Both the position numbers and the translations under genes were made by a program. A stretch of 64,000 nt of DNA from an uncultured Chryseobacterium sp. GTDB lineage: Bacteria; Bacteroidota; Bacteroidia; Flavobacteriales; Weeksellaceae. Numbering within the stretch: the stretch's first letter is position 1; every line of letters starts with the position of its first letter. The stretch is from positions 27,993-91,992 of the forward strand of contig CAJYWN010000008.1 in the NCBI GenBank assembly GCA_913778275.1. Direction: 5' to 3'. Positions 1 through 64,000 of this stretch are shown here, piece after piece. The notes under the pieces were generated by a model. It did not search any database and was not told where the DNA came from. It saw nothing but the letters and a program-made list of their open reading frames with translations.

Positions 1-207
1 AAGAATTACATCAATGGAAAGTCCCAGCAGAAAGCTTAATGCCAGGAACTGAAATTTATTTCTGAAGAAAGGATAAAACATAACGAATACAGGATAAAGC
101 ACCGGTGTATACTTCCCGAAAATAGTAATCCTGTTCAATACAACAATTTGTAATGCAACCAGAAAAATCATGATTAATATGTCCGTAAATAAAGTCCTGC
201 TAATCAT
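1..207 (-). CDS. mreD: MreD, rod shape-determining membrane protein (partial, N-terminal 69 residues)
   Basis: The reading frame opens with ATG at 207 and runs off the window edge after 69 codons without a stop. The visible part has two hydrophobic stretches (about residues 10-28 and 50-69) and ends in an LLGLSIDVIL segment, which resembles the small polytopic MreD family. MreD works with MreB and MreC to place peptidoglycan synthesis along the cell wall. The start overlaps the mreC stop by eight bases, so the two are translationally coupled. The family call rests mostly on position after mreB-mreC, because little of the protein is present. Confidence 0.8.
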   Translation of the reverse strand, partial: MISRTLFTDILIMIFLVALQIVVLNRITIFGKYTPVLYPVFVMFYPFFRNKFQFLALSFLLGLSIDVIL

Positions 208-1054
208 CTTCCTTTTTTATTACCGATTGCATCGTATCCTGAATTTTTTGTACTTCAGCCTTTTTAAGATTTTTAACGACATAGACTTTGCTTAAAGCTC
301 CCATCTTTTCGCTAAGCTCCACAGAGATATCCCAGAATCCTGTTTTATTATCAACAGAATATCCTGCGATGGTACCAATCATTACGCCTTTAGGAAAGAT
401 CGCTGATTTGCCGTCAGTCACTACCGTATCACCAATTTTTAAGGCTACATATTTGGGAATATCGGCAAGGTGCATCACTCTGGAATTATCTCCGTTCCAG
501 GTAAGTGTTCCGAAGTATCCTGAATTTTTAAGCGCAGCATTGATCCTGATTTTATTTACACTCAATACCGATTGTACCAAGGCATAGCTGTCTGTAGAGT
601 TGATTACGATTCCGGCAATTCCTTTGGGAGCCATAACTCCCATCTGCGGAAATACCCCGTCTCTTCTTCCACGGTTGATGGTAAAATAATTGTTTCTTCT
701 GTTGATACTGTTGAAAACAATCTCTCCATCCACAAAAGTATAGATTTGTCCGCCTCCCAGCGTATCGTGAACCTTTCTGAACTGAGGATTTTTGGCACCC
801 TGTTTTCCGTAAAGCTCCATCATCAGGGCCTTATTCTGGGTAACAAGATCTTCATTGATCTGTTTCAGCTTCAGATAAGAAACCCCTTCATCAATGTATC
901 CGGAAACCCACGAGTTCAAGGCAGCAGATTGTCCTGCAATCCAGGATTGCTGCATGGCGTTTTTAGAGAATATCAGAATCAAAGCAATAATTTGCAGAAA
1001 TATAAAGAAGACGAAAAGCGCATTCTTCGAAAATAATCTCAGCAAAAATCCCAT
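200..1054 (-). CDS. mreC: MreC, rod shape-determining protein
   Basis: This 284-residue protein has one N-terminal membrane anchor (about residues 8-30), then a coiled-coil-like stretch (about 55-80) and a periplasmic beta-rich region typical of MreC, with a conserved-looking segment RRDGVFPQMGVMAPKGIAG around 129-147. MreC links cytoplasmic MreB filaments to the periplasmic cell-wall synthases. It sits 27 bases downstream of mreB and overlaps mreD, giving the usual mreBCD order. Length and architecture are normal for the family, and nothing looks damaged. Confidence 0.93.
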   Translation of the reverse strand: MGFLLRLFSKNALFVFFIFLQIIALILIFSKNAMQQSWIAGQSAALNSWVSGYIDEGVSYLKLKQINEDLVTQNKALMMELYGKQGAKNPQFRKVHDTLGGGQIYTFVDGEIVFNSINRRNNYFTINRGRRDGVFPQMGVMAPKGIAGIVINSTDSYALVQSVLSVNKIRINAALKNSGYFGTLTWNGDNSRVMHLADIPKYVALKIGDTVVTDGKSAIFPKGVMIGTIAGYSVDNKTGFWDISVELSEKMGALSKVYVVKNLKKAEVQKIQDTMQSVIKKEDD

Positions 1055-1081
1055 TCAGATATATGTCGTAAAAGTTAGAAT

Positions 1082-2107
1082 TTATTTTATTAAGAAATTG
1101 AATTTATCCATATTCTTAAGGGCGATACCTGTTCCGCGAACAACAGCTCTCAAAGGATCTTCTGCTACAAACACAGGAAGACCGGTCTTTTTATGCAGCC
1201 TGTCTGCAAGTCCTCTTAATAAAGCTCCACCTCCGGCTAAATAAATACCCGTTTTATAAATATCCGCGGCCAATTCCGGCGGCGTTAAAGAAAGCGTTTC
1301 CATTACCGCATCTTCAATTCTGATGATCGATTTATCCAGTGCTCTGGCAATTTCTTTGTAGCCAACCATGATTTCCTTTGGCTTTCCTGTAATAAGGTCT
1401 CTACCCTGTACCGGAATATCTTCGATATCCACGTCAAGATCTTCAACGGCAGAACCCACTTCGATTTTAATTCTTTCGGCAGTTCTCTCCCCGATATAAA
1501 GATTATGGTGTGTTCTTAAATAGTAGGCAATATCATTCGTGAATACGTCACCCGCAATTTTTACAGATTTGTCACACACAATACCACCCAGTGCAACCAC
1601 TGCAATTTCAGTTGTACCGCCACCTATATCGATGATCATATTTCCTTCCGGTTTCTGAACATCAATTCCTACCCCGATAGCCGCAGCCATTGGTTCGTAA
1701 ATCAGACGTACTTCTTTGGCGTTTACTTTCTGTGCAGAATCCCTTACCGCTCTTTTTTCGACCTCGGTAATTCCTGAAGGAATACAGATTACGATTCTTA
1801 ATGCGGGCTGAATGAACTTGCCTTTAATTCCCGGAATTTTTTTGATAAACTCTTTGATCATGTGTTCAGAAGCGTGGAAATCGGCAATTACTCCATCTTT
1901 CAAAGGACGGATCGTTTTGATGTCCTCGTGAGTTTTACCCTGCATATGTTTTGCCTGTTCGCCGACGGCAATCGGTCTACCCGTAGAACGTTCAATTGCA
2001 ACAATTGACGGCTGATCTATAACAATTTTATTATTATGGATGATAAGGGTGTTGGCGGTACCCAGGTCTATCGCAATCTCTTGCGTAAACATATCGAATA
2101 AACTCAT
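1082..2107 (-). CDS. mreB: MreB, actin-like rod shape-determining protein
   Basis: This 341-residue protein shows the actin/Hsp70 nucleotide-binding signatures: phosphate-1 loop IAIDLGTANT at residues 11-20, phosphate-2 loop DIGGGTTE at 160-167, and an adenosine motif with GGGALLRGL near 292-300. MreB polymerises under the inner membrane and guides lateral wall growth. It is first in an mreB-mreC-mreD operon read leftward and is divergent from hemA across a 418-base gap. A TATCTTTG promoter box lies about 30 bases before its ATG. The length matches the family. Confidence 0.97.
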   Translation of the reverse strand: MSLFDMFTQEIAIDLGTANTLIIHNNKIVIDQPSIVAIERSTGRPIAVGEQAKHMQGKTHEDIKTIRPLKDGVIADFHASEHMIKEFIKKIPGIKGKFIQPALRIVICIPSGITEVEKRAVRDSAQKVNAKEVRLIYEPMAAAIGVGIDVQKPEGNMIIDIGGGTTEIAVVALGGIVCDKSVKIAGDVFTNDIAYYLRTHHNLYIGERTAERIKIEVGSAVEDLDVDIEDIPVQGRDLITGKPKEIMVGYKEIARALDKSIIRIEDAVMETLSLTPPELAADIYKTGIYLAGGGALLRGLADRLHKKTGLPVFVAEDPLRAVVRGTGIALKNMDKFNFLIK

Positions 2108-2136
2108 ACTTTTTCTTCTGATTTTTTAAAGAGTTA

Positions 2137-2144
2137 CAAAGATA
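2137..2144 (-). promoter_or_regulatory. Candidate mreB promoter -7 box
   Basis: On the minus strand this reads TATCTTTG, an exact match to the Bacteroidota TAnnTTTG box. It leaves a leader of roughly 25 bases before the mreB ATG. I could not find a clean -33 TTTG at standard spacing. Confidence 0.5.
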
Positions 2145-2509
2145 TAAATTTAAGACGTCTAAAGAAATTTCACAAGCAGATAATTTGGTTAAAATTTTAT
2201 TAAAATTTACAATCACTTATTAACTTTTACTTTAAGTATTTACAGACTGTAATTTAAACCAGATTCAAGATAAACACTGGCCAAATAAGACATCACGGGA
2301 ATCGAATTATTTTTTATTATTGCACAAGGATGTGATATCTGACATGTGAATGTTTATTTTTTTAACAATTAAAAAAGCGTTTGTCATTAATTTTTAACCC
2401 TTAAACAAGATAATTTAACTCTTATCATGATTATTTAGAATCATCCCAAAATAGTTTTTTACGATAATTATCATATACATTATCAGCAGGCGATTTATCA
2501 AAAAAAACG
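2145..2509. other. AT-rich divergent intergenic region between mreB and hemA
   Basis: This stretch separates the divergent mreB and hemA operons. It is strongly AT-rich, contains no convincing reading frame or structured RNA that I can recognise, and presumably holds upstream promoter elements for both operons. Confidence 0.5.
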
Positions 2510-2517
2510 TAAATTTG
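2510..2517 (+). promoter_or_regulatory. Candidate hem operon promoter -7 box
   Basis: TAAATTTG matches TAnnTTTG exactly. Only eight bases separate its end from the hemA ATG at 2526, so transcription would start within a few bases of the start codon and the message would have almost no leader. Confidence 0.55.
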
Positions 2518-2525
2518 CCCCGCTT

Positions 2526-3800
2526 ATGTTACAGTATTCCAACATACATCAGACGTCTAATTTTGCCGTGCTTTCCATTAGTTATGAGAAGGCTGATGTA
2601 GAGACGAGAGGCAAATTCGCTTTCTTTGACGAAAACATTAAAAATTTCGTCGCCCGGATTCATAATGAAAATTTAGGGGATGCTTTTGTTGTTTCTACCT
2701 GTAACAGAACCGAAATCTACACAACTTCGCCTAATTATCTTTTAGTTGCGGAAGAATACTGCAAAACCATCGGAGTCAACCTGATGGATTTCCTTCAATA
2801 TGCCAATATCCTGACCAAAGAAGAAGCGTTAATACACCTTTTCAGAGTAGCAGCAGGTCTGGAAAGCCAGATCATTGGCGATTTTGAAATCATCGGCCAG
2901 ATTAAAAAGGCATACAGCAGATTCAGAAAAGAAAGACAGAATTCAAATCCTTATCTGGAGAGAGCAATCAATTCGGCCATTCAGATTTCGAAAAGGATTA
3001 AAAACGAAACCGGAATTTCCAATGGTGCGGCATCGGTATCCTATGCGGCGGTTCATTACATCCTCAACAATCAGAAAAGACTTACGGAAAAGAATATCCT
3101 TCTTCTCGGAGTGGGAGAAATAGGCCAGAATACGGTAGAGAATCTTGTAAAACATGTCTATCAGCCTAAAATAAAAATCGCCAACAGAACCCAGGAAACT
3201 GCCGAAAAAATTTCAGAAAAATACCATATTCCCCATATCGATTATACCGATTTTGATCAGGAACTTAAAAATACGGACATCCTGATTGTAGCTACCGGCG
3301 CAAGACACCCTATTGTTAATAAATCTCATTTCCCGAACGGAAAAGAAACCCTGGTCATCGATCTTTCCATCCCGAATAATGTCGATAAGAATGTTATCGA
3401 GAATGAAAATGTGACTTTAATTGATGTAGATGAGCTTTCTAAACAGATCCAGCATACGATTCAGCAGCGGGAAAAAGAAATTCCGAAGGCTGAAAAAATC
3501 ATCAAGGAACTGATGAGAGACTTCCTCGAGTGGGAAAAAAAGAGAAGGCTGGCTCCGAATATTCATCATTTCAAAGCAGTTTTAAAGAACATGGAACGCA
3601 ATGAAATGCATAATTTTTACAAAAAAAACAAATACATAAACATCACGGATATGGAACTTTCTGATAAAATGATTCAGAAAATTACCAACCGTTTTGCAAA
3701 ATATATCATCGATAATCCGTTAAAAGCCGAAGAAATTAGTAAATTAATGCACGAAATTTTAGTTGAACAACCAAACAACGAATTCAATGAAAAGCATTAG
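2526..3800 (+). CDS. hemA: HemA, glutamyl-tRNA reductase
   Basis: This 424-residue enzyme reduces glutamyl-tRNA(Glu) to glutamate-1-semialdehyde with NADPH, the first committed step of C5-pathway tetrapyrrole synthesis. The catalytic cysteine lies in STCNRTEIY (Cys59), followed by the GLESQIIGDFEI segment at 111-122 and a Rossmann NADPH motif GVGEIGQ near 195-201. A C-terminal dimerisation helix region follows. The N-terminal segment NFAVLSISYEKADVETRGKF is characteristic of the family, which supports the ATG at 2526. It heads the hemA-C-D-E cluster and overlaps hemC by 14 bases. Confidence 0.97.
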   Translation: MLQYSNIHQTSNFAVLSISYEKADVETRGKFAFFDENIKNFVARIHNENLGDAFVVSTCNRTEIYTTSPNYLLVAEEYCKTIGVNLMDFLQYANILTKEEALIHLFRVAAGLESQIIGDFEIIGQIKKAYSRFRKERQNSNPYLERAINSAIQISKRIKNETGISNGAASVSYAAVHYILNNQKRLTEKNILLLGVGEIGQNTVENLVKHVYQPKIKIANRTQETAEKISEKYHIPHIDYTDFDQELKNTDILIVATGARHPIVNKSHFPNGKETLVIDLSIPNNVDKNVIENENVTLIDVDELSKQIQHTIQQREKEIPKAEKIIKELMRDFLEWEKKRRLAPNIHHFKAVLKNMERNEMHNFYKKNKYINITDMELSDKMIQKITNRFAKYIIDNPLKAEEISKLMHEILVEQPNNEFNEKH

Positions 3801-4698
3801 AATCGGAACCAGGAATTCCGCACTGGCACTTTGGCAGGCAAGAGAAGTGGCAAGGCACCTTCAGAACAACAATTATTTAACGGAAATCGTTCCTATTGTA
3901 TCTTCCGGCGACAAAAATCTTACCCAGCCGCTTTATGCTCTTGGAATCACAGGGGTTTTTACAAGAGATCTTGATATTGCTTTGTTAAATGATGAGATCG
4001 ACATTGCCGTTCATTCTTTAAAGGACGTACCTACAAACCTTCCTGAAAATCTTGAAATCGTTTCTTACCTGGAAAGAGATTTCCCTCAGGATGTTCTGAT
4101 CCGTAAAGAATCTGCAAAAAATAAGGAACTTCACGAACTTAAACTGGCAACAAGCAGCTTGAGAAGAAGAGCTTTCTGGCTTAAAAATTTTCCTAATGCC
4201 GAATTTTCAGACATTCGCGGAAATATACAAACCCGGCTTCAGAAACTGGAAGAAGGCGATTTCGATGCCACTATTTTATCTTTGGCCGGAATTAAGAGAA
4301 TGAAAATGGATATCGATTATGAAATGATCCCGTTTTTAATTCCTGCTCCTTCACAAGGGGTAATTGCAGTTGCAGGGCATTCGGAGAAAAAAGAAATCAA
4401 CCAAATTGTAAGAAAAGTCACCAACCATACCAAGACCCAGATCTGTGTGGAAATGGAAAGAAGCTTCCTTAATACACTGGAAGGAGGCTGTACGGCTCCT
4501 ATCGGCGCTTTCGCTGAAATCTTCGAAGACCAGATCCGTTTTAAAGCTGCTCTTTGCTCTTTAGACGGCAAAAACTGTATTGCTACCGACGAAAATTTCA
4601 TCTATAACGAAGAAGAGAATTTCGGAAAAAAGTTCGCTAAAGTTGTCTTGGAAAACGGTGGGAAGGAATTGATGGCTGAAATTAAAAATCAGATCTAA
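3787..4698 (+). CDS. hemC: HemC, hydroxymethylbilane synthase (porphobilinogen deaminase)
   Basis: HemC polymerises four porphobilinogen units into hydroxymethylbilane. I start it at ATG 3787 because the protein then opens with the canonical MKSIRIGTRNSALALWQA; an upstream TTG at 3763 in frame would add eight unlikely residues inside hemA. The dipyrromethane cofactor cysteine is Cys235 in LEGGCTAPIGAFAE, and the substrate-binding arginines are visible in ATSSLRRRAF (121-130) and SDIRGNIQTR (141-150). The protein is 303 residues, normal for the family. The start overlaps hemA, implying coupled translation. Confidence 0.97.
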   Translation: MKSIRIGTRNSALALWQAREVARHLQNNNYLTEIVPIVSSGDKNLTQPLYALGITGVFTRDLDIALLNDEIDIAVHSLKDVPTNLPENLEIVSYLERDFPQDVLIRKESAKNKELHELKLATSSLRRRAFWLKNFPNAEFSDIRGNIQTRLQKLEEGDFDATILSLAGIKRMKMDIDYEMIPFLIPAPSQGVIAVAGHSEKKEINQIVRKVTNHTKTQICVEMERSFLNTLEGGCTAPIGAFAEIFEDQIRFKAALCSLDGKNCIATDENFIYNEEENFGKKFAKVVLENGGKELMAEIKNQI

Positions 4699-4730
4699 AA
4701 ATTTCCAATATCCGGCTTTAAGCCTCCAAT

Positions 4731-5414
4731 ATGAAAATCTTATTTACCAAAAATATAGACCGCAATATTATATCCAGAGAATTAGGAGATGATATTGCGG
4801 TTGACTGTATTGAGGTCATAAGAACAACTCCTGTACAGGTAAGCCCTTTTGACCTGAAAGATTACTCACTCATCTTCACCAGTGTGAACGGCGTGTATTC
4901 ATTTTTTAAAAACGGGTTCAGGCCTAATGAAGATTTTACCGCAAAAAACTACAACAAGATCTACTGTGTCGGCGAAAAAACAAAAAAGGAACTGAGGAAA
5001 CATGGTTTCGGAACTTTCAAGGTGCTGAAAAATGCAGATGCCCTTTCAAAATTTATTACCGGAAAATGCCATCACGAACGTTTTCTTCACTTCTGTGGCA
5101 ATCTGGCCATAAGCGTTCTGGATAATGAGCTTCCGCTGCAAAATATTAAATACAAAAAAGTTATCGTTTACAATACGGAAGAAATTAATCCTGTGGTAAC
5201 TGAAAAATATCATGCCGCCGTATTTTTTAGTCCGAGCGGAGTTCGTAGTTTTGCAAAACAGAATTCGCTGGAAAACATGATCCTGATCTCTATCGGTGAA
5301 ACGACCTCCCGCGAACTCAGAAAACACACTTCAGAGCCGGTTTTAACAGCAGAAGGAAATACCTTATTGTCTGTATTTAAGCTGATACGAAAAGAAATTG
5401 TAAATAAAGACTGA
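4731..5414 (+). CDS. hemD: HemD, uroporphyrinogen-III synthase
   Basis: HemD cyclises hydroxymethylbilane with inversion of ring D. The 227-residue length, the segment LIFTSVNGVYSFF near residues 45-57 and VFFSPSGVRSFAKQ near 165-178 fit the two-lobed HemD fold, whose sequence is otherwise poorly conserved. It follows hemC by 32 bases and precedes hemE by 40 bases. The identification comes from these motifs together with the haem operon context. Confidence 0.9.
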   Translation: MKILFTKNIDRNIISRELGDDIAVDCIEVIRTTPVQVSPFDLKDYSLIFTSVNGVYSFFKNGFRPNEDFTAKNYNKIYCVGEKTKKELRKHGFGTFKVLKNADALSKFITGKCHHERFLHFCGNLAISVLDNELPLQNIKYKKVIVYNTEEINPVVTEKYHAAVFFSPSGVRSFAKQNSLENMILISIGETTSRELRKHTSEPVLTAEGNTLLSVFKLIRKEIVNKD

Positions 5415-5454
5415 TATACAATTGTCCATTGGTGACAATGCTATTTAATAGATT

Positions 5455-6486
5455 ATGATTAAAAACGACCTATATTTAAAAGCGCTTCGCGGAGAAACCG
5501 TAGAAAGACCTCCTGTATGGATGATGAGGCAGGCAGGAAGATATTTGCCGGAATTTATTGCCCTTCGCGACAAATATGATTTCTTTACAAGATGTCAGAC
5601 TCCCGAGCTGGCTTCCGAGATCACTGTACAGCCGATCCGTCGATTTCCGCTGGATGCAGCCATTTTGTTTTCAGACATTCTGGTGGTTCCGCAGGCAATG
5701 GGAATCGATTTTAAAATGAAAGAATCAGTAGGTCCGTGGCTTGATACGCCAATCAGAACAATGGAACAGGTTCAGCAGGTTGCCGTTCCGGATGTGAATG
5801 ATACATTAGGCTACGTTTTTGATGCGATTGAATTAACTTTACAGAAATTGGACAACGAAATTCCGTTGATTGGTTTTGCAGGTTCTCCGTGGACCATCCT
5901 GTGCTATTGTGTGGAAGGAAAAGGAAGCAAGGCTTTTGATATTGCCAAATCTTTCTGTTTCACACAACCGGAAGCTGCGCATTTATTACTGCAAAAAATT
6001 ACCGATACTACGATTGCTTACCTGAAAAGAAAAGTGGAAAAAGGAGTGTCTGCCGTTCAGGTTTTCGATTCCTGGGGCGGAATGCTTTCTCCGGCAGATT
6101 ATCAGGAATTTTCATGGAAATACATCAACCAGATTGTGGAAGCATTAAGTCCGCTGACGCATGTGGTGGTTTTCGGAAAGGGATGCTGGTTTGCACTGGA
6201 AGATATGGTTCAGTCTCCGGTTTCTGCTTTAGGCGTTGACTGGACCATCAAGCCTGAATTTGCAAGAACTTTGACGAATCATACCATGACACTTCAGGGA
6301 AATTTTGATCCTGCAAGACTGCATTCAACCCCTGAAACGATCAAAAAAATGGTGACGGAAATGATCAACCGTTTCGGAAAAGACCGATATATCGCCAATT
6401 TAGGCCACGGAATTTTACCGAATATTCCTGTGGAAAATGCAGAAGCGTTTATCAGAGCGGTGGTGGATTGGAAACCGAATAATTAA
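5455..6486 (+). CDS. hemE: HemE, uroporphyrinogen decarboxylase
   Basis: HemE removes four carboxyl groups from uroporphyrinogen III to give coproporphyrinogen III. The N-terminal signature [17 protein letters not shown] (residues 18-34) holds the substrate-binding arginines, and the catalytic aspartate is in [12 protein letters not shown] (near 80-91). Family motifs [11 protein letters not shown] and [16 protein letters not shown] are also present. The 343-residue length is standard. It is the last gene of the haem cluster and is followed by a hairpin with a T run. No hemB, hemL or later haem genes lie in this window. Confidence 0.97.
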
Positions 6487-6495
6487 AATACTTAG

Positions 6496-6520
6496 AGCTG
6501 TTCTTATGAATAGCTTTTTT
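6496..6520 (+). terminator. Terminator after hemE
   Basis: An eight-base-pair stem with one G-T wobble (AGCTGTTC / GAATAGCT) and a TTAT loop is followed by six T residues, ten bases after the hemE stop. Confidence 0.65.
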
Positions 6521-6611
6521 CATTAATATTGATCTGACAATATCTACTGATTAAGGTTATCGGTAATACTTTTAGTCATAATCTACATACATTTGTCTAA
6601 AGATAATAAAG

Positions 6612-7388
6612 ATGGATAAAATTGACATAGAGAAATTATTACATGATTTCAATAAAGAAAGAGATGAACTTGGAAAAATCATACTTCCAATAGTAGAAAA
6701 ATACAATCTTCCTCAAAAAGAACTGATTGAAGTTTGCCAAGTAGGAAAATTTATATATAAACTCAATGAAAATTTATCTATCATTGAAAAACCCGATCCG
6801 CCCAGACCAGATTTTATTCTTAAAAATTACTCTAAATTAATTGGATTAGAACATACAAGAATATTTTCTGAAAATTCTAAAAAATATAATCAGATTAAAT
6901 CTCTCTTTGAGTATTCTGAAAAAATTTTTGCTAAATTATATCCTAATGAAAAAGTATTTGCTTCTATAAATATTTATAATGATAGCTTTGAATATAAACA
7001 ATTTCAAAAAAGAGAATTAGCAGAAAGTATAGCTCAGTATATCCAGTCATTAATAACAAATCAAGAAGGACAAAAGCCCGATTTTATTGAAAACATTAAA
7101 ATAATGAAACATTCAAATGTTAGTTTTAATTTTGATGAAAAAAATTGGCAAAGTCCTTATTTAACTAATGAAAGATTAAATGAGGAGATAAAAAAGAAAG
7201 AAGCGAAATTAGAAATATATAAGGCAAACGAAAGTGAGATTGATGAATATTGGTTAATTCTCCTTATAGGTTCATTATCATCAGTCTCTTATCAATTAAA
7301 TGAAAATGAAGATTACAAAAATCATTCTAAATTTGATCGAGTTTATTTAATGGCTGATTTTGATGCAAAAATTATAAGAATTAAATAA
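6612..7388 (+). CDS. AT-rich orphan protein with a faint PD-(D/E)XK-like motif
   Basis: I do not recognise this 258-residue protein with confidence. It has no signal peptide and is rich in Lys, Glu, Ile and Asn. Residues 66-82 read PDF...IGLEHT, loosely resembling the PD...ExK core of restriction-like nucleases, but the lysine is replaced by threonine. A hydrophobic strand WLILLIGSLSSVSYQL lies near residues 214-229. A sampled 60-base stretch (6901-6960) has 14 G/C, against 26 in a hemE stretch, so composition differs from its neighbours and suggests horizontal acquisition. It is monocistronic between the hem operon and a convergent nitroreductase. Confidence 0.7.
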   Translation: MDKIDIEKLLHDFNKERDELGKIILPIVEKYNLPQKELIEVCQVGKFIYKLNENLSIIEKPDPPRPDFILKNYSKLIGLEHTRIFSENSKKYNQIKSLFEYSEKIFAKLYPNEKVFASINIYNDSFEYKQFQKRELAESIAQYIQSLITNQEGQKPDFIENIKIMKHSNVSFNFDEKNWQSPYLTNERLNEEIKKKEAKLEIYKANESEIDEYWLILLIGSLSSVSYQLNENEDYKNHSKFDRVYLMADFDAKIIRIK

Positions 7389-7393
7389 AAACA

Positions 7394-7424
7394 AAACACC
7401 CTTTCGGCAATTGAAAGGGTGTTT
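7394..7424. terminator. Bidirectional terminator between convergent genes
   Basis: A 12-base-pair stem (AAACACCCTTTC / GAAAGGGTGTTT) encloses a seven-base loop. It lies just after the orphan stop and just beyond the nitroreductase stop on the other strand, with A/T runs outward, so it can serve both. Confidence 0.8.
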
Positions 7425-7439
7425 CTATGAGTAAAATAA

Positions 7440-8072
7440 TTAGTTGATTTCCGTAACGAAATCTTCTTTCGGCTTTCTTATTTTGGTAAGGTTTACCAGC
7501 CAGTCGTTGGAAGCATCTCTGTAACCAAGCGGCAACAAAAGCACGCTTTTTAATCCTTTATCCTGTAAGTTTAAGATCTTATCAACCTCTTCCGGAACAA
7601 AGCCTTCCATCGGGGTAGAATCTACCTCCTCGAAAGCCGCTGCGATGATCGCTGCACCAAACCCAATATAAGCCTGTTTTGCAGCATGCGTGAAGTTTTC
7701 TTCAGCGGATCTCTGCGGGTACATTCCCAACAGCATCTGTCTGTAATTTTCCCAGCCTTCGTTTTCAAAGCCTCTGATTTCATTCGTAAGGTCGAACATC
7801 CTGTTGATTCTTTCTTCCGTATAGTTATCCCAGGCAGCAAAAACCAAAAGATGCGAGCAGTCTGTGATCTGCGGCTGGTTCCATGCATGAGGTTTTATCT
7901 GTTCCTTAATTTCCTGATTGGTAATTACAATAATTTCGAAAGGCTGCAGACCGCTTGAGGTAGGGGCTAATCTGGCTGCCTCTACTATTTTATCCACTTT
8001 TTCCTGTGGCACTTTCTGACCGTTCATTGCTTTGGTAGCATATCTCCAGTTCAGTTTTTCAATTAATTCCAT
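7440..8072 (-). CDS. NAD(P)H-dependent nitroreductase-family oxidoreductase
   Basis: This 210-residue protein opens with the family signature MELIEKLNWRYATKAMNG and continues with the FMN-binding segment ARLAPTSSGLQPFEIIVI (residues 33-50). The later GFGAAIIAAAFEEVDSTPMEGF region fits the NfsB/YfkO-type flavin reductases, which transfer two electrons from NAD(P)H to nitroaromatics or quinones. It is a single gene with its own hairpin terminator on the downstream side. The physiological substrate cannot be told from sequence. Confidence 0.9.
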   Translation of the reverse strand: MELIEKLNWRYATKAMNGQKVPQEKVDKIVEAARLAPTSSGLQPFEIIVITNQEIKEQIKPHAWNQPQITDCSHLLVFAAWDNYTEERINRMFDLTNEIRGFENEGWENYRQMLLGMYPQRSAEENFTHAAKQAYIGFGAAIIAAAFEEVDSTPMEGFVPEEVDKILNLQDKGLKSVLLLPLGYRDASNDWLVNLTKIRKPKEDFVTEIN

Positions 8073-8160
8073 AAAATTAAATTTTTAACGGAACAAAATT
8101 AGCTGTTGTACCACAAATATGGATGAATGATTTTTAAATCTGATATATTGCTAATATCTA

Positions 8161-8892
8161 TTAAATAGGATTTACACTTTTTGCAGGACTCGAAATCTGA
8201 TCCGCAAAATATTGTTCCAGATCTTTCAGCGTTTCCGGATTGGTCTGGATATCTTTCACCAACTGGCCTTTATTTACGACAACAATTCGGTTGCACACTT
8301 CGGTTGTATGCGAAAGATCGTGACTGGAGATGAGGAACGTAACACCTTCTTGTTTTGATAATTCTTTGATAAGGTTTTTAAGCTTGATCTGCGTGGAAGG
8401 ATCGAGATTGGCAAAAGGCTCATCCAAAATAATAATTTCAGGATTCCCGATAATGGCGCCAACGATTCCCACCTTTTTCTGGTTTCCTTTGGAAAGGTCA
8501 CGAACATATTTTCCGGAGTTTAAAATTTCACCACTGAAAAGATCATGAAACTGCTTTAAAAATTCATCAACAGAAGCTTTGTTCTGCCCTCTTAACTCCC
8601 CGATAAAGTAGAAATATTCTTCCGGAGTAAGATAGCCGATGAGGAAAGAATCGTCTACAAAAGCAGAAACTTTGTTTTTCCACGCTTCAGATTCGTGTAC
8701 TTTGATGCCATCAATGCTTACATATCCTGTTGTTGCCTGAATTAAATCAAGCATTAGGCTGAAAAGCGTCGTTTTTCCTGCCCCGTTGTTTCCTACGAGC
8801 CCGAAAGTTTCACCATTCGGAATTTCAAGATGTTCTATATTCAAAACGGTTGCTTTACCGTATGTTTTCGTTAGATTATTAATTGTGATCAT
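8161..8892 (-). CDS. ABC transporter ATP-binding protein
   Basis: This 243-residue ATPase has Walker A GNNGAGKTT (residues 34-42), a signature loop in the form LSKGNQKKVGIV near 135-146, Walker B IIILDEPFANLDP near 154-166, and the switch histidine in ISSHDLSHT. The SKGNQKK variant of the signature is common in ABC-2 type exporters. It starts one base after the stop of the DUF5687 permease, so the two form an exporter-like pair. The substrate is unknown. Confidence 0.95.
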   Translation of the reverse strand: MITINNLTKTYGKATVLNIEHLEIPNGETFGLVGNNGAGKTTLFSLMLDLIQATTGYVSIDGIKVHESEAWKNKVSAFVDDSFLIGYLTPEEYFYFIGELRGQNKASVDEFLKQFHDLFSGEILNSGKYVRDLSKGNQKKVGIVGAIIGNPEIIILDEPFANLDPSTQIKLKNLIKELSKQEGVTFLISSHDLSHTTEVCNRIVVVNKGQLVKDIQTNPETLKDLEQYFADQISSPAKSVNPI

Positions 8893-8893
8893 A

Positions 8894-10360
8894 TTAATCT
8901 TTATTTTTGAATGCTTCTAATGTGCTGTATTTTTCTACCTTATAATGTTTTACGATAATATCGAATATTTTTTCTCTCAGTAAAAACCCGATTAAACCTA
9001 ATATAGCGACACTAATAACGCCGGCTTCAATTCCGAGAGAATATTTTACAATTGCAAACACGGCCATCGGTAAAAACATTTTAGGAATCAGCAGCAGCAG
9101 GGATTTCATATTAAAGCTGTTTTTCTGCCCGAATCTTTTTTCTTTGGCATTCAGGTCGATCTGCATTTTGTTGAATGCTCCGGACCAGAGCGTAAACTGT
9201 GAGTTTACCCCAATATTATAAATTCCTGCAGCAAAAAAGGTAAGGTACATTTCCCACCCGAAATAAGCATAACAGATTGCCAGAATCATTGAAAAGCCGG
9301 TTACAATATTCATGAGCCACCATTTTGCTTTTAAATATTCTTTATACGGAACATTCAGCGTCATCATTAAAGGATAATACGAACTGTCGAAAGCAGGAAC
9401 GCGCTGCCCGAACATAAACTGAAAGCCTCCCGTCACAAACAATCCCATGAACATCATCATAGCCGGGGTTTTATAAATAGGCGAAGAGAACATCAGTAAT
9501 CCGTAAAAGAGAAACAGAAAGCTGCCCCATACAATTCCTTTGGTAACTTTGTTTCGCTTTAGCAGCTTAATATCATTGTTGATAAATGTTCCGATCGCAC
9601 CGTATTTATTCAGGAATGTGATATTTTCCGTTCTTCCAACCTCTTTTTTAGCTTCAAGTCCCTGATCCAGGTAAAATATTTTCCGGATATGGCTGAAGCA
9701 TATCTTCCATAAAGCCAAAAATAAAGTAATTGAAATTACTACGAAATAAGGCCTTTCATAAAAATTAAAGAAAAACTTTTCAGAATAATCCAGAACAGGA
9801 ACAATGTTATAATAGGCTAATGCTGCCACTCCTGCAAAAATACAGCCGAAAACAATGGCAACCATTTCTTTATCGTTGAAAAGAATATTGATAAAATTAT
9901 TGAGATAAAACAACAGTGAAATTCCGATGAGCCAAGCTGCAATACCTAATGCATCATATCCATTGAACAATGCAATAATCGCAAAAGTGATCAGAAACAG
10001 GGAATTAAGCCAGCTGAAAGCAGACAGAAAAGTTTTCCCCATCATATAATTCACCAATGTCTTCTTGGAAATATTAAGTGTGAGAAAAGGCTTGATGTTT
10101 TGGGTGGGTAATTCCTGCCACATGTATTTAACGATAAGATCAACCGCCCAGGCTGCAATCATGAATCTTGAAACCACCTGTACCGGGTTCTGATGCATTT
10201 CTTCCTGAATATAGAAGAATGCACCAAATGCTCCTCCCACCAGACATGCCATAAAATAAAGAATTCCGATAAAGCGAAGAATCTTCATCGCTAGGTTGAT
10301 TCCCAAAGAACTTCCTCGAAAAAAACTTTTGAACTCTAATTTCAGGAATTGTATAAACAT
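8894..10360 (-). CDS. DUF5687-family ABC transporter permease
   Basis: This 488-residue polytopic membrane protein has roughly a dozen hydrophobic segments. It begins MFIQFLKLEFKSFFRGSSLG, the usual opening of the Bacteroidota DUF5687 family, which pairs with ABC ATPases. A cytoplasmic linker sits near residues 225-260 between the two hydrophobic halves. It lies directly upstream of its ATPase with one base between them. What it moves is not known; the internal segment QFMFGQRVPAFDSSYYPLMM is typical of the family. Confidence 0.88.
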   Translation of the reverse strand: MFIQFLKLEFKSFFRGSSLGINLAMKILRFIGILYFMACLVGGAFGAFFYIQEEMHQNPVQVVSRFMIAAWAVDLIVKYMWQELPTQNIKPFLTLNISKKTLVNYMMGKTFLSAFSWLNSLFLITFAIIALFNGYDALGIAAWLIGISLLFYLNNFINILFNDKEMVAIVFGCIFAGVAALAYYNIVPVLDYSEKFFFNFYERPYFVVISITLFLALWKICFSHIRKIFYLDQGLEAKKEVGRTENITFLNKYGAIGTFINNDIKLLKRNKVTKGIVWGSFLFLFYGLLMFSSPIYKTPAMMMFMGLFVTGGFQFMFGQRVPAFDSSYYPLMMTLNVPYKEYLKAKWWLMNIVTGFSMILAICYAYFGWEMYLTFFAAGIYNIGVNSQFTLWSGAFNKMQIDLNAKEKRFGQKNSFNMKSLLLLIPKMFLPMAVFAIVKYSLGIEAGVISVAILGLIGFLLREKIFDIIVKHYKVEKYSTLEAFKNKD

Positions 10361-10670
10361 AGTTATCTTTTATTACATTAGTTTGTATAAAGATACAATT
10401 GTTACAGTTTTTAACTTTTAATCAAGGTGTATTTTACAGTAATTATAATAAACCTGTTTTGAATCACCCGACACCTATGGAAGTTCCAAAAATCTGCGTA
10501 AGTCTTCAGCAGTTTTGACTTTGTTTAAAACATTTTGCAACGAACCATTGGAGATCTCCGGAAGTCTTAGCTAAATAAAGAGATCTAGGTTGTCATTTTT
10601 TAGGAGTTTAACGTATAATTAGAAATGTTGATAAACTGTTTAGATCCTTTCAGGATGACAAATTAAGTAA
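10361..10670. other. Non-coding stretch with a short inverted-repeat segment
   Basis: No convincing reading frame is seen between the DUF5687 permease and recN. Near its end, TTGTCAT at 10590-10596 and ATGACAA at 10655-10661 form a seven-base inverted repeat about 58 bases apart, with related AGATC motifs beside both arms. This looks like a small dispersed non-coding repeat or a relic, but other copies cannot be seen in this window. Confidence 0.35.
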
Positions 10671-10700
10671 AAAAAAGACCTCTGAAATTCAGAAGTCTTT
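10671..10700 (-). terminator. Terminator after recN
   Basis: On the minus strand a ten-base-pair stem with one mismatch (GACTTCTGAA / TTCAGAGGTC) is followed by six T residues, just past the recN stop. Confidence 0.75.
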
Positions 10701-10711
10701 ATATATTTAAA

Positions 10712-12373
10712 TTAATTCAAATTTATTCCAATTAATTCCTTTGCCTGCGCCAATGCGGCTTCGGTAATTTTGCTTCCTGAAAGAAGCTGGGCTATTTCGT
10801 TGAGTTTTTCTTCATCACTTAAAGGAACAATGGTGGATTGTGTTCTGCCGGCAACATCCTGCTTTACCACTTTATAGTTATTGTTTCCTTTTGCTGCAAC
10901 CTGAGCAAGATGGGAAATGACGATGAGCTGCATATCAGCAGACATTTCACGCATAAGATTTCCGATCTCTTCGGCTACCTTTCCCGAAACTCCGGTATCA
11001 ATTTCATCTAAAATTAAGGTTGGAAGTTCATCACTTTCGGCAATGATCTTCTTCACAGCCAGCATCACTCTTGATCTTTCCCCACCCGAAATGGCGGTCT
11101 GAATCGGTTTTAAAGGAAAACCGGAATTCGCCTGAAACAATAGCTGGATATTTTCTTTCCCGAACTGATTGAAATCTGAAGCCTCCTGTAATTCGATATC
11201 AACCCTGGCTTTTTCAAGGCCTAATTTTTTAAGTAAACCTTCTGCCTTTTGAATGAAAACGGGAATATTTTTTTTCCTGTTTTTTGATAATGTAGCCGAT
11301 AATGCCTGAAGCGTCTTCTCTTTTTTAGCAATATTCGTCTGGATTTCTTCGATATGAGCTTCCAGTTCCGATGCTCCCTGCTGCTCGCCTGACAGCTGAT
11401 CCCTGATCTCTTTTAACCCTGAAACATCTGCAACATTATGCTTTACAAAAAGACTGTTGATTCTGTTATTTAATTCGATCAGTAAAACCAGATTTTCCGG
11501 ATTCACCTCAATCTTTTCCGCTTCATCTTCCAGTTCGGAAATGATATCTTTTAACTCCACGAAAGAAGTTTCCAGCCTTTCATCAAGCTCTGCAAAACTA
11601 TTCGATACTTCCGCTATTTTGGATAGCTTATTTTTAGCTTCATTAAAAAATGACAGAATCCCTACTTCTTCCTGATGAAACCTGGACAATACCTGCGCAA
11701 GGTTATCAGAGATCATTTCTGCATTTTCCTGAATGGAAAGCTGGTTCTGCAGCTCTTCATAATCTACCTCGTCCAGATGAAGTTCTTCAAGCTCATTCAG
11801 GAGAAATGTTTTATAATCACTTTCCTTATTAGCTTCCGAAAGCTGGGTCTGAAGTTTTTTAAGCTGAATTTTAAGACTCTGGAAATCTGAAAATTCATTC
11901 TGGTAATCCTGAATGATCTGTTTGTTTTCAGAAAGCCCGTCAATGATTTTAAACTGATATTCCGCCGTAAAAAGATTAGAAGTTTCAAACTGTGAATGAA
12001 TATCAATCAGTTGAGAAGACAATTCTTTTAAAATATCCAACGTAACGGGAACATCATTAATAAATGCCCGTGACTTTCCTGAAGGTAAAATTTCTCTCCG
12101 GATAATAGTCTGATGCTCATAATCAAGATCGTTTTCTATAAAGAATTTTTTGAACTGATTATTTAAAGAAAATTCGGTTTCAACGATGCTTTTTTCTTCC
12201 GCTTTTGAGATTGATTTTACATCTGCCCTTTCTCCTAGGATCAGTCGCAAAGCACCCAAAATAATAGATTTCCCTGCACCGGTTTCCCCGGTTATTACCT
12301 GCAGACCGTTATGTAAAGATACTTCAAGGGTATCAATAAGGGCAAAATTTTTAATATATATTCTCGAAAGCAT
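10712..12373 (-). CDS. recN: RecN, SMC-like DNA repair ATPase
   Basis: This 553-residue protein has an SMC-like head split by coiled coil. The N-terminal Walker A is GETGAGKS (residues 29-36) after LSRIYIKNFALIDTLEVSL. The middle, about 155-375, is heptad-rich coiled coil. The C-terminal half carries the signature ISGGERSRVMLAVK and Walker B LPTLILDEIDTGVSG. RecN acts early in double-strand break repair by holding DNA ends or sister duplexes. It is the last gene of the DUF4835-recN pair in a conserved flavobacterial cluster with coaBC, rpoZ and bamD. Length is normal. Confidence 0.97.
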   Translation of the reverse strand: MLSRIYIKNFALIDTLEVSLHNGLQVITGETGAGKSIILGALRLILGERADVKSISKAEEKSIVETEFSLNNQFKKFFIENDLDYEHQTIIRREILPSGKSRAFINDVPVTLDILKELSSQLIDIHSQFETSNLFTAEYQFKIIDGLSENKQIIQDYQNEFSDFQSLKIQLKKLQTQLSEANKESDYKTFLLNELEELHLDEVDYEELQNQLSIQENAEMISDNLAQVLSRFHQEEVGILSFFNEAKNKLSKIAEVSNSFAELDERLETSFVELKDIISELEDEAEKIEVNPENLVLLIELNNRINSLFVKHNVADVSGLKEIRDQLSGEQQGASELEAHIEEIQTNIAKKEKTLQALSATLSKNRKKNIPVFIQKAEGLLKKLGLEKARVDIELQEASDFNQFGKENIQLLFQANSGFPLKPIQTAISGGERSRVMLAVKKIIAESDELPTLILDEIDTGVSGKVAEEIGNLMREMSADMQLIVISHLAQVAAKGNNNYKVVKQDVAGRTQSTIVPLSDEEKLNEIAQLLSGSKITEAALAQAKELIGINLN

Positions 12374-12438
12374 TGATAATAGCGGTTACTTTAGCTATTG
12401 CAAATATAGAACATTAGATTTCAGGATTCAAGTGAAGA

Positions 12439-13347
12439 TTACTGTTTCCACTTGTTCCAGCGTGATTCGGTACTTTTCGGTGAAAGAATGATCATTTCGT
12501 TTTTAAGATCTGCCAAAACGATGCCTCCGTTGTTACCGGAATTAAAGATATTAAAGATCTCATCAGCCTTGGTATCCATAAAAAGATTAAAGAAATACGC
12601 CTGCTGAAAAGAGTTTTCATACTGTCTCAACTGCATTAAAGCATCAAAAATCACTTTTTTCGCTGCGGTTTGGTCTTGGTTAAAAAGGTTATCAAGTCCA
12701 GCTCTGTGGTAAGAATAGATCGTTGCGCGCAGCTGGCTCCAGTTTGGGCTCATGATTTCTTTGATTAAAATGGAACGGCTTCTCGGCTCATTAATCTGCT
12801 TCCATCCGTCATATGTATTCTGCGATTCTCCGTTCTGGGCAATCTGCTGGGCTTTCTGGAACCATTGGGTACCCGCCATCGACTGAAAGCTGTCTGCATC
12901 AACACCCAATATTACATACACATAAAAGCTGATGACATCAATAAGATTTTTCCCGGAGAACTGTCTTTCGTTAAAAATAAGGTTTTCATTTTCTACATAA
13001 TCAAAAGAAAAACGCTGATCCTGAAGATTCAGAAGCGGAGATTCGTACGTGGTGTTATACACTGGGCGAACTGCCTGTACGACTATGCTTCCTCTGAACC
13101 GGTTTCCGTCTCTTTCGCTAATGACAATTGCAAAATTTGATTTTATTTTTTCAAAGTTTTGAAGTCTTTTCCCTGTCCAGCTTGTATTGTTGATAAAGTC
13201 CCGGAGACTTTTTTCCAGCGCTTTATATGCCGACTGGTTACTTCCGCCCAGCTGCTGGGAATTTACCTGAACGGTAGCCAGTAATTCCTGGGAGAAGCTG
13301 AGATTAAACAAAAAGAGGAGTAAAAATATGCTTATAAATTTTTTCAT
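12439..13347 (-). CDS. DUF4835-family secreted protein
   Basis: This 302-residue protein has a clear signal peptide (lysine-bearing start, hydrophobic core to about residue 17, then SFSQE). Segments such as ELLATVQVNSQQLGG and FRGSIVVQAVRPVYNTTYESPLLN are typical of DUF4835, a Bacteroidota-specific family normally found beside recN and coaBC, as here. Its molecular role is unknown; conserved linkage to the bamD/coaBC cluster hints at envelope biogenesis, which is inference. Confidence 0.9.
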   Translation of the reverse strand: MKKFISIFLLLFLFNLSFSQELLATVQVNSQQLGGSNQSAYKALEKSLRDFINNTSWTGKRLQNFEKIKSNFAIVISERDGNRFRGSIVVQAVRPVYNTTYESPLLNLQDQRFSFDYVENENLIFNERQFSGKNLIDVISFYVYVILGVDADSFQSMAGTQWFQKAQQIAQNGESQNTYDGWKQINEPRSRSILIKEIMSPNWSQLRATIYSYHRAGLDNLFNQDQTAAKKVIFDALMQLRQYENSFQQAYFFNLFMDTKADEIFNIFNSGNNGGIVLADLKNEMIILSPKSTESRWNKWKQ

Positions 13348-13384
13348 TGTTCTAATAAAGATTGAGAACGGAAATTTATTAAAA

Positions 13385-14587
13385 TTATTTTAAAAGTTGA
13401 GCTTCAATACAATCCAGAATATCTCTGGCGACATCTTCTTTAGATTTCAGCTCAAATTCTTTTTTTTCCGTTTTGGTAAATATTTTTATTTTATTGGTGT
13501 CGTTCTTAAATCCGGCGCCCTCATCACGGAGGGAATTCAGGACAATCATATCCAGATTTTTCTTTTCAAATTTGGCTTTTGCGTTTTCTTCTTCATTCTG
13601 TGTTTCCAATGCAAAACCAACCAAAAACTGATGATTTTTCTTTTCACCCATTTTTTTTAGAATATCCGGATTTTTGACCAGTTCGATGGTTAAATTTTCG
13701 TCATTCTTTTTAATTTTCTCTCTGGCTACTTCTTTCGGAGCATAATCTGCTACTGCCGCACTGGCGATGCCAATATCTGCGGTATCATAGAATTCAAAAA
13801 CTTTTGTCAGCATTTCTTTTGCGGAGATTACTTTATGCAGCTCAATGTTTTTACTATTGATTTTTTCAGAACTCGGTCCTGAAATTAAAATAACCTTTGC
13901 TCCTCTTTTTGAAGCTTCTTCTGCAATGGAGAATCCCATTTTACCCGAAGAATGGTTTCCGATGAACCGCACAGGGTCAATAGCTTCGTAGGTAGGTCCT
14001 GCCGTAATTAGAACCGTTTTTCCTTCGAGCGTTTTTTTAGTATTTACATCAAAAAAATCTTCTATTACTTTGGCAATGGTTGCAGGTTCAGACATTCTTC
14101 CCTGTCCGCTCAGCCCGCTTGCCAATTCACCTGTTTCAGCCGGAATAATGACATGTCCGAAGCTTTCGGCCAGTTCGAGATTTCTTTTGGTTGAAGGATG
14201 GGCATACATATCAAGGTCCATTGCAGGCGCGATGAAAACCGGGCATTTCGCTGACATATACGTGGCAATGACCAGATTATCACACGTGCCGTGAACCATT
14301 TTAGAGAGGGTATTTGCCGTACAGGGTGCAACAATCATCACATCTGCCCACAGAGCCAATTCCACATGGCTGTTCCAGGTTCCGTTGTCGCTGTAAAAAT
14401 CGGTGTATACGGGTTTTTTTGAAAGTGTGGAAATACTGAGCTTGGTTACAAAATGTTCAGCATCAGGGGTCATGATGACCTGTACTTCCGCTCCTTTTTT
14501 AATAAAATCCCTGATCAGAAAGTGAATTTTGTACGCAGCAATTCCTCCAGAAACCGCGATGAGAATTTTTTTCCCGGAAAGGCTCAT
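13385..14587 (-). CDS. coaBC: CoaBC, bifunctional phosphopantothenoylcysteine decarboxylase/synthetase
   Basis: The two-domain 400-residue enzyme joins cysteine to 4'-phosphopantothenate (CoaB) and decarboxylates the product (CoaC) on the way to coenzyme A. The N-terminal flavoprotein half starts KKILIAVSGGIAAYK and holds the APAMDLDMY motif near residues 121-129. The C-terminal synthetase half starts at about residue 190 with KTVLITAGPTYEAIDPVRFIGN and contains the KKNDENLTIELVKNPDIL lysine segment. It sits between DUF4835 and rpoZ in the conserved cluster. Confidence 0.97.
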   Translation of the reverse strand: MSLSGKKILIAVSGGIAAYKIHFLIRDFIKKGAEVQVIMTPDAEHFVTKLSISTLSKKPVYTDFYSDNGTWNSHVELALWADVMIVAPCTANTLSKMVHGTCDNLVIATYMSAKCPVFIAPAMDLDMYAHPSTKRNLELAESFGHVIIPAETGELASGLSGQGRMSEPATIAKVIEDFFDVNTKKTLEGKTVLITAGPTYEAIDPVRFIGNHSSGKMGFSIAEEASKRGAKVILISGPSSEKINSKNIELHKVISAKEMLTKVFEFYDTADIGIASAAVADYAPKEVAREKIKKNDENLTIELVKNPDILKKMGEKKNHQFLVGFALETQNEEENAKAKFEKKNLDMIVLNSLRDEGAGFKNDTNKIKIFTKTEKKEFELKSKEDVARDILDCIEAQLLK

Positions 14588-14648
14588 TCAATTTAATTTT
14601 AAGAATACTAAATTACTTATTTTTTCTTATAAACCTGCTCGAACAACA

Positions 14649-14682
14649 AAGGTCATAAAGAAAAGATTTCCTTTATGACCTT
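14649..14682 (-). terminator. Hairpin between rpoZ and coaBC
   Basis: A perfect 12-base-pair stem (AAGGTCATAAAG / CTTTATGACCTT) with a ten-base loop lies just downstream of rpoZ on the minus strand. It is followed by a short T-rich run, so it may terminate or attenuate bamD-rpoZ transcription before coaBC. Confidence 0.6.
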
Positions 14683-14704
14683 CATATATAAAAATACGCT
14701 GATT

Positions 14705-15028
14705 CTATTTTCTTTCTTCAGTTTTTCTGAAGTAGATATCTTCGTTCAGCCATTCTTCAATAGCAATGGAAGTTGGCTTCGGAAGCTTTTCGTAATGTTT
14801 TGAGATTTCGATCTGCTCTCTGTTTTCGAAAACTTCTTCTAATGTGGAATTGTGAACCGCAAACTCATCAAGCTTGTTGTGAAGCTCCGTACGGATTTCA
14901 GCATTGATCTGCTCTGCTCTTTTTCCCATGATAACAATCGCTTCGTAGATTGAGCCTACTTTGTCTTCAATCTTATCCTTATCGTAAGTAATGGTATTTA
15001 CTTCTGCTTTTGTATCTTTTACACTCAT
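14705..15028 (-). CDS. rpoZ: RpoZ, RNA polymerase omega subunit (Bacteroidota type)
   Basis: This 107-residue protein holds the omega-like core around residues 18-55, with DKVGSIYEAIVIMGKRAEQIN, which folds around the beta-prime C-terminus and helps polymerase assembly. The Bacteroidota form has a longer C-terminal tail, seen here as the KLPKPTSIAIEEWLNEDIYF segment. Its place between bamD and coaBC is the usual flavobacterial arrangement and supports the call. It has its own promoter box upstream. Confidence 0.88.
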   Translation of the reverse strand: MSVKDTKAEVNTITYDKDKIEDKVGSIYEAIVIMGKRAEQINAEIRTELHNKLDEFAVHNSTLEEVFENREQIEISKHYEKLPKPTSIAIEEWLNEDIYFRKTEERK

Positions 15029-15057
15029 TTTGAGAATATTATTTTTATTTAAGTTCG

Positions 15058-15065
15058 CAAATTTA
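15058..15065 (-). promoter_or_regulatory. Candidate rpoZ promoter -7 box
   Basis: The minus strand reads TAAATTTG, an exact TAnnTTTG match, about 30 bases before the rpoZ ATG and just past the bamD stop. It would let rpoZ be transcribed apart from bamD. Confidence 0.5.
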
Positions 15066-15069
15066 CGAA

Positions 15070-16065
15070 TTATCTTTGAATTTTGAAAGTGGCTGCCGGC
15101 GGAGGGGTATTAATCGCCGCACTATCCCTCTGGATCTGCATTGCTTTCTTTTCGGCATCTACCTGATCTTTCATCTGCTGCTCTGTTTTCAGCTTTTCAT
15201 CAGTCTGTGCCTGCAGTTTTTTCTGTCTTTCGGTTAATGCAGCAATTCTTTCTTCCGTCTGCTTTTTAACTACTACAAAATCTTTCTTTTCTTTTTCAAG
15301 CTTTTCTCTGATATCGAGCGCTGTTTTGGCAACTTCGGTATTCGGCATTTCTTTTTCGATCTGTCTTGTGAATGAAAGGGCGCTCTCAATTCTTTCGTCC
15401 TTCAGATCATACACAGATTTTGTAGCCAGCTCATAACGTGATTTAATGATATAGTCATAAATCTGCGGACGAAGCTTGGTACTTGGGAAATCTTCCAAAA
15501 CATTTTCCAATGCTACGTTAGCTGCTTTGTATTCTCCCATTTTAAAGTACTGTCTTGCATTTTCATAGGCCTTGAACTCAAGCTTATAAGACAACTCATC
15601 AATAAGGGTATTGATATTTTTAGATCTTTCCGAATTCGGATAGTTGTTAAGGAAATCCTGCAATTCTGTGATGGCAGATTGTGTGGTAGACTGATCCAGG
15701 TTGTAATCCATAGATCCTTCATAGTAACATAAAGCGGCCATGTATGCTGCTTCTTCTGCTCTGGGATCTTTAGGAAAATTCACCGCGAAGTTTTTAAACT
15801 GGTTTCCGGCTAACCTGAAGTTCTTATCGTAATAGTTGGCATAAGCCGTATTAAACGCAACATTGGGAAAATCGTCCGTCCCTGCCACCAGGTTGGCAAG
15901 CCTGTCATAAAGAGCCAATGCATTTTTCCATTTCTTTTTAGCAAAATTGTCATTGGCGGTTTTTAAGATGAGGTTTTTATCCGCACTTTTCATTGCTCTT
16001 TCCTGCTTGCTTACGCACGATGCGACCACTGCTACAGCAAAAAGACCTAAAATATATTTTTTCAT
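15070..16065 (-). CDS. bamD: BamD-like outer membrane assembly lipoprotein
   Basis: This 331-residue lipoprotein has a signal peptide ending in a lipobox-like VVASC (Cys17). About 230 residues of TPR-like helical repeats follow, with motifs such as KKWKNALALYDRL, NYYDKNFRLAGNQFKNF and FPKDPRAEEAAYMAALCYYEGS. BamD is the essential partner of BamA in beta-barrel insertion. Residues from about 255 onward form a charged Lys/Glu/Gln-rich coiled coil absent from the 245-residue E. coli protein. It leads a cluster with rpoZ and coaBC. Confidence 0.92.
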   Translation of the reverse strand: MKKYILGLFAVAVVASCVSKQERAMKSADKNLILKTANDNFAKKKWKNALALYDRLANLVAGTDDFPNVAFNTAYANYYDKNFRLAGNQFKNFAVNFPKDPRAEEAAYMAALCYYEGSMDYNLDQSTTQSAITELQDFLNNYPNSERSKNINTLIDELSYKLEFKAYENARQYFKMGEYKAANVALENVLEDFPSTKLRPQIYDYIIKSRYELATKSVYDLKDERIESALSFTRQIEKEMPNTEVAKTALDIREKLEKEKKDFVVVKKQTEERIAALTERQKKLQAQTDEKLKTEQQMKDQVDAEKKAMQIQRDSAAINTPPPAATFKIQR

Positions 16066-16168
16066 ATAAAAAATTCAACAGTTTTCGGATGATACAGCCG
16101 ATTTACTAATTTGCAAAAATATAACTTTTTTGTCAATAGATTTTTTTTTATGATTATTTAACGTAATT

Positions 16169-16798
16169 TTAGTCTGCAGCGTATCCTAAAATCGCAAAAA
16201 CACTCATTAAGAGATTCATTCTTACTTTTTTCTCGGCTTCTTTAGCGTAGGTTTCCTCATTTTTGTTAGGAACATAGAGCTCATAGAAGTTCCGGTTCCG
16301 GATTACAAATAAAGTAGACCCGATAATGGTTGTAAGGATATCTTCAGGTTTCGGGGTAAAGGTGAAAACGCCTGAAGTAACCCCTTTTTTAATCACTTCA
16401 TCCAGTTTTTTAACAAACAGCTGATAGAAATCCATTAATTCATCCTTGAGATTTTCCGTATGACGGAGCTCCTGGGTAACAAATCCGTGAAAATAATTAT
16501 ACTTAAATAACTGTGCAACAATGTATTTGATAATTTCTTTCATTTGCATTTCAGGCCTTCCCTCTTTAATGGTATCTGCAAACTCAGAAAAATTCTCTCT
16601 GGTCTTCAGCACTCTGTACTGATAGAGATAAGACATCATTTTTTCTTTAGACCCGAAGTAATAAGAGATCATGGCAACGTTTATATTTGCTTTGGAACAG
16701 ATATCTCTCACGGATGTTCCTTCGTAGCCTTTTTTTGCAATCAGCTCTTCGGCAATGTCTAAAATATGTATTTGTTTTTCTGTAAATTTTTTCTTCAT
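16169..16798 (-). CDS. TetR/AcrR-family transcriptional regulator
   Basis: I start this at the ATG at 16798, not the in-frame GTG at 16807, because the protein then opens MKKKFTEKQIHILDIAEELIAKKG as TetR proteins of this group do. The N-terminal helix-turn-helix is GTSVRDICSKANINVAMISYYFGSKEKM (split here as residues about 24-51), and the rest is a helical ligand domain. It has 209 residues. It is divergent from tatD, and a 14-base palindrome in the intergenic region is a plausible operator. The ligand and targets are unknown. Confidence 0.93.
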   Translation of the reverse strand: MKKKFTEKQIHILDIAEELIAKKGYEGTSVRDICSKANINVAMISYYFGSKEKMMSYLYQYRVLKTRENFSEFADTIKEGRPEMQMKEIIKYIVAQLFKYNYFHGFVTQELRHTENLKDELMDFYQLFVKKLDEVIKKGVTSGVFTFTPKPEDILTTIIGSTLFVIRNRNFYELYVPNKNEETYAKEAEKKVRMNLLMSVFAILGYAAD

Positions 16799-16842
16799 GC
16801 AATGCACTTTGAAGTAAAGTTAAGAAATTTTTAACAGATTTA

Positions 16843-16856
16843 TAAACGTTCGTTTA
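16843..16856. promoter_or_regulatory. Candidate TetR operator palindrome
   Basis: TAAACG TT CGTTTA is a perfect 6-2-6 inverted repeat located 45 bases before the TetR start and 30 bases before the tatD promoter box. ACGnnCGT-type palindromes are common TetR-family operators, so autoregulation, and possibly control of tatD, is plausible. Confidence 0.55.
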
Positions 16857-16885
16857 AGAAATTTACATAACCTATAAAATAATAG

Positions 16886-16893
16886 TATTTTTG
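16886..16893 (+). promoter_or_regulatory. Candidate tatD promoter -7 box
   Basis: TATTTTTG matches TAnnTTTG exactly and ends three bases before the tatD ATG at 16897. Transcription would begin at or next to the start codon, giving a leaderless message. Confidence 0.5.
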
Positions 16894-16896
16894 AAG

Positions 16897-17523
16897 ATGG
16901 ATTTTTTTGATTTTCATCACCATAAGAAAAACATTTCTTTCGGAATTTATAATCTGGATCTGAATAACGCTCCGTCAGACATTCCGTACTCTATCGGGAT
17001 TCATCCTAAAGCTGTTAACAACAGTACCATTGAAGAACAGTTTCAGTGGCTGGAATCGAATATTACCAAAAATTGTATGGCCATCGGTGAATGCGGATTA
17101 GACTCTTTTGCAGAAGCTGATCTGAAAACACAGGAAGAAGTTTTTCTTAGACAGATCAGGATTTCCAACAGTATTAAAAAACCTGTCATCATTCATTGTA
17201 TACGAAAGTTTTATGAGGTGATTTCCTTTAAAAAATACGCCGAACAGCCGATGATCATTCATGGTTTTAATAAAAAAGCACATATTGCCGAGGATCTGCT
17301 TAAAAATAATTTTTACCTGAGTTTTGGAAAAGCGGTTTTGTATAATTTATCTTTGCAAAATACTTTGAAAATTACTCCTTTAGACAAAATCTTTTTGGAA
17401 ACCGATAATGACGATTTCAATATCGGAGATCTGTACCTTAAAGTTTCGGAAATAAAAGATATTTCGCCGGAGGACCTGAATAAACAAATTTTAGAAAATT
17501 TAGAGACAATAAAAAATGGATAA
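16897..17523 (+). CDS. TatD-family metal-dependent hydrolase
   Basis: I use the ATG at 16897; the in-frame TTG at 16891 overlaps the candidate promoter box. The 208-residue protein begins MDFFDFHHHKK with the metal-binding histidines. It continues with SIGIHPKAV, a GECGLDSF motif (near residues 70-77), VIIHCIRKF (near 108) and the late LETDND metal ligand. TatD proteins are TIM-barrel 3'-5' exonucleases or hydrolases. It is shorter than E. coli TatD (260 residues) but keeps the core motifs. Its end overlaps tcdA by eight bases, so the two are probably co-transcribed. Confidence 0.88.
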   Translation: MDFFDFHHHKKNISFGIYNLDLNNAPSDIPYSIGIHPKAVNNSTIEEQFQWLESNITKNCMAIGECGLDSFAEADLKTQEEVFLRQIRISNSIKKPVIIHCIRKFYEVISFKKYAEQPMIIHGFNKKAHIAEDLLKNNFYLSFGKAVLYNLSLQNTLKITPLDKIFLETDNDDFNIGDLYLKVSEIKDISPEDLNKQILENLETIKNG

Positions 17524-18241
17524 ATACTGGTTGGAAAGAACGGAGCTTCTGATCAAGGAAGAAGGACTGGAAAAACTAACAAATGCGAATGTACTGGTTG
17601 TAGGTTTAGGGGGTGTCGGTTCTTTTGCCGCAGAGTTTCTTGCAAGGGCAGGAGTCGGCAATATGACGATTGTAGATGGTGATACGGTAGACATTACCAA
17701 CATCAACCGACAATTGCCGGCGTTGCATTCAACCGTAGGAAAGCATAAAGTGGAAGTGGTGGCAGAAAGACTTTTAGACATCAATCCTAAACTGAATTTA
17801 ACCAAAATCAATGAATTCCTGAACCCGGAAAGGATGGACCAGGTTCTTGACGAAGGGAAATTTGACTATATCCTAGACTGTATCGACAGCGTAACGCCAA
17901 AGCTGAAGCTGCTGATTGCCGCAAGAAGGAGAAAAATAAAAGTGGTAAGTTCTATGGGAGCCGGCGGAAAAACCGATCCCAGTAAAGTTATGGTACGGGA
18001 TATCAGCAAAACCCACAACTGCTACCTTGCCAAACAGGTACGGAAAAGACTGAAAAAGGAGAAAATCAACAAAGGAATCCGCTGTGTTTTTTCGAATGAA
18101 ATCCAGAATGAGGAAAGTTTGAAGATGACCGACGGAACCAATTATAAGAGATCCTTTTACGGCACCATCAGTTTTATTCCTGCGATTTTCGGATTGTATG
18201 CAGCCGCGGAAGTGATTAATTATTTAGTGAAAAAAGATTAA
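17516..18241 (+). CDS. tcdA: TcdA, tRNA threonylcarbamoyladenosine dehydratase
   Basis: This 241-residue E1-like enzyme cyclises t6A37 in ANN-decoding tRNAs to ct6A using ATP. It has the ThiF/MoeB nucleotide motif VLVVGLGGVGSFAAEFLARAG (split, residues about 25-45), an ITNINRQLPAL loop, DCIDSVTPK and SSMGAGGKTDPSKV, typical of the YgdL/CsdL subgroup, and no zinc cysteine pairs of MoeB. The start lies inside the end of tatD. Interestingly, tRNA-Asn, a t6A-carrying tRNA, is duplicated elsewhere in the window. Confidence 0.93.
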   Translation: MDKYWLERTELLIKEEGLEKLTNANVLVVGLGGVGSFAAEFLARAGVGNMTIVDGDTVDITNINRQLPALHSTVGKHKVEVVAERLLDINPKLNLTKINEFLNPERMDQVLDEGKFDYILDCIDSVTPKLKLLIAARRRKIKVVSSMGAGGKTDPSKVMVRDISKTHNCYLAKQVRKRLKKEKINKGIRCVFSNEIQNEESLKMTDGTNYKRSFYGTISFIPAIFGLYAAAEVINYLVKKD

Positions 18242-18352
18242 AGCTTCAATTGAGATGCTTCGATTACGCACAGCATGAAATCTCTGATGCTAACAACAAT
18301 CACAGAGGTTATGATGATTATTGAAACATCAGACAAGTAAAAAATTATCCCT

Positions 18353-18360
18353 TATCTTTA
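18353..18360 (+). promoter_or_regulatory. Candidate rnpA promoter -7 box
   Basis: TATCTTTA differs from TAnnTTTG at the last base only and ends eight bases before the rnpA ATG. It supports the 18369 start and a very short leader. Confidence 0.4.
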
Positions 18361-18368
18361 CACCCGTA

Positions 18369-18743
18369 ATGACAAACTTCAAATATCCCAGAGCTGAAAA
18401 ACTCAAAAAAAGTACCGAGATCTCTTTGCTTTTTGAAAAAGGTAAATGGAGAAGCAATGGGAATCTGAGAATCATCATGCTGAAAGATAAACCTGCCAAT
18501 CCCGTTGAAAGTACAAAGTTTGCCGTTTCGGTTTCCAAGAAATATTTTAAGAAGGCAGTGCACAGAAACCGTATCAAAAGGCTTCTCAGAGAATGTTACC
18601 GGCTGAATAAGGATCTTTTCAAAGAATATTTCGGAGACAGAACAATGGCGATGCTCTTCTGGGTATCGCCAGAACTGCCGCAAAAGTTTCAGGAAGTTGA
18701 GGAGCAGTTTATTAAACTGTGTCAGGCGCAGAAGAAGTCCTGA
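18369..18743 (+). CDS. rnpA: RnpA, ribonuclease P protein component
   Basis: RnpA binds the catalytic RNA of RNase P to remove 5' leaders from tRNA precursors. With the ATG at 18369 it has 124 residues; an in-frame TTG at 18321 gives an atypical extension. The protein starts TNFKYPRAEKLKKSTEISLLFEKG and contains the RNR motif region as KKAVHRNRIKRLLRECYRL (near residues 62-80), the RNA-binding signature. It follows tcdA on the same strand. The rnpB RNA is not in this window. Confidence 0.95.
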   Translation: MTNFKYPRAEKLKKSTEISLLFEKGKWRSNGNLRIIMLKDKPANPVESTKFAVSVSKKYFKKAVHRNRIKRLLRECYRLNKDLFKEYFGDRTMAMLFWVSPELPQKFQEVEEQFIKLCQAQKKS

Positions 18744-18918
18744 TTTCTTTTAGTTTCGCTGAACCTGCAGCTTATGCAGATTTCCCTTCTGATCATGAAT
18801 GTTGAATTTGTTTTAATTTAGTATTAATTAGTATTAAGACCTTTGGACCTATTGCAATCAGTAATCCCCGGAATTTATTTTTTTGTACCTTAGGAAAACA
18901 ATACATCTGAAAATTAAC

Positions 18919-19527
18919 ATGCTGGACAATATCCCATACTTTCCTTATATTCTGAGTGCTTTTATCGGCATCGGATTGGCTGCTGCAAGCGGATTCAGGG
19001 TATTTCTTCCGATGTTCGCCGTAAGCCTTGCTTCCTACATGAGCTGGATTCCCGTTAATGAAAATTTTGAATGGCTATCCGGTCTTCCCGTATTGATCAC
19101 TACAGGAATTGCAACCATTGTGGAAGTTGCAGCCTATTATATTCCTTTTATAGATCATTTGCTGGACACCATTTCGGTTCCCATGGCTACGATTGCAGGA
19201 TCCGTCCTATTTGCGAGTCAGTTTGTGGATCTGGGAACATTTCCGCAATGGGCTTTAGCGTTGATAGCAGGAGGCGGAACGGCAGCAACCATCAGTTCGG
19301 GATTTGCCGGGCTTCGTGCTGCGTCTACAGCAACGACGGGAGGATTGGGAAATCCGGTGGTAGGAACCGCAGAGACCGCCGGCTCCGGGATTATGACATT
19401 CTTAGCAATCGCAGCTCCGGTAATTGCAGGAATCTGTGCCATTGCAATAGTAATAAGCGTTGTGTTCTTCGGGAGAAGAATATGGCGGAAATTCAGGAAA
19501 AACAGAGATACTTCTCAACAGACCTAA
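18919..19527 (+). CDS. DUF4126-family membrane protein
   Basis: This 202-residue protein is highly hydrophobic with about five membrane segments. Family features include the N-terminal AFIGIGLAAASGFRVFLPMF and the glycine/alanine-rich SSGFAGLRAASTATTGGLGN near residues 130-149, typical of DUF4126. I start it at ATG 18919; an upstream in-frame TTG at 18883 would add 12 polar residues. The short Arg-rich tail is cytoplasmic by the positive-inside rule. Function is unknown. Confidence 0.85.
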   Translation: MLDNIPYFPYILSAFIGIGLAAASGFRVFLPMFAVSLASYMSWIPVNENFEWLSGLPVLITTGIATIVEVAAYYIPFIDHLLDTISVPMATIAGSVLFASQFVDLGTFPQWALALIAGGGTAATISSGFAGLRAASTATTGGLGNPVVGTAETAGSGIMTFLAIAAPVIAGICAIAIVISVVFFGRRIWRKFRKNRDTSQQT

Positions 19528-19532
19528 AAACA

Positions 19533-19556
19533 AATAGCCGAAAAATTTCCGCTATT
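19533..19556. terminator. Bidirectional terminator between convergent genes
   Basis: An 11-base-pair stem with one C-C mismatch (AATAGCCGAAA / TTTCCGCTATT) and a two-base loop lies between the DUF4126 gene and the convergent small membrane gene, with T-rich sequence downstream on the plus strand. Confidence 0.7.
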
Positions 19557-19557
19557 G

Positions 19558-19749
19558 TTATTTTGTTTTTTTTGTATAATCTCCGAAAATAATTCCCAAA
19601 GGGCCTATCACAGGAAAAATAAGTAATGTCAGATAAGGTAAAATGCCGGATCTGTTTTTAAAGAGAACCGCGATGGCTGTTACATACAATACAACAATTG
19701 CCATTATAACAGCGATAATCTGAAAAGGGGTTATTGATAATAAATTCAT
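19558..19749 (-). CDS. Small two-segment membrane protein (PLD N-terminal-like)
   Basis: This 63-residue protein has a first hydrophobic helix (about 8-30), a short FKNRSG link and a second helix (about 36-55). The second helix carries the PVIGPLGIIFGDYTKK end, which resembles the small phospholipase-D nuclease N-terminal domain (PLDc_N) found alone in many Bacteroidota. It lies six bases after the TPR-like gene on the same strand and is probably co-transcribed. No function can be assigned. Confidence 0.75.
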   Translation of the reverse strand: MNLLSITPFQIIAVIMAIVVLYVTAIAVLFKNRSGILPYLTLLIFPVIGPLGIIFGDYTKKTK

Positions 19750-19755
19750 GATCGT

Positions 19756-21879
19756 TTATCCTTTGGTTCTGAAATCTTTTATTTCCTGAATTCTGTTTTC
19801 ATAATATTCTTTCTTTTCAGGGGTCTTTTTAATTAAAATTTCAAATGCTTTGACGGCTTTTGTATATAATTTTTGCTCGAAGTACAAATTGGCAAGCGTT
19901 TCCGTCATCAAATGAGAGATATCGTCTCCTTTTTCTTTAACGATAAAGTTGCTTTCCTCCTTCAGCTGACTGATCTTCGGATTATTCTCAATAAACGTCT
20001 CTATGACTTTATTTTTGATTTCGGTTTTATTTTCTTTCTGTACTTCTGCGGATCTGTCGATCTTAAGCCAGCTTTGCCAGGTATTGATGAATCCCGGAAT
20101 ATTGCTGTCAAGGACATTGCTTTTTTTATCCTGAGAAACATTTTCAACAGAAGATATTGTTTCTGTTTTGTCTTCCTTATTTTCCTGCTCTGTTTCGACA
20201 TGCTTTTCTTCCTTCTTTTCGGGCTGAGGAATCGTCCATCCCGATCCAAAAAATGACACATTCATCACCGGAGCCTCTTCTTTGCTCTCTTCATGTACCT
20301 CAGAAGCTGTGTTTTCTTCTTCTGATGTTGCGGAGACTTCCGGTTCCGATGGTGTATTCTCAGCAGGTTCGGTAACTTCTTCTGTATGCAGTGCAGTTTC
20401 TGCCTGGTTTTCTTTTTGAGCGACTTCTGTTGTGGGTTCTGAAGAAATTTCCGGTTGCGGCTGAACAGTTTCTACCGGTTTGCTGAGCAGAGAGTCTGGA
20501 AGATTGGACTCCAGTGACATCGGTTTCCAGGCTATGTTAACTTCCGGTGTTTCTGTAACGGCAGCCTCAATGCTTTCTGCCGAAACTTCTTCCACCGGTA
20601 TTTCTGAAGGTTCAGACTGATTATCGGCTTCTGAAGCGGATCTCTGAACGGTATCTTCAGTTTTCGGCTCTTCAGGCTTTACCTCAAAACGTTGTGTTTC
20701 TGCAAAGCTGATGTCGTGTCCGGTATCTTCAGGCTCTTCTTCTTTTTTAGAAGTTTCGGAGGCGGCTTTCTCTTTCATTCTTTTCTCAACCTCTTCAATC
20801 AGTCTGCGCATTTCGTCTTCATGCTTACTGAAATTCGGCTGGGAAATTTCAGATATTTTTTCTTCTGTGTTTGGCTGTATTTTTACTTCAGGCAGGAAAG
20901 ATTCCATGCCGTGAAAGCTCAATTCAGCATCATCATGAAGCGGTTTTTCTTCTTCCGAAGAGGAAATCCGGTCTTCATTAATAATGGTTTCCGGAGTAAA
21001 ATCTGCCATTTCTTCTGTCCTGTTTAAAGAAATTTCTCCTTCATAAGACTCTTCATTAGCTTCATCTTTCTTATTGACTGTTACCTCAACGTTAGGAAGG
21101 AAAGATTCGGTTTCATGGAAACTTAATTCGGAGGCGTTCTGAACTTCTTCTTTTTCAGGTTCGGAAGTTATTTTTTCTTCTTCAATAATAGTTTCTGGAG
21201 TAAAACTTTCAATTTTATGAACTTCAGGAGTATCATTTTCCTGGAGATTATCAGCATCATTGATCCTGATTTCCTCTTTTTTCTCCAGCTTTTGGGTGAT
21301 GATGGAGCCTGATTCTAATGTAGATTCCAGATCAATAACCTCTACATTTTCATCTTCAAGAAAGTTTTCTTCTCCTTCAAATAAAATCCTGTTTCGTTCT
21401 CCTTTTACAAAAACCTCTTTCGCTTCAGGTTTCGGAACCGGAGGCACACCAAAGCTTTCTTTATTTTCTGTTACTGCTTCTGCCTGCCGTTCAACGATTT
21501 CAGGTTTTATTTCCGCAGCGGGCTCTTCTTCTCTTTTTAAAGGGAAAACGGAAGCTTTAGAACGTAATAAAAGCTGAAGCGGGTTTTCTGCAGGAATGAT
21601 CTTCTCCTTTACTGCTTCCGCAGCAATTCCTGCTTTAGGCTTCTGCTGGATTTTGCCGTTGATCAGCTGGTAAAGAATTTTTTTATCCGTAGTATATGCC
21701 GCCGTGGTGGAGAGCACTTTCTGATAATTTTCTTTATCATACAGATGAACTCCATACAAATATAATGCTCTGATATTTTGAATATAGGGAAAAGAATTAA
21801 TTTCCTCTTTCAGAAGACTAAGGTCTTCTGACTGAATGCTTTTCGGGGTCTTTAATAATTCTAAAACTCTATGATTCAT
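19756..21879 (-). CDS. Large acidic TPR-like protein with internal repeats
   Basis: This 707-residue protein has three parts. The first 100 residues are helical and TPR-like (SFPYIQNIRALYLYGVHLYD). A long low-complexity middle (about 115-600) is dominated by Glu, Ser, Pro and Thr. A C-terminal TPR-like segment contains NLYFEQKLYTKAVKAFEILI near 665-684. The middle has an internal duplication: FTPETII...SFLPNVEV at 226-265 recurs as FTPETII...SFLPEVKI at 294-333. No signal peptide is seen. It starts one base after the lptE stop, in the miaB/sigma-54 activator/lptE neighbourhood common in Flavobacteriia. Function is unknown; a scaffold role is a guess. Confidence 0.8.
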   Translation of the reverse strand: MNHRVLELLKTPKSIQSEDLSLLKEEINSFPYIQNIRALYLYGVHLYDKENYQKVLSTTAAYTTDKKILYQLINGKIQQKPKAGIAAEAVKEKIIPAENPLQLLLRSKASVFPLKREEEPAAEIKPEIVERQAEAVTENKESFGVPPVPKPEAKEVFVKGERNRILFEGEENFLEDENVEVIDLESTLESGSIITQKLEKKEEIRINDADNLQENDTPEVHKIESFTPETIIEEEKITSEPEKEEVQNASELSFHETESFLPNVEVTVNKKDEANEESYEGEISLNRTEEMADFTPETIINEDRISSSEEEKPLHDDAELSFHGMESFLPEVKIQPNTEEKISEISQPNFSKHEDEMRRLIEEVEKRMKEKAASETSKKEEEPEDTGHDISFAETQRFEVKPEEPKTEDTVQRSASEADNQSEPSEIPVEEVSAESIEAAVTETPEVNIAWKPMSLESNLPDSLLSKPVETVQPQPEISSEPTTEVAQKENQAETALHTEEVTEPAENTPSEPEVSATSEEENTASEVHEESKEEAPVMNVSFFGSGWTIPQPEKKEEKHVETEQENKEDKTETISSVENVSQDKKSNVLDSNIPGFINTWQSWLKIDRSAEVQKENKTEIKNKVIETFIENNPKISQLKEESNFIVKEKGDDISHLMTETLANLYFEQKLYTKAVKAFEILIKKTPEKKEYYENRIQEIKDFRTKG

Positions 21880-21880
21880 C

Positions 21881-22429
21881 TTACCAATTCGCTACAATGT
21901 CGTTAAATATTTTATTAATAATCCTGTCGGTCGCAATTTTTACCTGAGAGCTTTCGATATCAGACTGCGACAGATTACTGTTGAAAACCGCTTCATCAGA
22001 ATAGGTCCTGTCGAAGCTCAGCTCAGGATGAAGCCTGTTTTCATAATGCACTTTCACCGTTATGGTAAGCTTATTCTGAGACTCCTGAATGGTACCGCCT
22101 GTATTTGTGGGTACGGTGGTTGAGCTGATAGTGGTTGGTGTAATGGAATAATCCGTAATCTCACCTTCCACCAGAATATCCGGGTTTTCTTTTGTACCTT
22201 TTAATGTTGTTCGCTGTAAAAAACGGTTCTGAATATCCGTAGAGAACTGCTGCGACAAGGTAGGATTTACCAAAGGAGCATTGTTCGGAAATTCATTGAT
22301 CTGAATGGTTTTTTCGTCTTTAAGGGATGAACCCGTAAAAGTGTAGCACGAATTCAGTACCGATAAACACAACAGCAACAGCCAGAATTTTGGCTGTGTG
22401 ATTTTGATATTTTTAATTTTAAAATTCAT
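21881..22429 (-). CDS. lptE: LptE-family LPS assembly lipoprotein
   Basis: I start this at ATG 22429, which puts a short basic stretch before the hydrophobic core and lipobox (FWLLLLCLSVLNSC, Cys near residue 28). An upstream in-frame ATG at 22459 would overlap the preceding gene by 41 bases. The 182-residue protein shows the IQINEFPNNAPLVNP and SQQFSTDIQNRFL segments of LptE, the plug lipoprotein of the LptD translocon. lptD is not in the window. It overlaps the upstream membrane gene by 11 bases. Confidence 0.88.
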   Translation of the reverse strand: MNFKIKNIKITQPKFWLLLLCLSVLNSCYTFTGSSLKDEKTIQINEFPNNAPLVNPTLSQQFSTDIQNRFLQRTTLKGTKENPDILVEGEITDYSITPTTISSTTVPTNTGGTIQESQNKLTITVKVHYENRLHPELSFDRTYSDEAVFNSNLSQSDIESSQVKIATDRIINKIFNDIVANW

Positions 22430-23108
22430 TTTTAGTTCCAATTTCCTGAATTTCGTCATGAGTAACCTGCTTCAATGCATCTTCATAGGCAAAGTAGTGG
22501 GAAGCATACGCAAAAGGTATTGTAAAAATCACCCCGATAACACAGGCAATTACTCCTAACTGCGACAAAAATCCTACAACCAGTGAATATAGAAAGATTA
22601 ACCATAGATTTCCTTTACTCATTACAGAAGAGACTTTCCATGCTTCTTTAATATCTATAATCCTTCCGAGAGAAATTAAGGCAGGCATATAAAATCCCTT
22701 CAGACAAACAATTAAGATCGCTATGTAAACAAAGACCATATAAATTATAAACAGAGCCGGCGGACCTGCGGAAGGATCTCTGTCTGCCATCATTGGGATC
22801 ATGAACAGCATCGGAATATAGATTACCATGACTCCGCCTAGTAAAACCAGCTGTATCAAAAAGTAAGGCGTGAAATCATCGAAATTGAAAATATCTCCTG
22901 CGCTTACATTTCTTCCCGCTCTTAAATCACGGCAATATCTATAAAAGTTTCCTACTGCCAAAAGACCGCAAAAAGGAATGATAGACATGATCATCGCAAG
23001 CAGAAAAGCTCCCAGCAAACTTCCAAAATTTGCTTTATAAAATTCGTATCCGTTGCTGATGTAATCTCCTAATTTGAAATTGACCGGTTTTGCATTAATT
23101 CTAATCAT
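22419..23108 (-). CDS. Polytopic membrane protein of unknown function
   Basis: This 229-residue protein has about five or six membrane segments. The opening FKLGDYISNGYEFYKANFGSLLGAF and the late SLGRIIDIKEAWKVSSVMSKGNLWLIFLYSL resemble DUF975-type or glycerophosphodiesterase-membrane-domain-like proteins, but I cannot place it firmly. Two proteins at 57.6-59.2 kb share the same layout. It lies five bases after the sigma-54 activator and overlaps lptE, so it is probably in one operon with them. Confidence 0.75.
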   Translation of the reverse strand: MIRINAKPVNFKLGDYISNGYEFYKANFGSLLGAFLLAMIMSIIPFCGLLAVGNFYRYCRDLRAGRNVSAGDIFNFDDFTPYFLIQLVLLGGVMVIYIPMLFMIPMMADRDPSAGPPALFIIYMVFVYIAILIVCLKGFYMPALISLGRIIDIKEAWKVSSVMSKGNLWLIFLYSLVVGFLSQLGVIACVIGVIFTIPFAYASHYFAYEDALKQVTHDEIQEIGTKNEF

Positions 23109-23113
23109 GATTA

Positions 23114-24406
23114 TTATTCTTCTAAGTTATATTGTTTTATTTTTCTGTACAGCGTTCTCTGGGAAATGCCCAATTCATCCGCTGCTTTGTTTCTTCTTCC
23201 TTTATGTTTTTCTAATGCCTTGATTATTAAATCTTTTTCATTATTCTGAAGCGATAAAGATTCCGGTCTGTGTTCCTCAATTTCTATATCTTCCACATCT
23301 TCATAGCTGTCTTCCTGTCCTGAGATGATCGTAGGATTCTGGATGACCGGTACATCATTATTTTTATTTTCAAAGTACAGCAATGAATTCGGGGCTACAT
23401 TCTGCTGGCTTTCAGGCGTATAAATCCTGTTGATCAGGTTTTTTTCGTGATTGCTGAGATCCGAAGTTCCGCGGTTTTTTATCAATTCCGAAGTTAAGGA
23501 TTTTAAATCATTAATATCGTTTCTCATATCGAAGAGAATTTTGTACATGATTTCCCTTTCGCTGCCGAAATCACTTTGTTTATGAGTAGTAGGCGTATTT
23601 ACAACCATCGGAAGATGAGATTCCATGGGAATATATTCTGCCAGTTTCTCGGGTGTAACGTGTCTGTTTCTTTCGACAACAGTCATCTGTTCAACCAGAT
23701 TTCTCAGCTGACGCACATTTCCGGGGAAGGTATAATTTTCGATATAATGTACCGCTCCCGGTTCCAGTTCCAGTTCCGGCATTCTGTATTTCTCGGCAAA
23801 ATCGATGGCAAATTTTCTGAATAACAGGTGAATATCTCCTTTCCTTTCTCTCAAAGGCGGCATATCGATCTGCACCGTGTTTAAACGATAATAAAGGTCC
23901 TCCCGGAATCTTCCGTCCTGAATCGCTTTCATCATATTAACGTTGGTAGCGGCAACAATCCTTACATTGGTTTTCTGAACCTGTGACGATCCTACCTTCA
24001 TGAATTCTCCGCTTTCCAGGACTCTCAACAGGCGAACCTGCGTTTGTAAGGGCAGTTCTCCCACCTCATCAAGAAAAATAGTCCCTCCGTCTGCTACCTC
24101 GAAATATCCTTTCCTGGTTGCCGTGGCGCCAGTAAATGCTCCTTTTTCGTGCCCGAATAATTCGGAATCGATGGTTCCTTCCGGAATTGCTCCGCAGTTG
24201 ACGACGATGTAAGGCTGATGTTTTCTTTTGGATTCCGAATGAATGATTTTAGGGATAAATTCTTTCCCGACACCACTTTCCCCGATGACGAGAACGGATA
24301 TATCTGTTGGTGCGACTTGAATCGCTTTTTCCAAAGCACGGTTTAAGGCCGGAAAGTTCCCGATAATTCCGAAACGGTTTTTTATATTTTGAAGCTCGTT
24401 GCTCAT
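23114..24406 (-). CDS. Sigma-54-dependent transcriptional activator (no receiver domain)
   Basis: This 430-residue activator has an AAA+ domain starting almost at the N-terminus, with Walker A GESGVGKE (42-49), the sigma-54 contact loop GAFTGA (89-94), Walker B GGTIFLDEVGELP and arginine-finger region FREDLYYRLN. A Fis-type helix-turn-helix NKAADELGISQRTLYRKIKQ lies at the C-terminus. There is no response-regulator or PAS domain in front, so its control must come by other means. It neighbours miaB and lptE as in many Flavobacteriia. Target promoters are not evident here. Confidence 0.93.
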   Translation of the reverse strand: MSNELQNIKNRFGIIGNFPALNRALEKAIQVAPTDISVLVIGESGVGKEFIPKIIHSESKRKHQPYIVVNCGAIPEGTIDSELFGHEKGAFTGATATRKGYFEVADGGTIFLDEVGELPLQTQVRLLRVLESGEFMKVGSSQVQKTNVRIVAATNVNMMKAIQDGRFREDLYYRLNTVQIDMPPLRERKGDIHLLFRKFAIDFAEKYRMPELELEPGAVHYIENYTFPGNVRQLRNLVEQMTVVERNRHVTPEKLAEYIPMESHLPMVVNTPTTHKQSDFGSEREIMYKILFDMRNDINDLKSLTSELIKNRGTSDLSNHEKNLINRIYTPESQQNVAPNSLLYFENKNNDVPVIQNPTIISGQEDSYEDVEDIEIEEHRPESLSLQNNEKDLIIKALEKHKGRRNKAADELGISQRTLYRKIKQYNLEE

Positions 24407-24484
24407 ACGTAAAGTTTTAGATTATTTTTTTACAGTTTTGCTGTAAGATTAAGTTAAAAATATTTGACTTTTGTCTGAATGAAA

Positions 24485-24916
24485 TTAACTTATTGCCCTT
24501 AAATAATCTTTGTTTCTGACTTTTGAAACTTTAGTTTTAAAATATAAATTAATAGCAAAGAGGTTTTCTTTACTGCTTTTTTCGAAATTGTAAAGGAGCA
24601 ACTGATGTTTTTGCTTTTCGGCGATATCTGCTCCGTGTTTATATTTGAAATTCGACTTTTGGTCCTGATCAGAATAGCTTCGCCCGATAAGATCAACAGC
24701 ATTTTCCCTATGACCGATTGCAAAATTCCGTACGGATCTTTTATGAACATTAAATTCTTCGGAGGCTTCATGATCCTGCCGCAAAATCTGGCCGTAAAGC
24801 CTGTACAATTGCTGGCAATCTGCGTTTTCCACAGAACCATTGCTGACCTGCGCCGAGATGTTAGTACAGATAATTACCAACAATACACTTAGGCAATATT
24901 TATGAAGCTTTTCCAT
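24485..24916 (-). CDS. Small secreted protein of unknown function
   Basis: This 143-residue protein begins with a plausible signal peptide (KLHKYCLSVLLVIICTNISAQ, cut near residue 22). The mature part is rich in Lys, Asn, Gln and His and shows no domain I recognise. Its ATG lies inside the end of the truncated DUF1016 gene, with a 17-base overlap. The coding assignment rests on the signal peptide and uninterrupted frame. Together with the truncated gene it appears inserted between miaB and the sigma-54 activator. Confidence 0.6.
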   Translation of the reverse strand: MEKLHKYCLSVLLVIICTNISAQVSNGSVENADCQQLYRLYGQILRQDHEASEEFNVHKRSVRNFAIGHRENAVDLIGRSYSDQDQKSNFKYKHGADIAEKQKHQLLLYNFEKSSKENLFAINLYFKTKVSKVRNKDYLRAIS

Positions 24917-25367
24917 TGTCTAAGTTTAAAATGTTAATAAAATCCTGTTTTAATTCATAGAATTTCCTTTCATTACTATCTTTTATCCTCATTAATTTTA
25001 AATAGTGAGACCATGAAAGATTGAAATTAACAGAAGTTGTCTGTTGAATTATATTTGATGAATTCGTCAACAGTGTTGACGAAATTTGTTCAGAATAAGT
25101 CTTATAGAAAAACCGCATTCTATCAAGGTTTTCTACTGAGAAACCTTTTCCAAATTTTTCAGTAAGGAGCAAAGACAAGTCTTTCAGAACAGCTTTTCCG
25201 TATTTTGCTCTATTTTCTCCATTTTGTTCATCCTCTACAATCATTCTTCCTATTTCGTAATAGGTAAGTACGATGGTTTGATTTACTACTACAGCAACTT
25301 TTTTTCTTGCATTATCGAGTAATGAAGAAATGTTTTGTAAAAGTTGTGTATTTTGTAAATCTTTCAT
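24900..25367 (-). pseudogene. Truncated DUF1016 (YhcG-type) gene, N-terminal domain only
   Basis: The 155-residue product matches the N-terminal domain of DUF1016/YhcG proteins: NQTIVLTYYEIGRMIVEDEQNG, YGKAVLKDLSLLLTEKFGKGFS, LDRMRFFYKTY and LSWSHYLKLMRIKDSNERKFYE. Intact members run to roughly 330-380 residues and carry a C-terminal PD-(D/E)XK nuclease domain. Here homology stops right after ERKFYE, and a short unrelated tail leads to a stop. No nuclease remnant follows, since the downstream DNA encodes a secreted protein. It is best read as a decayed gene, though expression of the short form cannot be excluded. Confidence 0.75.
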
Positions 25368-25495
25368 CTGAAAAAATATATTCTAAATTTTATTTTATCA
25401 TTGAATTGCACGCAGCCCGACTTGAGTGGAGCTCTTTTTATTTTTTTTAAAAATAAAAAAGCGAGAACGGAAGGCGGAAAAGCTGCCCCAATAAT

Positions 25496-26932
25496 CTACT
25501 TTACCGTTTCCCCTAAAAGTGTGCCTTGTGTGTTATCAAAAACAAAAACATCCACCAGATCACCAATTTTCTGTCCTTCCAGCTTATCGAAAACGCAAAC
25601 TGCATTCTGGGAATTCCTTCCTTTCCATTGGTTTTCGTTCTTTTTGGAAGTTCCTTCTATTAAAATCTGATGTACTTTCCCTACGTAAGATTTCATTCTA
25701 TTTCTGGACAATTCTCCCTGTAAAGCAATAACTTCCGCCAGACGTCTCTGTTTAACATCAGCCGGAATATTGTCTTCCATTTTTTTGTGAGCAGGCGTTC
25801 CCGGTCTTTCTGAATAGGCAAACATATAACCGTAATCATATTCTACTTCTCTCATCAGGCTTAAGGTATCCTGGTGATCTTCCTCCGTCTCGTTACAGAA
25901 ACCAACGATCATATCCTGCGAAAATGCTACTTCAGGAACGATTTCTTTGGCTTTTTTTATTAAATCCAAATATTCTTCGCGGGTATGCTGTCTGTTCATT
26001 GCCAAAAGCATATTGTTGCTTCCGCTCTGAACCGGTAAATGAACATATTTGCAGATATTTTCGTGCTTTGCCATCATTCTGAATACGTCAAGGCTCATAT
26101 CCTGAGGATTTGAAGTTGAAAAACGGATTCTCATTTGAGGCACTGCTTTCGCAACCAAATCAAGAAGCTGAGCAAAATTTACAGCGGTTGCCTTCTGCAT
26201 TTCGGATGCTTTGACGAAGTCTTTTTTCGGGCCGCCTCCGTACCAAAGGTAAGAGTCTACATTTTGTCCCAAAAGTGTTATTTCTTTATAGCCGTTTTCC
26301 CACAGACTTCTGCATTCTTCCAGGATTGAATGTGGATCCCGGCTTCTTTCACGGCCTCTGGTGAAAGGTACAACACAGAAGGTACACATATTGTCGCAGC
26401 CTCTTGTAATGGTTACATAAGCCGTAACACCATTTCCTCCCAAACGGACAGGATTGATATCCGCATACGTTTCTTCCTTGGAAAGAATAACGTTGATGGC
26501 ATCCCTTCCGTCTTCGGTTTCTTTCAACAAGTTAGGTAAATCACGATATGCATCGGGACCTACTACCAAGTCTACCAATTGTTCTTCTTCCAGAAATTTA
26601 GTTTTCAGCCTTTCGGCCATGCAACCTAAAACCCCAACCGTCATATTGGGTTTTTCCTTTTTCAGGTTTTTGAATTGGGAAAGGCGCATTCTTACCGTCT
26701 GTTCTGCCTTTTCACGGATAGAGCATGTATTGAGAAGAATAAGATCTGCTTCTTCAACTTTAAGGGTTGTATTGTATCCCTGTTCATTGAGGATGGATGC
26801 AACAATCTCGGAGTCAGAGAAGTTCATCTGACATCCATAGCTTTCAAGAAACAGCTTTTTGGAGTTACCATCTTTCTCCGCAATAGCAAAAGCTTCTCCC
26901 TGTTTTGTTTCGTCTATATATTTTTCCTGCAC
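25496..26932 (-). CDS. miaB: MiaB, tRNA-2-methylthio-N6-isopentenyladenosine37 methylthiotransferase
   Basis: This 478-residue radical-SAM enzyme adds a methylthio group to i6A37 of tRNAs reading UNN codons. Auxiliary-cluster cysteines are Cys34 (ESYGCQMN), Cys70 ([11 protein letters not shown]) and Cys104 (LGCMAERL). The radical-SAM triad is Cys179, Cys183 and Cys186 in [15 protein letters not shown]-terminal TRAM domain follows (about 415-478). The start is GTG at 26932, since no ATG precedes the conserved region. miaE, the next enzyme on the same nucleoside, lies at 49.6 kb. Confidence 0.96.
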
Positions 26933-27084
26933 GATAATCGAATTTGAGGTTTTAAGTTTAAGGTTTAAAGCACATCACTTTGAACTCAAAACATATCACT
27001 TTGAACCAATGAATTTGCAAAGATACAAAATATTGTGACAGAATGGCAGGAGATCAATTTTCTTTAGCGTAAAAAATAAACTGT

Positions 27085-27804
27085 CTATTGCGCATTGAAT
27101 CTGATTGGAAATCTAAAGTATCGTTTCACGGGAATTCCTTTATATAAACCTGGTTTCCAGTAAGATTTCTTTGTATTTGAGGCACATCTCACAACCATTT
27201 CATTAAACTGATCCAGATTAGATTGGTTTTCAATATAAAAAAAGCCTGCTTCACCGTTGGTATCCACATCGAAATTGATGATAAATGAATAGTCACTAAT
27301 AGGATTATATCCATTTATGTCGAAACATTTGGTGAAATTTTCCCTAAACTTCATAATGTTGCTCTCTTTATCTTTATACATATATACAGGCATTGTAAAA
27401 TCGGATTCATTCACTGGATTTTTGAATAACAGATCATCATAGAAGATTCCAAGAAACATGGCAGCTGTCTTTTTTCCATCCACTTCTGCCGCTTTCCATT
27501 TTGTTGTTTGTTTAATTGCATTTAGAACTTTGTCTTTCATGCATTTGTTATTTTCTACTGCTTTTGTATCCGGATCAGAAACATACTTTACTGTATTATC
27601 AGGATATACGATAAATCTCATGAATAACACTTCAGTTTTCTCGCAAGCCTTATAATTGTTTCTTTTAACAACTTGCTGGAGATCACTGTAAAAACCCTGT
27701 CTTCCTCCTTCATAAAAATCCTGATCTTTAGGATATTCATATAAGACCTGGGCATTAAAACAGACAGTAATAATTAATCCAATTAAAATAAAAAATTTAT
27801 TCAT
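27085..27804 (-). CDS. Secreted protein with TonB C-terminal-like region
   Basis: This 239-residue protein has a signal peptide (KFFILIGLIITVCFNAQ, cut near 18). Two segments recall TonB C-terminal folds: a central one around VDGKKTAAMFLGIFYDDLLF and a terminal one with INFDVDTNGEAGFFYIENQ and SYWKPGLYKGIPVKRYFRFPI. It lacks the membrane anchor and proline-rich stretch of true TonB, so it is not an energy transducer in the usual sense. A second, smaller protein of similar type follows upstream. Function is unknown. Confidence 0.7.
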   Translation of the reverse strand: MNKFFILIGLIITVCFNAQVLYEYPKDQDFYEGGRQGFYSDLQQVVKRNNYKACEKTEVLFMRFIVYPDNTVKYVSDPDTKAVENNKCMKDKVLNAIKQTTKWKAAEVDGKKTAAMFLGIFYDDLLFKNPVNESDFTMPVYMYKDKESNIMKFRENFTKCFDINGYNPISDYSFIINFDVDTNGEAGFFYIENQSNLDQFNEMVVRCASNTKKSYWKPGLYKGIPVKRYFRFPIRFNAQ

Positions 27805-27971
27805 GGTTAAAAAAAGAAATTTGTATAAATCAGAGCCACTAAAATATGACTTATTAATTTAAATAGGGCATCAGTATTTTACCCTCTTTTAAAATTTCAT
27901 CAATATTTAATATAAACAAACTTCTCTTAAAAGTATCATTATAAGATCTTTTTCATCAATAAAAGTATGAA

Positions 27972-28457
27972 CTACACATCGGTTGCGATGGTAGCTAAGT
28001 TTATTTTAATTTTTATCTTTGACGTTACGGGCTGTCCGTTGCAGGTTGCCGGAACCCAGTTTTTCTTAATTCTCCTTACAATGTATTTCATATCATCAAA
28101 AAATACCTGACTGTTGGGAACCTTAGGACTTCCTTCAATATTGGTAACTTTCCCTTTCTGATCTATCGTAATGGTAAATGTAAAATCACCATTCAGAACG
28201 TAAAAGTCTGTATTGAGATAGACATACATGTATTTTCTGAGGATTTCTTTGTAAGCAGAAATACCGCCATCAAAGGAAGCTGCCTGAAAATCGTTACAAT
28301 TTTTTACGGCAACCTGTAATAATGGTTCTTTGATATCTATCTTTAAAATACTTCTGTTATTTTCCGTAATAAAATCATCGTCCCTGTCTTCTACGTCAAA
28401 CTGAGCAGATGCAAAGCCTGAGAATAAAAGTGCTGATAAAAATAAAATCGCTTTCAT
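27972..28457 (-). CDS. Small secreted TonB C-terminal-like protein
   Basis: I start this at ATG 28457, which begins a clean signal peptide (KAILFLSALLFSGFASAQ); the upstream in-frame TTG at 28484 spoils it. The 161-residue protein contains DFTFTITIDQKGKVTNIEG followed by VRRIKKNWVPATCNGQPVTSKIKIKINL, the strand-turn pattern of the TonB C-terminal domain, without an anchor. It resembles the neighbour at 27.1 kb in layout. Such stand-alone secreted domains are common in Chryseobacterium and have no known function. Confidence 0.72.
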   Translation of the reverse strand: MKAILFLSALLFSGFASAQFDVEDRDDDFITENNRSILKIDIKEPLLQVAVKNCNDFQAASFDGGISAYKEILRKYMYVYLNTDFYVLNGDFTFTITIDQKGKVTNIEGSPKVPNSQVFFDDMKYIVRRIKKNWVPATCNGQPVTSKIKIKINLATIATDV

Positions 28458-28511
28458 AGGATGCTTATAATTTAATTGTAACAAATATAATACTTCTCTT
28501 TCTTAAAGAAA

Positions 28512-28536
28512 AAGCTCCATACAAAGTATGAAGCTT
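28512..28536 (-). terminator. Terminator after poxB
   Basis: On the minus strand an 11-base-pair stem with one mismatch (AAGCTTCATAC / GTATGGAGCTT) is followed by a T-rich run, just past the poxB stop. Confidence 0.65.
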
Positions 28537-28541
28537 GTTAT

Positions 28542-30275
28542 TTACAAAATATCTTTAATGTGCTTGAAGTTGCTTTTCACTGTATCTAATGCTTCTTCCA
28601 TTTTTCCGCCGAGCATCAGCTGAGCCATCGATTTCGTCATTCCGAGTACCTGATCAAATTCAATCTTCGGAGGTAAAGCCAAAGCGTTAGGATTGGTAAA
28701 AATATTCAGCAGATACGGACCGTTATAATCAAGGCATTCCTTAATAGCCGCCTCTACTTCTTCGGGCTTGTGAACGTTTTTCCCGGGATATCCCATGGCA
28801 TGGGCAATCATTGCAAAATCAGGGTTTACCATATCAGTTTCATTATCAGGCATACCACCCACTTCCATTTCCAGCTTTACCATTCCCAGCGATCTGTTGT
28901 TGTAGACAATAATCTTTACGGGGAGTTTGTACTGAAAGATGGTTGCCATATCTCCCAAAAGCATCGAAAGGCCTCCATCGCCACACATCGCGACCACCTG
29001 TCTTCCGGGATACGCCAGCGAAGCACCAATTGCCATCGGCATGGCATTCGCCATAGAACCGTGATTGAAGGAACCCAGCATTTTTCTCTGGCCTGTTCCG
29101 GTAATGTATCTTGCACCCCAAACGCAGCACATTCCTGTATCTACGGTAAAAACAGCATCTTTTTTTGCCAGTTTATCTAAGGTATAGGTAACAAATTCCG
29201 GCTGTATTCCGTTTTCCGTTCCCGGATCTTTTACATAGGTCAACTGGTTTTCTTTCACTTTTTCATAAAATTCCAGTTGCTGTTTAAGGAAATCGGTATC
29301 TGTTTTTTCTTTTAGTAATGGAAGTAATGCCTTAATGGTTTCTTTCACATCACCTGTAAGTCCCAATTCCAGCTTTGCTCTTCTTCCCAATCGTTCCGGA
29401 CTTTCATCAATCTGAATAATCTTATTTTTAACAGGCATAAATTTCTCGTAAGGAAAATCGGTACCCAAGAGAAGTAAGAGATCCGCTTCATGCATCGCGT
29501 GATAGGCAGAAGGCAACCCTAAAAGTCCGGTAAGCCCCACTTCATTGGGGTTATTCGGCTGAATGGCCATTTTGCCCCGGAAAGAATATCCCACAGGTGC
29601 TTTCAGGTATTTCGATAATTCTACAACTTCCGGATTGGCATTTTCCGCACCGATACCGCAGTAAATCGTTACTTTTTTGCTTTCATTAATCAGCCCGGCT
29701 AATTGGCTTAATTCTTCATCCGACGGACGGATTACGGGATTGGTTTTAAATATTTTATTCGACGTTGTCGCTTCTTCCGCATCCAGCTCAGATACATCGC
29801 CCGGAAGACCGATCACTGCCACTCCTTTTTTGGAGATTGCATGCTGAATGGCAGTCTGCACAGTTCTCTGCACCTGTTCCGGTCTGGTAATCATCTGATT
29901 GTAATAGCTGCAATCGTCAAAAAGTTTAATGGTATTGGTTTCCTGGAAATAATCCATTCCCATTTCATTGCTTGGAATCGTGGAGGCAATCACCAGCATC
30001 GGAACGTGAGAACGATGGGCTTCATAAACCCCGTTGATGAGATGCACGTGTCCAGGGCCACAGCTGCCCGCACATACGGCAAAGCCATCAAGCTCAGCTT
30101 CTGCTGCGGCGGCATACGCTCCGGCTTCTTCGTGCCTTACATGAATCCATTCGATACTGCTTTTTTTAACAGCGATGTTTAAGTGGTTGAGACTGTCTCC
30201 GGTAACGGCGTAAATTCTTTTAACATTGGCGTTTTCGAGCATTTCTACAATCTGCTCTGCTATGTTTTTGGCCAT
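28542..30275 (-). CDS. poxB: Thiamine-dependent pyruvate oxidase/dehydrogenase (PoxB type)
   Basis: This 577-residue ThDP enzyme has the three domains of the pyruvate oxidase family. The N-terminal Pyr domain includes the catalytic Glu in RHEEAGAYAAAAEAELDG (near 50). A central FAD-type domain spans about 190-330. The PP domain has MCGDGGLSMLLGDMAT near 435-450. The opening, the GMDYFQETN segment and the C-terminal helical tail after LALPPKIEF fit PoxB, which converts pyruvate to acetate and CO2 and passes electrons to quinone. It is monocistronic. Confidence 0.9.
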   Translation of the reverse strand: MAKNIAEQIVEMLENANVKRIYAVTGDSLNHLNIAVKKSSIEWIHVRHEEAGAYAAAAEAELDGFAVCAGSCGPGHVHLINGVYEAHRSHVPMLVIASTIPSNEMGMDYFQETNTIKLFDDCSYYNQMITRPEQVQRTVQTAIQHAISKKGVAVIGLPGDVSELDAEEATTSNKIFKTNPVIRPSDEELSQLAGLINESKKVTIYCGIGAENANPEVVELSKYLKAPVGYSFRGKMAIQPNNPNEVGLTGLLGLPSAYHAMHEADLLLLLGTDFPYEKFMPVKNKIIQIDESPERLGRRAKLELGLTGDVKETIKALLPLLKEKTDTDFLKQQLEFYEKVKENQLTYVKDPGTENGIQPEFVTYTLDKLAKKDAVFTVDTGMCCVWGARYITGTGQRKMLGSFNHGSMANAMPMAIGASLAYPGRQVVAMCGDGGLSMLLGDMATIFQYKLPVKIIVYNNRSLGMVKLEMEVGGMPDNETDMVNPDFAMIAHAMGYPGKNVHKPEEVEAAIKECLDYNGPYLLNIFTNPNALALPPKIEFDQVLGMTKSMAQLMLGGKMEEALDTVKSNFKHIKDIL

Positions 30276-30402
30276 AATTAATATTTTTTGGTGTTATTAT
30301 TTGAACGTGAAATGGAATAGATCAAAAGCTTAACCTGTAAAGATTATGCCATTAACAAATGTAAGAATTATCAGCATCTGAAGTAATAGGTTATCAATAA
30401 AA

Positions 30403-30424
30403 AACTCTACATTTCTGTAGAGTT
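30403..30424. terminator. Terminator after lysA
   Basis: A perfect nine-base-pair stem (AACTCTACA / TGTAGAGTT) with a four-base loop and A/T runs on both sides lies just past the lysA stop on the minus strand. Confidence 0.7.
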
Positions 30425-30435
30425 TTATGAGTATA

Positions 30436-31635
30436 TTAAATTATTTCAATCTGATTTCTAAGGAGATCTTCAAATTCATCTCTTTTTCTGATAAGATGCG
30501 CTTTTCCGTCTAAGAATAATACCTCGGCAGGTTTCAGTCTTGAATTAAAATTAGAACTCATTTCAAAACCGTAAGCTCCTGCGTTGTGGAATGCCAGAAT
30601 ATCGCCTTCTCTTACTTCATTCAGCTTTCTGTCCCAGGCAAAAGTATCGGTTTCACAGATATTTCCTACGACGGTATAAATCCGTTCCGCACCTTTTGGA
30701 TTGGATAAATTTTCGATAACATGATACGAATCATAGAACATAGGACGGATCAGGTGGTTAAAACCGGAATTTACACCAACAAAAACCGTTGCCGTCGTCT
30801 GCTTTATTACATTGGCTTTTACTAAAAGATAACCGCTTTTGCCCACCAAAAATTTTCCAGGCTCAAACCAAAGCTCAAATTTCTTTCCTGTGGATTTTGA
30901 GAATTCGGCAATTACTTTTTCTACTTTTTTACCTAGTGTTTTTACGTCCGTTTCTTCTTCGGTATCCTGATATGGAATTTTGAAACCGCTTCCCATGTCC
31001 AGGTATTTCAGATTCGGGAAATGTTCGGACAATTCAAGCATGATATCCAAAGCCTGCAGGAAAACATCAGGATCTTTAATCTCGCTTCCGGTGTGCATGT
31101 GAAGGCCTTCTACATTCAGATTGGTAGATTTCATCACCCTTTCAATGTGGCGAACCTGGTGAATGGAAATACCAAACTTACTGTCGATATGTCCCGTTGA
31201 AATTTTATAGTTTCCTCCGGCAAAAATATGCGGGTTGATTCTTACTAAAATAGGATAAGTATTGCCGTATTTATTTCCGAACTGCTCAAGAATGGAGATA
31301 TTATCGATATTAATATGCACCCCGAAGGTCATGGCCTCTTCAATTTCTGCAAGATCCACACAATTCGGCGTGAATAATATTTTGTCTTTGGTAAATCCGG
31401 CCTTTAGTCCCAGCTTTACTTCATTAATTGATACACAATCCAAAGAAGCACCCAGGTTCTTGACATACTTTAGGATATTGATATTAGTCAACGCCTTCGC
31501 AGCATAGAAGAACTTCGTGTGTTTAAGAAAAGATGATGTAAGTTTTTCGTATTGGGCTTTAATCGATTCAGCATCGTAAACGTACACCGGTGTACCAAAC
31601 TCATTGGCAATCTTCAGTAATTCTTTTGGATTCAT
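30436..31635 (-). CDS. lysA: LysA, diaminopimelate decarboxylase
   Basis: LysA decarboxylates meso-diaminopimelate to lysine. The 399-residue fold-III PLP enzyme has its PLP lysine in FFYAAKALTN (Lys47), the HIGS-type histidine segment as VEGLHMHTGSEI near 175-186, the glycine-rich phosphate loop LKYLDMGSGFKIPY, the EPGKFLV motif, and the catalytic cysteine in VVGNICETDTFAWD. DAP-specific features are kept (GPVCETSD equivalent). The gene stands alone with its own terminator. Confidence 0.95.
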   Translation of the reverse strand: MNPKELLKIANEFGTPVYVYDAESIKAQYEKLTSSFLKHTKFFYAAKALTNINILKYVKNLGASLDCVSINEVKLGLKAGFTKDKILFTPNCVDLAEIEEAMTFGVHINIDNISILEQFGNKYGNTYPILVRINPHIFAGGNYKISTGHIDSKFGISIHQVRHIERVMKSTNLNVEGLHMHTGSEIKDPDVFLQALDIMLELSEHFPNLKYLDMGSGFKIPYQDTEEETDVKTLGKKVEKVIAEFSKSTGKKFELWFEPGKFLVGKSGYLLVKANVIKQTTATVFVGVNSGFNHLIRPMFYDSYHVIENLSNPKGAERIYTVVGNICETDTFAWDRKLNEVREGDILAFHNAGAYGFEMSSNFNSRLKPAEVLFLDGKAHLIRKRDEFEDLLRNQIEII

Positions 31636-31930
31636 AATTAAATTAAGTAAAACGTATTTGTGTTATTTTTGAAAGTACAAAGGTAAGAAGAAATTCTTTA
31701 CCATTTAAAATCAATTACATAGAACATTATTCTTTTATTTTAAATTTTAAAGAATAAAAAACTTTTTAAACTTTCTAAAAAAGCATTTTTAACTTTAGTA
31801 AACTTTAAAACCTGTACTTATACTGCCGTAAGTGAAAGAATAGAAAATTAGAAACCCATCTGAAGCTATTACTATCAGCGGAAATATTCTTATTTAAGTT
31901 CCACTAAGGTAATTAATTAGTAAAAACCAG

Positions 31931-33154
31931 TTACTTAGGCAACGGCAGTGTTTCAAAATCGCCACGGAGAAGCGCAAGCTGAAGCTCATTCACCAAATCT
32001 CCGGACTGATACTGCAAATCGATTTTTAATTTTGAAATTTTGCTCAGTGTCTGTATTTGAGTAAAAAGCTCATAAAATCCATAAGAAACCACTTTCCCGT
32101 TTTCTATAATCAGAAAAAGTTTTTCGCCCAGCCTTCTGCCCGGTCCCAGCCAAAGCTCATTTCGCTTTTTAAATTCAATTTTCTTTTTAAAAAACTCAAC
32201 ATCTGTGTATTCATCCAGCTTGCTGATAAATTCAACAGCTTTCGAACCCTGGGTAAAGGACCTGAATTTCAGGATCGGTTTTTCCGCTTTATTCAGCTTA
32301 TTTTTCTCAACCAGATATCTTTGATTTCTGTGATAAAGTCCGAAAGGCAGTATTTCTTTCTTTCTGATCCCTTTTGAATTCAGGATCAGTTTGGCAATAA
32401 TATCAGTTCCGGTGAGTTCATAGTTGATCTGTTCAACCGCTTTCTGAATTTCTTCCCATCTTTTGGATTTGGAGTTGAAGACCTTTTTCGAAAACTTATT
32501 GATATCCTGAACATGATCTGAAAAGATAATTTTCCCTTCTTCATTCTGGAAATAAACGAAGCCTTTTTCGTTCGGAAGATCCTGGGTAAGTTGTTTTATC
32601 TTATTGATATACGTTTTCGCATTAGACTCTTCATGCTGCTTCTGGATGATTTCGTTTTCTGTGTCTTTGGAAATCAAAAGCTTAAAAAGCTCAAGCGTTG
32701 CACGGGCATCTCCTTCTGCCCTATGATGGTTGGTAAGAGGAATCCCGAGAGATTTTACCAGCTTCCCAAGTGAGTAGCTTACCTCATCCGGAATGAGTTT
32801 TTTTGCTAACGGAATCGTATCTAACGTATTGATTTTAAAATCGTAGCCCAACCTTTGAAACGACTGACGAAGCATTCTGTAATCAAAATCGATATTGTGT
32901 CCCACCAAAGTAGTATTGGCCGTAATTTCCACAATTCTTCGCGCAATTTCATGGAATTTCGGAGCTGTTTTTACCATCTTTGGGGTAATATTGGTGAGCT
33001 TCTGCACAAAAGGCGTGATATCACTTTCAGGATTTACAAGCGAGATGAACTGGTCGATAATTTTCTGCCCGTCGTACCTGTAAATAGCAATATCGATAAT
33101 GCATTCTTTTCTGTAACCTGCACCATTGCTTTCTATATCAATAATTGAATACAT
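31931..33154 (-). CDS. DEDDh exonuclease with degenerate GIY-YIG-like region
   Basis: The first 160 residues form a DnaQ-like 3'-5' exonuclease with Exo I DIESNG (Asp6, Glu8), Exo II GHNIDFDYRML (Asp89/91) and Exo III HHRAEGDAR (His144, Asp149). After a helical linker, residues 198-260 follow the layout of a UvrC/Cho GIY-YIG domain (GFVYFQNEEGKIIFSDHVQDINKF is split here as 198-221), but the YIG strand reads IIF and the catalytic Arg is not seen. Such exonuclease/GIY-YIG fusions are common in Bacteroidota and are often named polymerase III epsilon. The exonuclease half looks active; the second half probably is not. Confidence 0.85.
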   Translation of the reverse strand: MYSIIDIESNGAGYRKECIIDIAIYRYDGQKIIDQFISLVNPESDITPFVQKLTNITPKMVKTAPKFHEIARRIVEITANTTLVGHNIDFDYRMLRQSFQRLGYDFKINTLDTIPLAKKLIPDEVSYSLGKLVKSLGIPLTNHHRAEGDARATLELFKLLISKDTENEIIQKQHEESNAKTYINKIKQLTQDLPNEKGFVYFQNEEGKIIFSDHVQDINKFSKKVFNSKSKRWEEIQKAVEQINYELTGTDIIAKLILNSKGIRKKEILPFGLYHRNQRYLVEKNKLNKAEKPILKFRSFTQGSKAVEFISKLDEYTDVEFFKKKIEFKKRNELWLGPGRRLGEKLFLIIENGKVVSYGFYELFTQIQTLSKISKLKIDLQYQSGDLVNELQLALLRGDFETLPLPK

Positions 33155-33355
33155 TTAAATTTTATACAACTTTCTTTTAGATTAACCTTAATAAATATAT
33201 GTACAGAGCGTACTATCGTTACATATTATAACATAACATATGCCATAATATAAGTCATCGTGCCTTTAGACAATCCTGCTAAAATAGGAAAAATTCTATG
33301 AATCTTATCAAATTGTGAATGAATACTGTTTAAACCACATTAAAAAAACGGGAAA

Positions 33356-34879
33356 TCATCTCCTCCTGCCCAGACCCAACATTCCAAATACTGCTTTTAC
33401 ACCCTCTCTTACTAATGTTCCGGTAAAGGTTCGACCTGCTTTGCTTTGGAGAATCTGCTCAAACATTCCCGGCTCTTCTTTTACGGGTTTTGTTTTTTGA
33501 TTTGCCGGCGCTTCCGCCGCAGCCTGTTCCATTCTTCTTACCAGCATTTCATACGCCGAATCACGATCCACAACTTTCTCATATTTAGCGACTAAGGCAG
33601 ATTTACCTGTCAGTTCGGAAATTTCCGCATCGTTGAGAACATCCATTCTGGATTCAGGAGAAATTAAATAGGTGTGTACCAAAGGTGTAGGAATTCCTTT
33701 TTCGTCCAGAGCCGTTACAAAAGCTTCACCTATTCCCAGATTCTGGATTAAAGCAGGCGCATCATAAAATTCCGTTGTCGGATAATTTTCGACTGCCTTT
33801 GTAATTTCTTTTTTATCTTTTGCAGTAAAACCTCTCAGCGCGTGCTGAATTTTTAAACCTAGTTGAGAGAGCACAGCCTCCGGAACATCCCCGGGTATCT
33901 GCGTGATAAAGTAAATTCCGACCCCTTTGGAACGTATTAATTTTACCATTGTTTCAATCTGGGAAACCAGAGCCTTGGAAGATTCATCGAAAATAAGATG
34001 CGCTTCATCTATAAACAGCACCAGTTTGGGTTTGCCGCTGTCTCCTTCTTCAGGATATGTCATATAAATTTCTGCAAATAATGAAAGCATAAAAGTGGAA
34101 AACAGCTGAGGCTTGCTCTGAATATCCGCTACCCTTAAAATATTAACTACGCCTTTTCCGTCTCTTGTCTGCAGCAAATCATGCACATCAAAACTTAATT
34201 CTCCGAAAAATTTGGATGCACCCTGCTGTTCCAGCGCTACGATAGACCTCAGCATTGCGCCTAACGAAGAAGACGCTATCGAACCGTAATCTGCAGAAAG
34301 TTCTGCTTTGCCCTGAGGATTTTCCGTGACATACTGAAGCACTTTTTTAAGATCATTCAAATCAATCAGAGGCAATCCTTTATCATCACAATATTTGAAA
34401 ATAATAGACATGATGCTTTGCTGGGTTTCGTTCAGCTGTAAGATTTTACTCAGCAGCACCGGTCCGAACTCCGTAACCGTAGCTCTTAATTTTACGCCTC
34501 TTTCTCCGGAAATGGTCATTAATTCTACCGGGAAATCCTGTGGATGGTACGGAAGCTGTGTTTTGGCATACCGTTCCCGAATGGCAGGATTTTCCTTGCC
34601 CGCCTCTGCAATTCCGGAGAAATCACCTTTAATATCCAATACCAGAGAAGGGATTCCTTTGTGGGAAAGCTGTTCTGCAAAAACCTGAAGAGTCTTGGTT
34701 TTCCCCGTTCCCGTCGCTCCTGCAATAAGTCCGTGACGGTTAATCGTCTTTAAAGGAATAGTAACATTCATTTCGGGCACCACTTCCCCGTCCAGCATTC
34801 CTTTTCCCAAAATAATATATTCTCCTTTTGAAGCATATTTTGCATTCAGTTCTTCAATAAATTGTGTTTTGTCTGCCAT
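33356..34879 (-). CDS. HerA-like/DUF853 ATPase
   Basis: This 507-residue RecA/FtsK-fold ATPase has Walker A GATGTGKT (54-61), Walker B KLVLFIDEAHLIFDES near 278-293, and the family segments LVLDIKGDFSGIA and GIYFITQIPGDVPEAVLSQLG. This is the YjgR/DUF853 group related to the archaeal HerA hexameric translocase. A less conserved C-terminal tail with a short basic end (GLGRRR) follows. It is a lone gene without a NurA partner nearby. Its role is unclear; a DNA-associated motor is the family-level inference. Confidence 0.88.
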   Translation of the reverse strand: MADKTQFIEELNAKYASKGEYIILGKGMLDGEVVPEMNVTIPLKTINRHGLIAGATGTGKTKTLQVFAEQLSHKGIPSLVLDIKGDFSGIAEAGKENPAIRERYAKTQLPYHPQDFPVELMTISGERGVKLRATVTEFGPVLLSKILQLNETQQSIMSIIFKYCDDKGLPLIDLNDLKKVLQYVTENPQGKAELSADYGSIASSSLGAMLRSIVALEQQGASKFFGELSFDVHDLLQTRDGKGVVNILRVADIQSKPQLFSTFMLSLFAEIYMTYPEEGDSGKPKLVLFIDEAHLIFDESSKALVSQIETMVKLIRSKGVGIYFITQIPGDVPEAVLSQLGLKIQHALRGFTAKDKKEITKAVENYPTTEFYDAPALIQNLGIGEAFVTALDEKGIPTPLVHTYLISPESRMDVLNDAEISELTGKSALVAKYEKVVDRDSAYEMLVRRMEQAAAEAPANQKTKPVKEEPGMFEQILQSKAGRTFTGTLVREGVKAVFGMLGLGRRR

Positions 34880-35146
34880 TGAATTTTTTACATAAATATA
34901 ATTTTTTTTAAAATATGAACCCCGTCAAGTTTTTATCATGATTAATTTCAGTCTGCATATATTAACAAATATACCTAACTTAGTACCACATAATCCTGCA
35001 TAAGTATTATAATTGCCGCATTATGAGAAGGTCCGGACTTTATAGATTTATTCTATTGTCATAGATTTTTTTATTTTGCTTTTTTTCAGAAAATAAACAC
35101 GATTTTTGCAGATATTAAAAAAAACTTAAAACAGTTACACCACATA

Positions 35147-36556
35147 ATGAAAGTCGAACAAATATATACCGGATGTCTGGCTCAGGGTGCCTATTATATC
35201 GTATCCGAAAACGAGGCAGCAATTATTGATCCTTTAAGAGAGGTAAAGCCTTATCTTGATCGTCTGGAGAAAGACAATGTAACACTAAAATATATTTTTG
35301 AAACGCATTTCCATGCAGATTTTGTTTCGGGCCACCTGGATCTGAGCAAAAAAACAGGAGCACCTATCGTTTACGGACCTACTGCACAACCGGAATTCGA
35401 CGCCATTATTGCGGAAGATAACCAGGTTTTTGAGCTTGGAGAAGTAAAAATAAAAGTTCTTCATACGCCGGGCCACACGATGGAAAGTACCACCTATCTT
35501 CTTATTGACGAAAATGGGGAGGAAACTGCTATTTTCACCGGAGACACTTTATTCCTGGGAGATGTCGGAAGACCGGATCTTGCCCAGAAGGCAACCAACC
35601 TTACCCAGGAAGACCTTGCAGGAATTTTGTACGACAGCCTGCAGACGAAGATTATGCCGCTTGATGACAGCATTACCGTCTATCCGGCACATGGAGCCGG
35701 TTCTGCCTGTGGGAAAAATATGCAGAAAGAAACCGTTGATCTATTAGGCAATCAGAAAAGGACAAATTATGCACTGAATCAGCCGGATAAAGAATCTTTT
35801 GTAAAAGAAGTTCTTGACGGGTTAACAGCGCCTCCTAAATATTTCGGGATGAATGTTGCCATGAATAAAGGTGGCTACGAAAGCCTCGATGTGGTAATGG
35901 ATAAAGGATTGACCGCAATTTCCGCTGAAGATTTTGAAGCCTACGCAGAAGACACCGGTGCGTTGATTTTAGATACAAGAAGTCCCGCAGAATTTCACAA
36001 AGGATTCATTCCGAATTCCATTAACATCGGTTTGAAAGGAGATTTTGCACCATGGGTAGGAGCATTGATCGTTGATGTAAAGCATCCTTTATTACTGGTT
36101 GCAGACGAAGGAACTGAAGAAGAAGCCATTACCAGATTAAGCAGAGTAGGATTTGATCATGTTGTGGGATATCTGAAAGGAGGCTTCGAAGCATGGAAAA
36201 ACAGCGGTAAGGAAACCGATGAAATCAAGAGAATTTCTCCTGAAGAATTTGCTGAACAGTTTGATAAAACCTCTAAAGTGATCGACGTCCGTAAAATTTC
36301 GGAATATTCTGCAGAACATATTGATAACGCTTACAACAGACCTTTAGACGAAATCAGCGAATGGGTAAACACCATCGATGATTCCGACCATTTTTTCCTG
36401 CATTGTGCGGGAGGATACCGAAGCATGATCGCTGCAAGTATCCTTAATTCCCACGGAATCAGAAATTTTACTGAAGTTGAAGGAGGTTTTAACGGAATAA
36501 AAAAAACAGGAAAACTTCCTACTTCCGATTTTGTCTGCCAGTCTAAAACCCTGTAA
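35147..36556 (+). CDS. MBL-fold persulfide dioxygenase-like protein with two rhodanese domains
   Basis: The N-terminal beta-lactamase fold (about 1-240) has the ETHE1-type iron site: His54, His56, Asp58 and His63 in THFHADFVSGH, then His110, Asp133 and His182. Two rhodanese domains follow. The first (about 258-352) has no cysteine at the active-loop position, reading LLLVADEGTEEEA. The second (about 362-455) keeps the loop with Cys420 in FLHCAGGYRS. The layout resembles CstB of Gram-positives, which oxidises persulfides to thiosulfate or sulfite. It heads an operon with a rhodanese lipoprotein (three bases away) and a thioredoxin. Confidence 0.92.
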   Translation: MKVEQIYTGCLAQGAYYIVSENEAAIIDPLREVKPYLDRLEKDNVTLKYIFETHFHADFVSGHLDLSKKTGAPIVYGPTAQPEFDAIIAEDNQVFELGEVKIKVLHTPGHTMESTTYLLIDENGEETAIFTGDTLFLGDVGRPDLAQKATNLTQEDLAGILYDSLQTKIMPLDDSITVYPAHGAGSACGKNMQKETVDLLGNQKRTNYALNQPDKESFVKEVLDGLTAPPKYFGMNVAMNKGGYESLDVVMDKGLTAISAEDFEAYAEDTGALILDTRSPAEFHKGFIPNSINIGLKGDFAPWVGALIVDVKHPLLLVADEGTEEEAITRLSRVGFDHVVGYLKGGFEAWKNSGKETDEIKRISPEEFAEQFDKTSKVIDVRKISEYSAEHIDNAYNRPLDEISEWVNTIDDSDHFFLHCAGGYRSMIAASILNSHGIRNFTEVEGGFNGIKKTGKLPTSDFVCQSKTL

Positions 36557-36559
36557 ATA

Positions 36560-36934
36560 ATGAAGAAAAGCTTCTGCGGATTTTTTATTGCTTTAGTCTT
36601 TATCCTTAATTCATGTACAACAAGTTCGTCTGCAAAGTTTGCTGAACGAAACATCAGAGAGATTGTGAACAGTCCGGATGTTGTTCTGGTGGACGTAAGA
36701 GTTCCGGAGCAGTATGCAGAAGGTACGGCAAAAAATGCGGTCAATATTCCTTTAGCCGAACTTTCTAAAAATGCTGAATCTTTGAAAGGGAAAAAAGTAG
36801 TGGTTTTCTGTAATAAGGGAATTCAGGCGGATCAGGCGATGGAAATCTTAAAGAAAGAAGGCATTGAAGCCTACGATGGAACAACCTGGAAGAATGTAAA
36901 AGCCATTCAGGATAAAAAAAATTCAGAATTTTAA
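36560..36934 (+). CDS. Rhodanese-domain lipoprotein
   Basis: This 124-residue protein has a lipoprotein signal ending in ILNSC (Cys19) and a single rhodanese domain with the catalytic loop VVFCNKGIQADQA (Cys84). Rhodaneses move sulfane sulfur between carriers. It starts three bases after the MBL/rhodanese fusion and 19 bases before the thioredoxin, so it is likely the envelope-facing part of the same sulfur-handling pathway. The length is usual for a stand-alone rhodanese plus signal peptide. Confidence 0.9.
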   Translation: MKKSFCGFFIALVFILNSCTTSSSAKFAERNIREIVNSPDVVLVDVRVPEQYAEGTAKNAVNIPLAELSKNAESLKGKKVVVFCNKGIQADQAMEILKKEGIEAYDGTTWKNVKAIQDKKNSEF

Positions 36935-36953
36935 TTAAAATAAAACCAAAACT

Positions 36954-37253
36954 ATGTCACAAAAATTCCAGGAAATCATCAATTCTGAAAGACCTGTTTT
37001 AATAGATTTTTTTGCAACATGGTGCCAACCCTGCAAAGTACAGTCCTCGGTACTCAATACCGTAAAAGAAAATGTTGGGGAAAGCGCAAGAATCATCAAA
37101 GTAGATGTAGATCAATATCCTGCATTGGCAGCACAGTACGGAGTACGCGGTGTACCTACGCTGGCTGTCTTTAAAAACGGTGAGATGCTCTGGAAGGAAA
37201 GCGGCGTGCATGACGTCAATACACTAACGCAGCTTTTAAAACAATATGCTTAA
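36954..37253 (+). CDS. Thioredoxin-family protein
   Basis: This 99-residue cytosolic thioredoxin has the active site WCQPC (Cys24, Cys27) in LIDFFATWCQPCKVQ and the cis-proline loop YGVRGVPTLAVFKNGE. The WCGPC of housekeeping thioredoxin is replaced by WCQPC, so its redox potential or partner may differ. It is last in the operon and could reduce persulfidated partner proteins or release sulfide. It ends at a long hairpin. Confidence 0.92.
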   Translation: MSQKFQEIINSERPVLIDFFATWCQPCKVQSSVLNTVKENVGESARIIKVDVDQYPALAAQYGVRGVPTLAVFKNGEMLWKESGVHDVNTLTQLLKQYA

Positions 37254-37260
37254 TAACAGG

Positions 37261-37297
37261 TTGAGGCTAAGGTTGAGAAACCTTCATAAATCTTAAC
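37261..37297. terminator. Bidirectional terminator between thioredoxin and amidase genes
   Basis: A nine-base-pair core stem (GCTAAGGTT / AACCTTAGC), extended past one mismatch by TTGA / TCAA, lies between the two convergent genes. T-rich tails are modest. Confidence 0.6.
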
Positions 37298-37310
37298 CTT
37301 AGCATCAATC

Positions 37311-38063
37311 TTACATTTCAATTTCAAAAGAATCCCGGTCATTCAAAAACTGAAAATGACTCCTGAAATCTTTTAATTCTTCTAAATGCAATTCTGCAGT
37401 AACGAGATTTCCTTCTTTTTTAGAAATTTCCTTTCCGTCTGCGAAAAAACAATGTGAGCTTTCCTGGTAAAAAAGATTATTTCCATCGGTTCCGATCCTG
37501 TTAAGCCCGAAAACAAAAGAAAGATTTTCAATAGCCCTTGCTTTTAACAGATGTTCCCATGCGCCTACTCTTTTTTCCGGCCAGTTGGCAACATACAGCA
37601 GCATGTCATAATCGTCATTATTTCTCGCAAAAACGGGGAACCGTAGATCGTAGCATACCTGTAGTAAAATTCTGAAGCCTTTATAATTCACAATGATCCG
37701 TTTCTTTCCGGGTGTATAAACTTTATCTTCCCCCGAAAAGGAAAACAGATGGCGTTTGTCGTAGAAATCAACATTTCCGTCCGGATGAACAAAATACATC
37801 CTGTTGTAAAACTTACTATCTTCTTCTACCGGAGCACTTCCGCAGAAAGCTGCATTTTTCACTTTTGCCATTTTTTGTAAGAACTCCAGGGATTCCAGAT
37901 TCCTGTCCGCTGCTTCCGAAGCATCCATACAAAATCCCGTGGAAAACATTTCCGGTAAAAGAAAAAGATCCGCTTCCTGAAGATGCAGTTCATTTTCGAT
38001 CACTTGAAAATTCTTTGTTTTATTTTTCCACGCAATATCTAAATTCAGTCCCGTAATCTTCAT
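37311..38063 (-). CDS. Nitrilase-superfamily omega-amidase (YafV type)
   Basis: This 250-residue protein has the Glu-Lys-Cys triad of the nitrilase fold: Glu38 in LLPEMFSTGF, Lys103 in YDKRHLF and Cys137 in LLQVCYDLRFPVF. These neighbours match the YafV/omega-amidase branch, which hydrolyses alpha-ketoglutaramate and alpha-ketosuccinamate in the methionine salvage and glutamine transaminase pathways. It is a single gene, convergent with the sulfur operon. Substrate preference is family-level inference. Confidence 0.88.
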   Translation of the reverse strand: MKITGLNLDIAWKNKTKNFQVIENELHLQEADLFLLPEMFSTGFCMDASEAADRNLESLEFLQKMAKVKNAAFCGSAPVEEDSKFYNRMYFVHPDGNVDFYDKRHLFSFSGEDKVYTPGKKRIIVNYKGFRILLQVCYDLRFPVFARNNDDYDMLLYVANWPEKRVGAWEHLLKARAIENLSFVFGLNRIGTDGNNLFYQESSHCFFADGKEISKKEGNLVTAELHLEELKDFRSHFQFLNDRDSFEIEM

Positions 38064-38116
38064 AAACTATGTTAAAAAACTTCACTAAAAATACGATTTT
38101 CGGATGATTTCGGTTC

Positions 38117-38124
38117 TATCTTTG
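38117..38124 (+). promoter_or_regulatory. Candidate promoter -7 box for the DUF6646-like gene
   Basis: TATCTTTG matches TAnnTTTG exactly and lies 39 bases before ATG 38164. It sits downstream of an in-frame ATG at 38104, which argues that the shorter start is right. Confidence 0.55.
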
Positions 38125-38163
38125 TTGCAGATATTTTTAAATAATAACATTAAAAGATACGAT

Positions 38164-38604
38164 ATGAAGAAATTGGTTTTTATGCTGATGCTTATTTTTG
38201 CCGGAGCAACAGCCAGCGCGCAGGCGTGGACAGGAAAAGGAGATCAGAAAATCAATGCAGGACTGAGCGCCTGGGGTTACGGAACCGGAATTACAGGAAC
38301 CTACGATTACGGTCTGAACCAGCTTATTTCTGTGGGAGCAGGACTTAACGGTTATTTCAGCAATTACAAAGACAATGATAACGACAACAGCGTTTTCATT
38401 TTCGGAAGACTGAATTTCCATTTAAAAGATGCACTGCAGCTGCCGGAGGAACTGGACATTTATCCGGGTATTGATGTAGGTGTTGTGGGAAGCGACTTCG
38501 GACTAGGAGCACATATTGGGGCGAGATACTTTTTCACAGAGAGAATAGGGGTTTTTGCGGAAGTCGGCAACAATGGCAGTCTTGGGGTTTCCATTAATTT
38601 ATAA
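38164..38604 (+). CDS. DUF6646-like small outer-membrane beta-barrel protein
   Basis: I use ATG 38164, which opens a textbook signal peptide (KKLVFMLMLIFAGATASAQ, cut near residue 20); ATG 38104 lies before the promoter box and would bury the signal. The 146-residue protein has alternating glycine and aromatic strands (INAGLSAWGYGTGITGTYDYG, split across residues 29-49) and ends in GSLGVSINL, fitting a small beta-barrel as in DUF6646. Function is unknown. A hairpin terminator separates it from rseP. Confidence 0.78.
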   Translation: MKKLVFMLMLIFAGATASAQAWTGKGDQKINAGLSAWGYGTGITGTYDYGLNQLISVGAGLNGYFSNYKDNDNDNSVFIFGRLNFHLKDALQLPEELDIYPGIDVGVVGSDFGLGAHIGARYFFTERIGVFAEVGNNGSLGVSINL

Positions 38605-38626
38605 TCAATCATGACATTATATGACA

Positions 38627-38656
38627 AAGCTTCTCGTTTCGGGAGGCTTTTTTATT
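38627..38656 (+). terminator. Terminator before rseP
   Basis: A nine-base-pair stem with G-T wobbles (AAGCTTCTC / GGGAGGCTT) is followed by a run of T residues shortly after the DUF6646-like stop. Confidence 0.65.
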
Positions 38657-38685
38657 TGGCATAGTTTTGAGAATTGTTACCTTTG
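38655..38685 (+). promoter_or_regulatory. Candidate rseP promoter
   Basis: TTTG at 38655-38658 is followed after 19 bases by TACCTTTG at 38678-38685, an exact Bacteroidota -33/-7 pair, 23 bases before the rseP ATG. Confidence 0.65.
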
Positions 38686-38708
38686 CAAATTAACATACAA
38701 AAGCATTA

Positions 38709-40193
38709 ATGGAAATAGCAATCAAACTGTTTCAATTTATATTGAGCATTTCTATCCTAGTCCTTCTCCATGAACTTGGGCACTTCTTACCCGCAAAATG
38801 GTTCAAAACCAGAGCAGAAAAATTTTTCCTGTTTTTTGACCCGTGGTTCTCCATTTTTTCAATGAAAAAAATTAACGGAAAATGGGAGTATAAATTTCTT
38901 TCCCAGAACCTTCCGGATACGGAAATCATCGAAGTAAACGGTGAAAAGAAAGAAGTTCCTATTGATATTTCAAAGCTTCCGGATAACGACTGGAGAAAGC
39001 ATCCAGAACAAACGAAATACGGTATTGGGTGGCTTCCTTTCGGCGGATATGTGAAAATTGCAGGAATGGTGGATGAAAGCATGGATATTGAGCAATTGAA
39101 GAAACCTGCGCAACCGTGGGAATTCAGATCGAAGCCGGCATGGCAGAGGCTGATTATCATGCTGGGAGGCGTTACCGTGAATTTTTTTCTGGCGTGGATT
39201 ATCTACACTTGTCTTTCCCTATTTAACGGTGAAACCTATACCGACCTTACGAAATTCGACAGCGGAATCGGGGTAACGGAAGCCGGGAAAAAGATGGGCT
39301 TCCAGAATGGTGATAAAATTGTAAGCATTGACGGAAAACCTGCCGAAAGACTGGAAAACGCTTCCATTAATATTTTACTGGGAGATCATGTAACGGTTCT
39401 CAGAAATGGAAAAGAAACCACTTTCCCGATTAATAAAGACGGTGTTGCAGACGTTCTGAAACAGAAAGAAGCCAGATTATACATCACACCAAGATTTCCG
39501 ATGATCATAGACTCTTTGTCAAGTCCATCGGCAAAAGCTTCCGGGCTGGTGAAAGGTGATAAAGTAATTGCCATCAACGGACAGCCTACGCAATATTTTG
39601 ATGAAGTAGGAACTGTTTTAAATCAGAATAAAGGAAAAACGGTAACCATTGATGTTCTGAGAAACGGTAAACCTGAAACAGTTTCTGCAGCGGTTGACAA
39701 AAATGGGAAACTAGGAATCGCAGTTGACCAGAAAAGTCTTTTAAATGTGGTTACCAATAAAAAATATTCTTTCGGTGAAGCGATTCCACGAGGTTTTGTG
39801 AGAACCATTGAAGCGCTTACCATGCAGGTAAAGCAGTTTAAGATTATGTTTAATTCCAAGATCCAGGGGTATAAAAACGTCGGTGGACCAATTGCCATCG
39901 TCAAAAATATGCCAGTTGACAAAGATGCAAATGGTAATTTTTCCGTGAACTGGGCTGCATTCTGGGGGTTTACGGCCATGTTTTCGGTTTGGTTAGCATT
40001 CCTGAATTTAATTCCGATTCCGGGACTGGATGGCGGCCACGTTCTTTTCACTTTATATGAAATCATTGTTGGAAAACCGGTTCCTCAGAAGGTTCTTGAA
40101 AATGCCCAAATGATCGGTGTCATCTTCCTTTTAGGCCTAATGATCCTGATTTTCGGAAGTGATATATTCAAGATATTTGCAGGGAAATTGTAA
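38709..40193 (+). CDS. rseP: RseP, site-2 intramembrane metalloprotease
   Basis: This 494-residue protein is a four-segment intramembrane zinc protease. The HEXXH motif is HELGH (residues 21-25) in the first helix, and the third zinc ligand lies in NLIPIPGLDGGH (LDGGH at 440-444). Two PDZ-like domains occupy about 205-360, seen in GDKIVSIDGKP and GDKVIAINGQP. RseP cleaves anti-sigma factors or remnant signal peptides. An insert near residues 65-100 is longer than in the 450-residue E. coli enzyme. It lies directly upstream of a tRNA-Asn gene. Confidence 0.95.
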   Translation: MEIAIKLFQFILSISILVLLHELGHFLPAKWFKTRAEKFFLFFDPWFSIFSMKKINGKWEYKFLSQNLPDTEIIEVNGEKKEVPIDISKLPDNDWRKHPEQTKYGIGWLPFGGYVKIAGMVDESMDIEQLKKPAQPWEFRSKPAWQRLIIMLGGVTVNFFLAWIIYTCLSLFNGETYTDLTKFDSGIGVTEAGKKMGFQNGDKIVSIDGKPAERLENASINILLGDHVTVLRNGKETTFPINKDGVADVLKQKEARLYITPRFPMIIDSLSSPSAKASGLVKGDKVIAINGQPTQYFDEVGTVLNQNKGKTVTIDVLRNGKPETVSAAVDKNGKLGIAVDQKSLLNVVTNKKYSFGEAIPRGFVRTIEALTMQVKQFKIMFNSKIQGYKNVGGPIAIVKNMPVDKDANGNFSVNWAAFWGFTAMFSVWLAFLNLIPIPGLDGGHVLFTLYEIIVGKPVPQKVLENAQMIGVIFLLGLMILIFGSDIFKIFAGKL

Positions 40194-40216
40194 GATGTAA
40201 AATTTTTAAAAAAATA

Positions 40217-40248
40217 TTTGCAGGGTATAAATATTCGTCCTATATTTG
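40217..40248 (+). promoter_or_regulatory. Promoter of first tRNA-Asn
   Basis: TTTG at 40217-40220, a 20-base spacer, and TATATTTG at 40241-40248 form a consensus Bacteroidota promoter 22 bases before the tRNA. Confidence 0.75.
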
Positions 40249-40270
40249 CACCACTTAAAACAAAGGACAT

Positions 40271-40344
40271 TCCTCCTTAGCTCAGTTGGTTAGAGCATCT
40301 GACTGTTAATCAGAGGGTCGCTGGTTCGAGCCCAGCAGGAGGAG
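40271..40344 (+). tRNA. tRNA-Asn(GTT), copy 1
   Basis: The 74 bases fold as a full cloverleaf: acceptor TCCTCCT / AGGAGGA, a D arm with AGCTCAGTTGGTTAGAGC, anticodon stem TCTGA / TCAGA around loop CTGTTAA with anticodon GTT at 40305-40307, and T arm GCTGG-TTCGAGC-CCAGC. The discriminator is G and CCA is not fully encoded. A strong promoter precedes it and a hairpin terminator follows. A second identical copy lies 2,851 bases downstream. Confidence 0.97.
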
Positions 40345-40378
40345 CATAAAGACTTACAGAAATGTAGGTCTTTTTTAT
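40344..40378 (+). repeat. 35-base direct repeat, copy A (tRNA 3' end plus terminator)
   Basis: This segment begins at the last base of the tRNA and includes a ten-base-pair hairpin (AAGACTTACA / TGTAGGTCTT with GAAA loop) and a T run, so it is the tRNA terminator. An exact copy lies at 42916-42950, and a near copy follows the second tRNA at 43195-43229. Confidence 0.85.
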
Positions 40379-40521
40379 GTATTCTGATTTAATATTTTTA
40401 GGCATCACCAATGAAAAGAAGTGATAAAATTCGTGGGAACAGGATATTAAAAAATAAAAATTCCATTTTTTAAGAATATAAGTATTTTGTAATAATGTGA
40501 CATTCTGCCGACTATCATTTT

Positions 40522-40529
40522 TATCTTTG
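40522..40529 (+). promoter_or_regulatory. Candidate promoter -7 box of the cassette lipoprotein
   Basis: TATCTTTG is an exact TAnnTTTG match, giving a leader of about 68 bases before ATG 40601. A standard-spaced -33 element was not found. Confidence 0.45.
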
Positions 40530-40600
40530 AAATATTAACTTCAATGATAAATAAAAAGCTAAATAAAACTAATAATCAATAAACATCATTTTAAACATTA

Positions 40601-42253
40601 ATGAGAAATAAATGTATTTTGTGGCTTTCATTGCTGATAGCCTTCAGTACAACTTTTCATTCCTGCAGAACTGATCTTGAAGCAACAGGAAAACACAACG
40701 AAGAAAAATCAGGAGAACATATTCATCAAAAAATCAGTATAGGTACTTTTCAAAAAGAAACTTTTTTGAGCGGAGTTAATGATTTTAAGAAGTCAAATAC
40801 TTCCTTATCTGGCAAAAACAACATAAATTCTAATTACCCAAAAAGATTCTTCATTGATGAGAGTTCTATTTATAAAATGGACGTCAATAATATTCAAACC
40901 TATGCTTTAAGAGCATACAATATTTTTGAAAGTCCAGAAACCGTTTACAATCTTGTGTATAGAAAAAAAGACAATGATGTAGCATTTTCAATTGTTAAGA
41001 TTTTAGATAACGAACTAATTCCTGTATATGATTCTCAGAAAGGTATCGTAACAAAAATAGATAACCCATCAACTGCAAGAACTTGTACAGATTTTTATTC
41101 CGTAGAAATATGGCATTGTAAAGAGGGAGTATCATGGTCACAGTGTGATAAGTGTACTCAATGTCTTTCCACCAGCTCAGGCTACACTTCGTATGAATGC
41201 GGTGGTAACACTGGCGGCGGTGGTAATACTGGTAGCGGTGGGGACGGAGGTGGAGGTTCAGGATTCAATGACCCGAGCGGTTATACCTTCGACCCTAATA
41301 TTCCACCATCAATAGAGCCATCATATGTAAGAGCTGCAAGAGCCAGTAGCTTTTTCTACTCACAAACAGACCTAACAAAATCTTGGGCTGTAGAGCATGC
41401 AGATATGTATTGTACTATTTTAGAATATTATCTTGACAATATCCCGCCTTCATCTCCACCGCCTAACAGTTACTATCAGGATCTTGCCAATTTTGCAATA
41501 CAGGTTTTTATACAGAACCCCGATTTAACTTGGGAACAGTTTTACAATCAGTTCATTAATACTCCTTGCCAAAGTACAAAGGCGATGTTAAACAAACCCA
41601 ATGTAAAACAAGGGATTAATAATGTAAAAGCACAGGCACAACAAACTCTTAGTAATATGAGTGCTGGAGAAACAGGTTTTAAAGAGAAAAAAGATGGAAC
41701 AGTAGTTTCTGCAAATGTAAATTCTGCACACCAAGTTGTTTTCAATGATGCAACAGATGGTTATGGTGGTTATCACAACCATACAGCAACAGGAACGCAT
41801 ATGTTTTCGCCACCTGATATAGAAACATTATTTGGATTTGCTGCAGCTCAAAGCATACAAGATGGAGTAGGTTATGCTTATTTCGGAATGATAGCTGCAG
41901 AATGGTGCAGTACGTGTACTGGTGGAAAAAAAGAAATACATTATGTAATTCGCTATGCAGGAACAGGTTCAGAATTAGCAAATTTTGTATATTCCCCTAC
42001 ACAAATGACACAGCTTATCAAAGACTATCGAAAAACAGCGACCGATTTGATTGATCCATATATAAGTGGAACAACTTATATCAATAGTATAGGAGATCTA
42101 AATGAAAAAGGATTAGAGAAATTATTCTTTAATACATTGCAAAATATGGGACTTACAGGGAAAGTTGTTCTACAGCGAATCGAAAATAGCGGAATTGTAT
42201 ATAATATAACACAAGATAGCACTGGTACAATAACAGCAACACCATGTCCTTAA
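40601..42253 (+). CDS. Cys-rich lipoprotein with C-terminal JAMM-like motif
   Basis: This 550-residue protein has a signal ending near FHSC (Cys22), making it a probable lipoprotein. A polar region of about 140 residues follows, then a cysteine cluster (Cys162, 173, 182, 185, 188, 200) and a glycine-rich linker (201-221). Near the C-terminus His392-x-His394-x8-Ser403-xx-Asp406 (YHNHTATGTHMFSPPD) resembles the JAMM/MPN metalloprotease motif, with one extra residue in the spacer; Glu357 could be the general base. Similar modules occur in large Bacteroidota surface proteins. I cannot name a function. It shares a cassette with a DUF6705-like gene 23 bases downstream. Confidence 0.75.
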   Translation: MRNKCILWLSLLIAFSTTFHSCRTDLEATGKHNEEKSGEHIHQKISIGTFQKETFLSGVNDFKKSNTSLSGKNNINSNYPKRFFIDESSIYKMDVNNIQTYALRAYNIFESPETVYNLVYRKKDNDVAFSIVKILDNELIPVYDSQKGIVTKIDNPSTARTCTDFYSVEIWHCKEGVSWSQCDKCTQCLSTSSGYTSYECGGNTGGGGNTGSGGDGGGGSGFNDPSGYTFDPNIPPSIEPSYVRAARASSFFYSQTDLTKSWAVEHADMYCTILEYYLDNIPPSSPPPNSYYQDLANFAIQVFIQNPDLTWEQFYNQFINTPCQSTKAMLNKPNVKQGINNVKAQAQQTLSNMSAGETGFKEKKDGTVVSANVNSAHQVVFNDATDGYGGYHNHTATGTHMFSPPDIETLFGFAAAQSIQDGVGYAYFGMIAAEWCSTCTGGKKEIHYVIRYAGTGSELANFVYSPTQMTQLIKDYRKTATDLIDPYISGTTYINSIGDLNEKGLEKLFFNTLQNMGLTGKVVLQRIENSGIVYNITQDSTGTITATPCP

Positions 42254-42276
42254 TAATATTAATTTATAAATAAAAT

Positions 42277-42843
42277 ATGAAAACAATATATGTAAAAGCA
42301 TTTATGATATGTTTAATAATTAGCACATTATCTTGTTCTGCACAGACACTTCCTTTAAATACTCCTTTTGCAGATATTCCCAATGGTGCCCATATTAAAG
42401 ATACAAATAATGAGTTAACGCAGTACATAGGAACTTATAAAGCAAATTTTAATGGTAATGAAATTACATTATACATTACTAAACAACAAGATAAGTTGGA
42501 AAATAGCGCCCAGAAAAGTTATTATATGGACGCCTTAATCGTAAAATATATAGTTAAGAACTCTTCCGGAGCAACATTACAAGATACTCAAAATAATAAT
42601 TCAAATATTGAATTTTACAGCTTTAAAATGAGACCAGCCAAGAACGCATTACAGTTTATTTATACTGGCACCAATTGTCATGTTGGATGGGGGGACATTT
42701 ATTTAAAGAAGATAAATGCAAATCAAATCTCTTGGGAATATCGGCCTGATGATATTTCTACTACATTACAAAATTGTCCAAATAATCTTGACACAACAAT
42801 CTATTTACCTGAGACAAAAGATCTGATATTTACAAAACAGTAA
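42277..42843 (+). CDS. DUF6705-like secreted protein
   Basis: This 188-residue protein has a signal peptide (lipoprotein-like TLSCSAQ, Cys20) and the opening LPLNTPFADIPNGAHIKDTNNELTQYIGTYKA (split across 25-56), characteristic of DUF6705, a family frequent in Chryseobacterium and often present in many divergent copies. The rest looks like a beta-sandwich or lipocalin-like fold. A sampled stretch (42421-42480) has 14 G/C of 60, against 28 of 60 in rseP, suggesting a foreign origin. It follows the JAMM-like lipoprotein by 23 bases and may be its partner, which is inference. Confidence 0.75.
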   Translation: MKTIYVKAFMICLIISTLSCSAQTLPLNTPFADIPNGAHIKDTNNELTQYIGTYKANFNGNEITLYITKQQDKLENSAQKSYYMDALIVKYIVKNSSGATLQDTQNNNSNIEFYSFKMRPAKNALQFIYTGTNCHVGWGDIYLKKINANQISWEYRPDDISTTLQNCPNNLDTTIYLPETKDLIFTKQ

Positions 42844-42915
42844 CTTAACACTTTACTAAAGTGACTAATTCTATCAAATACAGGTAAAATTTATCATTCT
42901 CTTAGCTACCGAGAA

Positions 42916-42950
42916 GCATAAAGACTTACAGAAATGTAGGTCTTTTTTAT
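42916..42950 (+). repeat. 35-base direct repeat, copy B (end of cassette)
   Basis: It is identical over 35 bases to the 3' end and terminator of the first tRNA-Asn. Only a few bases before it recall the tRNA acceptor stem, so no tRNA is present here. It can act as the terminator for the two cassette genes. Confidence 0.85.
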
Positions 42951-43067
42951 TTTATCTGTTCTTAAATAATATTATCGGGTGAGATCAATTTAATCTCTTG
43001 AAAAATAATTATATAGCTTACACTGCCCGTTATTAAAGGAAAATTTTTATTATTTTTAAAATAAAAA

Positions 43068-43099
43068 TTTGCTTGATATTAATATTCCTTTTATATTTG
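43068..43099 (+). promoter_or_regulatory. Promoter of second tRNA-Asn
   Basis: TTTG at 43068-43071, a 20-base spacer and TATATTTG at 43092-43099 repeat the arrangement seen before the first tRNA-Asn, including the following GCACCACT. Confidence 0.75.
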
Positions 43100-43121
43100 C
43101 ACCACTAAAATAATAGGAAAT

Positions 43122-43195
43122 TCCTCCTTAGCTCAGTTGGTTAGAGCATCTGACTGTTAATCAGAGGGTCGCTGGTTCGAGCCCAGCAGGAGGAG
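43122..43195 (+). tRNA. tRNA-Asn(GTT), copy 2
   Basis: All 74 bases equal copy 1, with anticodon GTT at 43156-43158. The promoter core and downstream terminator are also close copies, so the transcription unit as a whole was duplicated. Confidence 0.97.
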
Positions 43196-43229
43196 CAAAA
43201 AGACTTACAGTAATGTAGGTCTTTTTTTG
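43195..43229 (+). repeat. Terminator repeat, copy C (after second tRNA-Asn)
   Basis: A near copy of the 35-base repeat with small changes, mainly in the hairpin loop (GTAA for GAAA) and the flanking A and T runs. It terminates the second tRNA gene. Confidence 0.8.
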
Positions 43230-43402
43230 TTTATTCAGCATCCATTACTTTAACAAAATAATAACAACTCCATCACAACACAACCGCGTTATTTCATTAC
43301 ATTTGCAGTTTTGTATTTATTTACTTGAAAAATTAAATATTATTGAATCGTTACAATAAATCTGCATACTTTTTGTTTATGCAATATCTTGAAGAATAAC
43401 AA

Positions 43403-45931
43403 ATGTTAATTAACAGACCGCGATATTATCTTTTTTTCATTTTTGTACTCCTTACCCATTTTGTATATGCTCAAAATGCAGCCAGCGGCAAAATCACAGA
43501 CGCCAAAACCAACAGGGAAATCAGCGGCGTAGACGTTTTTATTAACGAAAATAAAAACCCGGCAATTACGACGACTTCCGGTAATTTCATGGTTCAGTCG
43601 GACAGTATTATTTATAAGCTTAAATTTTTAAGAAAAAATTATTCTTTAGAAACTGTAGATATTACGCCGGAAAACGCTTCCAATATTTTTGTAAAACTTT
43701 CCCAGGAAAAAGAAAGCAATATACAGGAAGTTGTCATTCACAATGAAAAACCGAAGTATAAAAATAAAAAGGAGAATCCAGCTTATGCGATCATGCAGAA
43801 AGTATGGGCCAGAAAAAGAAATAACGGACTGGATAAATTTGACACCTATACCTATAAGGAGTATGAAAAAATTCAGTTTGATGCCAACAACCTGGACAGT
43901 GCCTTCATGAAGAAAAAAATCTTTAATAAACTTGAATTTATTTTCGACTATAAAGACTCCACCGCAAGCGGAAAAATAGGACTACCCGTATTTCTGAACG
44001 AAGCCGTGTACGAAAACTACGGAGAGAACAGACCTTCCAAAAGGACCAAAAGACTTTTAGTCGCACAAAAAACATCCGGATTTCAGGACAACCAGATTGT
44101 AACGCTTACCGCCAAGAACCTTTACCGGGATATTAATATTTACGACAATACATTAAATTATTTCGACATTGGATTTCCGAGCCCAGTGGGAGAAACGGGT
44201 TTCAGTACATACGATTATAATTTAGTGGATACGATTTCCATCCGTGGAGAAAATGCTTTCAAGATCAGGTATCTTCCGAAGAGAACGGAAGTTCTGGCCT
44301 TTCAGGGATATTTGTATATCGATACGGACAGCTATGCGGTGTTGGGCGCTACTTTAAAATCAACCCAGAAAATCAATGTAAATTTCATCAATGGGATTTC
44401 TACCGAACTGGAGTATGACAATCCTGACGAAAACACCTTTTTACCCAGAAAATTTGTTACCGAAATTGAAATGACGCCGTTTTCCAAGAAGAAGACTGCC
44501 AAAAGTATTGTTGCCAAACGGTCGGTAGATTATTCTGAATACGAATTTAATAAGCCTCTGGAAGATGAAGTTTTTAAACGAAAAGAAGAAGAATATGCAG
44601 ATGCTTTCACTGATAAGGATGATGCTTACTGGCTTAAAGCCAGACCCGATTCTTTATCCAAAACCGAACAGGGAATCTATGAAATGCTTGACAAGCTTCA
44701 GCAGACTCCAAAATTCAATAGAATTGTAAAGCTTTATGAAACGTTGGGTTCCGGCTATTATAATGTAAAAAAATTAGGCATTGATATCGGTCCGATTTTC
44801 TCTGTTTACGGTAAAAATGACGTGGAAGGAGACAGGATACGACTTGGCGCCAGAACGTATTTCACAAGAAATGATCCGTGGAGAGTACAGTTTTATACGG
44901 CTTATGGTTTTAAAGATCAGCAGGTAAAATACGGTGCTGAAGCAAGATTCATGTTCAACAGGGTTAACAGGTTTACCGTAGGAGCCGGAACAAGAAGGGA
45001 CATTCTACAGCTGGGAGTACAATTGACGAATGATGATGGAATCATGGCCAGAACGTTTGCTTCGTCAACCATTTTTGCAAGAGGAGAAAATGCCTCTTTA
45101 AGCTCAGTTAATCAAACAAATGTTTTCACTTCCATCGAACCCTGGAAGAACTTCCAGATCAGGCTTGACGGCACAATGCAAAGCATTAAATCTGCCAATC
45201 CGGACGGTTTCAGCCTGATGTATTACAAAGACGGTGCTTTAAGAAAAACAACAAACGATTCGCACTTTACACTAAGCCTGATCGCAAGACCGGGCGCTAA
45301 ATTCTCCCAAACAGGAATCGACCGTTATGAACATGGAACATTGGCTCCGACCATCGTGTTAAAATACACGAAAGGAATTGAAGGGTTATTCGGATCAGAC
45401 TTTAATTATAACAAACTGCAGTTCCTATTCTACAAGCCGTTCTTAGTCGGGAGCTGGGGAAAACTGCAGGTTAATTTCGAAGCCGGAAAGAACTTCGACA
45501 CCGTTCCTCTGGCATTGCAGAACATAATCCCCGGAAACCAGTCGTACAGTCTTGCACAGAATACATTTGCACAGCTGAATTATTACGAATTTGTAGCGGA
45601 TACGTATACAACCCTTCATTTGGAGCATCATTTTAACGGTAAAATTCTTTCTTTCATCCCATTAATTAAGAAACTAAAATTAAGGGAAATTGCTTTTATA
45701 AGAGGTGCTTACGGAACATTGAGCGATGCTTCGAAAGCGATCAACGTAGAAGGATTCAAATATTCTGCACCGAGCGATCATATTTACTATGAATACGGTT
45801 TTGGAATCGAAAATATTGGTTTTGGAAATCTGAGAATTTTCAGGGTAGATTTTAACTGGCGCGGAAATTACCTCGACCGTCCAGACATTTCTACTTTCGG
45901 TATAAAAGCCGGATTCCAGGTGAACTTCTAA
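43403..45931 (+). CDS. DUF5686-family outer-membrane protein with carboxypeptidase-like N-terminal domain
   Basis: This 842-residue protein has a signal peptide (cut near AQ at 23-24), then a CarboxypepD-regulatory-like beta-sandwich of about 80 residues (ASGKITDAKTNREISGVDVFI), a helical/linker part with KKENPAYAIMQKVWARK, and a long C-terminal beta-barrel region ending FGIKAGFQVNF with a terminal aromatic as in outer-membrane proteins. This matches DUF5686, a Bacteroidota family of unknown function that resembles TonB-dependent receptors without a plug domain. It follows the second tRNA-Asn. Confidence 0.88.
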   Translation: MLINRPRYYLFFIFVLLTHFVYAQNAASGKITDAKTNREISGVDVFINENKNPAITTTSGNFMVQSDSIIYKLKFLRKNYSLETVDITPENASNIFVKLSQEKESNIQEVVIHNEKPKYKNKKENPAYAIMQKVWARKRNNGLDKFDTYTYKEYEKIQFDANNLDSAFMKKKIFNKLEFIFDYKDSTASGKIGLPVFLNEAVYENYGENRPSKRTKRLLVAQKTSGFQDNQIVTLTAKNLYRDINIYDNTLNYFDIGFPSPVGETGFSTYDYNLVDTISIRGENAFKIRYLPKRTEVLAFQGYLYIDTDSYAVLGATLKSTQKINVNFINGISTELEYDNPDENTFLPRKFVTEIEMTPFSKKKTAKSIVAKRSVDYSEYEFNKPLEDEVFKRKEEEYADAFTDKDDAYWLKARPDSLSKTEQGIYEMLDKLQQTPKFNRIVKLYETLGSGYYNVKKLGIDIGPIFSVYGKNDVEGDRIRLGARTYFTRNDPWRVQFYTAYGFKDQQVKYGAEARFMFNRVNRFTVGAGTRRDILQLGVQLTNDDGIMARTFASSTIFARGENASLSSVNQTNVFTSIEPWKNFQIRLDGTMQSIKSANPDGFSLMYYKDGALRKTTNDSHFTLSLIARPGAKFSQTGIDRYEHGTLAPTIVLKYTKGIEGLFGSDFNYNKLQFLFYKPFLVGSWGKLQVNFEAGKNFDTVPLALQNIIPGNQSYSLAQNTFAQLNYYEFVADTYTTLHLEHHFNGKILSFIPLIKKLKLREIAFIRGAYGTLSDASKAINVEGFKYSAPSDHIYYEYGFGIENIGFGNLRIFRVDFNWRGNYLDRPDISTFGIKAGFQVNF

Positions 45932-45935
45932 AAAT

Positions 45936-45966
45936 AAAATCTCCTTTATGAAAAGGAGATTTTTTG
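45936..45966. terminator. Bidirectional terminator between convergent genes
   Basis: A 12-base-pair stem (AAAATCTCCTTT / AAAGGAGATTTT) with a four-base loop and T run lies between the DUF5686 gene and the convergent small peptide gene. Confidence 0.8.
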
Positions 45967-45970
45967 TTGA

Positions 45971-46156
45971 TTAAGACTCTGCAGGATAATCTTTACAGCC
46001 GTTACAATGTGCCACAATATACACAATGTTGCATGGCGGCCTCTCTCCCTCAGGGATACTGCAATAAATATTGCATGGCAAACATTCTTTTACAGGAGCG
46101 ACACCTCCTGTTACTTCTTTAAGATCCTGTCTTGTGATTTTCTTTAGATTTTTCAT
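45971..46156 (-). CDS. Bacteriocin-like Cys-rich peptide with GG-type leader
   Basis: This 61-residue peptide starts MKNLKKITRQDLKEVTGG, a double-glycine-type leader (Gly17-Gly18), followed by a Cys-rich core with seven cysteines (VKECLPCNIYC..., then PPCN, HCNGC). This leader form marks the 'bacteriocin-like' peptides that are numerous in Chryseobacterium. No C39-peptidase exporter, lanthipeptide synthetase or immunity gene is nearby. A related leader occurs at 63.6 kb. Whether it is an antimicrobial, a signal or something else is unknown. Confidence 0.75.
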   Translation of the reverse strand: MKNLKKITRQDLKEVTGGVAPVKECLPCNIYCSIPEGERPPCNIVYIVAHCNGCKDYPAES

Positions 46157-46234
46157 ATCAGTTAATTTTGTTTGATTTGGATGTTAAATATAAGAATTAT
46201 ATTCATTGCTTATTATGATTTAATAAAATAAAAA

Positions 46235-46258
46235 AACCTCAGCAATACTGCTGAGGTT
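46235..46258 (-). terminator. Terminator after rplU-rpmA
   Basis: A ten-base-pair perfect stem (AACCTCAGCA / TGCTGAGGTT) with a four-base loop is followed on the minus strand by a run of T residues, just past the rpmA stop. Confidence 0.85.
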
Positions 46259-46280
46259 GATTTTTATAGAAACGCTAAAA

Positions 46281-46538
46281 TTATGCGTTTGCTTCTACAG
46301 ATACGAAAGATCTGTTATTTGCTTTCTTAGTGAAAACTACTTTACCGTCTACTAAAGCGAACAAAGTGTGATCTTTACCGATTCCCACGTTTGCACCTGG
46401 GTGGTGTTGCGTACCTCTCTGTCTAACAATAATATTCCCGGCAATAGCATCCTGACCTCCGAAAATCTTTACCCCTAATCTTTTAGAGTGAGATTCTCTA
46501 CCGTTTTTGGAACTACCAACTCCTTTCTTATGTGCCAT
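46281..46538 (-). CDS. rpmA: Ribosomal protein bL27
   Basis: This 85-residue protein begins [20 protein letters not shown], the mobile N-terminal tail that reaches the peptidyl-transferase centre, and contains [22 protein letters not shown]. No N-terminal cleavable extension of the Firmicutes type is present. It lies 28 bases after rplU and ends at a strong terminator. Confidence 0.98.
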
Positions 46539-46566
46539 TTTATTTTAAGGTTTTTTGGTTTAACAA

Positions 46567-46956
46567 TTATTCTGCACTTTCAGCAGCTTCAGCATCTGCT
46601 TTTTTGGTTGTTTTCTTAGCAGGTTTCTCTGCTTTTTTAGCTCCTTCAAATCCTGTAATACCAGTAATCTGAATTTGAGTTAATGATTGTCTGTGACCGT
46701 TTTTTACTTTGTAACCTTTCCTTCTTTTCTTTTTGAAAACGATTACTTTATCAGCTTTTACGTGGTCCAGGATCTCTGCCTCTACAGTGATTCCGCTTAC
46801 AGCTGGGGCGCCTACAGTGATTGCTCCGTTTACAGTAAGAAGTACTTTATCGAAAGATACTTTACCTCCTTTATCTCCTGCTAAACGGTTTACAAACAAC
46901 TTCTGGTCTTGCTCAACTTTGTATTGAAGCCCTGCTATTTCTACAATTGCAAACAT
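46567..46956 (-). CDS. rplU: Ribosomal protein bL21
   Basis: The first 103 residues match bL21 (FAIVEIAGLQYKVEQDQKLFVNRL; VIVFKKKRRKGYKVKNGHRQ), a 23S-binding protein of the large subunit. After about residue 103 there is a Lys/Ala/Glu-rich extension (KKAEKPAKKTTKKADAEAAE) not found in the E. coli protein. It is first in the rplU-rpmA operon, with a consensus promoter upstream. Confidence 0.98.
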   Translation of the reverse strand: MFAIVEIAGLQYKVEQDQKLFVNRLAGDKGGKVSFDKVLLTVNGAITVGAPAVSGITVEAEILDHVKADKVIVFKKKRRKGYKVKNGHRQSLTQIQITGITGFEGAKKAEKPAKKTTKKADAEAAESAE

Positions 46957-46987
46957 TGTTTATAAAATTTTTAGTTATTTCGAGGTG

Positions 46988-47020
46988 CAAATATAAGAAT
47001 AATTTTCTAATCTCCTCAAA
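46988..47020 (-). promoter_or_regulatory. Promoter of rplU-rpmA
   Basis: On the minus strand TTTG (47017-47020), a 21-base spacer and TATATTTG (46988-46995) form a consensus promoter about 31 bases before the rplU ATG. Confidence 0.7.
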
Positions 47021-47134
47021 TTCAACCCAATCTTTTTTAATTAAAATTTTAACTATGTTTTGAATAATTTATCACAATAAAGTGATATTATTTTCCGTTT
47101 AATAGTATAACTTAGCCAAACCAAAATATTTTAT

Positions 47135-48022
47135 ATGAAAAGAAACTTTAATTTCCGTATCCTTGCGGGAGCAATTGCTGCACTCTCCTTATCAGCATGT
47201 AACGACGAATCACTGGAAACTCCTGTACAGCCTGAACAACAAACAGAAAGCCAAAAAATCGAACAGCCTGATGCGCTTGAAAAAGTGTGCTACTATGTAG
47301 ACCAAAACTGGAGCTCTTCTGCTGTTTTACTTACGAATCTACAAAATTCCACGGACACGAATTTTATGAATTCGCAAATGACAAAAATTGCCAGCCTTTG
47401 GGGAAGGAGCAATCCTACGCTTCGTTTTGTAAACGATCCTTCCAACTATAACTCTACGTACAACGCAATCTCCTACTCTTCCGGAAAAATTTATTACGGC
47501 TACGCGATTTACTATGATGCCAAATCAAAAGGCGGAAACATTGTTAATGCCATGATCTTAGCCCACGAATATGGCCACCAATTGCAATACATCTTCGGAC
47601 TTCCTTCTGTTTACGAATCTACGGCAAGACCCAACGAACTGGAAGCAGACGGATTTGCCGGATATTATTTAAGGAGACCGAACGGTTACAACCAGACTAG
47701 TTTTACACAAATCGCAGCGGCGTATGAGTTTGCACAAAGCATTGGAGATTATCAGACCACCAGTCCGGGCCATCACGGAACTCCTCCGCAGAGAAGATCA
47801 GCCGTACGTTTAGGATTCCTTTTAGGACAGTACGATCTCTCAGCTGCTGATTTTGATTACAATTTCTTTTATTATTATCAGGGAGTTTTGAACGGAACAT
47901 ACAAAACCGCCAAAAACTCCCGTTTTCCGGAGCTCGACGCGTTTATGAGCCAGTATCTTGATGAATTAAAGAAAATTCAGACGGGAGAAATCTCTGCTGA
48001 AGAATTCAAAAGGTTAAAATAA
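47135..48022 (+). CDS. Zinc metallopeptidase lipoprotein (YpfJ-like)
   Basis: This 295-residue protein has a lipoprotein signal with SLSACND (Cys22). Its HEXXH motif is AHEYGHQLQ (His144, Glu145, His148), followed 20 residues on by NELEADGFAGYYLRR, which supplies the third ligand Glu. This pattern fits the neutral zinc metallopeptidase family PF04228. The following HHGTPPQRRSAVRLGFLLGQYD segment is also family-like. It should act in the periplasm or at the outer membrane. Substrates are unknown. Confidence 0.85.
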   Translation: MKRNFNFRILAGAIAALSLSACNDESLETPVQPEQQTESQKIEQPDALEKVCYYVDQNWSSSAVLLTNLQNSTDTNFMNSQMTKIASLWGRSNPTLRFVNDPSNYNSTYNAISYSSGKIYYGYAIYYDAKSKGGNIVNAMILAHEYGHQLQYIFGLPSVYESTARPNELEADGFAGYYLRRPNGYNQTSFTQIAAAYEFAQSIGDYQTTSPGHHGTPPQRRSAVRLGFLLGQYDLSAADFDYNFFYYYQGVLNGTYKTAKNSRFPELDAFMSQYLDELKKIQTGEISAEEFKRLK

Positions 48023-48048
48023 CATTCATTTTCGATATAACTATCTTA

Positions 48049-48072
48049 GAGGCGGGCCAATATTCCTGCCTC
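48049..48072 (+). terminator. Terminator after metallopeptidase gene
   Basis: An eight-base-pair stem with one mismatch (GAGGCGGG / CCTGCCTC) is followed by a T-rich tract. Confidence 0.65.
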
Positions 48073-48130
48073 TTTTCTTTTTGAAAATATTCATAAAGTT
48101 TATTTACTTTTGATGCATCATATATAAATA

Positions 48131-49222
48131 ATGAAAAGAGATCTCTACATTGATTTTGCAAAAGGACTGGCAACATTATCCATTATTTTTATCCACACGG
48201 CTTTCTGGTCCGGACAATTTTATATTCCGGCCGAAGTAAGGGTATTTTCTCTGGTATTCGATGTCGCCCTGTTTTATGCCTTAAGCGGAATCACTTCGGG
48301 CTCAAATATTGAAAAAACACTGTACCGGCTGCTGAAACTGCAGATCACCTACATGGTTTTTGTAACCTTTCTTTTCTTTCTGGATTATTTCTTTAAAGTT
48401 TTCGGACTGAATTTTTTTTCATTGGAATGGCTCCAGCGTTTTTACTCCACGTTCGGATCAAAATATACGATTACCAATATTTCTACCCTCCCGCAATGGC
48501 AAAATCTGGGCAACTGGTATCTGCACCAGTATACCAATGCAGATACTTTTCCGGTAGTCATGGGAAGCTTCTGGTATCTGAAAGTTTATTTTATTCTTAC
48601 GGTTTTCGGAGTGTTGATTCTGCGGTTTTTTCCCAAACATATCCCTTGGTTTATCGCACTATGTATTGGACTGACATTATTATTTAATATTTTCCCGCAG
48701 ATCTATCCTGACGGACAGGTGGGCTATGTCGCTTTTTACCTGGCTGTATTCCTGATTGGCAACAGAATGAAAGGAAGAAAAATATCTGGTAAAATGATTC
48801 CTGTTCTTTATGCTTTGGTTGCTACAGCTTTAATATGGATGTTCTGGTATTATGGAAATGAAATTTTTTATAAGATCAACAGGAATAAATTCCCGCCAAA
48901 AATGCCATATATTATCTGGGCAATGTTTTCTCTGGTAACGTTGTTTGTGTTTTATAACCGATTGAAAATTTCAACAGAAAGTTTTGTAACATATATTGGT
49001 AAAAATGCCATCTTTTTTTACTTTGCCCAGGGAATAAGCTCTTCTCTTGTGTATTTTTTAGTTGTTCCTCTAAAAGAAAAAATATCCTGGTGGATTTTGA
49101 TGATTCTTATTTACATCATCAACGTAATCCTGGCATTCGGAATTTCTGCTGTATTAAAGAAAGTAGACACCTTCGGATGGAATATCCTTGAAATAGCAAG
49201 AAAAAAAACTGCTATTAAATAG
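48131..49222 (+). CDS. Acyltransferase-3-family membrane protein
   Basis: This 363-residue protein has about ten membrane segments. The N-terminal RDLYIDFAKGLATLSIIFIHTAFW carries the family's catalytic-type histidine in IHT near residue 22. Members transfer acyl groups to sugars of LPS, exopolysaccharide or peptidoglycan. The acceptor cannot be told from sequence and there are no sugar-biosynthesis genes nearby. It stands alone, and its stop codon lies inside its terminator hairpin. Confidence 0.87.
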   Translation: MKRDLYIDFAKGLATLSIIFIHTAFWSGQFYIPAEVRVFSLVFDVALFYALSGITSGSNIEKTLYRLLKLQITYMVFVTFLFFLDYFFKVFGLNFFSLEWLQRFYSTFGSKYTITNISTLPQWQNLGNWYLHQYTNADTFPVVMGSFWYLKVYFILTVFGVLILRFFPKHIPWFIALCIGLTLLFNIFPQIYPDGQVGYVAFYLAVFLIGNRMKGRKISGKMIPVLYALVATALIWMFWYYGNEIFYKINRNKFPPKMPYIIWAMFSLVTLFVFYNRLKISTESFVTYIGKNAIFFYFAQGISSSLVYFLVVPLKEKISWWILMILIYIINVILAFGISAVLKKVDTFGWNILEIARKKTAIK

Positions 49223-49229
49223 CAGTTTT
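49205..49229. terminator. Terminator overlapping the acyltransferase stop
   Basis: A ten-base-pair stem (AAAACTGCTA / TAGCAGTTTT) encloses a five-base loop that contains the TAA stop of the acyltransferase. T-rich sequence follows, and it can also serve the convergent small gene. Confidence 0.75.
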
Positions 49230-49238
49230 ATTGTTTTA

Positions 49239-49472
49239 TTAGTCTCTTCTTCCACTTCTCGCAACTAATGCTATAATGATGATGAGAAGAATAGCCCCGC
49301 CGATAATGTACACCGGATTTGCGTACCATTCTGTAGTAGTGGTGGTGTTATTTTCCGTAGTCACTACCCCTCCGGCAGTATCTTGTGCAAAGGAATAAAA
49401 AGACACGAATACCGAAAATGTAAATGCAAGTAAAGCACTCATCTTACTTTTAATAGCTGTGATTGTTTCCAT
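49239..49472 (-). CDS. Small membrane protein with signal peptide
   Basis: With ATG 49472 this 77-residue protein has an N-terminal signal or anchor (MSALLAFTFSVFVSFYSFAQ), a Thr/Asn-rich extracytoplasmic stretch (ENNTTTTTEW) and a C-terminal membrane helix (YIIGGAILLIIIIALVA) ending in basic SGRRD. Longer upstream starts give an unnatural extension. The Thr-rich linker plus C-terminal anchor pattern is common in small envelope proteins of this genus. Function is unknown. Confidence 0.7.
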   Translation of the reverse strand: METITAIKSKMSALLAFTFSVFVSFYSFAQDTAGGVVTTENNTTTTTEWYANPVYIIGGAILLIIIIALVARSGRRD

Positions 49473-49629
49473 AATGTTTATATTTTTAATTGGTTTTAAA
49501 ACAATAACAAAAAAAGTACCATCAAGTTTAGACATTTTATAAAAAAGATGAAATTCAATGAAAATCTTCAACAAAAATAACTTCTGTCGTATCATAAAAA
49601 TATTTTAATTTTACACAAAATTTTAAACT

Positions 49630-50211
49630 ATGTTTAAGTTGAAACTTCCTACCGATCCAAGGTGGGCAAATATAGCGGAGGGAAACATTGAAGAAATTTT
49701 AACGGATCATGCCTGGTGCGAGCAAAAGGCAGCAACCAATGCAATCGGGCTGATTACAATGCTTCCCGAATACCCGGAAATCGTTACCGAGCTTCTTGCT
49801 ATTGCACAGGAAGAGCTGGAGCATTTTAACCAGGTTCATGAAATTATTAAAAAAAGAGGCTACACTTTCGGGCGTACCAGAAAAGACGATTATGTAAACG
49901 AACTGGTGCAATTCATCCAGAAAGGAGGCAACAGGGATGACCTCATTGTTGACAAAATGCTTTTTGCGGCCATGATAGAAGCCAGAAGCTGCGAACGCTT
50001 CAAAGTGCTTACCGAAAACATAAAAGATGAAGAGCTTAAAGTTTTTTACCGCGAACTGATGGTATCGGAAGCCAATCATTATACAACCTTTATAGGATTT
50101 GCAAGACAGCTTGGAGATCCGGAAAAAGTAAATCAGCGCTGGGAAGAATGGCTGGAGTATGAAGCCAAAATTATCCAGTCGTATGGAAAAGGAGAAACCA
50201 TCCACGGATAA
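49630..50211 (+). CDS. miaE: MiaE-like tRNA-(ms2io6A)-hydroxylase
   Basis: This 193-residue diiron protein hydroxylates ms2i6A37 in tRNA. Ferritin-like metal ligands are visible as Glu/His pairs in AIAQEELEHFNQVHEII (near 57-73) and MIEARSCERF plus VSEANHYTTFIGFA (near 115-160). The starting substrate is made by MiaB, whose gene is at 25.5 kb. It is followed nine bases later by a DUF502 gene on the same strand. The length is typical of the family's Bacteroidota members. Confidence 0.9.
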   Translation: MFKLKLPTDPRWANIAEGNIEEILTDHAWCEQKAATNAIGLITMLPEYPEIVTELLAIAQEELEHFNQVHEIIKKRGYTFGRTRKDDYVNELVQFIQKGGNRDDLIVDKMLFAAMIEARSCERFKVLTENIKDEELKVFYRELMVSEANHYTTFIGFARQLGDPEKVNQRWEEWLEYEAKIIQSYGKGETIHG

Positions 50212-50220
50212 TATATTGAA

Positions 50221-50838
50221 GTGAAAAAGCTGACGTTTGAAAATATTGCCAATTCGTTCCTGAAAAATTTCTTTCAGGGATTAGTAATTATCGGCCCTAT
50301 CGGACTGACCATATTTGTCATATGGTACGTGGTTACTTCTATCGACAATATCATACCGTCAGTTGCCAAGGAAATCCCGGGACTTGTTTTTATTTCAACC
50401 ATTTTCTTTACCGCACTGTTAGGATATCTGGGCAATAAATTTGTGGTCGGAAGATTCTTTTTCGATGCGATGGATCGGCTGCTTGAAAAAACACCGGGCG
50501 TAAAGCATATTTATACCCCGACAAAAGACGTTATGTCTTCCTTTGTCGGAGATAAGAAAAAGTTTAATGATCCTGTCTGGGTAAAAACCAACGAAAATCC
50601 AGAGATCTGGAGAATCGGTTTTCTCACGCAGAAAGAAATGGCAGACGTTGAAAAACACAATTACGTTGCGGTATACCTGCCGCACTCTTACGCTATTTCA
50701 GGATGGGTAATTGTTACGGAAGAAAAAAACATCAAACCAGTGGTGGGCATGACGGCGGCTTCTGCAATGAAATTTGCGGTAAGCGGCGGCGTAGCAGGCT
50801 TCCACTCGGATGATAATATCTTTAAAGCTCCTGAATAG
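50221..50838 (+). CDS. DUF502-family membrane protein
   Basis: This 205-residue protein starts at GTG 50221, nine bases after miaE; there is no upstream ATG in frame. Two membrane segments lie at about 17-40 and 56-75 (FLKNFFQGLVIIGPIGLTIF is the family opening). The C-terminal domain contains GVKHIYTPTKDVMSSF and YLPHSYAISGWVIVT, as in DUF502. Homologues are widespread and of unknown function. Co-transcription with miaE is likely. Confidence 0.87.
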   Translation: MKKLTFENIANSFLKNFFQGLVIIGPIGLTIFVIWYVVTSIDNIIPSVAKEIPGLVFISTIFFTALLGYLGNKFVVGRFFFDAMDRLLEKTPGVKHIYTPTKDVMSSFVGDKKKFNDPVWVKTNENPEIWRIGFLTQKEMADVEKHNYVAVYLPHSYAISGWVIVTEEKNIKPVVGMTAASAMKFAVSGGVAGFHSDDNIFKAPE

Positions 50839-50926
50839 CGAAGCTTTAAAACACATTATCCTTTGATGAATTTGAAATTTATTTCAAATAAAAAATTCTT
50901 ACAAAACAATCTAATAAAATACTATC

Positions 50927-52303
50927 GTGAACTTACCGTACGCGGAGCCTTTCCGCATCAAAATGATTGAGGAAATCCGTCAGTCAACAAGAGAAGAAAG
51001 AGAACAATGGCTTAAAGAAGCAAACTATAACTTATTCAATCTAAAATCTTCACAGGTCTTCATCGACCTTCTTACCGACTCCGGAACCGGAGCAATGTCC
51101 GACAGACAATGGGGCGCTTTAATGATGGGGGATGAAAGCTATGCCGGCTCGCGTTCTTTTGAGCAGCTTCATCAGACCGTTCAGAATATTACCGGTTTTA
51201 AATATCTTTTACCAACCCATCAGGGAAGAGCTGCAGAGAATGTATTGTTTTCAGTTCTCGTAAAAGAAGGAGACGTAGTACCGGGAAACTCCCACTTCGA
51301 TACGACAAAAGGACACATCGAATTCAGAAGAGCCCATGCTATAGACTGTACCATCGATGAAGCTTTTGACATCAATGATCTTCATCCTTTTAAAGGAAAC
51401 ATCAATATCGAAAAACTTGAAGAAGTTTATAAAAAGTATCCGAAGGAAAATATCCCTTTCTGCCTGATCACCATTACCTGCAATTCTTCCGGAGGGCAGC
51501 CCGTTTCTCTGGAAAATATGAAAGCGGTAAAAGAACTTTCTGACCGATATGGCATTCCTGTATTTTTTGATTCTGCGAGATTTGCGGAAAATGCTTATTT
51601 CATCAAGAAAAGAGAAGCCGGACAGGAAAACAGAAGCATCAAGGAAATCTGCAAGGAAATTTTCTCTTACGGTGACGGGATGACCATGAGTTCTAAAAAG
51701 GACGGGCTGGTAAACATCGGAGGTTTTATCGCTTTAAATAATGAGGAGGTTTTCAGAAAAGCTTCTAATTTTACCATTATCTATGAAGGTTTTATTACCT
51801 ACGGAGGAATGGCCGGAAGAGACATGGCTGCTTTGGCAGTTGGTCTTGATGAAGCGACCGAGTTTGCTTATCTGGAGAGCAGGATTTCTCAGGTTGAATA
51901 TCTTGGGAATAAATTAATCGAATATGGAATTCCGGTTCAGAAACCTATCGGAGGGCATGCGGTTTTTATTGATTCCCTTAATTTCCTTCCAAAAGTTGAC
52001 CGCTCGGAATACCCTGCTCAAACTTTAGGGCTTGAAATCTACAAAGAGGCTGGTATCAGAACCGTAGAAATCGGAACTTTATTGGCTGACAGAGATCCTG
52101 AAACAAGAGAAAACCGCTATCCAAAGCTGGAATTGGTGCGTTTGGCCATCCCAAGAAGGACATATACTAATAATCACATGGATTATATTGCTGCCGCTAT
52201 CAGAAACGTTTATGAAAGACGTGATGAAATTGCAAAAGGCTATAAAATAACCTGGGAACCGGATCTGTTGAGACATTTCACGGTTCAGCTTGAAGAAGCT
52301 TAA
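50927..52303 (+). CDS. tnaA: TnaA, tryptophanase
   Basis: This 458-residue PLP enzyme of the tryptophanase/tyrosine phenol-lyase family has its PLP lysine in TMSSKKDGLVNIGG (Lys258) and begins with NLPYAEPFRIKMIE. Two substrate-determining positions favour tryptophanase: VEIG (Ile382) where tyrosine phenol-lyase has an arginine (MERG), and LRHFT (His450) where the lyase has LRFFT. It would split tryptophan to indole, pyruvate and ammonia. The start is GTG at 50927. No tnaC-like leader peptide or tryptophan permease is next to it. Confidence 0.92.
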   Translation: MNLPYAEPFRIKMIEEIRQSTREEREQWLKEANYNLFNLKSSQVFIDLLTDSGTGAMSDRQWGALMMGDESYAGSRSFEQLHQTVQNITGFKYLLPTHQGRAAENVLFSVLVKEGDVVPGNSHFDTTKGHIEFRRAHAIDCTIDEAFDINDLHPFKGNINIEKLEEVYKKYPKENIPFCLITITCNSSGGQPVSLENMKAVKELSDRYGIPVFFDSARFAENAYFIKKREAGQENRSIKEICKEIFSYGDGMTMSSKKDGLVNIGGFIALNNEEVFRKASNFTIIYEGFITYGGMAGRDMAALAVGLDEATEFAYLESRISQVEYLGNKLIEYGIPVQKPIGGHAVFIDSLNFLPKVDRSEYPAQTLGLEIYKEAGIRTVEIGTLLADRDPETRENRYPKLELVRLAIPRRTYTNNHMDYIAAAIRNVYERRDEIAKGYKITWEPDLLRHFTVQLEEA

Positions 52304-52311
52304 AAAAAAGC

Positions 52312-52346
52312 GGTTCGGGCTCAAAACTTCGTTTTGAGCCCGAACC
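52312..52346 (+). terminator. Strong terminator after tnaA
   Basis: A perfect 16-base-pair stem (GGTTCGGGCTCAAAAC and its complement) with a TTC loop follows the tnaA stop by eight bases. A short A run precedes and T-rich sequence follows, so it may also serve the convergent dehydrogenase gene. Confidence 0.85.
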
Positions 52347-52369
52347 TTTATATAAAAGACTACGTAAGA

Positions 52370-53590
52370 TTATTTCTTTGAAATTCTGTATAGTTTTCCG
52401 CTGTCTGTTACTGCATATAAATTGCCATCGCTTCCATTTAAAACATCACGAAAGCGCTCTTTTTCATCTGTTAAAAGCCTTTCTTCACCAACAACTTTAT
52501 TATCTTTCATGACAATCCTATTGATATGCTCTCCGCTGAGACAGCCGATCATCAGGTTTCCTTTCCATTCATCAATATTTCCGGTATAAAAAGTAACGCC
52601 GCTTGGAGAGATTACCGGATCCCAATAATATACAGGCTGTTCGGTTCCTGCTTTTTGGGTGGTTCCGTTATTAATTTTTTCTCCTGAGTATTCAATCCCG
52701 TAAGTAACATCTCCCCATCCGTAATTTTTTCCGGCTTTGATTAAATTAATTTCATCACCGCCTCTCGGACCCATTTCCACATCCCAAAGGTTTCCGTTGG
52801 GATCGATCGCCATTCCCTGAGGATTTCGGATTCCGAATGCATAGATTTCAGGCTTAAATCCTGTTTTGCCGATAAATGGGTTTCCTGCTGCCGGCTTTCC
52901 GTCTTTTGTGATTTTTAAGATTTTTCCTAAATAATTATCTGTTCGCTGGGCATATACTCTTGTCTGCTTATCGGATCTTTCTCCCGTACTCACAAATAAA
53001 TTTCCGTCTTTATCAAAAGCGAGCCTGCTTCCGTAATGCTTGTCGCCATCATATGTTGGAGTTGCCCTGAATATAACTTTCACATCAGAGACAGTTTTGA
53101 AATCCGGAGACAATTTTCCTTTTCCTACCGCCGTATGATTTCCGTTTTCATAAGGTTCTGAAAAGCTGAAGTAAATGACATTGTTGGCTGCGAAATCCGG
53201 ATCTAAAGCTACATCGAGCATTCCGCCCTGTCCTTTTGAATCGACTTCTGGAAAACCGTCAATTTTAGAGATCTGCTTTCCATCGGTGGAAACAACATTC
53301 ATATATCCTCTTTTGTCGGTAATTAGTAGCCTTCCGTCCGGTAGATTAATAATTCCCCAAGGTTTTCCCAAATCCCTGCTTAAAACTTCAACCTGATAAG
53401 GCGTTGAGGTTTTTACGGCCTTAATTCTTGTCTGACCGGCAAAGGCGGGCTTATATTCCGGAGAGTTTGGAGCCTTTGTCTCAACGCTTCCGTCACTTCC
53501 TATCTGCTGTGCATTGACCTTGTTTTCTTTGCATGATGCAACAATAAGAAGCAGGCCAACTGCAGAAATGTAAAATTTATTGATTTTCAT
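52370..53590 (-). CDS. PQQ-dependent sugar dehydrogenase-type lipoprotein
   Basis: This 406-residue protein has a lipoprotein signal (LLLIVASC, Cys20) and a six-bladed beta-propeller of the soluble aldose dehydrogenase/YliI (GSDH) family. Visible motifs are WGIINLPDGRLLITDKRG, GGMLDVALDPDF, HYGSRLAFDKDGNLFVSTGERS, RNPQGMAIDPNGNLWDVEMGPRGGDEINLI and GKNYGWGDVTYG. Members oxidise aldoses with PQQ as cofactor. PQQ synthesis genes are not in this window. It is a single gene. Confidence 0.9.
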   Translation of the reverse strand: MKINKFYISAVGLLLIVASCKENKVNAQQIGSDGSVETKAPNSPEYKPAFAGQTRIKAVKTSTPYQVEVLSRDLGKPWGIINLPDGRLLITDKRGYMNVVSTDGKQISKIDGFPEVDSKGQGGMLDVALDPDFAANNVIYFSFSEPYENGNHTAVGKGKLSPDFKTVSDVKVIFRATPTYDGDKHYGSRLAFDKDGNLFVSTGERSDKQTRVYAQRTDNYLGKILKITKDGKPAAGNPFIGKTGFKPEIYAFGIRNPQGMAIDPNGNLWDVEMGPRGGDEINLIKAGKNYGWGDVTYGIEYSGEKINNGTTQKAGTEQPVYYWDPVISPSGVTFYTGNIDEWKGNLMIGCLSGEHINRIVMKDNKVVGEERLLTDEKERFRDVLNGSDGNLYAVTDSGKLYRISKK

Positions 53591-53746
53591 ATTCTTATGA
53601 TGATTGATTATTGTGAAGAATGGAAAAATAATGCCAATAAAACGAATGTCTCAAATATATAATGTCTATTTTTATTTGTTGGAACTTTACGGCTGTAAAT
53701 AATTGTTGAGGTAGCGAATACTTTTCAATAACAAATATATCTTTCG

Positions 53747-53754
53747 TATTTTTG
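53747..53754 (+). promoter_or_regulatory. Candidate uvrB promoter -7 box
   Basis: TATTTTTG matches TAnnTTTG, leaving a leader of about 19 bases before the uvrB ATG. I see no clear LexA-type palindrome beside it. Confidence 0.5.
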
Positions 53755-53776
53755 TTAGATAAGATCACAATTTTCT

Positions 53777-55768
53777 ATGCAATTCAAACTTCAATCAGAA
53801 TATAAACCTACCGGTGACCAGCCTCAAGCTATCGAAAAGCTTACTGAAGGCATTAAAATCGGTGAAAAATACCAGACGCTTCTCGGAGTTACCGGTTCGG
53901 GAAAAACCTTTACGGTAGCCAATGTGGTTCAGAATGTTCAGAAGCCGACATTGGTTCTGGCCCACAACAAAACATTGGCAGCACAGCTGTTCATGGAATT
54001 CAAGGAATTTTTCCCTGAAAATGCGGTTGAATACTTTGTCAGCTATTACGACTATTATCAGCCGGAAGCTTACATTGCCACTACCGGAACTTATATTGAG
54101 AAAGACCTCAGCATCAATGAGGAAGTTGAAAAATTAAGACTTTCCGCTACGGCAAGTTTGCTTTCAGGGCGAAGAGATGTTTTAATTGTAGCATCAGTAT
54201 CATGTATTTATGGTATCGGAAATCCTACTGAATTTCATAAATCATTAATTTCTATTGCCATTGGAGAGAAGGTAACGCGGACTGCACTTCTTCATTCTTT
54301 AGTTAATGCTTTATATTCCAGAACATTAAATGAGTTTCAAAGAGGTACATTCAGAGTAAAAGGAGATGTTATTGATGTTTTCCCTGCTTATGCTGATAAC
54401 GCCGTAAGAATTCAGTTTTTTGGGGATGAAATTGAAAAAATCCAGAGTTTTGATCCCGTTTCCGGAAATGTAACTTCGAATTTTGAGCAGATTCAGATTT
54501 ATCCTGCCAACCTTTTCGTAACGTCAAAAGAAACGCTGAACGGCGCCATCCGGAACATTCAGGATGATCTGGTAAAACAGGTTGACTTTTTTAATTCGAT
54601 AGAAAAACCTTTAGAAGCTAAAAGATTACAGGAAAGAACCGAGCTGGATCTTGAGATGATTAAAGAACTGGGATATTGTTCCGGAATTGAGAACTATTCG
54701 AGATATCTCGACGGCAGATTACCGGGTACAAGGCCTTTCTGTCTTCTTGATTATTTTCCAAAAGATTATCTGATGGTAATTGATGAAAGCCACGTTACCG
54801 TTCCGCAGGTTCATGCCATGTACGGCGGAGACCGAAGCCGAAAGGAATCTTTGGTAGAGTATGGTTTCCGGCTTCCCGCCGCGATGGATAACAGACCTTT
54901 GAAGTTTGAAGAGTTTGAAGCTATTCAGAACCAGGTTATTTACGTTTCCGCTACGCCTGCAGATTATGAACTGGAAAAGACAGGCGGAGCTTATATTGAG
55001 CAGATTATCCGCCCGACCGGACTTCTGGATCCTATCATTGAAATAAGACCAACCATTAATCAGATTGATGATTTAATGGAAGAAATTCAAAAAAGGGCTG
55101 ATCTCGACGAAAGAGTTTTGGTAACAACTCTCACCAAGAAGATGGCGGAAGAATTAACCAAATATTTTACAAAATTCGGAATCAGAACAAGATATATCCA
55201 CTCTGATGTTGAAACCCTGGAGCGTATCCAGATCATGCAGGACTTAAGAGTAGGTCTTTTTGATGTCCTCATCGGTGTGAATTTATTGCGAGAGGGTCTT
55301 GATTTACCGGAAGTTTCCCTGGTAGCCATTCTGGACGCCGATAAGGAAGGGATGCTGAGAAGCCGAAGATCCATGATCCAGACGGTAGGCCGGGCCGCAA
55401 GGAACCTGAATGGCCGGGCCATTATGTATGCCGATAAAATCACCAAATCCATGCAGGCCACCCTGGATGAAACCGAATACCGCAGAGCCAAACAAATGGA
55501 ATATAATAAACAACACGGAAAAGTTCCTGTTGCTCTAAACAAGAAAATATCTGAAAGCTTAGTCGGAAGAACAAAAGACTTCCCGGACGAAAAATATACC
55601 CAGAAGGAGATTCTCCAGAAAGTTGCAGAAGCCAAAGCCAGCTATACTACCGAAGATATCGAAAAGGTAATTGCGCAGAAACAAAAGGAAATGGAATCTG
55701 CTGCGAAAAATCTGGATTTCATTAAAGCTGCCAAATTAAGAGATGAAATTGCTGCTTTAAAAGGATAA
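53777..55768 (+). CDS. uvrB: UvrB, excinuclease ABC subunit B
   Basis: This 663-residue helicase-like protein verifies damage in nucleotide excision repair. It has Walker A GVTGSGKT (37-44), the beta-hairpin segment EYFVSYYDYYQPEAYI (near 84-99), a DESHVT Walker B motif, helicase motifs V and VI (GVNLLREGLDLPEVSLVAILDAD split; QTVGRAARN) and a C-terminal UVR motif (KEMESAAKNLDFIKAAKLRDEI) that binds UvrC. Length is standard. uvrA and uvrC are not present. A 16-pair hairpin follows. Confidence 0.98.
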   Translation: MQFKLQSEYKPTGDQPQAIEKLTEGIKIGEKYQTLLGVTGSGKTFTVANVVQNVQKPTLVLAHNKTLAAQLFMEFKEFFPENAVEYFVSYYDYYQPEAYIATTGTYIEKDLSINEEVEKLRLSATASLLSGRRDVLIVASVSCIYGIGNPTEFHKSLISIAIGEKVTRTALLHSLVNALYSRTLNEFQRGTFRVKGDVIDVFPAYADNAVRIQFFGDEIEKIQSFDPVSGNVTSNFEQIQIYPANLFVTSKETLNGAIRNIQDDLVKQVDFFNSIEKPLEAKRLQERTELDLEMIKELGYCSGIENYSRYLDGRLPGTRPFCLLDYFPKDYLMVIDESHVTVPQVHAMYGGDRSRKESLVEYGFRLPAAMDNRPLKFEEFEAIQNQVIYVSATPADYELEKTGGAYIEQIIRPTGLLDPIIEIRPTINQIDDLMEEIQKRADLDERVLVTTLTKKMAEELTKYFTKFGIRTRYIHSDVETLERIQIMQDLRVGLFDVLIGVNLLREGLDLPEVSLVAILDADKEGMLRSRRSMIQTVGRAARNLNGRAIMYADKITKSMQATLDETEYRRAKQMEYNKQHGKVPVALNKKISESLVGRTKDFPDEKYTQKEILQKVAEAKASYTTEDIEKVIAQKQKEMESAAKNLDFIKAAKLRDEIAALKG

Positions 55769-55770
55769 AA

Positions 55771-55805
55771 AGTTTTCGGCGGCGGCTTCGCTGCCGCCGA
55801 AAACT
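55771..55805 (+). terminator. GC-rich terminator after uvrB
   Basis: AGTTTTCGGCGGC pairs with GCCGCCGAAAACT and the stem extends inward three pairs (one G-T wobble) to a TTC loop. It resembles the hairpin after the next gene in sequence. Confidence 0.8.
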
Positions 55806-55837
55806 TAAAAACACAATACTTAACCAACTATAATCAA

Positions 55838-56212
55838 ATGAAAAAAGTAACAGGCATCGGCGGAATATTCTTCAAATGCAAAGATCCGAAAGCTTTGAAA
55901 GAATGGTACAAAACCCACTTGGGAATTGATGTAAACGAATACGGCGCAACTTTCAATTGGAAAGACATGGCCGATTCAAATTCAAAAGGTTCACTTACAT
56001 GGAGCCCTTCTCCTGAAACAACAAAGTATTTTGAGCCTTCGACAAGAGAATTCATGATTAACTATACCGTCGACAATCTGGAGGCGTTGGTTGAAGAACT
56101 GAAAAAGGAAAATGTTGAAATTTTAGACGAAATCGCAGCGTATGATTTTGGAAAGTTTATTCATATTCTTGATCCTGAAGGCAATAAAATAGAACTTTGG
56201 GAGCCTATGTAA
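55838..56212 (+). CDS. VOC-family (glyoxalase/bleomycin resistance fold) protein
   Basis: This 124-residue protein has the paired beta-alpha-beta-beta-beta modules of the VOC superfamily: TGIGGIFFKCKDPKALKEWY at the start and FGKFIHILDPEGNKIELWEP at the end, with Glu in IELWEP as a likely metal ligand. Chemistry in this superfamily varies (glyoxalase, dioxygenase, antibiotic binding), so no substrate is assigned. It sits between two similar hairpin terminators and is transcribed alone or by read-through from uvrB. Confidence 0.88.
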   Translation: MKKVTGIGGIFFKCKDPKALKEWYKTHLGIDVNEYGATFNWKDMADSNSKGSLTWSPSPETTKYFEPSTREFMINYTVDNLEALVEELKKENVEILDEIAAYDFGKFIHILDPEGNKIELWEPM

Positions 56213-56228
56213 TTCAAAGTATTTAAAA

Positions 56229-56259
56229 TTTTCGGCGGCACCTTTGGTGCCACCGAAAA
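56229..56259. terminator. Terminator after VOC gene
   Basis: A 14-base-pair stem with one mismatch (TTTTCGGCGGCACC / GGTGCCACCGAAAA) and a TTT loop, with A/T runs on both sides, lies between convergent genes. Confidence 0.8.
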
Positions 56260-56300
56260 CTCTTTATCAAATATAAAATTTGTAATCTTCTGTTAATTTT

Positions 56301-56537
56301 TTATCTTCTTATAAGACCGGAACGAATTGGAGCTAATAAATCCATCAGGCCATTCAGCTTTATTTCATAGATGGTTGACAGCTGCATTCCCAATTTTCCT
56401 TTCGGCATCCCCTGACGCTGAAACCATTCCAGATAACTTATCGGCAGATCGGCCAATATAGTTCCCTGATATTTTCCGAAGGGCATTTTAGCTTCACAAA
56501 TTTCTCTCAATATTTCCGGATTTATACCATTTTCCAT
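56301..56537 (-). CDS. DUF3820-family small protein
   Basis: With ATG 56537 the product has 78 residues; an in-frame TTG at 56546 lies inside the upstream gene. The motif MPFGKYQGTILADLPISYLEWFQRQGMPKGKLG (split across about 18-50) is typical of PF12843/DUF3820, small proteins related to a putative quorum-sensing-regulated virulence factor and to a helical domain also found with exonucleases. It starts one base after the AI-2E-type gene stop. No function is known. Confidence 0.82.
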   Translation of the reverse strand: MENGINPEILREICEAKMPFGKYQGTILADLPISYLEWFQRQGMPKGKLGMQLSTIYEIKLNGLMDLLAPIRSGLIRR

Positions 56538-56538
56538 C

Positions 56539-57624
56539 TTATACAATTAAATTAATTTTTTCTTCCAGCTCGTCATCTTTATCCGGAAGCTTGAGATCCG
56601 GCGTATCATCATCAGAAAATTCATTCCGGTATACCTGAATCAGCAGCAATGTTAAAGATATTAGAATTGGCCCGAAAACCAACCCCATAAAGCCGAAAAG
56701 ATTCATTCCCATGATAATTCCGAATACCGTATTTAATGGATGAATATCCTCTAACTTTTTTAAGAGGGTAAAACGTAAAACATTATCTGTTAATCCTACC
56801 ACTACCATACAATACGCCGCCAGCCCCAGCCCGGTTCCCGTATCTCCTTCTGCGATCATGTAGATACAGATCGGCACATAGATAATAGCCGCACCCACTA
56901 CAGGAATCATAGATGCCGCAGCTGTTAAGGCGAACAATAATACAGGGCTAGGTGCTCCAAAGATAAAATATCCTATAAGTGCAACAATTCCCTGTCCGAG
57001 AGCTACAACGGGAATTCCTATCGCATTGGCCATAATAAGTTTCCTCATCTTCTCGCCGATTAACGATACATTTGATCTTTTCAGCGGTGCCGAAGAGGAT
57101 AATATTCTCTCGAAGAACCTCGGTTTTTCCAGCATGAAATAAAGAATAAAATACATGGATATTACAACCGTTAAGGTATTAAATGTACCGCTTAAGGCTT
57201 TTGTTGAAAATTGTCCGACATTGTTTTTAAGTTTATCCATATTTTCTTTGCTCAAAATATCAAATCCTACCTTAGAATAAATGTAGGTGTGAATTTTTTC
57301 GAGAAAGACATTAAACTTATCCATATAAGCCTGAGCATTCCCAAGCTTTTCAATAAGAAGATCTCCGATAAAATAAATAGGAAGAATAAGAACAATAAGA
57401 CTGGCAAACATTAAAGCCAGTGCAGAAGCCCAGGGTTTCCATTTTTTTTCTTCCTGAAGATAAAAATTGTACTTCCTGCAGACCACATAAATGGTGATTG
57501 CTCCTAAAACGGAGGGAATAAAAAGTGCAAGATTAAAGCAGATCAGGCCTGCCAAAACGATAATTATGGCAAGCAGGGAAACCTGTTTTATTTTGACACT
57601 GCTTATTTGTTCTTCTTTGTTCAT
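56539..57624 (-). CDS. AI-2E-family transporter (PerM-like)
   Basis: This 361-residue protein has about eight membrane segments in the arrangement of PF01594: paired N-terminal helices, a cytosolic-side helical domain (about 100-165) and a C-terminal bundle with PVVALGQGIVALIGYFIFG and AAASMIPVVGAAIIYVP, family hallmarks. Members export AI-2 or act as sodium/proton antiporters. No luxS is present here, so the AI-2 role is unproven. Its ATG overlaps the stop of the preceding gene (TAATG). Confidence 0.9.
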   Translation of the reverse strand: MNKEEQISSVKIKQVSLLAIIIVLAGLICFNLALFIPSVLGAITIYVVCRKYNFYLQEEKKWKPWASALALMFASLIVLILPIYFIGDLLIEKLGNAQAYMDKFNVFLEKIHTYIYSKVGFDILSKENMDKLKNNVGQFSTKALSGTFNTLTVVISMYFILYFMLEKPRFFERILSSSAPLKRSNVSLIGEKMRKLIMANAIGIPVVALGQGIVALIGYFIFGAPSPVLLFALTAAASMIPVVGAAIIYVPICIYMIAEGDTGTGLGLAAYCMVVVGLTDNVLRFTLLKKLEDIHPLNTVFGIIMGMNLFGFMGLVFGPILISLTLLLIQVYRNEFSDDDTPDLKLPDKDDELEEKINLIV

Positions 57625-58355
57625 TATTTATTCAGAATTATTTGTCTTGGTTTTCCCAGGTAAGCGCAATATGCGGAGTACATAACCGCCATGATAAAAG
57701 GAGCTGTTAAAATAACTCCGATAAAGCAAAGGACAATCCCTGCCATAGAAATCAAAAACCCAATGATGGTAACACCAAGAAAAGTGCCGTAATTTTCTTT
57801 TACAATAGTGAATGATTTTCCTAAGGCGTCTGTCGCAGAAGCATTTTCAAAAAGTAAAATAGGATAACCCAGCATCAGAAACGGATATACAAATACGATC
57901 GGCAGCACACAAAGCGAAAGAGCAACCGTTGAGATAATCCACGAAAGCAAGGCATAAATAAGAATATTAACAAAGTTCTGCCTATAGCCGATAAACAAAT
58001 CGGAAAATTCAATCGCGTTTTTGGTGTTGTATTTATTGATCATATAAATCAACCCTACATAAAGCGGAGCAAGGAGCAATCCTAAAAGCCCAGAAAGAGT
58101 GATGTACAGCGGAAATCCAGGAGCATGCCAGTAATTGAAATCATAATCGCCGCTATCCCTCATTTCTTCTATCATTGAGGCAGAATTGAAGCCTGTAATG
58201 GTTTGGATTAAAAACCCTAAAATTAGGTAAACGATCATTGCTATAATAGCGTATAGGAAAACGCCTTTATACATTTCAAAAGCATGAGAAATTATAGAGC
58301 CCGTATTTCTTTCCGGAACAGAGCCCTGCTGTTCAAATTCATTGAATTCTGACAT
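57624..58355 (-). CDS. Polytopic membrane protein, unknown function
   Basis: With ATG 58355 this 243-residue protein has a polar N-terminus (SEFNEFEQQGSVPERNTG) and about five membrane segments. Its layout resembles the membrane gene at 22.4 kb and the neighbour at 58.4 kb: YKGVFLYAIIAMIVYL at the start and a C-terminal GIVLCFIGVILTAPFIMAVMYSAYCAYL, a pattern seen in DUF975/DUF2189-type proteins. Its stop overlaps the AI-2E-type start by one base, implying translational coupling. Confidence 0.75.
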   Translation of the reverse strand: MSEFNEFEQQGSVPERNTGSIISHAFEMYKGVFLYAIIAMIVYLILGFLIQTITGFNSASMIEEMRDSGDYDFNYWHAPGFPLYITLSGLLGLLLAPLYVGLIYMINKYNTKNAIEFSDLFIGYRQNFVNILIYALLSWIISTVALSLCVLPIVFVYPFLMLGYPILLFENASATDALGKSFTIVKENYGTFLGVTIIGFLISMAGIVLCFIGVILTAPFIMAVMYSAYCAYLGKPRQIILNK

Positions 58356-58429
58356 GGTGTTAAATTTTAATGTTGTTTCTACCAAATTTAATTTTTTTTA
58401 GCAGAAAATCCATTAAAAACTATATGAAA

Positions 58430-59152
58430 TTAATTTTTCTCCGAAAAAATAACTTTATAAAGTGAATAAATCATCGCATTCCAGAAAGGAAACGTAAATA
58501 ATCCTCCCACAAAGAATAACAGAAACCCGATATATTTAAAAATAACCGCGACGATCACACAAACAATTATTTCAGTAAAAAACAGCTTCAATGCCTGAAA
58601 GTGCAGTGAAATAGATTGAAAAATAGATTTGTTCATAAAAAACATCATCGGTGCCACGAATATAGTAATGCAAACCCAGACTATTCCGAGAATAATGGTC
58701 TGCGCACTGTATGCGAAAATAAAATACCAGAAAATATAGTACCCGATATATTTGAAAAAATTGGTCCCGTTGTAGCCCACAAAAAGATCACTAAGACCAA
58801 TCTGTTCCCCAAGATCCATTTTCCTGTAAAGCTGATAAAAACCCAAATTTAAAGGATACAGGAAGATATGCGTTCCTATCATCCATAAAGAGAAATCCTG
58901 GAAATTATCGGTTAACAAAAGCTTCTGCAGCTGTTCCGTGTACACCTGAACGCCTTCTTTTGCATATTTTGCAGTTTCCATATAGCCATTCAGAATATCG
59001 TACCTGGCATCGCAAAAAAAGAATACCGTCATCAGAATTCCAAAATACATGATGGAAAACATCAGCTGAAAAACCAATGTTTTATTCCAATAGAAAAATG
59101 CCTGCTTCAGTATAAAATCAAGACCCGGTTTCTGAGGATATTTATTTTCCAT
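58430..59152 (-). CDS. Polytopic membrane protein, unknown function
   Basis: This 240-residue protein has about five membrane segments, starts with a polar MENKYPQKPGLDFILKQAF, and ends in GGLFTFPFWNAMIYSLYKVIF, similar in position and spacing to the C-terminus of the next gene downstream. A cytosolic-like motif KMDLGEQIGLSDLFVGYNG matches the neighbour's AIEFSDLFIGYRQN, so the two are diverged paralogues. It is divergent from pabB. Function is unknown. Confidence 0.75.
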   Translation of the reverse strand: MENKYPQKPGLDFILKQAFFYWNKTLVFQLMFSIMYFGILMTVFFFCDARYDILNGYMETAKYAKEGVQVYTEQLQKLLLTDNFQDFSLWMIGTHIFLYPLNLGFYQLYRKMDLGEQIGLSDLFVGYNGTNFFKYIGYYIFWYFIFAYSAQTIILGIVWVCITIFVAPMMFFMNKSIFQSISLHFQALKLFFTEIIVCVIVAVIFKYIGFLLFFVGGLFTFPFWNAMIYSLYKVIFSEKN

Positions 59153-59186
59153 TTAAAAATTTTGTGCAAAAGTAAACATCAATAAT

Positions 59187-59194
59187 TACTTTTG
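59187..59194 (+). promoter_or_regulatory. Candidate pabB promoter -7 box
   Basis: TACTTTTG matches TAnnTTTG exactly, with TTTG at 59161-59164 upstream. It ends four bases before ATG 59199, so the message would be leaderless if that start is used. Confidence 0.5.
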
Positions 59195-59198
59195 CGGA

Positions 59199-60176
59199 AT
59201 GTTTTCAGCGAATCATCAAAAATTTATGGAAATGGATGAACTTTCACTCCGGAAAGTTCCCTACTTTTTCATTGTCGACTTTCTTGCGCAGAACGTTGAA
59301 GTATTTAAAGAAGATAAAATTGAAAAATCAAGCTTATTAATTGATTTTCAAAGCTTTTCAAATACAAAAAAACAACAGCCACTATCAAAAAACATTGAGT
59401 GGAAATCATTCCCGGAAACGTTGGAAAACTTTAAAATCGGTTTTGATAAAGTGCAGAAAAATATTCGCTTCGGAAACTCCTATCTGGTAAATTATACACG
59501 GAAAACCAAAATTGAGACGAATTTAACCCTTGAAGAAATCTTTTATCATTCTTCTGCCAAATACAAAGTTTTTTATAAAGATTTTTTTGTATTTTTTTCT
59601 CCTGAAACTTTCGTAAAGATTATTGACGGAAAAATCCTTACCCATCCCATGAAAGGCACTATTGACGCCTCAGTGGAAAATGCGGCAGAGGTGTTAAGAA
59701 ATGATATCAAGGAAAAAGCAGAGCACTACACCGTTGTCGATCTGCTTCGTAATGATCTCAGTATGGTGGCGGATGACGTGAAGGTAGATAAGTTTCAGTA
59801 TCTTGATTTCATTAAAACCAAGCAAAAGGATCTGTATGCAATGAGTTCGGAAATTTCAGGGATTTTAAAACCCGAATTTGACGGAAAAATGGGCAGCATC
59901 ATGAAAAAATTACTTCCGGCTGGTTCTATTTTAGGCGCTCCTAAGCCCAAAACTCTGGAGATCATCCTTGATGCGGAAGGCTACGAAAGAGGATATTATA
60001 CCGGCGTCTGCGGCTGGTTTGACGGCAAAAACCTGGACAGCTGCGTGATGATCCGTTTTATAGAAAAAGAAGGCGATCAGCTGTATTTTAAAAGCGGAGG
60101 TGGAATTACCCACATGAGTAAGCTCGAAGATGAGTACGAAGAAATGAAAAATAAAATTTATGTCCCAATTCATTGA
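59199..60176 (+). CDS. pabB: PabB, aminodeoxychorismate synthase component I (short form)
   Basis: PabB converts chorismate to 4-amino-4-deoxychorismate for folate. The 325-residue protein is the C-terminal catalytic core only, without the usual N-terminal subdomain. Motifs are HPMKGTIDASVENAAE, VDLLRNDLSMVADDVKVD, PAGSILGAPKPKTLEII (the conserved GSxxGAPK) and YYTGVCGWFDGKNLDSCVMIR. It overlaps pabC by 17 bases. The glutamine amidotransferase subunit (pabA/trpG) is not here. Internal ATGs at residues 10 and 12 are alternative starts. Confidence 0.92.
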   Translation: MFSANHQKFMEMDELSLRKVPYFFIVDFLAQNVEVFKEDKIEKSSLLIDFQSFSNTKKQQPLSKNIEWKSFPETLENFKIGFDKVQKNIRFGNSYLVNYTRKTKIETNLTLEEIFYHSSAKYKVFYKDFFVFFSPETFVKIIDGKILTHPMKGTIDASVENAAEVLRNDIKEKAEHYTVVDLLRNDLSMVADDVKVDKFQYLDFIKTKQKDLYAMSSEISGILKPEFDGKMGSIMKKLLPAGSILGAPKPKTLEIILDAEGYERGYYTGVCGWFDGKNLDSCVMIRFIEKEGDQLYFKSGGGITHMSKLEDEYEEMKNKIYVPIH

Positions 60177-60786
60177 AAGTATAAAGATTGAAGATCAGGA
60201 AATCTTCTTATTGGAGTTACATCAGAAACGTGTAGATGCAACTTTTGCCCACTTCGGAAAAGAGGGCACAATTGACCTTGCCAAAATCTACAAGCACCTG
60301 CAACACGATGAGGACGGCCTTTTCAAACTGAGAATTGTATATGATCTGGATAAAAGAATCCGGACCCAGATGATTCCCTACGCCATTCCAGAGATTGATA
60401 GCTTCCAGCTGGTGGAAAACAACAGTTTCGACTATTCTTTTAAATTTGAAGACCGCAAGGAGCTGGAAAAAATGAAGATGAAAGCCAGAGCCGAAGAAAT
60501 CATCATTGTTAAAAATAATCACATTACCGATACCTCTTATTCGAATATTCTTTTCTTAAAGGGAAAGGAGTGGTTTACTCCAAATTCCTATCTTTTAAAC
60601 GGAGTACAAAGACAGCATCTTTTAAGAAAAAAAGAAATAAAAGAAGCGGAAATCACCCTTCAAAACATCAAAGAATTTTCTCATTTCCAGATCATTAACG
60701 CCCTGAATGATTTTGATGAAAATTTTATCTACTCTATTGACAGGATCATCAATTTACCTGGGAACGAAGAATATGACGATCTTTAA
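60160..60786 (+). CDS. pabC: PabC-like class IV aminotransferase (aminodeoxychorismate lyase)
   Basis: This 208-residue fold-type IV PLP enzyme follows pabB with overlapping frames, which strongly suggests it is the lyase that splits aminodeoxychorismate to 4-aminobenzoate and pyruvate. Visible features are an early HQKRVDATF, a PLP-lysine candidate in EKMKMKARAEEIIIV, and the ITDTSYSNILFLKGKEWFTP motif near 123-142. It is shorter than E. coli PabC (269 residues). The lyase call relies on context as well as fold. Confidence 0.88.
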   Translation: MSQFIESIKIEDQEIFLLELHQKRVDATFAHFGKEGTIDLAKIYKHLQHDEDGLFKLRIVYDLDKRIRTQMIPYAIPEIDSFQLVENNSFDYSFKFEDRKELEKMKMKARAEEIIIVKNNHITDTSYSNILFLKGKEWFTPNSYLLNGVQRQHLLRKKEIKEAEITLQNIKEFSHFQIINALNDFDENFIYSIDRIINLPGNEEYDDL

Positions 60787-62459
60787 TTTTCCTTCAGATA
60801 ATTAAAGTAAGCCTTCTGTATATCTGCATTGTTTTTACCGGATGTGTTGACTTCCAGTATTTTAGGCTGATTGTCCGGCTTGAAGAAATTTTCAAGGACC
60901 CGGTCCAAAGTAATATCGTCATCCACTTTAGTATAGGAAAACCCGAAATGTTTTGCCAAAAATTCGGCATTCTTATGATGCTTGGTCGCAATAAATTCAT
61001 CCAGCGTATTCGGATTGGCATTTCCAGGACCCGGAATAATTTTAAAAATATTTCCTTCCCCATTATTAAAAATCATCACTCTCACAAACGGCGGAATGTA
61101 TTGATTCCAAAGGCCATTGATATCGTAAAAGAAACTGAGGTCTCCCGTAATCAATAAAGTAGGATTGGCATTCTTTATGGCAAAGCCCATCGCTGTGGAT
61201 GTTGATCCATCGATTCCGCTTGTCCCTCTGTTGCAGTAAATTTTTCTTTTCCCGTAATCAAACAGCTGTGCGTACCGTATTGCCGAGCTGTTGCTGAAGT
61301 GTACGTTATAATTCTCAGGAATCATCTGCGATGTTTTATGGAAAAAATAAAAATCTGAAAAATCTACCGTATTGAGAAACTTCTCATGTTTTGCATCTTT
61401 TTTATCGCGAAGGACATCCCAAAGATTAAAGTACGGACTCGGTTCCAGATTGATAAATTTCATCAATTTAGAGAAAAAAACTTCGGGTTTTACTTCCAGT
61501 TTTTCTGTCAGTGCAAAATAGGTATCCGGCTGCCATACTTCATCCAAATGCCAGTGCTGTTTAGGGTGCGCTTTTCTCAGAAACTGCTTTACTTTTTTAG
61601 AAACAACATTCTGTCCTACCGTAATCAGCAGATCAGGCGCATAGGTTTTAAAATCTTCTTCCGTAAAATTAAAAACATAACGGTCGATATGTCTGAAGAA
61701 CTTTTCATGGTGCAGATTAGAATTTGCCTCACTGAGAACTACAACAGAATGATTTTTAACCAGCTGGGTAAGCTGATTTTCAAGTTCAGGACTATAATCT
61801 CTTGTTCCAACCAGAATCATGATTCTTTGGGAAGTATTCCATTCTGCCACTAAAGTGGATGGAATTTCATATTCTTTCTGCCGGATTGTTTTTTCTACCG
61901 TAGGAAAAGTCGGCAGTTCCGAAACCAGTTCATAGAGAGGCTCTTCCAACGGAATATTGATATGGACCGGTCCCTGCTTTTCAATGCACAGTTCAATGGC
62001 TTTTTTTATCGTGTCAAAATTAATGTCTTCCGCATTTTCCTTTCCGTCTTCGAGCAACTGGAAATCTCCGTAGGAATGCTGATGAAAAAGATTATTCTGC
62101 CTGATCGTCTGTCCGTCGAAAATATCCACATAATCCATTGGCCTGTCGGCTGTTAACACCAAAAGAGGAATATTGGAATAAAAAGCTTCCGTAATTGCAG
62201 GATAATAATTGGCTGCCGCAGATCCGCTGGTACAGGTAACCGCTACCGGTTTTTTTTCGCTCATCGCCATTCCCAGTCCGACAAAAGCGGCACTTCTTTC
62301 ATCCACAATGCTGTAACAGCTGAAGCTGTCGGTTTCGGAAAAATGGATCGCCAAAGGGGCATTTCTGGATCCCGGGGAAATAATGATGTCTGAAATTCCG
62401 TACTGCTGAAGAAGATGCGCCAATATCTGAATACTTCTTTTGGAAGAATATTTTTTCAT
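60783..62459 (-). CDS. menD: MenD, SEPHCHC synthase (menaquinone biosynthesis)
   Basis: MenD adds the succinyl-semialdehyde unit from 2-oxoglutarate to isochorismate using thiamine diphosphate. The 558-residue protein opens YSSKRSIQILAHLLQQYGISD with the SPGSRNAPLAIHF motif (28-40), has the catalytic Glu in VDERSAAFVGLGMA, TCTSGSAAANYYPAITEA, RGTSGIDGSTSTAMGFA, and the ThDP motif ITGDLSFFYDINGLWN. It is convergent with pabC; the stops overlap by four bases. Other men genes are not present. Confidence 0.96.
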   Translation of the reverse strand: MKKYSSKRSIQILAHLLQQYGISDIIISPGSRNAPLAIHFSETDSFSCYSIVDERSAAFVGLGMAMSEKKPVAVTCTSGSAAANYYPAITEAFYSNIPLLVLTADRPMDYVDIFDGQTIRQNNLFHQHSYGDFQLLEDGKENAEDINFDTIKKAIELCIEKQGPVHINIPLEEPLYELVSELPTFPTVEKTIRQKEYEIPSTLVAEWNTSQRIMILVGTRDYSPELENQLTQLVKNHSVVVLSEANSNLHHEKFFRHIDRYVFNFTEEDFKTYAPDLLITVGQNVVSKKVKQFLRKAHPKQHWHLDEVWQPDTYFALTEKLEVKPEVFFSKLMKFINLEPSPYFNLWDVLRDKKDAKHEKFLNTVDFSDFYFFHKTSQMIPENYNVHFSNSSAIRYAQLFDYGKRKIYCNRGTSGIDGSTSTAMGFAIKNANPTLLITGDLSFFYDINGLWNQYIPPFVRVMIFNNGEGNIFKIIPGPGNANPNTLDEFIATKHHKNAEFLAKHFGFSYTKVDDDITLDRVLENFFKPDNQPKILEVNTSGKNNADIQKAYFNYLKEN

Positions 62460-62544
62460 AGCACAAATTTAATTTATAAATAATTAACTATAAAAAGATT
62501 TTCATTTAAAATCTGTAATTTAGCCATTCGTTAAATTTCTAAAA

Positions 62545-63495
62545 ATGGACAAAATACCTAGTGTAGACCTGCGTGATTTCCTTTCGGGTGACCCGGAACG
62601 CAAACAGAAATTTGTAAATGAAATCGGAAAAGCTTATGAAGAAATTGGTTTTGTTGCCTTAAAAGGCCATTTTCTTGATGACAAATTGGTTGATGAATTG
62701 TATGGAGAGGTAAAAAACTTTTTTGAATTGCCAACGGAAACGAAACAAAAGTATGAGATTCCGGGAATTGGCGGACAGAGAGGCTATGTAGGATTCGGTA
62801 AGGAAACTGCAAAAGGCTTCAAAAAGGGAGACCTGAAAGAATTTTGGCATTTCGGCCAGTATGTATCCGAAGATTCCCAATACAAAGACGAGTATCCTGA
62901 CAATGTAATCGTTGAAGAACTTCCGAAATTCAACGAAATCGGTAAGGAAGCTTACCAGATGCTGGAAAAAACCGGAAAATATGTTCTGAGAGCGCTGGCT
63001 TTGTATCTTGGTCTGGATGAATTTTATTTTGATGATAAAATTGCAGAAGGCAATTCTATTTTAAGACCAATTCATTATCCTCCGATCACACAGGAGCCTG
63101 ATGATGCGGTAAGAGCTGCTGCACACGGAGATATCAATCTCATTACCTTACTAATGGGTTCTCAGGGAAAAGGGCTTCAGGTTCAGAATCACAAGGGTGA
63201 ATGGATCGATGCCATTGCTGAACCGGACGAACTGATGATTAATGTAGGAGATATGTTATCCAGACATACCAACAACAAACTGAAATCCACCATACACCGT
63301 GTAGTAAATCCACCGAGGGAATTGTGGGGAACTTCACGATATTCCATTCCGTTCTTTATGCATCCCGTAAGTTCCATGTCATTAAATGCACTGGAAAACT
63401 GTATCGATGAAAATCATCCGAAATTGTACGAAGATATTACAGCAGGAGAATTTCTCCATGAACGACTGATAGAATTAGGACTGATAAAAAAATAA
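62545..63495 (+). CDS. 2OG-Fe(II)/isopenicillin N synthase-family oxygenase
   Basis: This 316-residue dioxygenase has an N-terminal DIOX_N-like part (IPSVDLRDFLSGDPERKQKF; GFVALKGHFLDDKLVDELY) and a C-terminal jelly roll. The iron triad is His and Asp in AAHGDINLITLL and His in STIHRVVNPP, with the cosubstrate Arg-x-Ser in SRYSIPFFMHP. Bacterial members of this family are seldom beta-lactam enzymes; the substrate here is unknown. It is monocistronic and ends at a clear terminator. Confidence 0.9.
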   Translation: MDKIPSVDLRDFLSGDPERKQKFVNEIGKAYEEIGFVALKGHFLDDKLVDELYGEVKNFFELPTETKQKYEIPGIGGQRGYVGFGKETAKGFKKGDLKEFWHFGQYVSEDSQYKDEYPDNVIVEELPKFNEIGKEAYQMLEKTGKYVLRALALYLGLDEFYFDDKIAEGNSILRPIHYPPITQEPDDAVRAAAHGDINLITLLMGSQGKGLQVQNHKGEWIDAIAEPDELMINVGDMLSRHTNNKLKSTIHRVVNPPRELWGTSRYSIPFFMHPVSSMSLNALENCIDENHPKLYEDITAGEFLHERLIELGLIKK

Positions 63496-63501
63496 TAACC
63501 A

Positions 63502-63526
63502 ACCGGGCAATTCGCCCGGTTTTTAT
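63502..63526 (+). terminator. Terminator after oxygenase gene
   Basis: A perfect seven-base-pair GC-rich stem (ACCGGGC / GCCCGGT) with a five-base loop is followed by a T run. Confidence 0.8.
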
Positions 63527-63644
63527 TTAATTAAACTAAAATATTATAAATTTAAATTCATATAAAAATAATATACCACAAATGTTTGACTTATTTATTT
63601 TTTAGCTATCTTTACAGAAGTATCAAATTTTTAACTAAAACAAT

Positions 63645-63806
63645 ATGAAAAATTTAAAAAAACTAAGCAAAGGCCAATTAAAAAGTATTACAGGAGCAGG
63701 TATTAATCTTCCTGAACCGGAATATTGCATGTATGCATGCGGCAACGTGATCATCTGCGCAACGTGCAGTAAAGATTTCAAATGCCCGGTAGATGATACA
63801 ATGTAA
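63645..63806 (+). CDS. Second bacteriocin-like Cys-rich peptide
   Basis: The 53-residue product starts MKNLKKLSKGQLKSITGAG, matching the leader of the peptide at 46.0 kb, but the cleavage-type pair reads Gly-Ala in place of Gly-Gly. The core has five cysteines (EYCMYACGNVIICATCSKDF, then KCPVDD). It has its own terminator 30 bases after the stop and no maturation or export gene nearby. It sits just before an IS3-type element. The assignment rests on the leader match and intact short frame. Confidence 0.75.
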   Translation: MKNLKKLSKGQLKSITGAGINLPEPEYCMYACGNVIICATCSKDFKCPVDDTM

Positions 63807-63837
63807 TTGAATTCAGAAACATTTTTCATAAAAGAAG

Positions 63838-63860
63838 CCGCTCCTTTTGGGAGCGGTTTT
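63838..63860 (+). terminator. Terminator after second peptide gene
   Basis: A seven-base-pair stem (CCGCTCC / GGAGCGG) with a short T/G loop is followed by a T run. Confidence 0.8.
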
Positions 63861-63874
63861 TATTTTAATCAAAT

Positions 63875-64000
63875 TGTCCCGTCCTGAAATAGCGATACAC
63901 AAATTTTTATCGTTATGGACAACAATCAAGAAAACCGCTATGTAAAACGCACTCAACGCGATTACAGTTTGTCATTTAAACTAAACGTTGTAAGAGAAAT
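63875..64000 (+). mobile_element. Left end of an IS3-family-like insertion sequence (partial)
   Basis: TGTCCCGTCCTGAAATA at 63875 resembles the terminal inverted repeat of Bacteroidota IS3-type elements, and 40 bases later a transposase-like frame begins. The right end and target duplication are beyond the window, so the family call is tentative. Confidence 0.6.
63915..64000 (+). CDS. IS3-type transposase OrfA (partial, first 28 residues)
   Basis: The frame opens MDNNQENRYVKRTQRDYSLS and continues FKLNVVRE to the window edge. The basic start followed by YSLSFKLNVVRE matches the first helix of the helix-turn-helix in IS3 OrfA proteins. Only 28 codons are visible, so the identification depends on the adjoining inverted-repeat-like end. 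Confidence 0.65.
   Translation, partial: MDNNQENRYVKRTQRDYSLSFKLNVVRE

Follow-up and report, generated by a model that had tools for sequence, protein, structure and literature searches.

A compact integrase-less islet with a candidate toxin-immunity module at a tRNA-Asn gene pair of Chryseobacterium

Introduction

Cis-mobilizable elements (CIMEs) located at tRNA and tmRNA genes are described as cargo that lies between attL and attR sites and carries no integrase (PMC5704250). Comparable islands without an integration module have been reported at the ssrA gene of Dehalococcoides (PMC3146451). In Chryseobacterium, the ICEs ICECspPOL2 (PMC8694125) and ICECleSHZ29 (PMC12561888) reside in tRNA-Glu-TTC and tRNA-Met-CAT genes, where they leave direct repeats of 17-18 bp. 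Among polymorphic toxins, Tox-JAB-1 and Tox-JAB-2 are described with a JAB-type C-terminal domain, and Imm65, the partner of Tox-JAB-1, with a signal peptide and a lipobox (PMC3482391).

Here we analyze an islet at a tRNA-Asn gene of Chryseobacterium. It resembles CIMEs and other integrase-less islets in that it consists of cargo only, is bordered by attL/attR-like repeats and shares its RNA gene with integrase-bearing elements. It differs from them in its very small size (2.57 kb), its toxin-immunity-like cargo and a repeat that is mostly terminator, and its mobility is putative. With the Chryseobacterium ICEs it has in common the genus and insertion at a tRNA 3' end, whereas those elements are conjugative, measure 75-116 kb and use other tRNA genes.

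Results and Discussion

The window is a 64-kb stretch of a Chryseobacterium contig; all positions are window coordinates, and the genes, repeats, terminators and hairpin described below lie on the forward strand. Two conserved genes anchor the locus: on the left an rseP-type M50 protease gene (38709-40193; Pfam PF02163, E 9.9e-49), whose product, P0004, served as the anchor query, and on the right a DUF5686/carboxypeptidase-regulatory-like gene (43403-45931; PF18939, E 3.3e-61). Between them ARAGORN places two tRNA-Asn(GTT) genes, as had been proposed in a preliminary description: copy 1, the insertion target, at 40271-40345, and copy 2 at 43122-43196. A sequence of 36 bases is repeated without change at 40343-40378 and 42915-42950, with a start-to-start distance of 2572 bp (39/40 when the comparison is extended). 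The left, attL-like repeat comprises the last three bases of the tRNA and an intrinsic terminator (predicted hairpin -12.4 kcal/mol, z -5.4), and the right, attR-like repeat is identical but has no tRNA attached to it. The preliminary description had correctly recognized an exact repeat that includes the terminator, but had given it 35 bases and only the last base of the tRNA.

On the forward strand of the 64 kb, the 36-mer occurs only as these two repeats. When up to five substitutions were allowed, the 29-base terminator core was also found behind tRNA 2 (43199-43227; one mismatch in 29) and nowhere else, with no copy on the other strand of the 64 kb. Compared over 174 bp, the two promoter-tRNA-terminator units share 90% of their bases, and the same terminator behind both tRNA-Asn genes is normal at this locus; what is unusual is the third terminator copy, which has no tRNA.

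Related loci establish that the DNA between the repeats is an insert, since close relatives are contiguous through a single repeat copy and have no cassette. The alignment with Chryseobacterium cheonjiense (L002) runs from window positions 40200-40398 directly on to 42911-43396 across a single repeat, and the 89% identity over the latter segment marks 42951-43121 as the ancestral spacer between the tRNA genes, including the tRNA 2 promoter. The inserted DNA (40379-42914) is likewise missing from the empty sites of L003 and L021. We compared 52 loci in which the DNA reaches both anchors (51 of 80 fetched loci, plus the window). All 52 have the order rseP, tRNA-Asn, tRNA-Asn, DUF5686; ten are empty, and the remaining 42, among them the window, have additional DNA after one tRNA gene or after both. 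Both tRNA-Asn copies are thus older than the islet, and tRNA 2 brackets it by position only.

These comparisons bear out the earlier suggestion of an insertion at a tRNA 3' end that left att-like repeats, the relatives' empty site having one repeat and the window two. The tRNA pair itself is not a product of that insertion: the empty site that had been predicted exists, but never in the predicted form with one tRNA gene (0/52). Nor do pair and cassette occur together throughout the genus without empty strains, the pattern named beforehand as contrary to insertion. A further suggestion, tandem tRNA duplication followed by gene gain, is right as an order of events. Among the other 29 fetched loci, the available upstream DNA has one tRNA-Asn gene in 12 and none in 17, often because a contig ends. 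The pair need not be universal, since the two best tRNA-Asn matches in the L052 and L037 genomes lie on two different contigs and L053 has tRNA-Leu/Gly/Leu upstream in place of the pair. Where tRNA-terminator units are complete (106-108 bp), they are 82-99% identical to the first unit of the window, most of them 93-99%.

Two genes fill 40601-42843 of the insert: P1 (40601-42253) and P2 (42277-42843). GC content is 40.8% in rseP, 35.9% in P1, 30.0% in P2, 32.8% in the whole insert and 39.1% in the DUF5686 gene; the cassette is AT-richer than rseP, as had been noted, by a smaller mean gap than the 60-base samples used at that time implied. The reported absence of an integrase also holds, in that the cargo genes take up most of the insert and three integrase queries matched nothing in the window. 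Judged by its ORFs and these queries, the islet encodes no integrase of its own and is therefore not an IME. It agrees with a tRNA-associated genomic islet, and with a CIME, in its direct repeats derived from an RNA-gene 3' end (36/36, 39/40), in the empty sites of L002, L003, L021 and other relatives, which have a single repeat, in having neither integrase nor transfer genes of its own, and in a site that is also used by integrase-bearing elements (L163, L160, L159 and L166). Either of the earlier labels, 'remnant' or 'passively mobilised', may apply.

We looked closely at the right end of the islet, where the repeat might instead be the tail of a decayed third tandem tRNA-Asn unit, with the genes having come in between by other means. 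Decayed tRNA-Asn-like third units do exist in L047 (71%) and L054 (78%), spanning unit positions 7-106/108. In the 71 bp to the left of the right repeat (42844-42914), however, tRNA similarity does not rise above chance: mononucleotide shuffles matched as well in 1485 of 2000 cases for the tRNA 5' part, in 1896 of 2000 for the part from anticodon to acceptor, and in 1121 of 2000 for the tRNA promoter. The nearest relatives also have two tRNA genes only, and we regard a third unit as very improbable. Because the matches are no better than shuffles, we dropped the impression of a shortened tRNA given by TTCTC-TTAGCT...GAGAAGC, and an eroded tRNA half finds no support from the same shuffles. The inner right end does contain a small predicted hairpin, TTCTC...GAGAA (42897-42915).

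With extra DNA at 42 of the 52 comparable loci, the tRNA-Asn pair is an insertion hotspot in the genus. Integrase-bearing elements use the same tRNA genes: L163 (genome G013) has 9792 bp, a 59/62 repeat and a 401-aa integrase beside tRNA-Asn 1; L160 (G079) has 14159 bp, a 47/54 repeat and a 401-aa integrase; and in L159 (G068) and L166 (G033) the integrase lies beside a tRNA-Asn 3' half. All four are tyrosine integrases with a match to Pfam PF00589. In a 24.7-kb stretch of G079 (L161, L162), the three integrase queries had no match. Seven short bounded islets of 1.0-5.7 kb showed no integrase when searched with three query integrases, inspected through their ORF lists and, for some of the ORFs, scanned against Pfam: L164 (994 bp, repeat 72/74), L042 (1451 bp, 95/99), L057 (about 2.1-2.4 kb, 49/56), the window (2572 bp, 39/40), L071 (2901 bp, 40/48), L165 (3152 bp, 55/57) and L072 (5654 bp, 79/86). 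This set leaves out loci at contig ends (e.g., L001, L011, L012 and L017) and the strongly decayed remnants L047, L049 and L054. Cargo resembling toxin-immunity modules is found in three of the seven (the window, L165 and L072, which holds an array of P1-P2 genes); L057 and L071 hold genes for regulators or enzymes, and we rejected the idea that the islets are mainly toxin carriers. Compact islets and integrase-bearing elements at the same two tRNA genes offer a natural system for asking whether integrase-less islets are mobilised in trans, and what began as a repeat at tRNA-Asn is now an insertion whose empty counterpart has been sequenced.

Our preferred reading, which we hold to be probable, is that of an integrase-less, CIME-like islet of 2.57 kb, with a toxin-immunity module, lodged where tRNA-Asn 1 ends and its terminator follows. 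Incoming DNA would have recombined with this 3' end or terminator, leaving tRNA-Asn 1 whole with the attL-like repeat and placing the attR-like copy behind the cargo. The likeliest agent would be a tyrosine integrase like those of the larger elements at the tRNA-Asn pair of other species, which may have acted in trans or from a part of the element that has since been lost. The second of these routes, in which a full element entered at tRNA-Asn 1 and then lost its integrase and transfer genes by deletion, is a sub-case of the preferred reading, and the probabilities of the two overlap. Taken by itself it is the less likely course, even though full-size elements occur at the same tRNA genes and elements that decayed to CIMEs have been reported in other genera (PMC5704250), because the repeats are still 36/36 identical, no trace of an integrase was found in the window, and L042, L164 and L165 are equally compact with repeats of 96-97%.

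Homologous recombination of DNA taken up by natural transformation or conjugation, with no site-specific recombinase, could have produced a similar arrangement if a donor cassette already lay between tRNA-Asn/terminator copies and crossover passed through near-identical units or terminators. The tRNA-terminator units closely resemble one another, both inside a species and from one species to another, the islet has no integrase, and the repeat stops at the terminator, not at the anticodon loop. In L027, moreover, the P1-P2 pair aligns at 78% and sits behind tRNA 2, and the similarity extends upstream of P1 into the left end of the islet (68% over 133 bp, E 2.7e-6). Crossover through whole units should nevertheless have left a third tRNA and promoter, complete or decayed, and neither is detectable; integrase-bearing elements with clear repeats also occupy the same tRNAs. 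We therefore consider this route rather unlikely. In the four integrase-bearing elements, the best matches to the islet's noncoding DNA were short (36-47 bp) and reached no better than E 0.005; the right noncoding end had no match in the 12 chosen loci. Among the matches listed for the fetched loci, a noncoding end of the islet aligned with L138 over 55 bp (E 1.2e-5). Viral contigs contained no match to a 27-base pattern that spans the right junction.

Under the preferred reading of entry at tRNA-Asn 1, the recombinase is putative, as is any present mobility of the islet, and the displaced terminator in the right repeat may now end the P1-P2 transcript. Elsewhere at the hotspot, a terminator-like sequence follows the stop codon of a gene of the 1000-1090-aa class (903 aa in L059) at 7 of 21 loci, compared with 1 of 1050 mononucleotide shuffles. 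That retained terminators act as operon terminators is only suggestive, since shuffling destroys hairpins and some hits resemble ordinary terminators of the genus. More broadly, and as a speculative proposal that we think rather improbable, Chryseobacterium could harbour a class of integrase-free islets of 1-6 kb that would be satellites of integrative elements: they would use tRNA-Asn 3' att sites and the integrases of larger elements in trans, carry varied cargo with toxin-immunity-like modules in the mix, and employ the duplicated terminator as both att core and operon end.

P1 is a predicted lipoprotein of 550 aa with a lipobox (Cys22), a Gly-rich linker and a JAMM/JAB-like C-terminal domain at about 320-550. 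E357, H392, H394 and D406 are invariant and S403 is present in 50 of the 52 sequences compared, which gives the E ... HxH ... S..D metal motif of JAB/JAMM (MPN+) domains. The JAMM motif has the spacing HxHx7Sx2D, and that of P1 (HxH-x8-S) is one residue longer. In a Foldseek search, the six top-ranked hits were all chains from BRCC36-KIAA0157 (JAMM/MPN) complexes (E 3.8e-3 to 9.9e-3). P1 shares the JAB-type C-terminal domain with its E, HxH, S and D residues with Tox-JAB-1 and Tox-JAB-2, and differs from them in its HNH with 8 residues before S and in the outcome of the Pfam scan, which returned no RHS match and no other match.

P2 is a 188-aa lipoprotein with DUF6705 (PF20448) and a putative immunity protein. 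It is a lipoprotein like Imm65, but differs in that DUF6705 was matched in 29 of 35 sequences (P2 and 34 relatives) while Imm65, whose model may be absent from the Pfam set, was not reported. A search for literature on DUF6705 among open-licence papers found none. In 40 P1 loci, picked by hand among the higher-ranking hits (several of these were passed over, and some genomes are represented twice), DUF6705 genes accompany the P1 C-terminal domain in 37/37 (for one of them, L120, the match extends to residue 410) and the N-terminal part alone in 0/3. A polymorphic toxin and its immunity protein would be expected to show this linkage, and exchangeable N-terminal parts as well.

The cargo is probably an antibacterial toxin with its antidote, P1 being a lipoprotein of the cell surface or periplasm that bears a JAB-type toxin domain and P2 its DUF6705 partner, which gives DUF6705 a candidate role in immunity. 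A different pair, such as a surface peptidase and a helper lipoprotein, seems to us a less likely identity for these genes. The toxicity of P1 is only putative, JAMM folds are also found in housekeeping peptidases, and two lipoprotein-like products would be odd for a delivered toxin. Against this stand the DUF6705 linkage, the varied N-terminal parts on a conserved C-terminal domain, the C-terminal fragments and multiple DUF6705 copies in the family, and the lipobox described for Imm65, the immunity protein of a JAB toxin (PMC3482391).

Searches for P1 gave no confirmed match in viral contigs and none in plasmids, and a search for P2 in phage records found none. As a general tRNA traveller P1 was rejected, since 35 of the 40 fetched P1-family loci lack any tRNA or tmRNA gene within the DNA retrieved. 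In L127, P1-P2 are cargo of a 12.6-kb segment that is bordered by a tRNA-Ser 3'-end repeat (18/19) and contains a PF00589 integrase.

Genetic structure of the islet

Between the rseP gene and the DUF5686 gene of the window lie two tRNA-Asn(GTT) genes (40271-40345 and 43122-43196). The last three bases of the first tRNA and its terminator (40343-40378) recur at 42915-42950 with 36/36 bases the same; with one mismatch allowed, the repeat extends to 39/40 bases, its copies 2572 bp apart. The exact repeat given in the preliminary description does recur unchanged, but is 36 rather than 35 bases long and takes in three tRNA bases, not one. Its predicted fold is that of a strong intrinsic terminator. 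Most of the insert is filled by two co-directional genes of 550 and 188 codons, encoding P1, a lipoprotein with a JAMM/JAB-like C-terminal domain, and P2, a DUF6705 lipoprotein and putative immunity protein. The GC content of the insert is 32.8%, versus 40.8% in rseP and 39.1% in the DUF5686 gene, in keeping with the earlier remark that the cassette is AT-richer than rseP. The insert is real and well bounded.

Empty sites and age of the tRNA-Asn pair

We collected 80 comparison loci, nearly all labelled Chryseobacterium, around the DUF5686 gene. The closest (L001, L002, L003 and L021) encode DUF5686 proteins 94-96% identical to that of the window. Over 6.6 kb of flanking sequence, the window shares 88% identity with Chryseobacterium cheonjiense (L002) and Chryseobacterium takakiae (L001). 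C. cheonjiense has the order rseP, tRNA-Asn, a single repeat copy, spacer, tRNA-Asn and DUF5686, and lacks the cassette. Its alignment covers window positions 40200-40398 on the left and runs unbroken through 42911-43396 on the right, which indicates that the right repeat runs on into what was the original spacer, the cassette plus one repeat copy being the added part. The cassette-free relative proposed earlier as a check thus exists, but with two tRNA-Asn genes instead of the expected one.

Both anchor genes are reached in 52 loci (51 of the 80 fetched, plus the window; the other 29 stop short of rseP), and each of the 52 carries a pair of tRNA-Asn genes in the interval. With thresholds of 360 and 400 bp for extra DNA, ten loci are empty, with 215-295 bp between the tRNAs and DUF5686 no more than 308 bp further on; 17, including the window, have extra DNA solely between the tRNAs, ten solely behind the second tRNA, and 15 in both places. 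Since the pair is present throughout, empty loci included, it is older than the cassette, and the second tRNA is uninformative on how the cassette entered and is not explained as a product of insertion. The arrangement need not be universal: in the L037 and L052 genomes the best tRNA-Asn matches are split over two different contigs, and in L053 other tRNAs lie upstream of the DUF5686 gene.

An insertion hotspot and its cargo

In other species, tRNA-Asn 3' fragments without 5' halves occur at the far ends of inserts, beginning at the anticodon loop in L011, L019, L023 and L042 and elsewhere shorter or eroded. A search of 14 whole genomes found large inserts at these tRNA-Asn genes. In four elements, a tyrosine integrase matching Phage_integrase (Pfam) lies approximately 0.1-0.2 kb from tRNA-Asn or a fragment of it. 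L163 (9792 bp, repeat 59/62) occupies the same place as the window islet, behind the first tRNA, and L160 spans 14159 bp (repeat 47/54). In L159 the fragment lies 18.6 kb beyond the first tRNA; in L166 the 3' half, with its integrase gene, follows two tRNA-Asn genes at distances of 129 kb and 180 kb. On the contig carrying L023 and L166 (genome G033, C3, 39748-219743), the two tRNA-Asn genes are 51 kb apart and the integrase-linked 3' half is on the same contig, a layout suggesting that some integrative elements of this hotspot are very large.

No integrase was detected in seven short inserts with clear repeats: L164 (994 bp), L042 (1451 bp), L057 (2.1-2.4 kb), the window islet (2572 bp), L071 (2901 bp), L165 (3152 bp) and L072 (5654 bp). 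For the window islet, this agrees with the lack of an integrase stated in the preliminary description. Where identified, the cargo differs. L057 carries AraC-type and SnoaL-like genes, and L071 one gene of AraC/TPR type. L165 (2071-4702) has an 84-aa gene behind that of a 789-aa protein whose C-terminal domain is Peptidase_C39-like, a layout that appears toxin-immunity-like. In L072 (Chryseobacterium culicis) the cargo is a P1-P2 array behind tRNA-Asn. P1-P2 also lies in L127, within a 12.6-kb segment that is delimited by copies of a tRNA-Ser 3' end (18/19 repeat) and contains an integrase match (PF00589, E 3.2e-7); together, these two cases show that integrative elements do carry P1-P2 cargo.

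Elements that lack an integrase and retain attL and attR are termed cis-mobilizable elements, or CIMEs (PMC5704250), and a Dehalococcoides study describes fifteen ssrA islands without an integration module (PMC3146451). Chryseobacterium ICEs target tRNA-Glu and tRNA-Met (PMC8694125, PMC12561888), whereas the window islet is at tRNA-Asn. Among the open-licence papers searched, we found none pairing Chryseobacterium with tRNA-Asn, and none mentioning DUF6705. The islet belongs to a known kind, and its cargo assignment is modestly new.

Proposed mechanism

P1-P2 probably arrived on DNA that also brought a copy of the tRNA-Asn end and recombined into the first tRNA-Asn gene. This gene is still intact. 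The displaced terminator starts 71 bp behind P2 and may end its transcript. As to the recombinase behind the insertion, its identity is something we infer. The repeat does not extend beyond the terminator and the last bases of the tRNA, and to the left of the right copy no similarity to a tRNA was seen, so crossover at the terminator, an eroded att site and homologous recombination fit alike. No kinship was found between the islet ends and the four integrase-bearing elements.

Additional observations

Behind the stop codon of the long hotspot gene of cluster 0 (1000-1090-aa class; 903 aa in L059), 7/21 loci (L026, L059, L061, L065, L066, L070 and L074) have a sequence similar to the tRNA-Asn terminator; these are possibly old displaced repeats retained as gene terminators. 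In L127, an 88-nt repeat whose ends are complementary (GATTTTAGCC...GGCTAAAATC) occurs three times between cargo modules of the tRNA-Ser-bounded segment with P1-P2 (6745-6832, 9331-9418 and 10673-10760); at E 1e-3 it was absent from the other fetched loci except L098, which spans the same place. These repeats are possibly cassette borders or regulatory hairpins. Eight consecutive DUF6705-like matches follow a P1 relative in L119 (8999-14294), which, judged from sequence, is an extreme putative immunity-gene array. In the window, a 61-aa ORF (45971-46156, minus strand) that has several cysteines and a leader of the double-glycine type (...KEVTGG) may encode a small secreted peptide or the precursor of a bacteriocin, and a 295-aa lipoprotein-like ORF (47135-48022, plus strand) contains a HEYGHQ metalloprotease-type motif.
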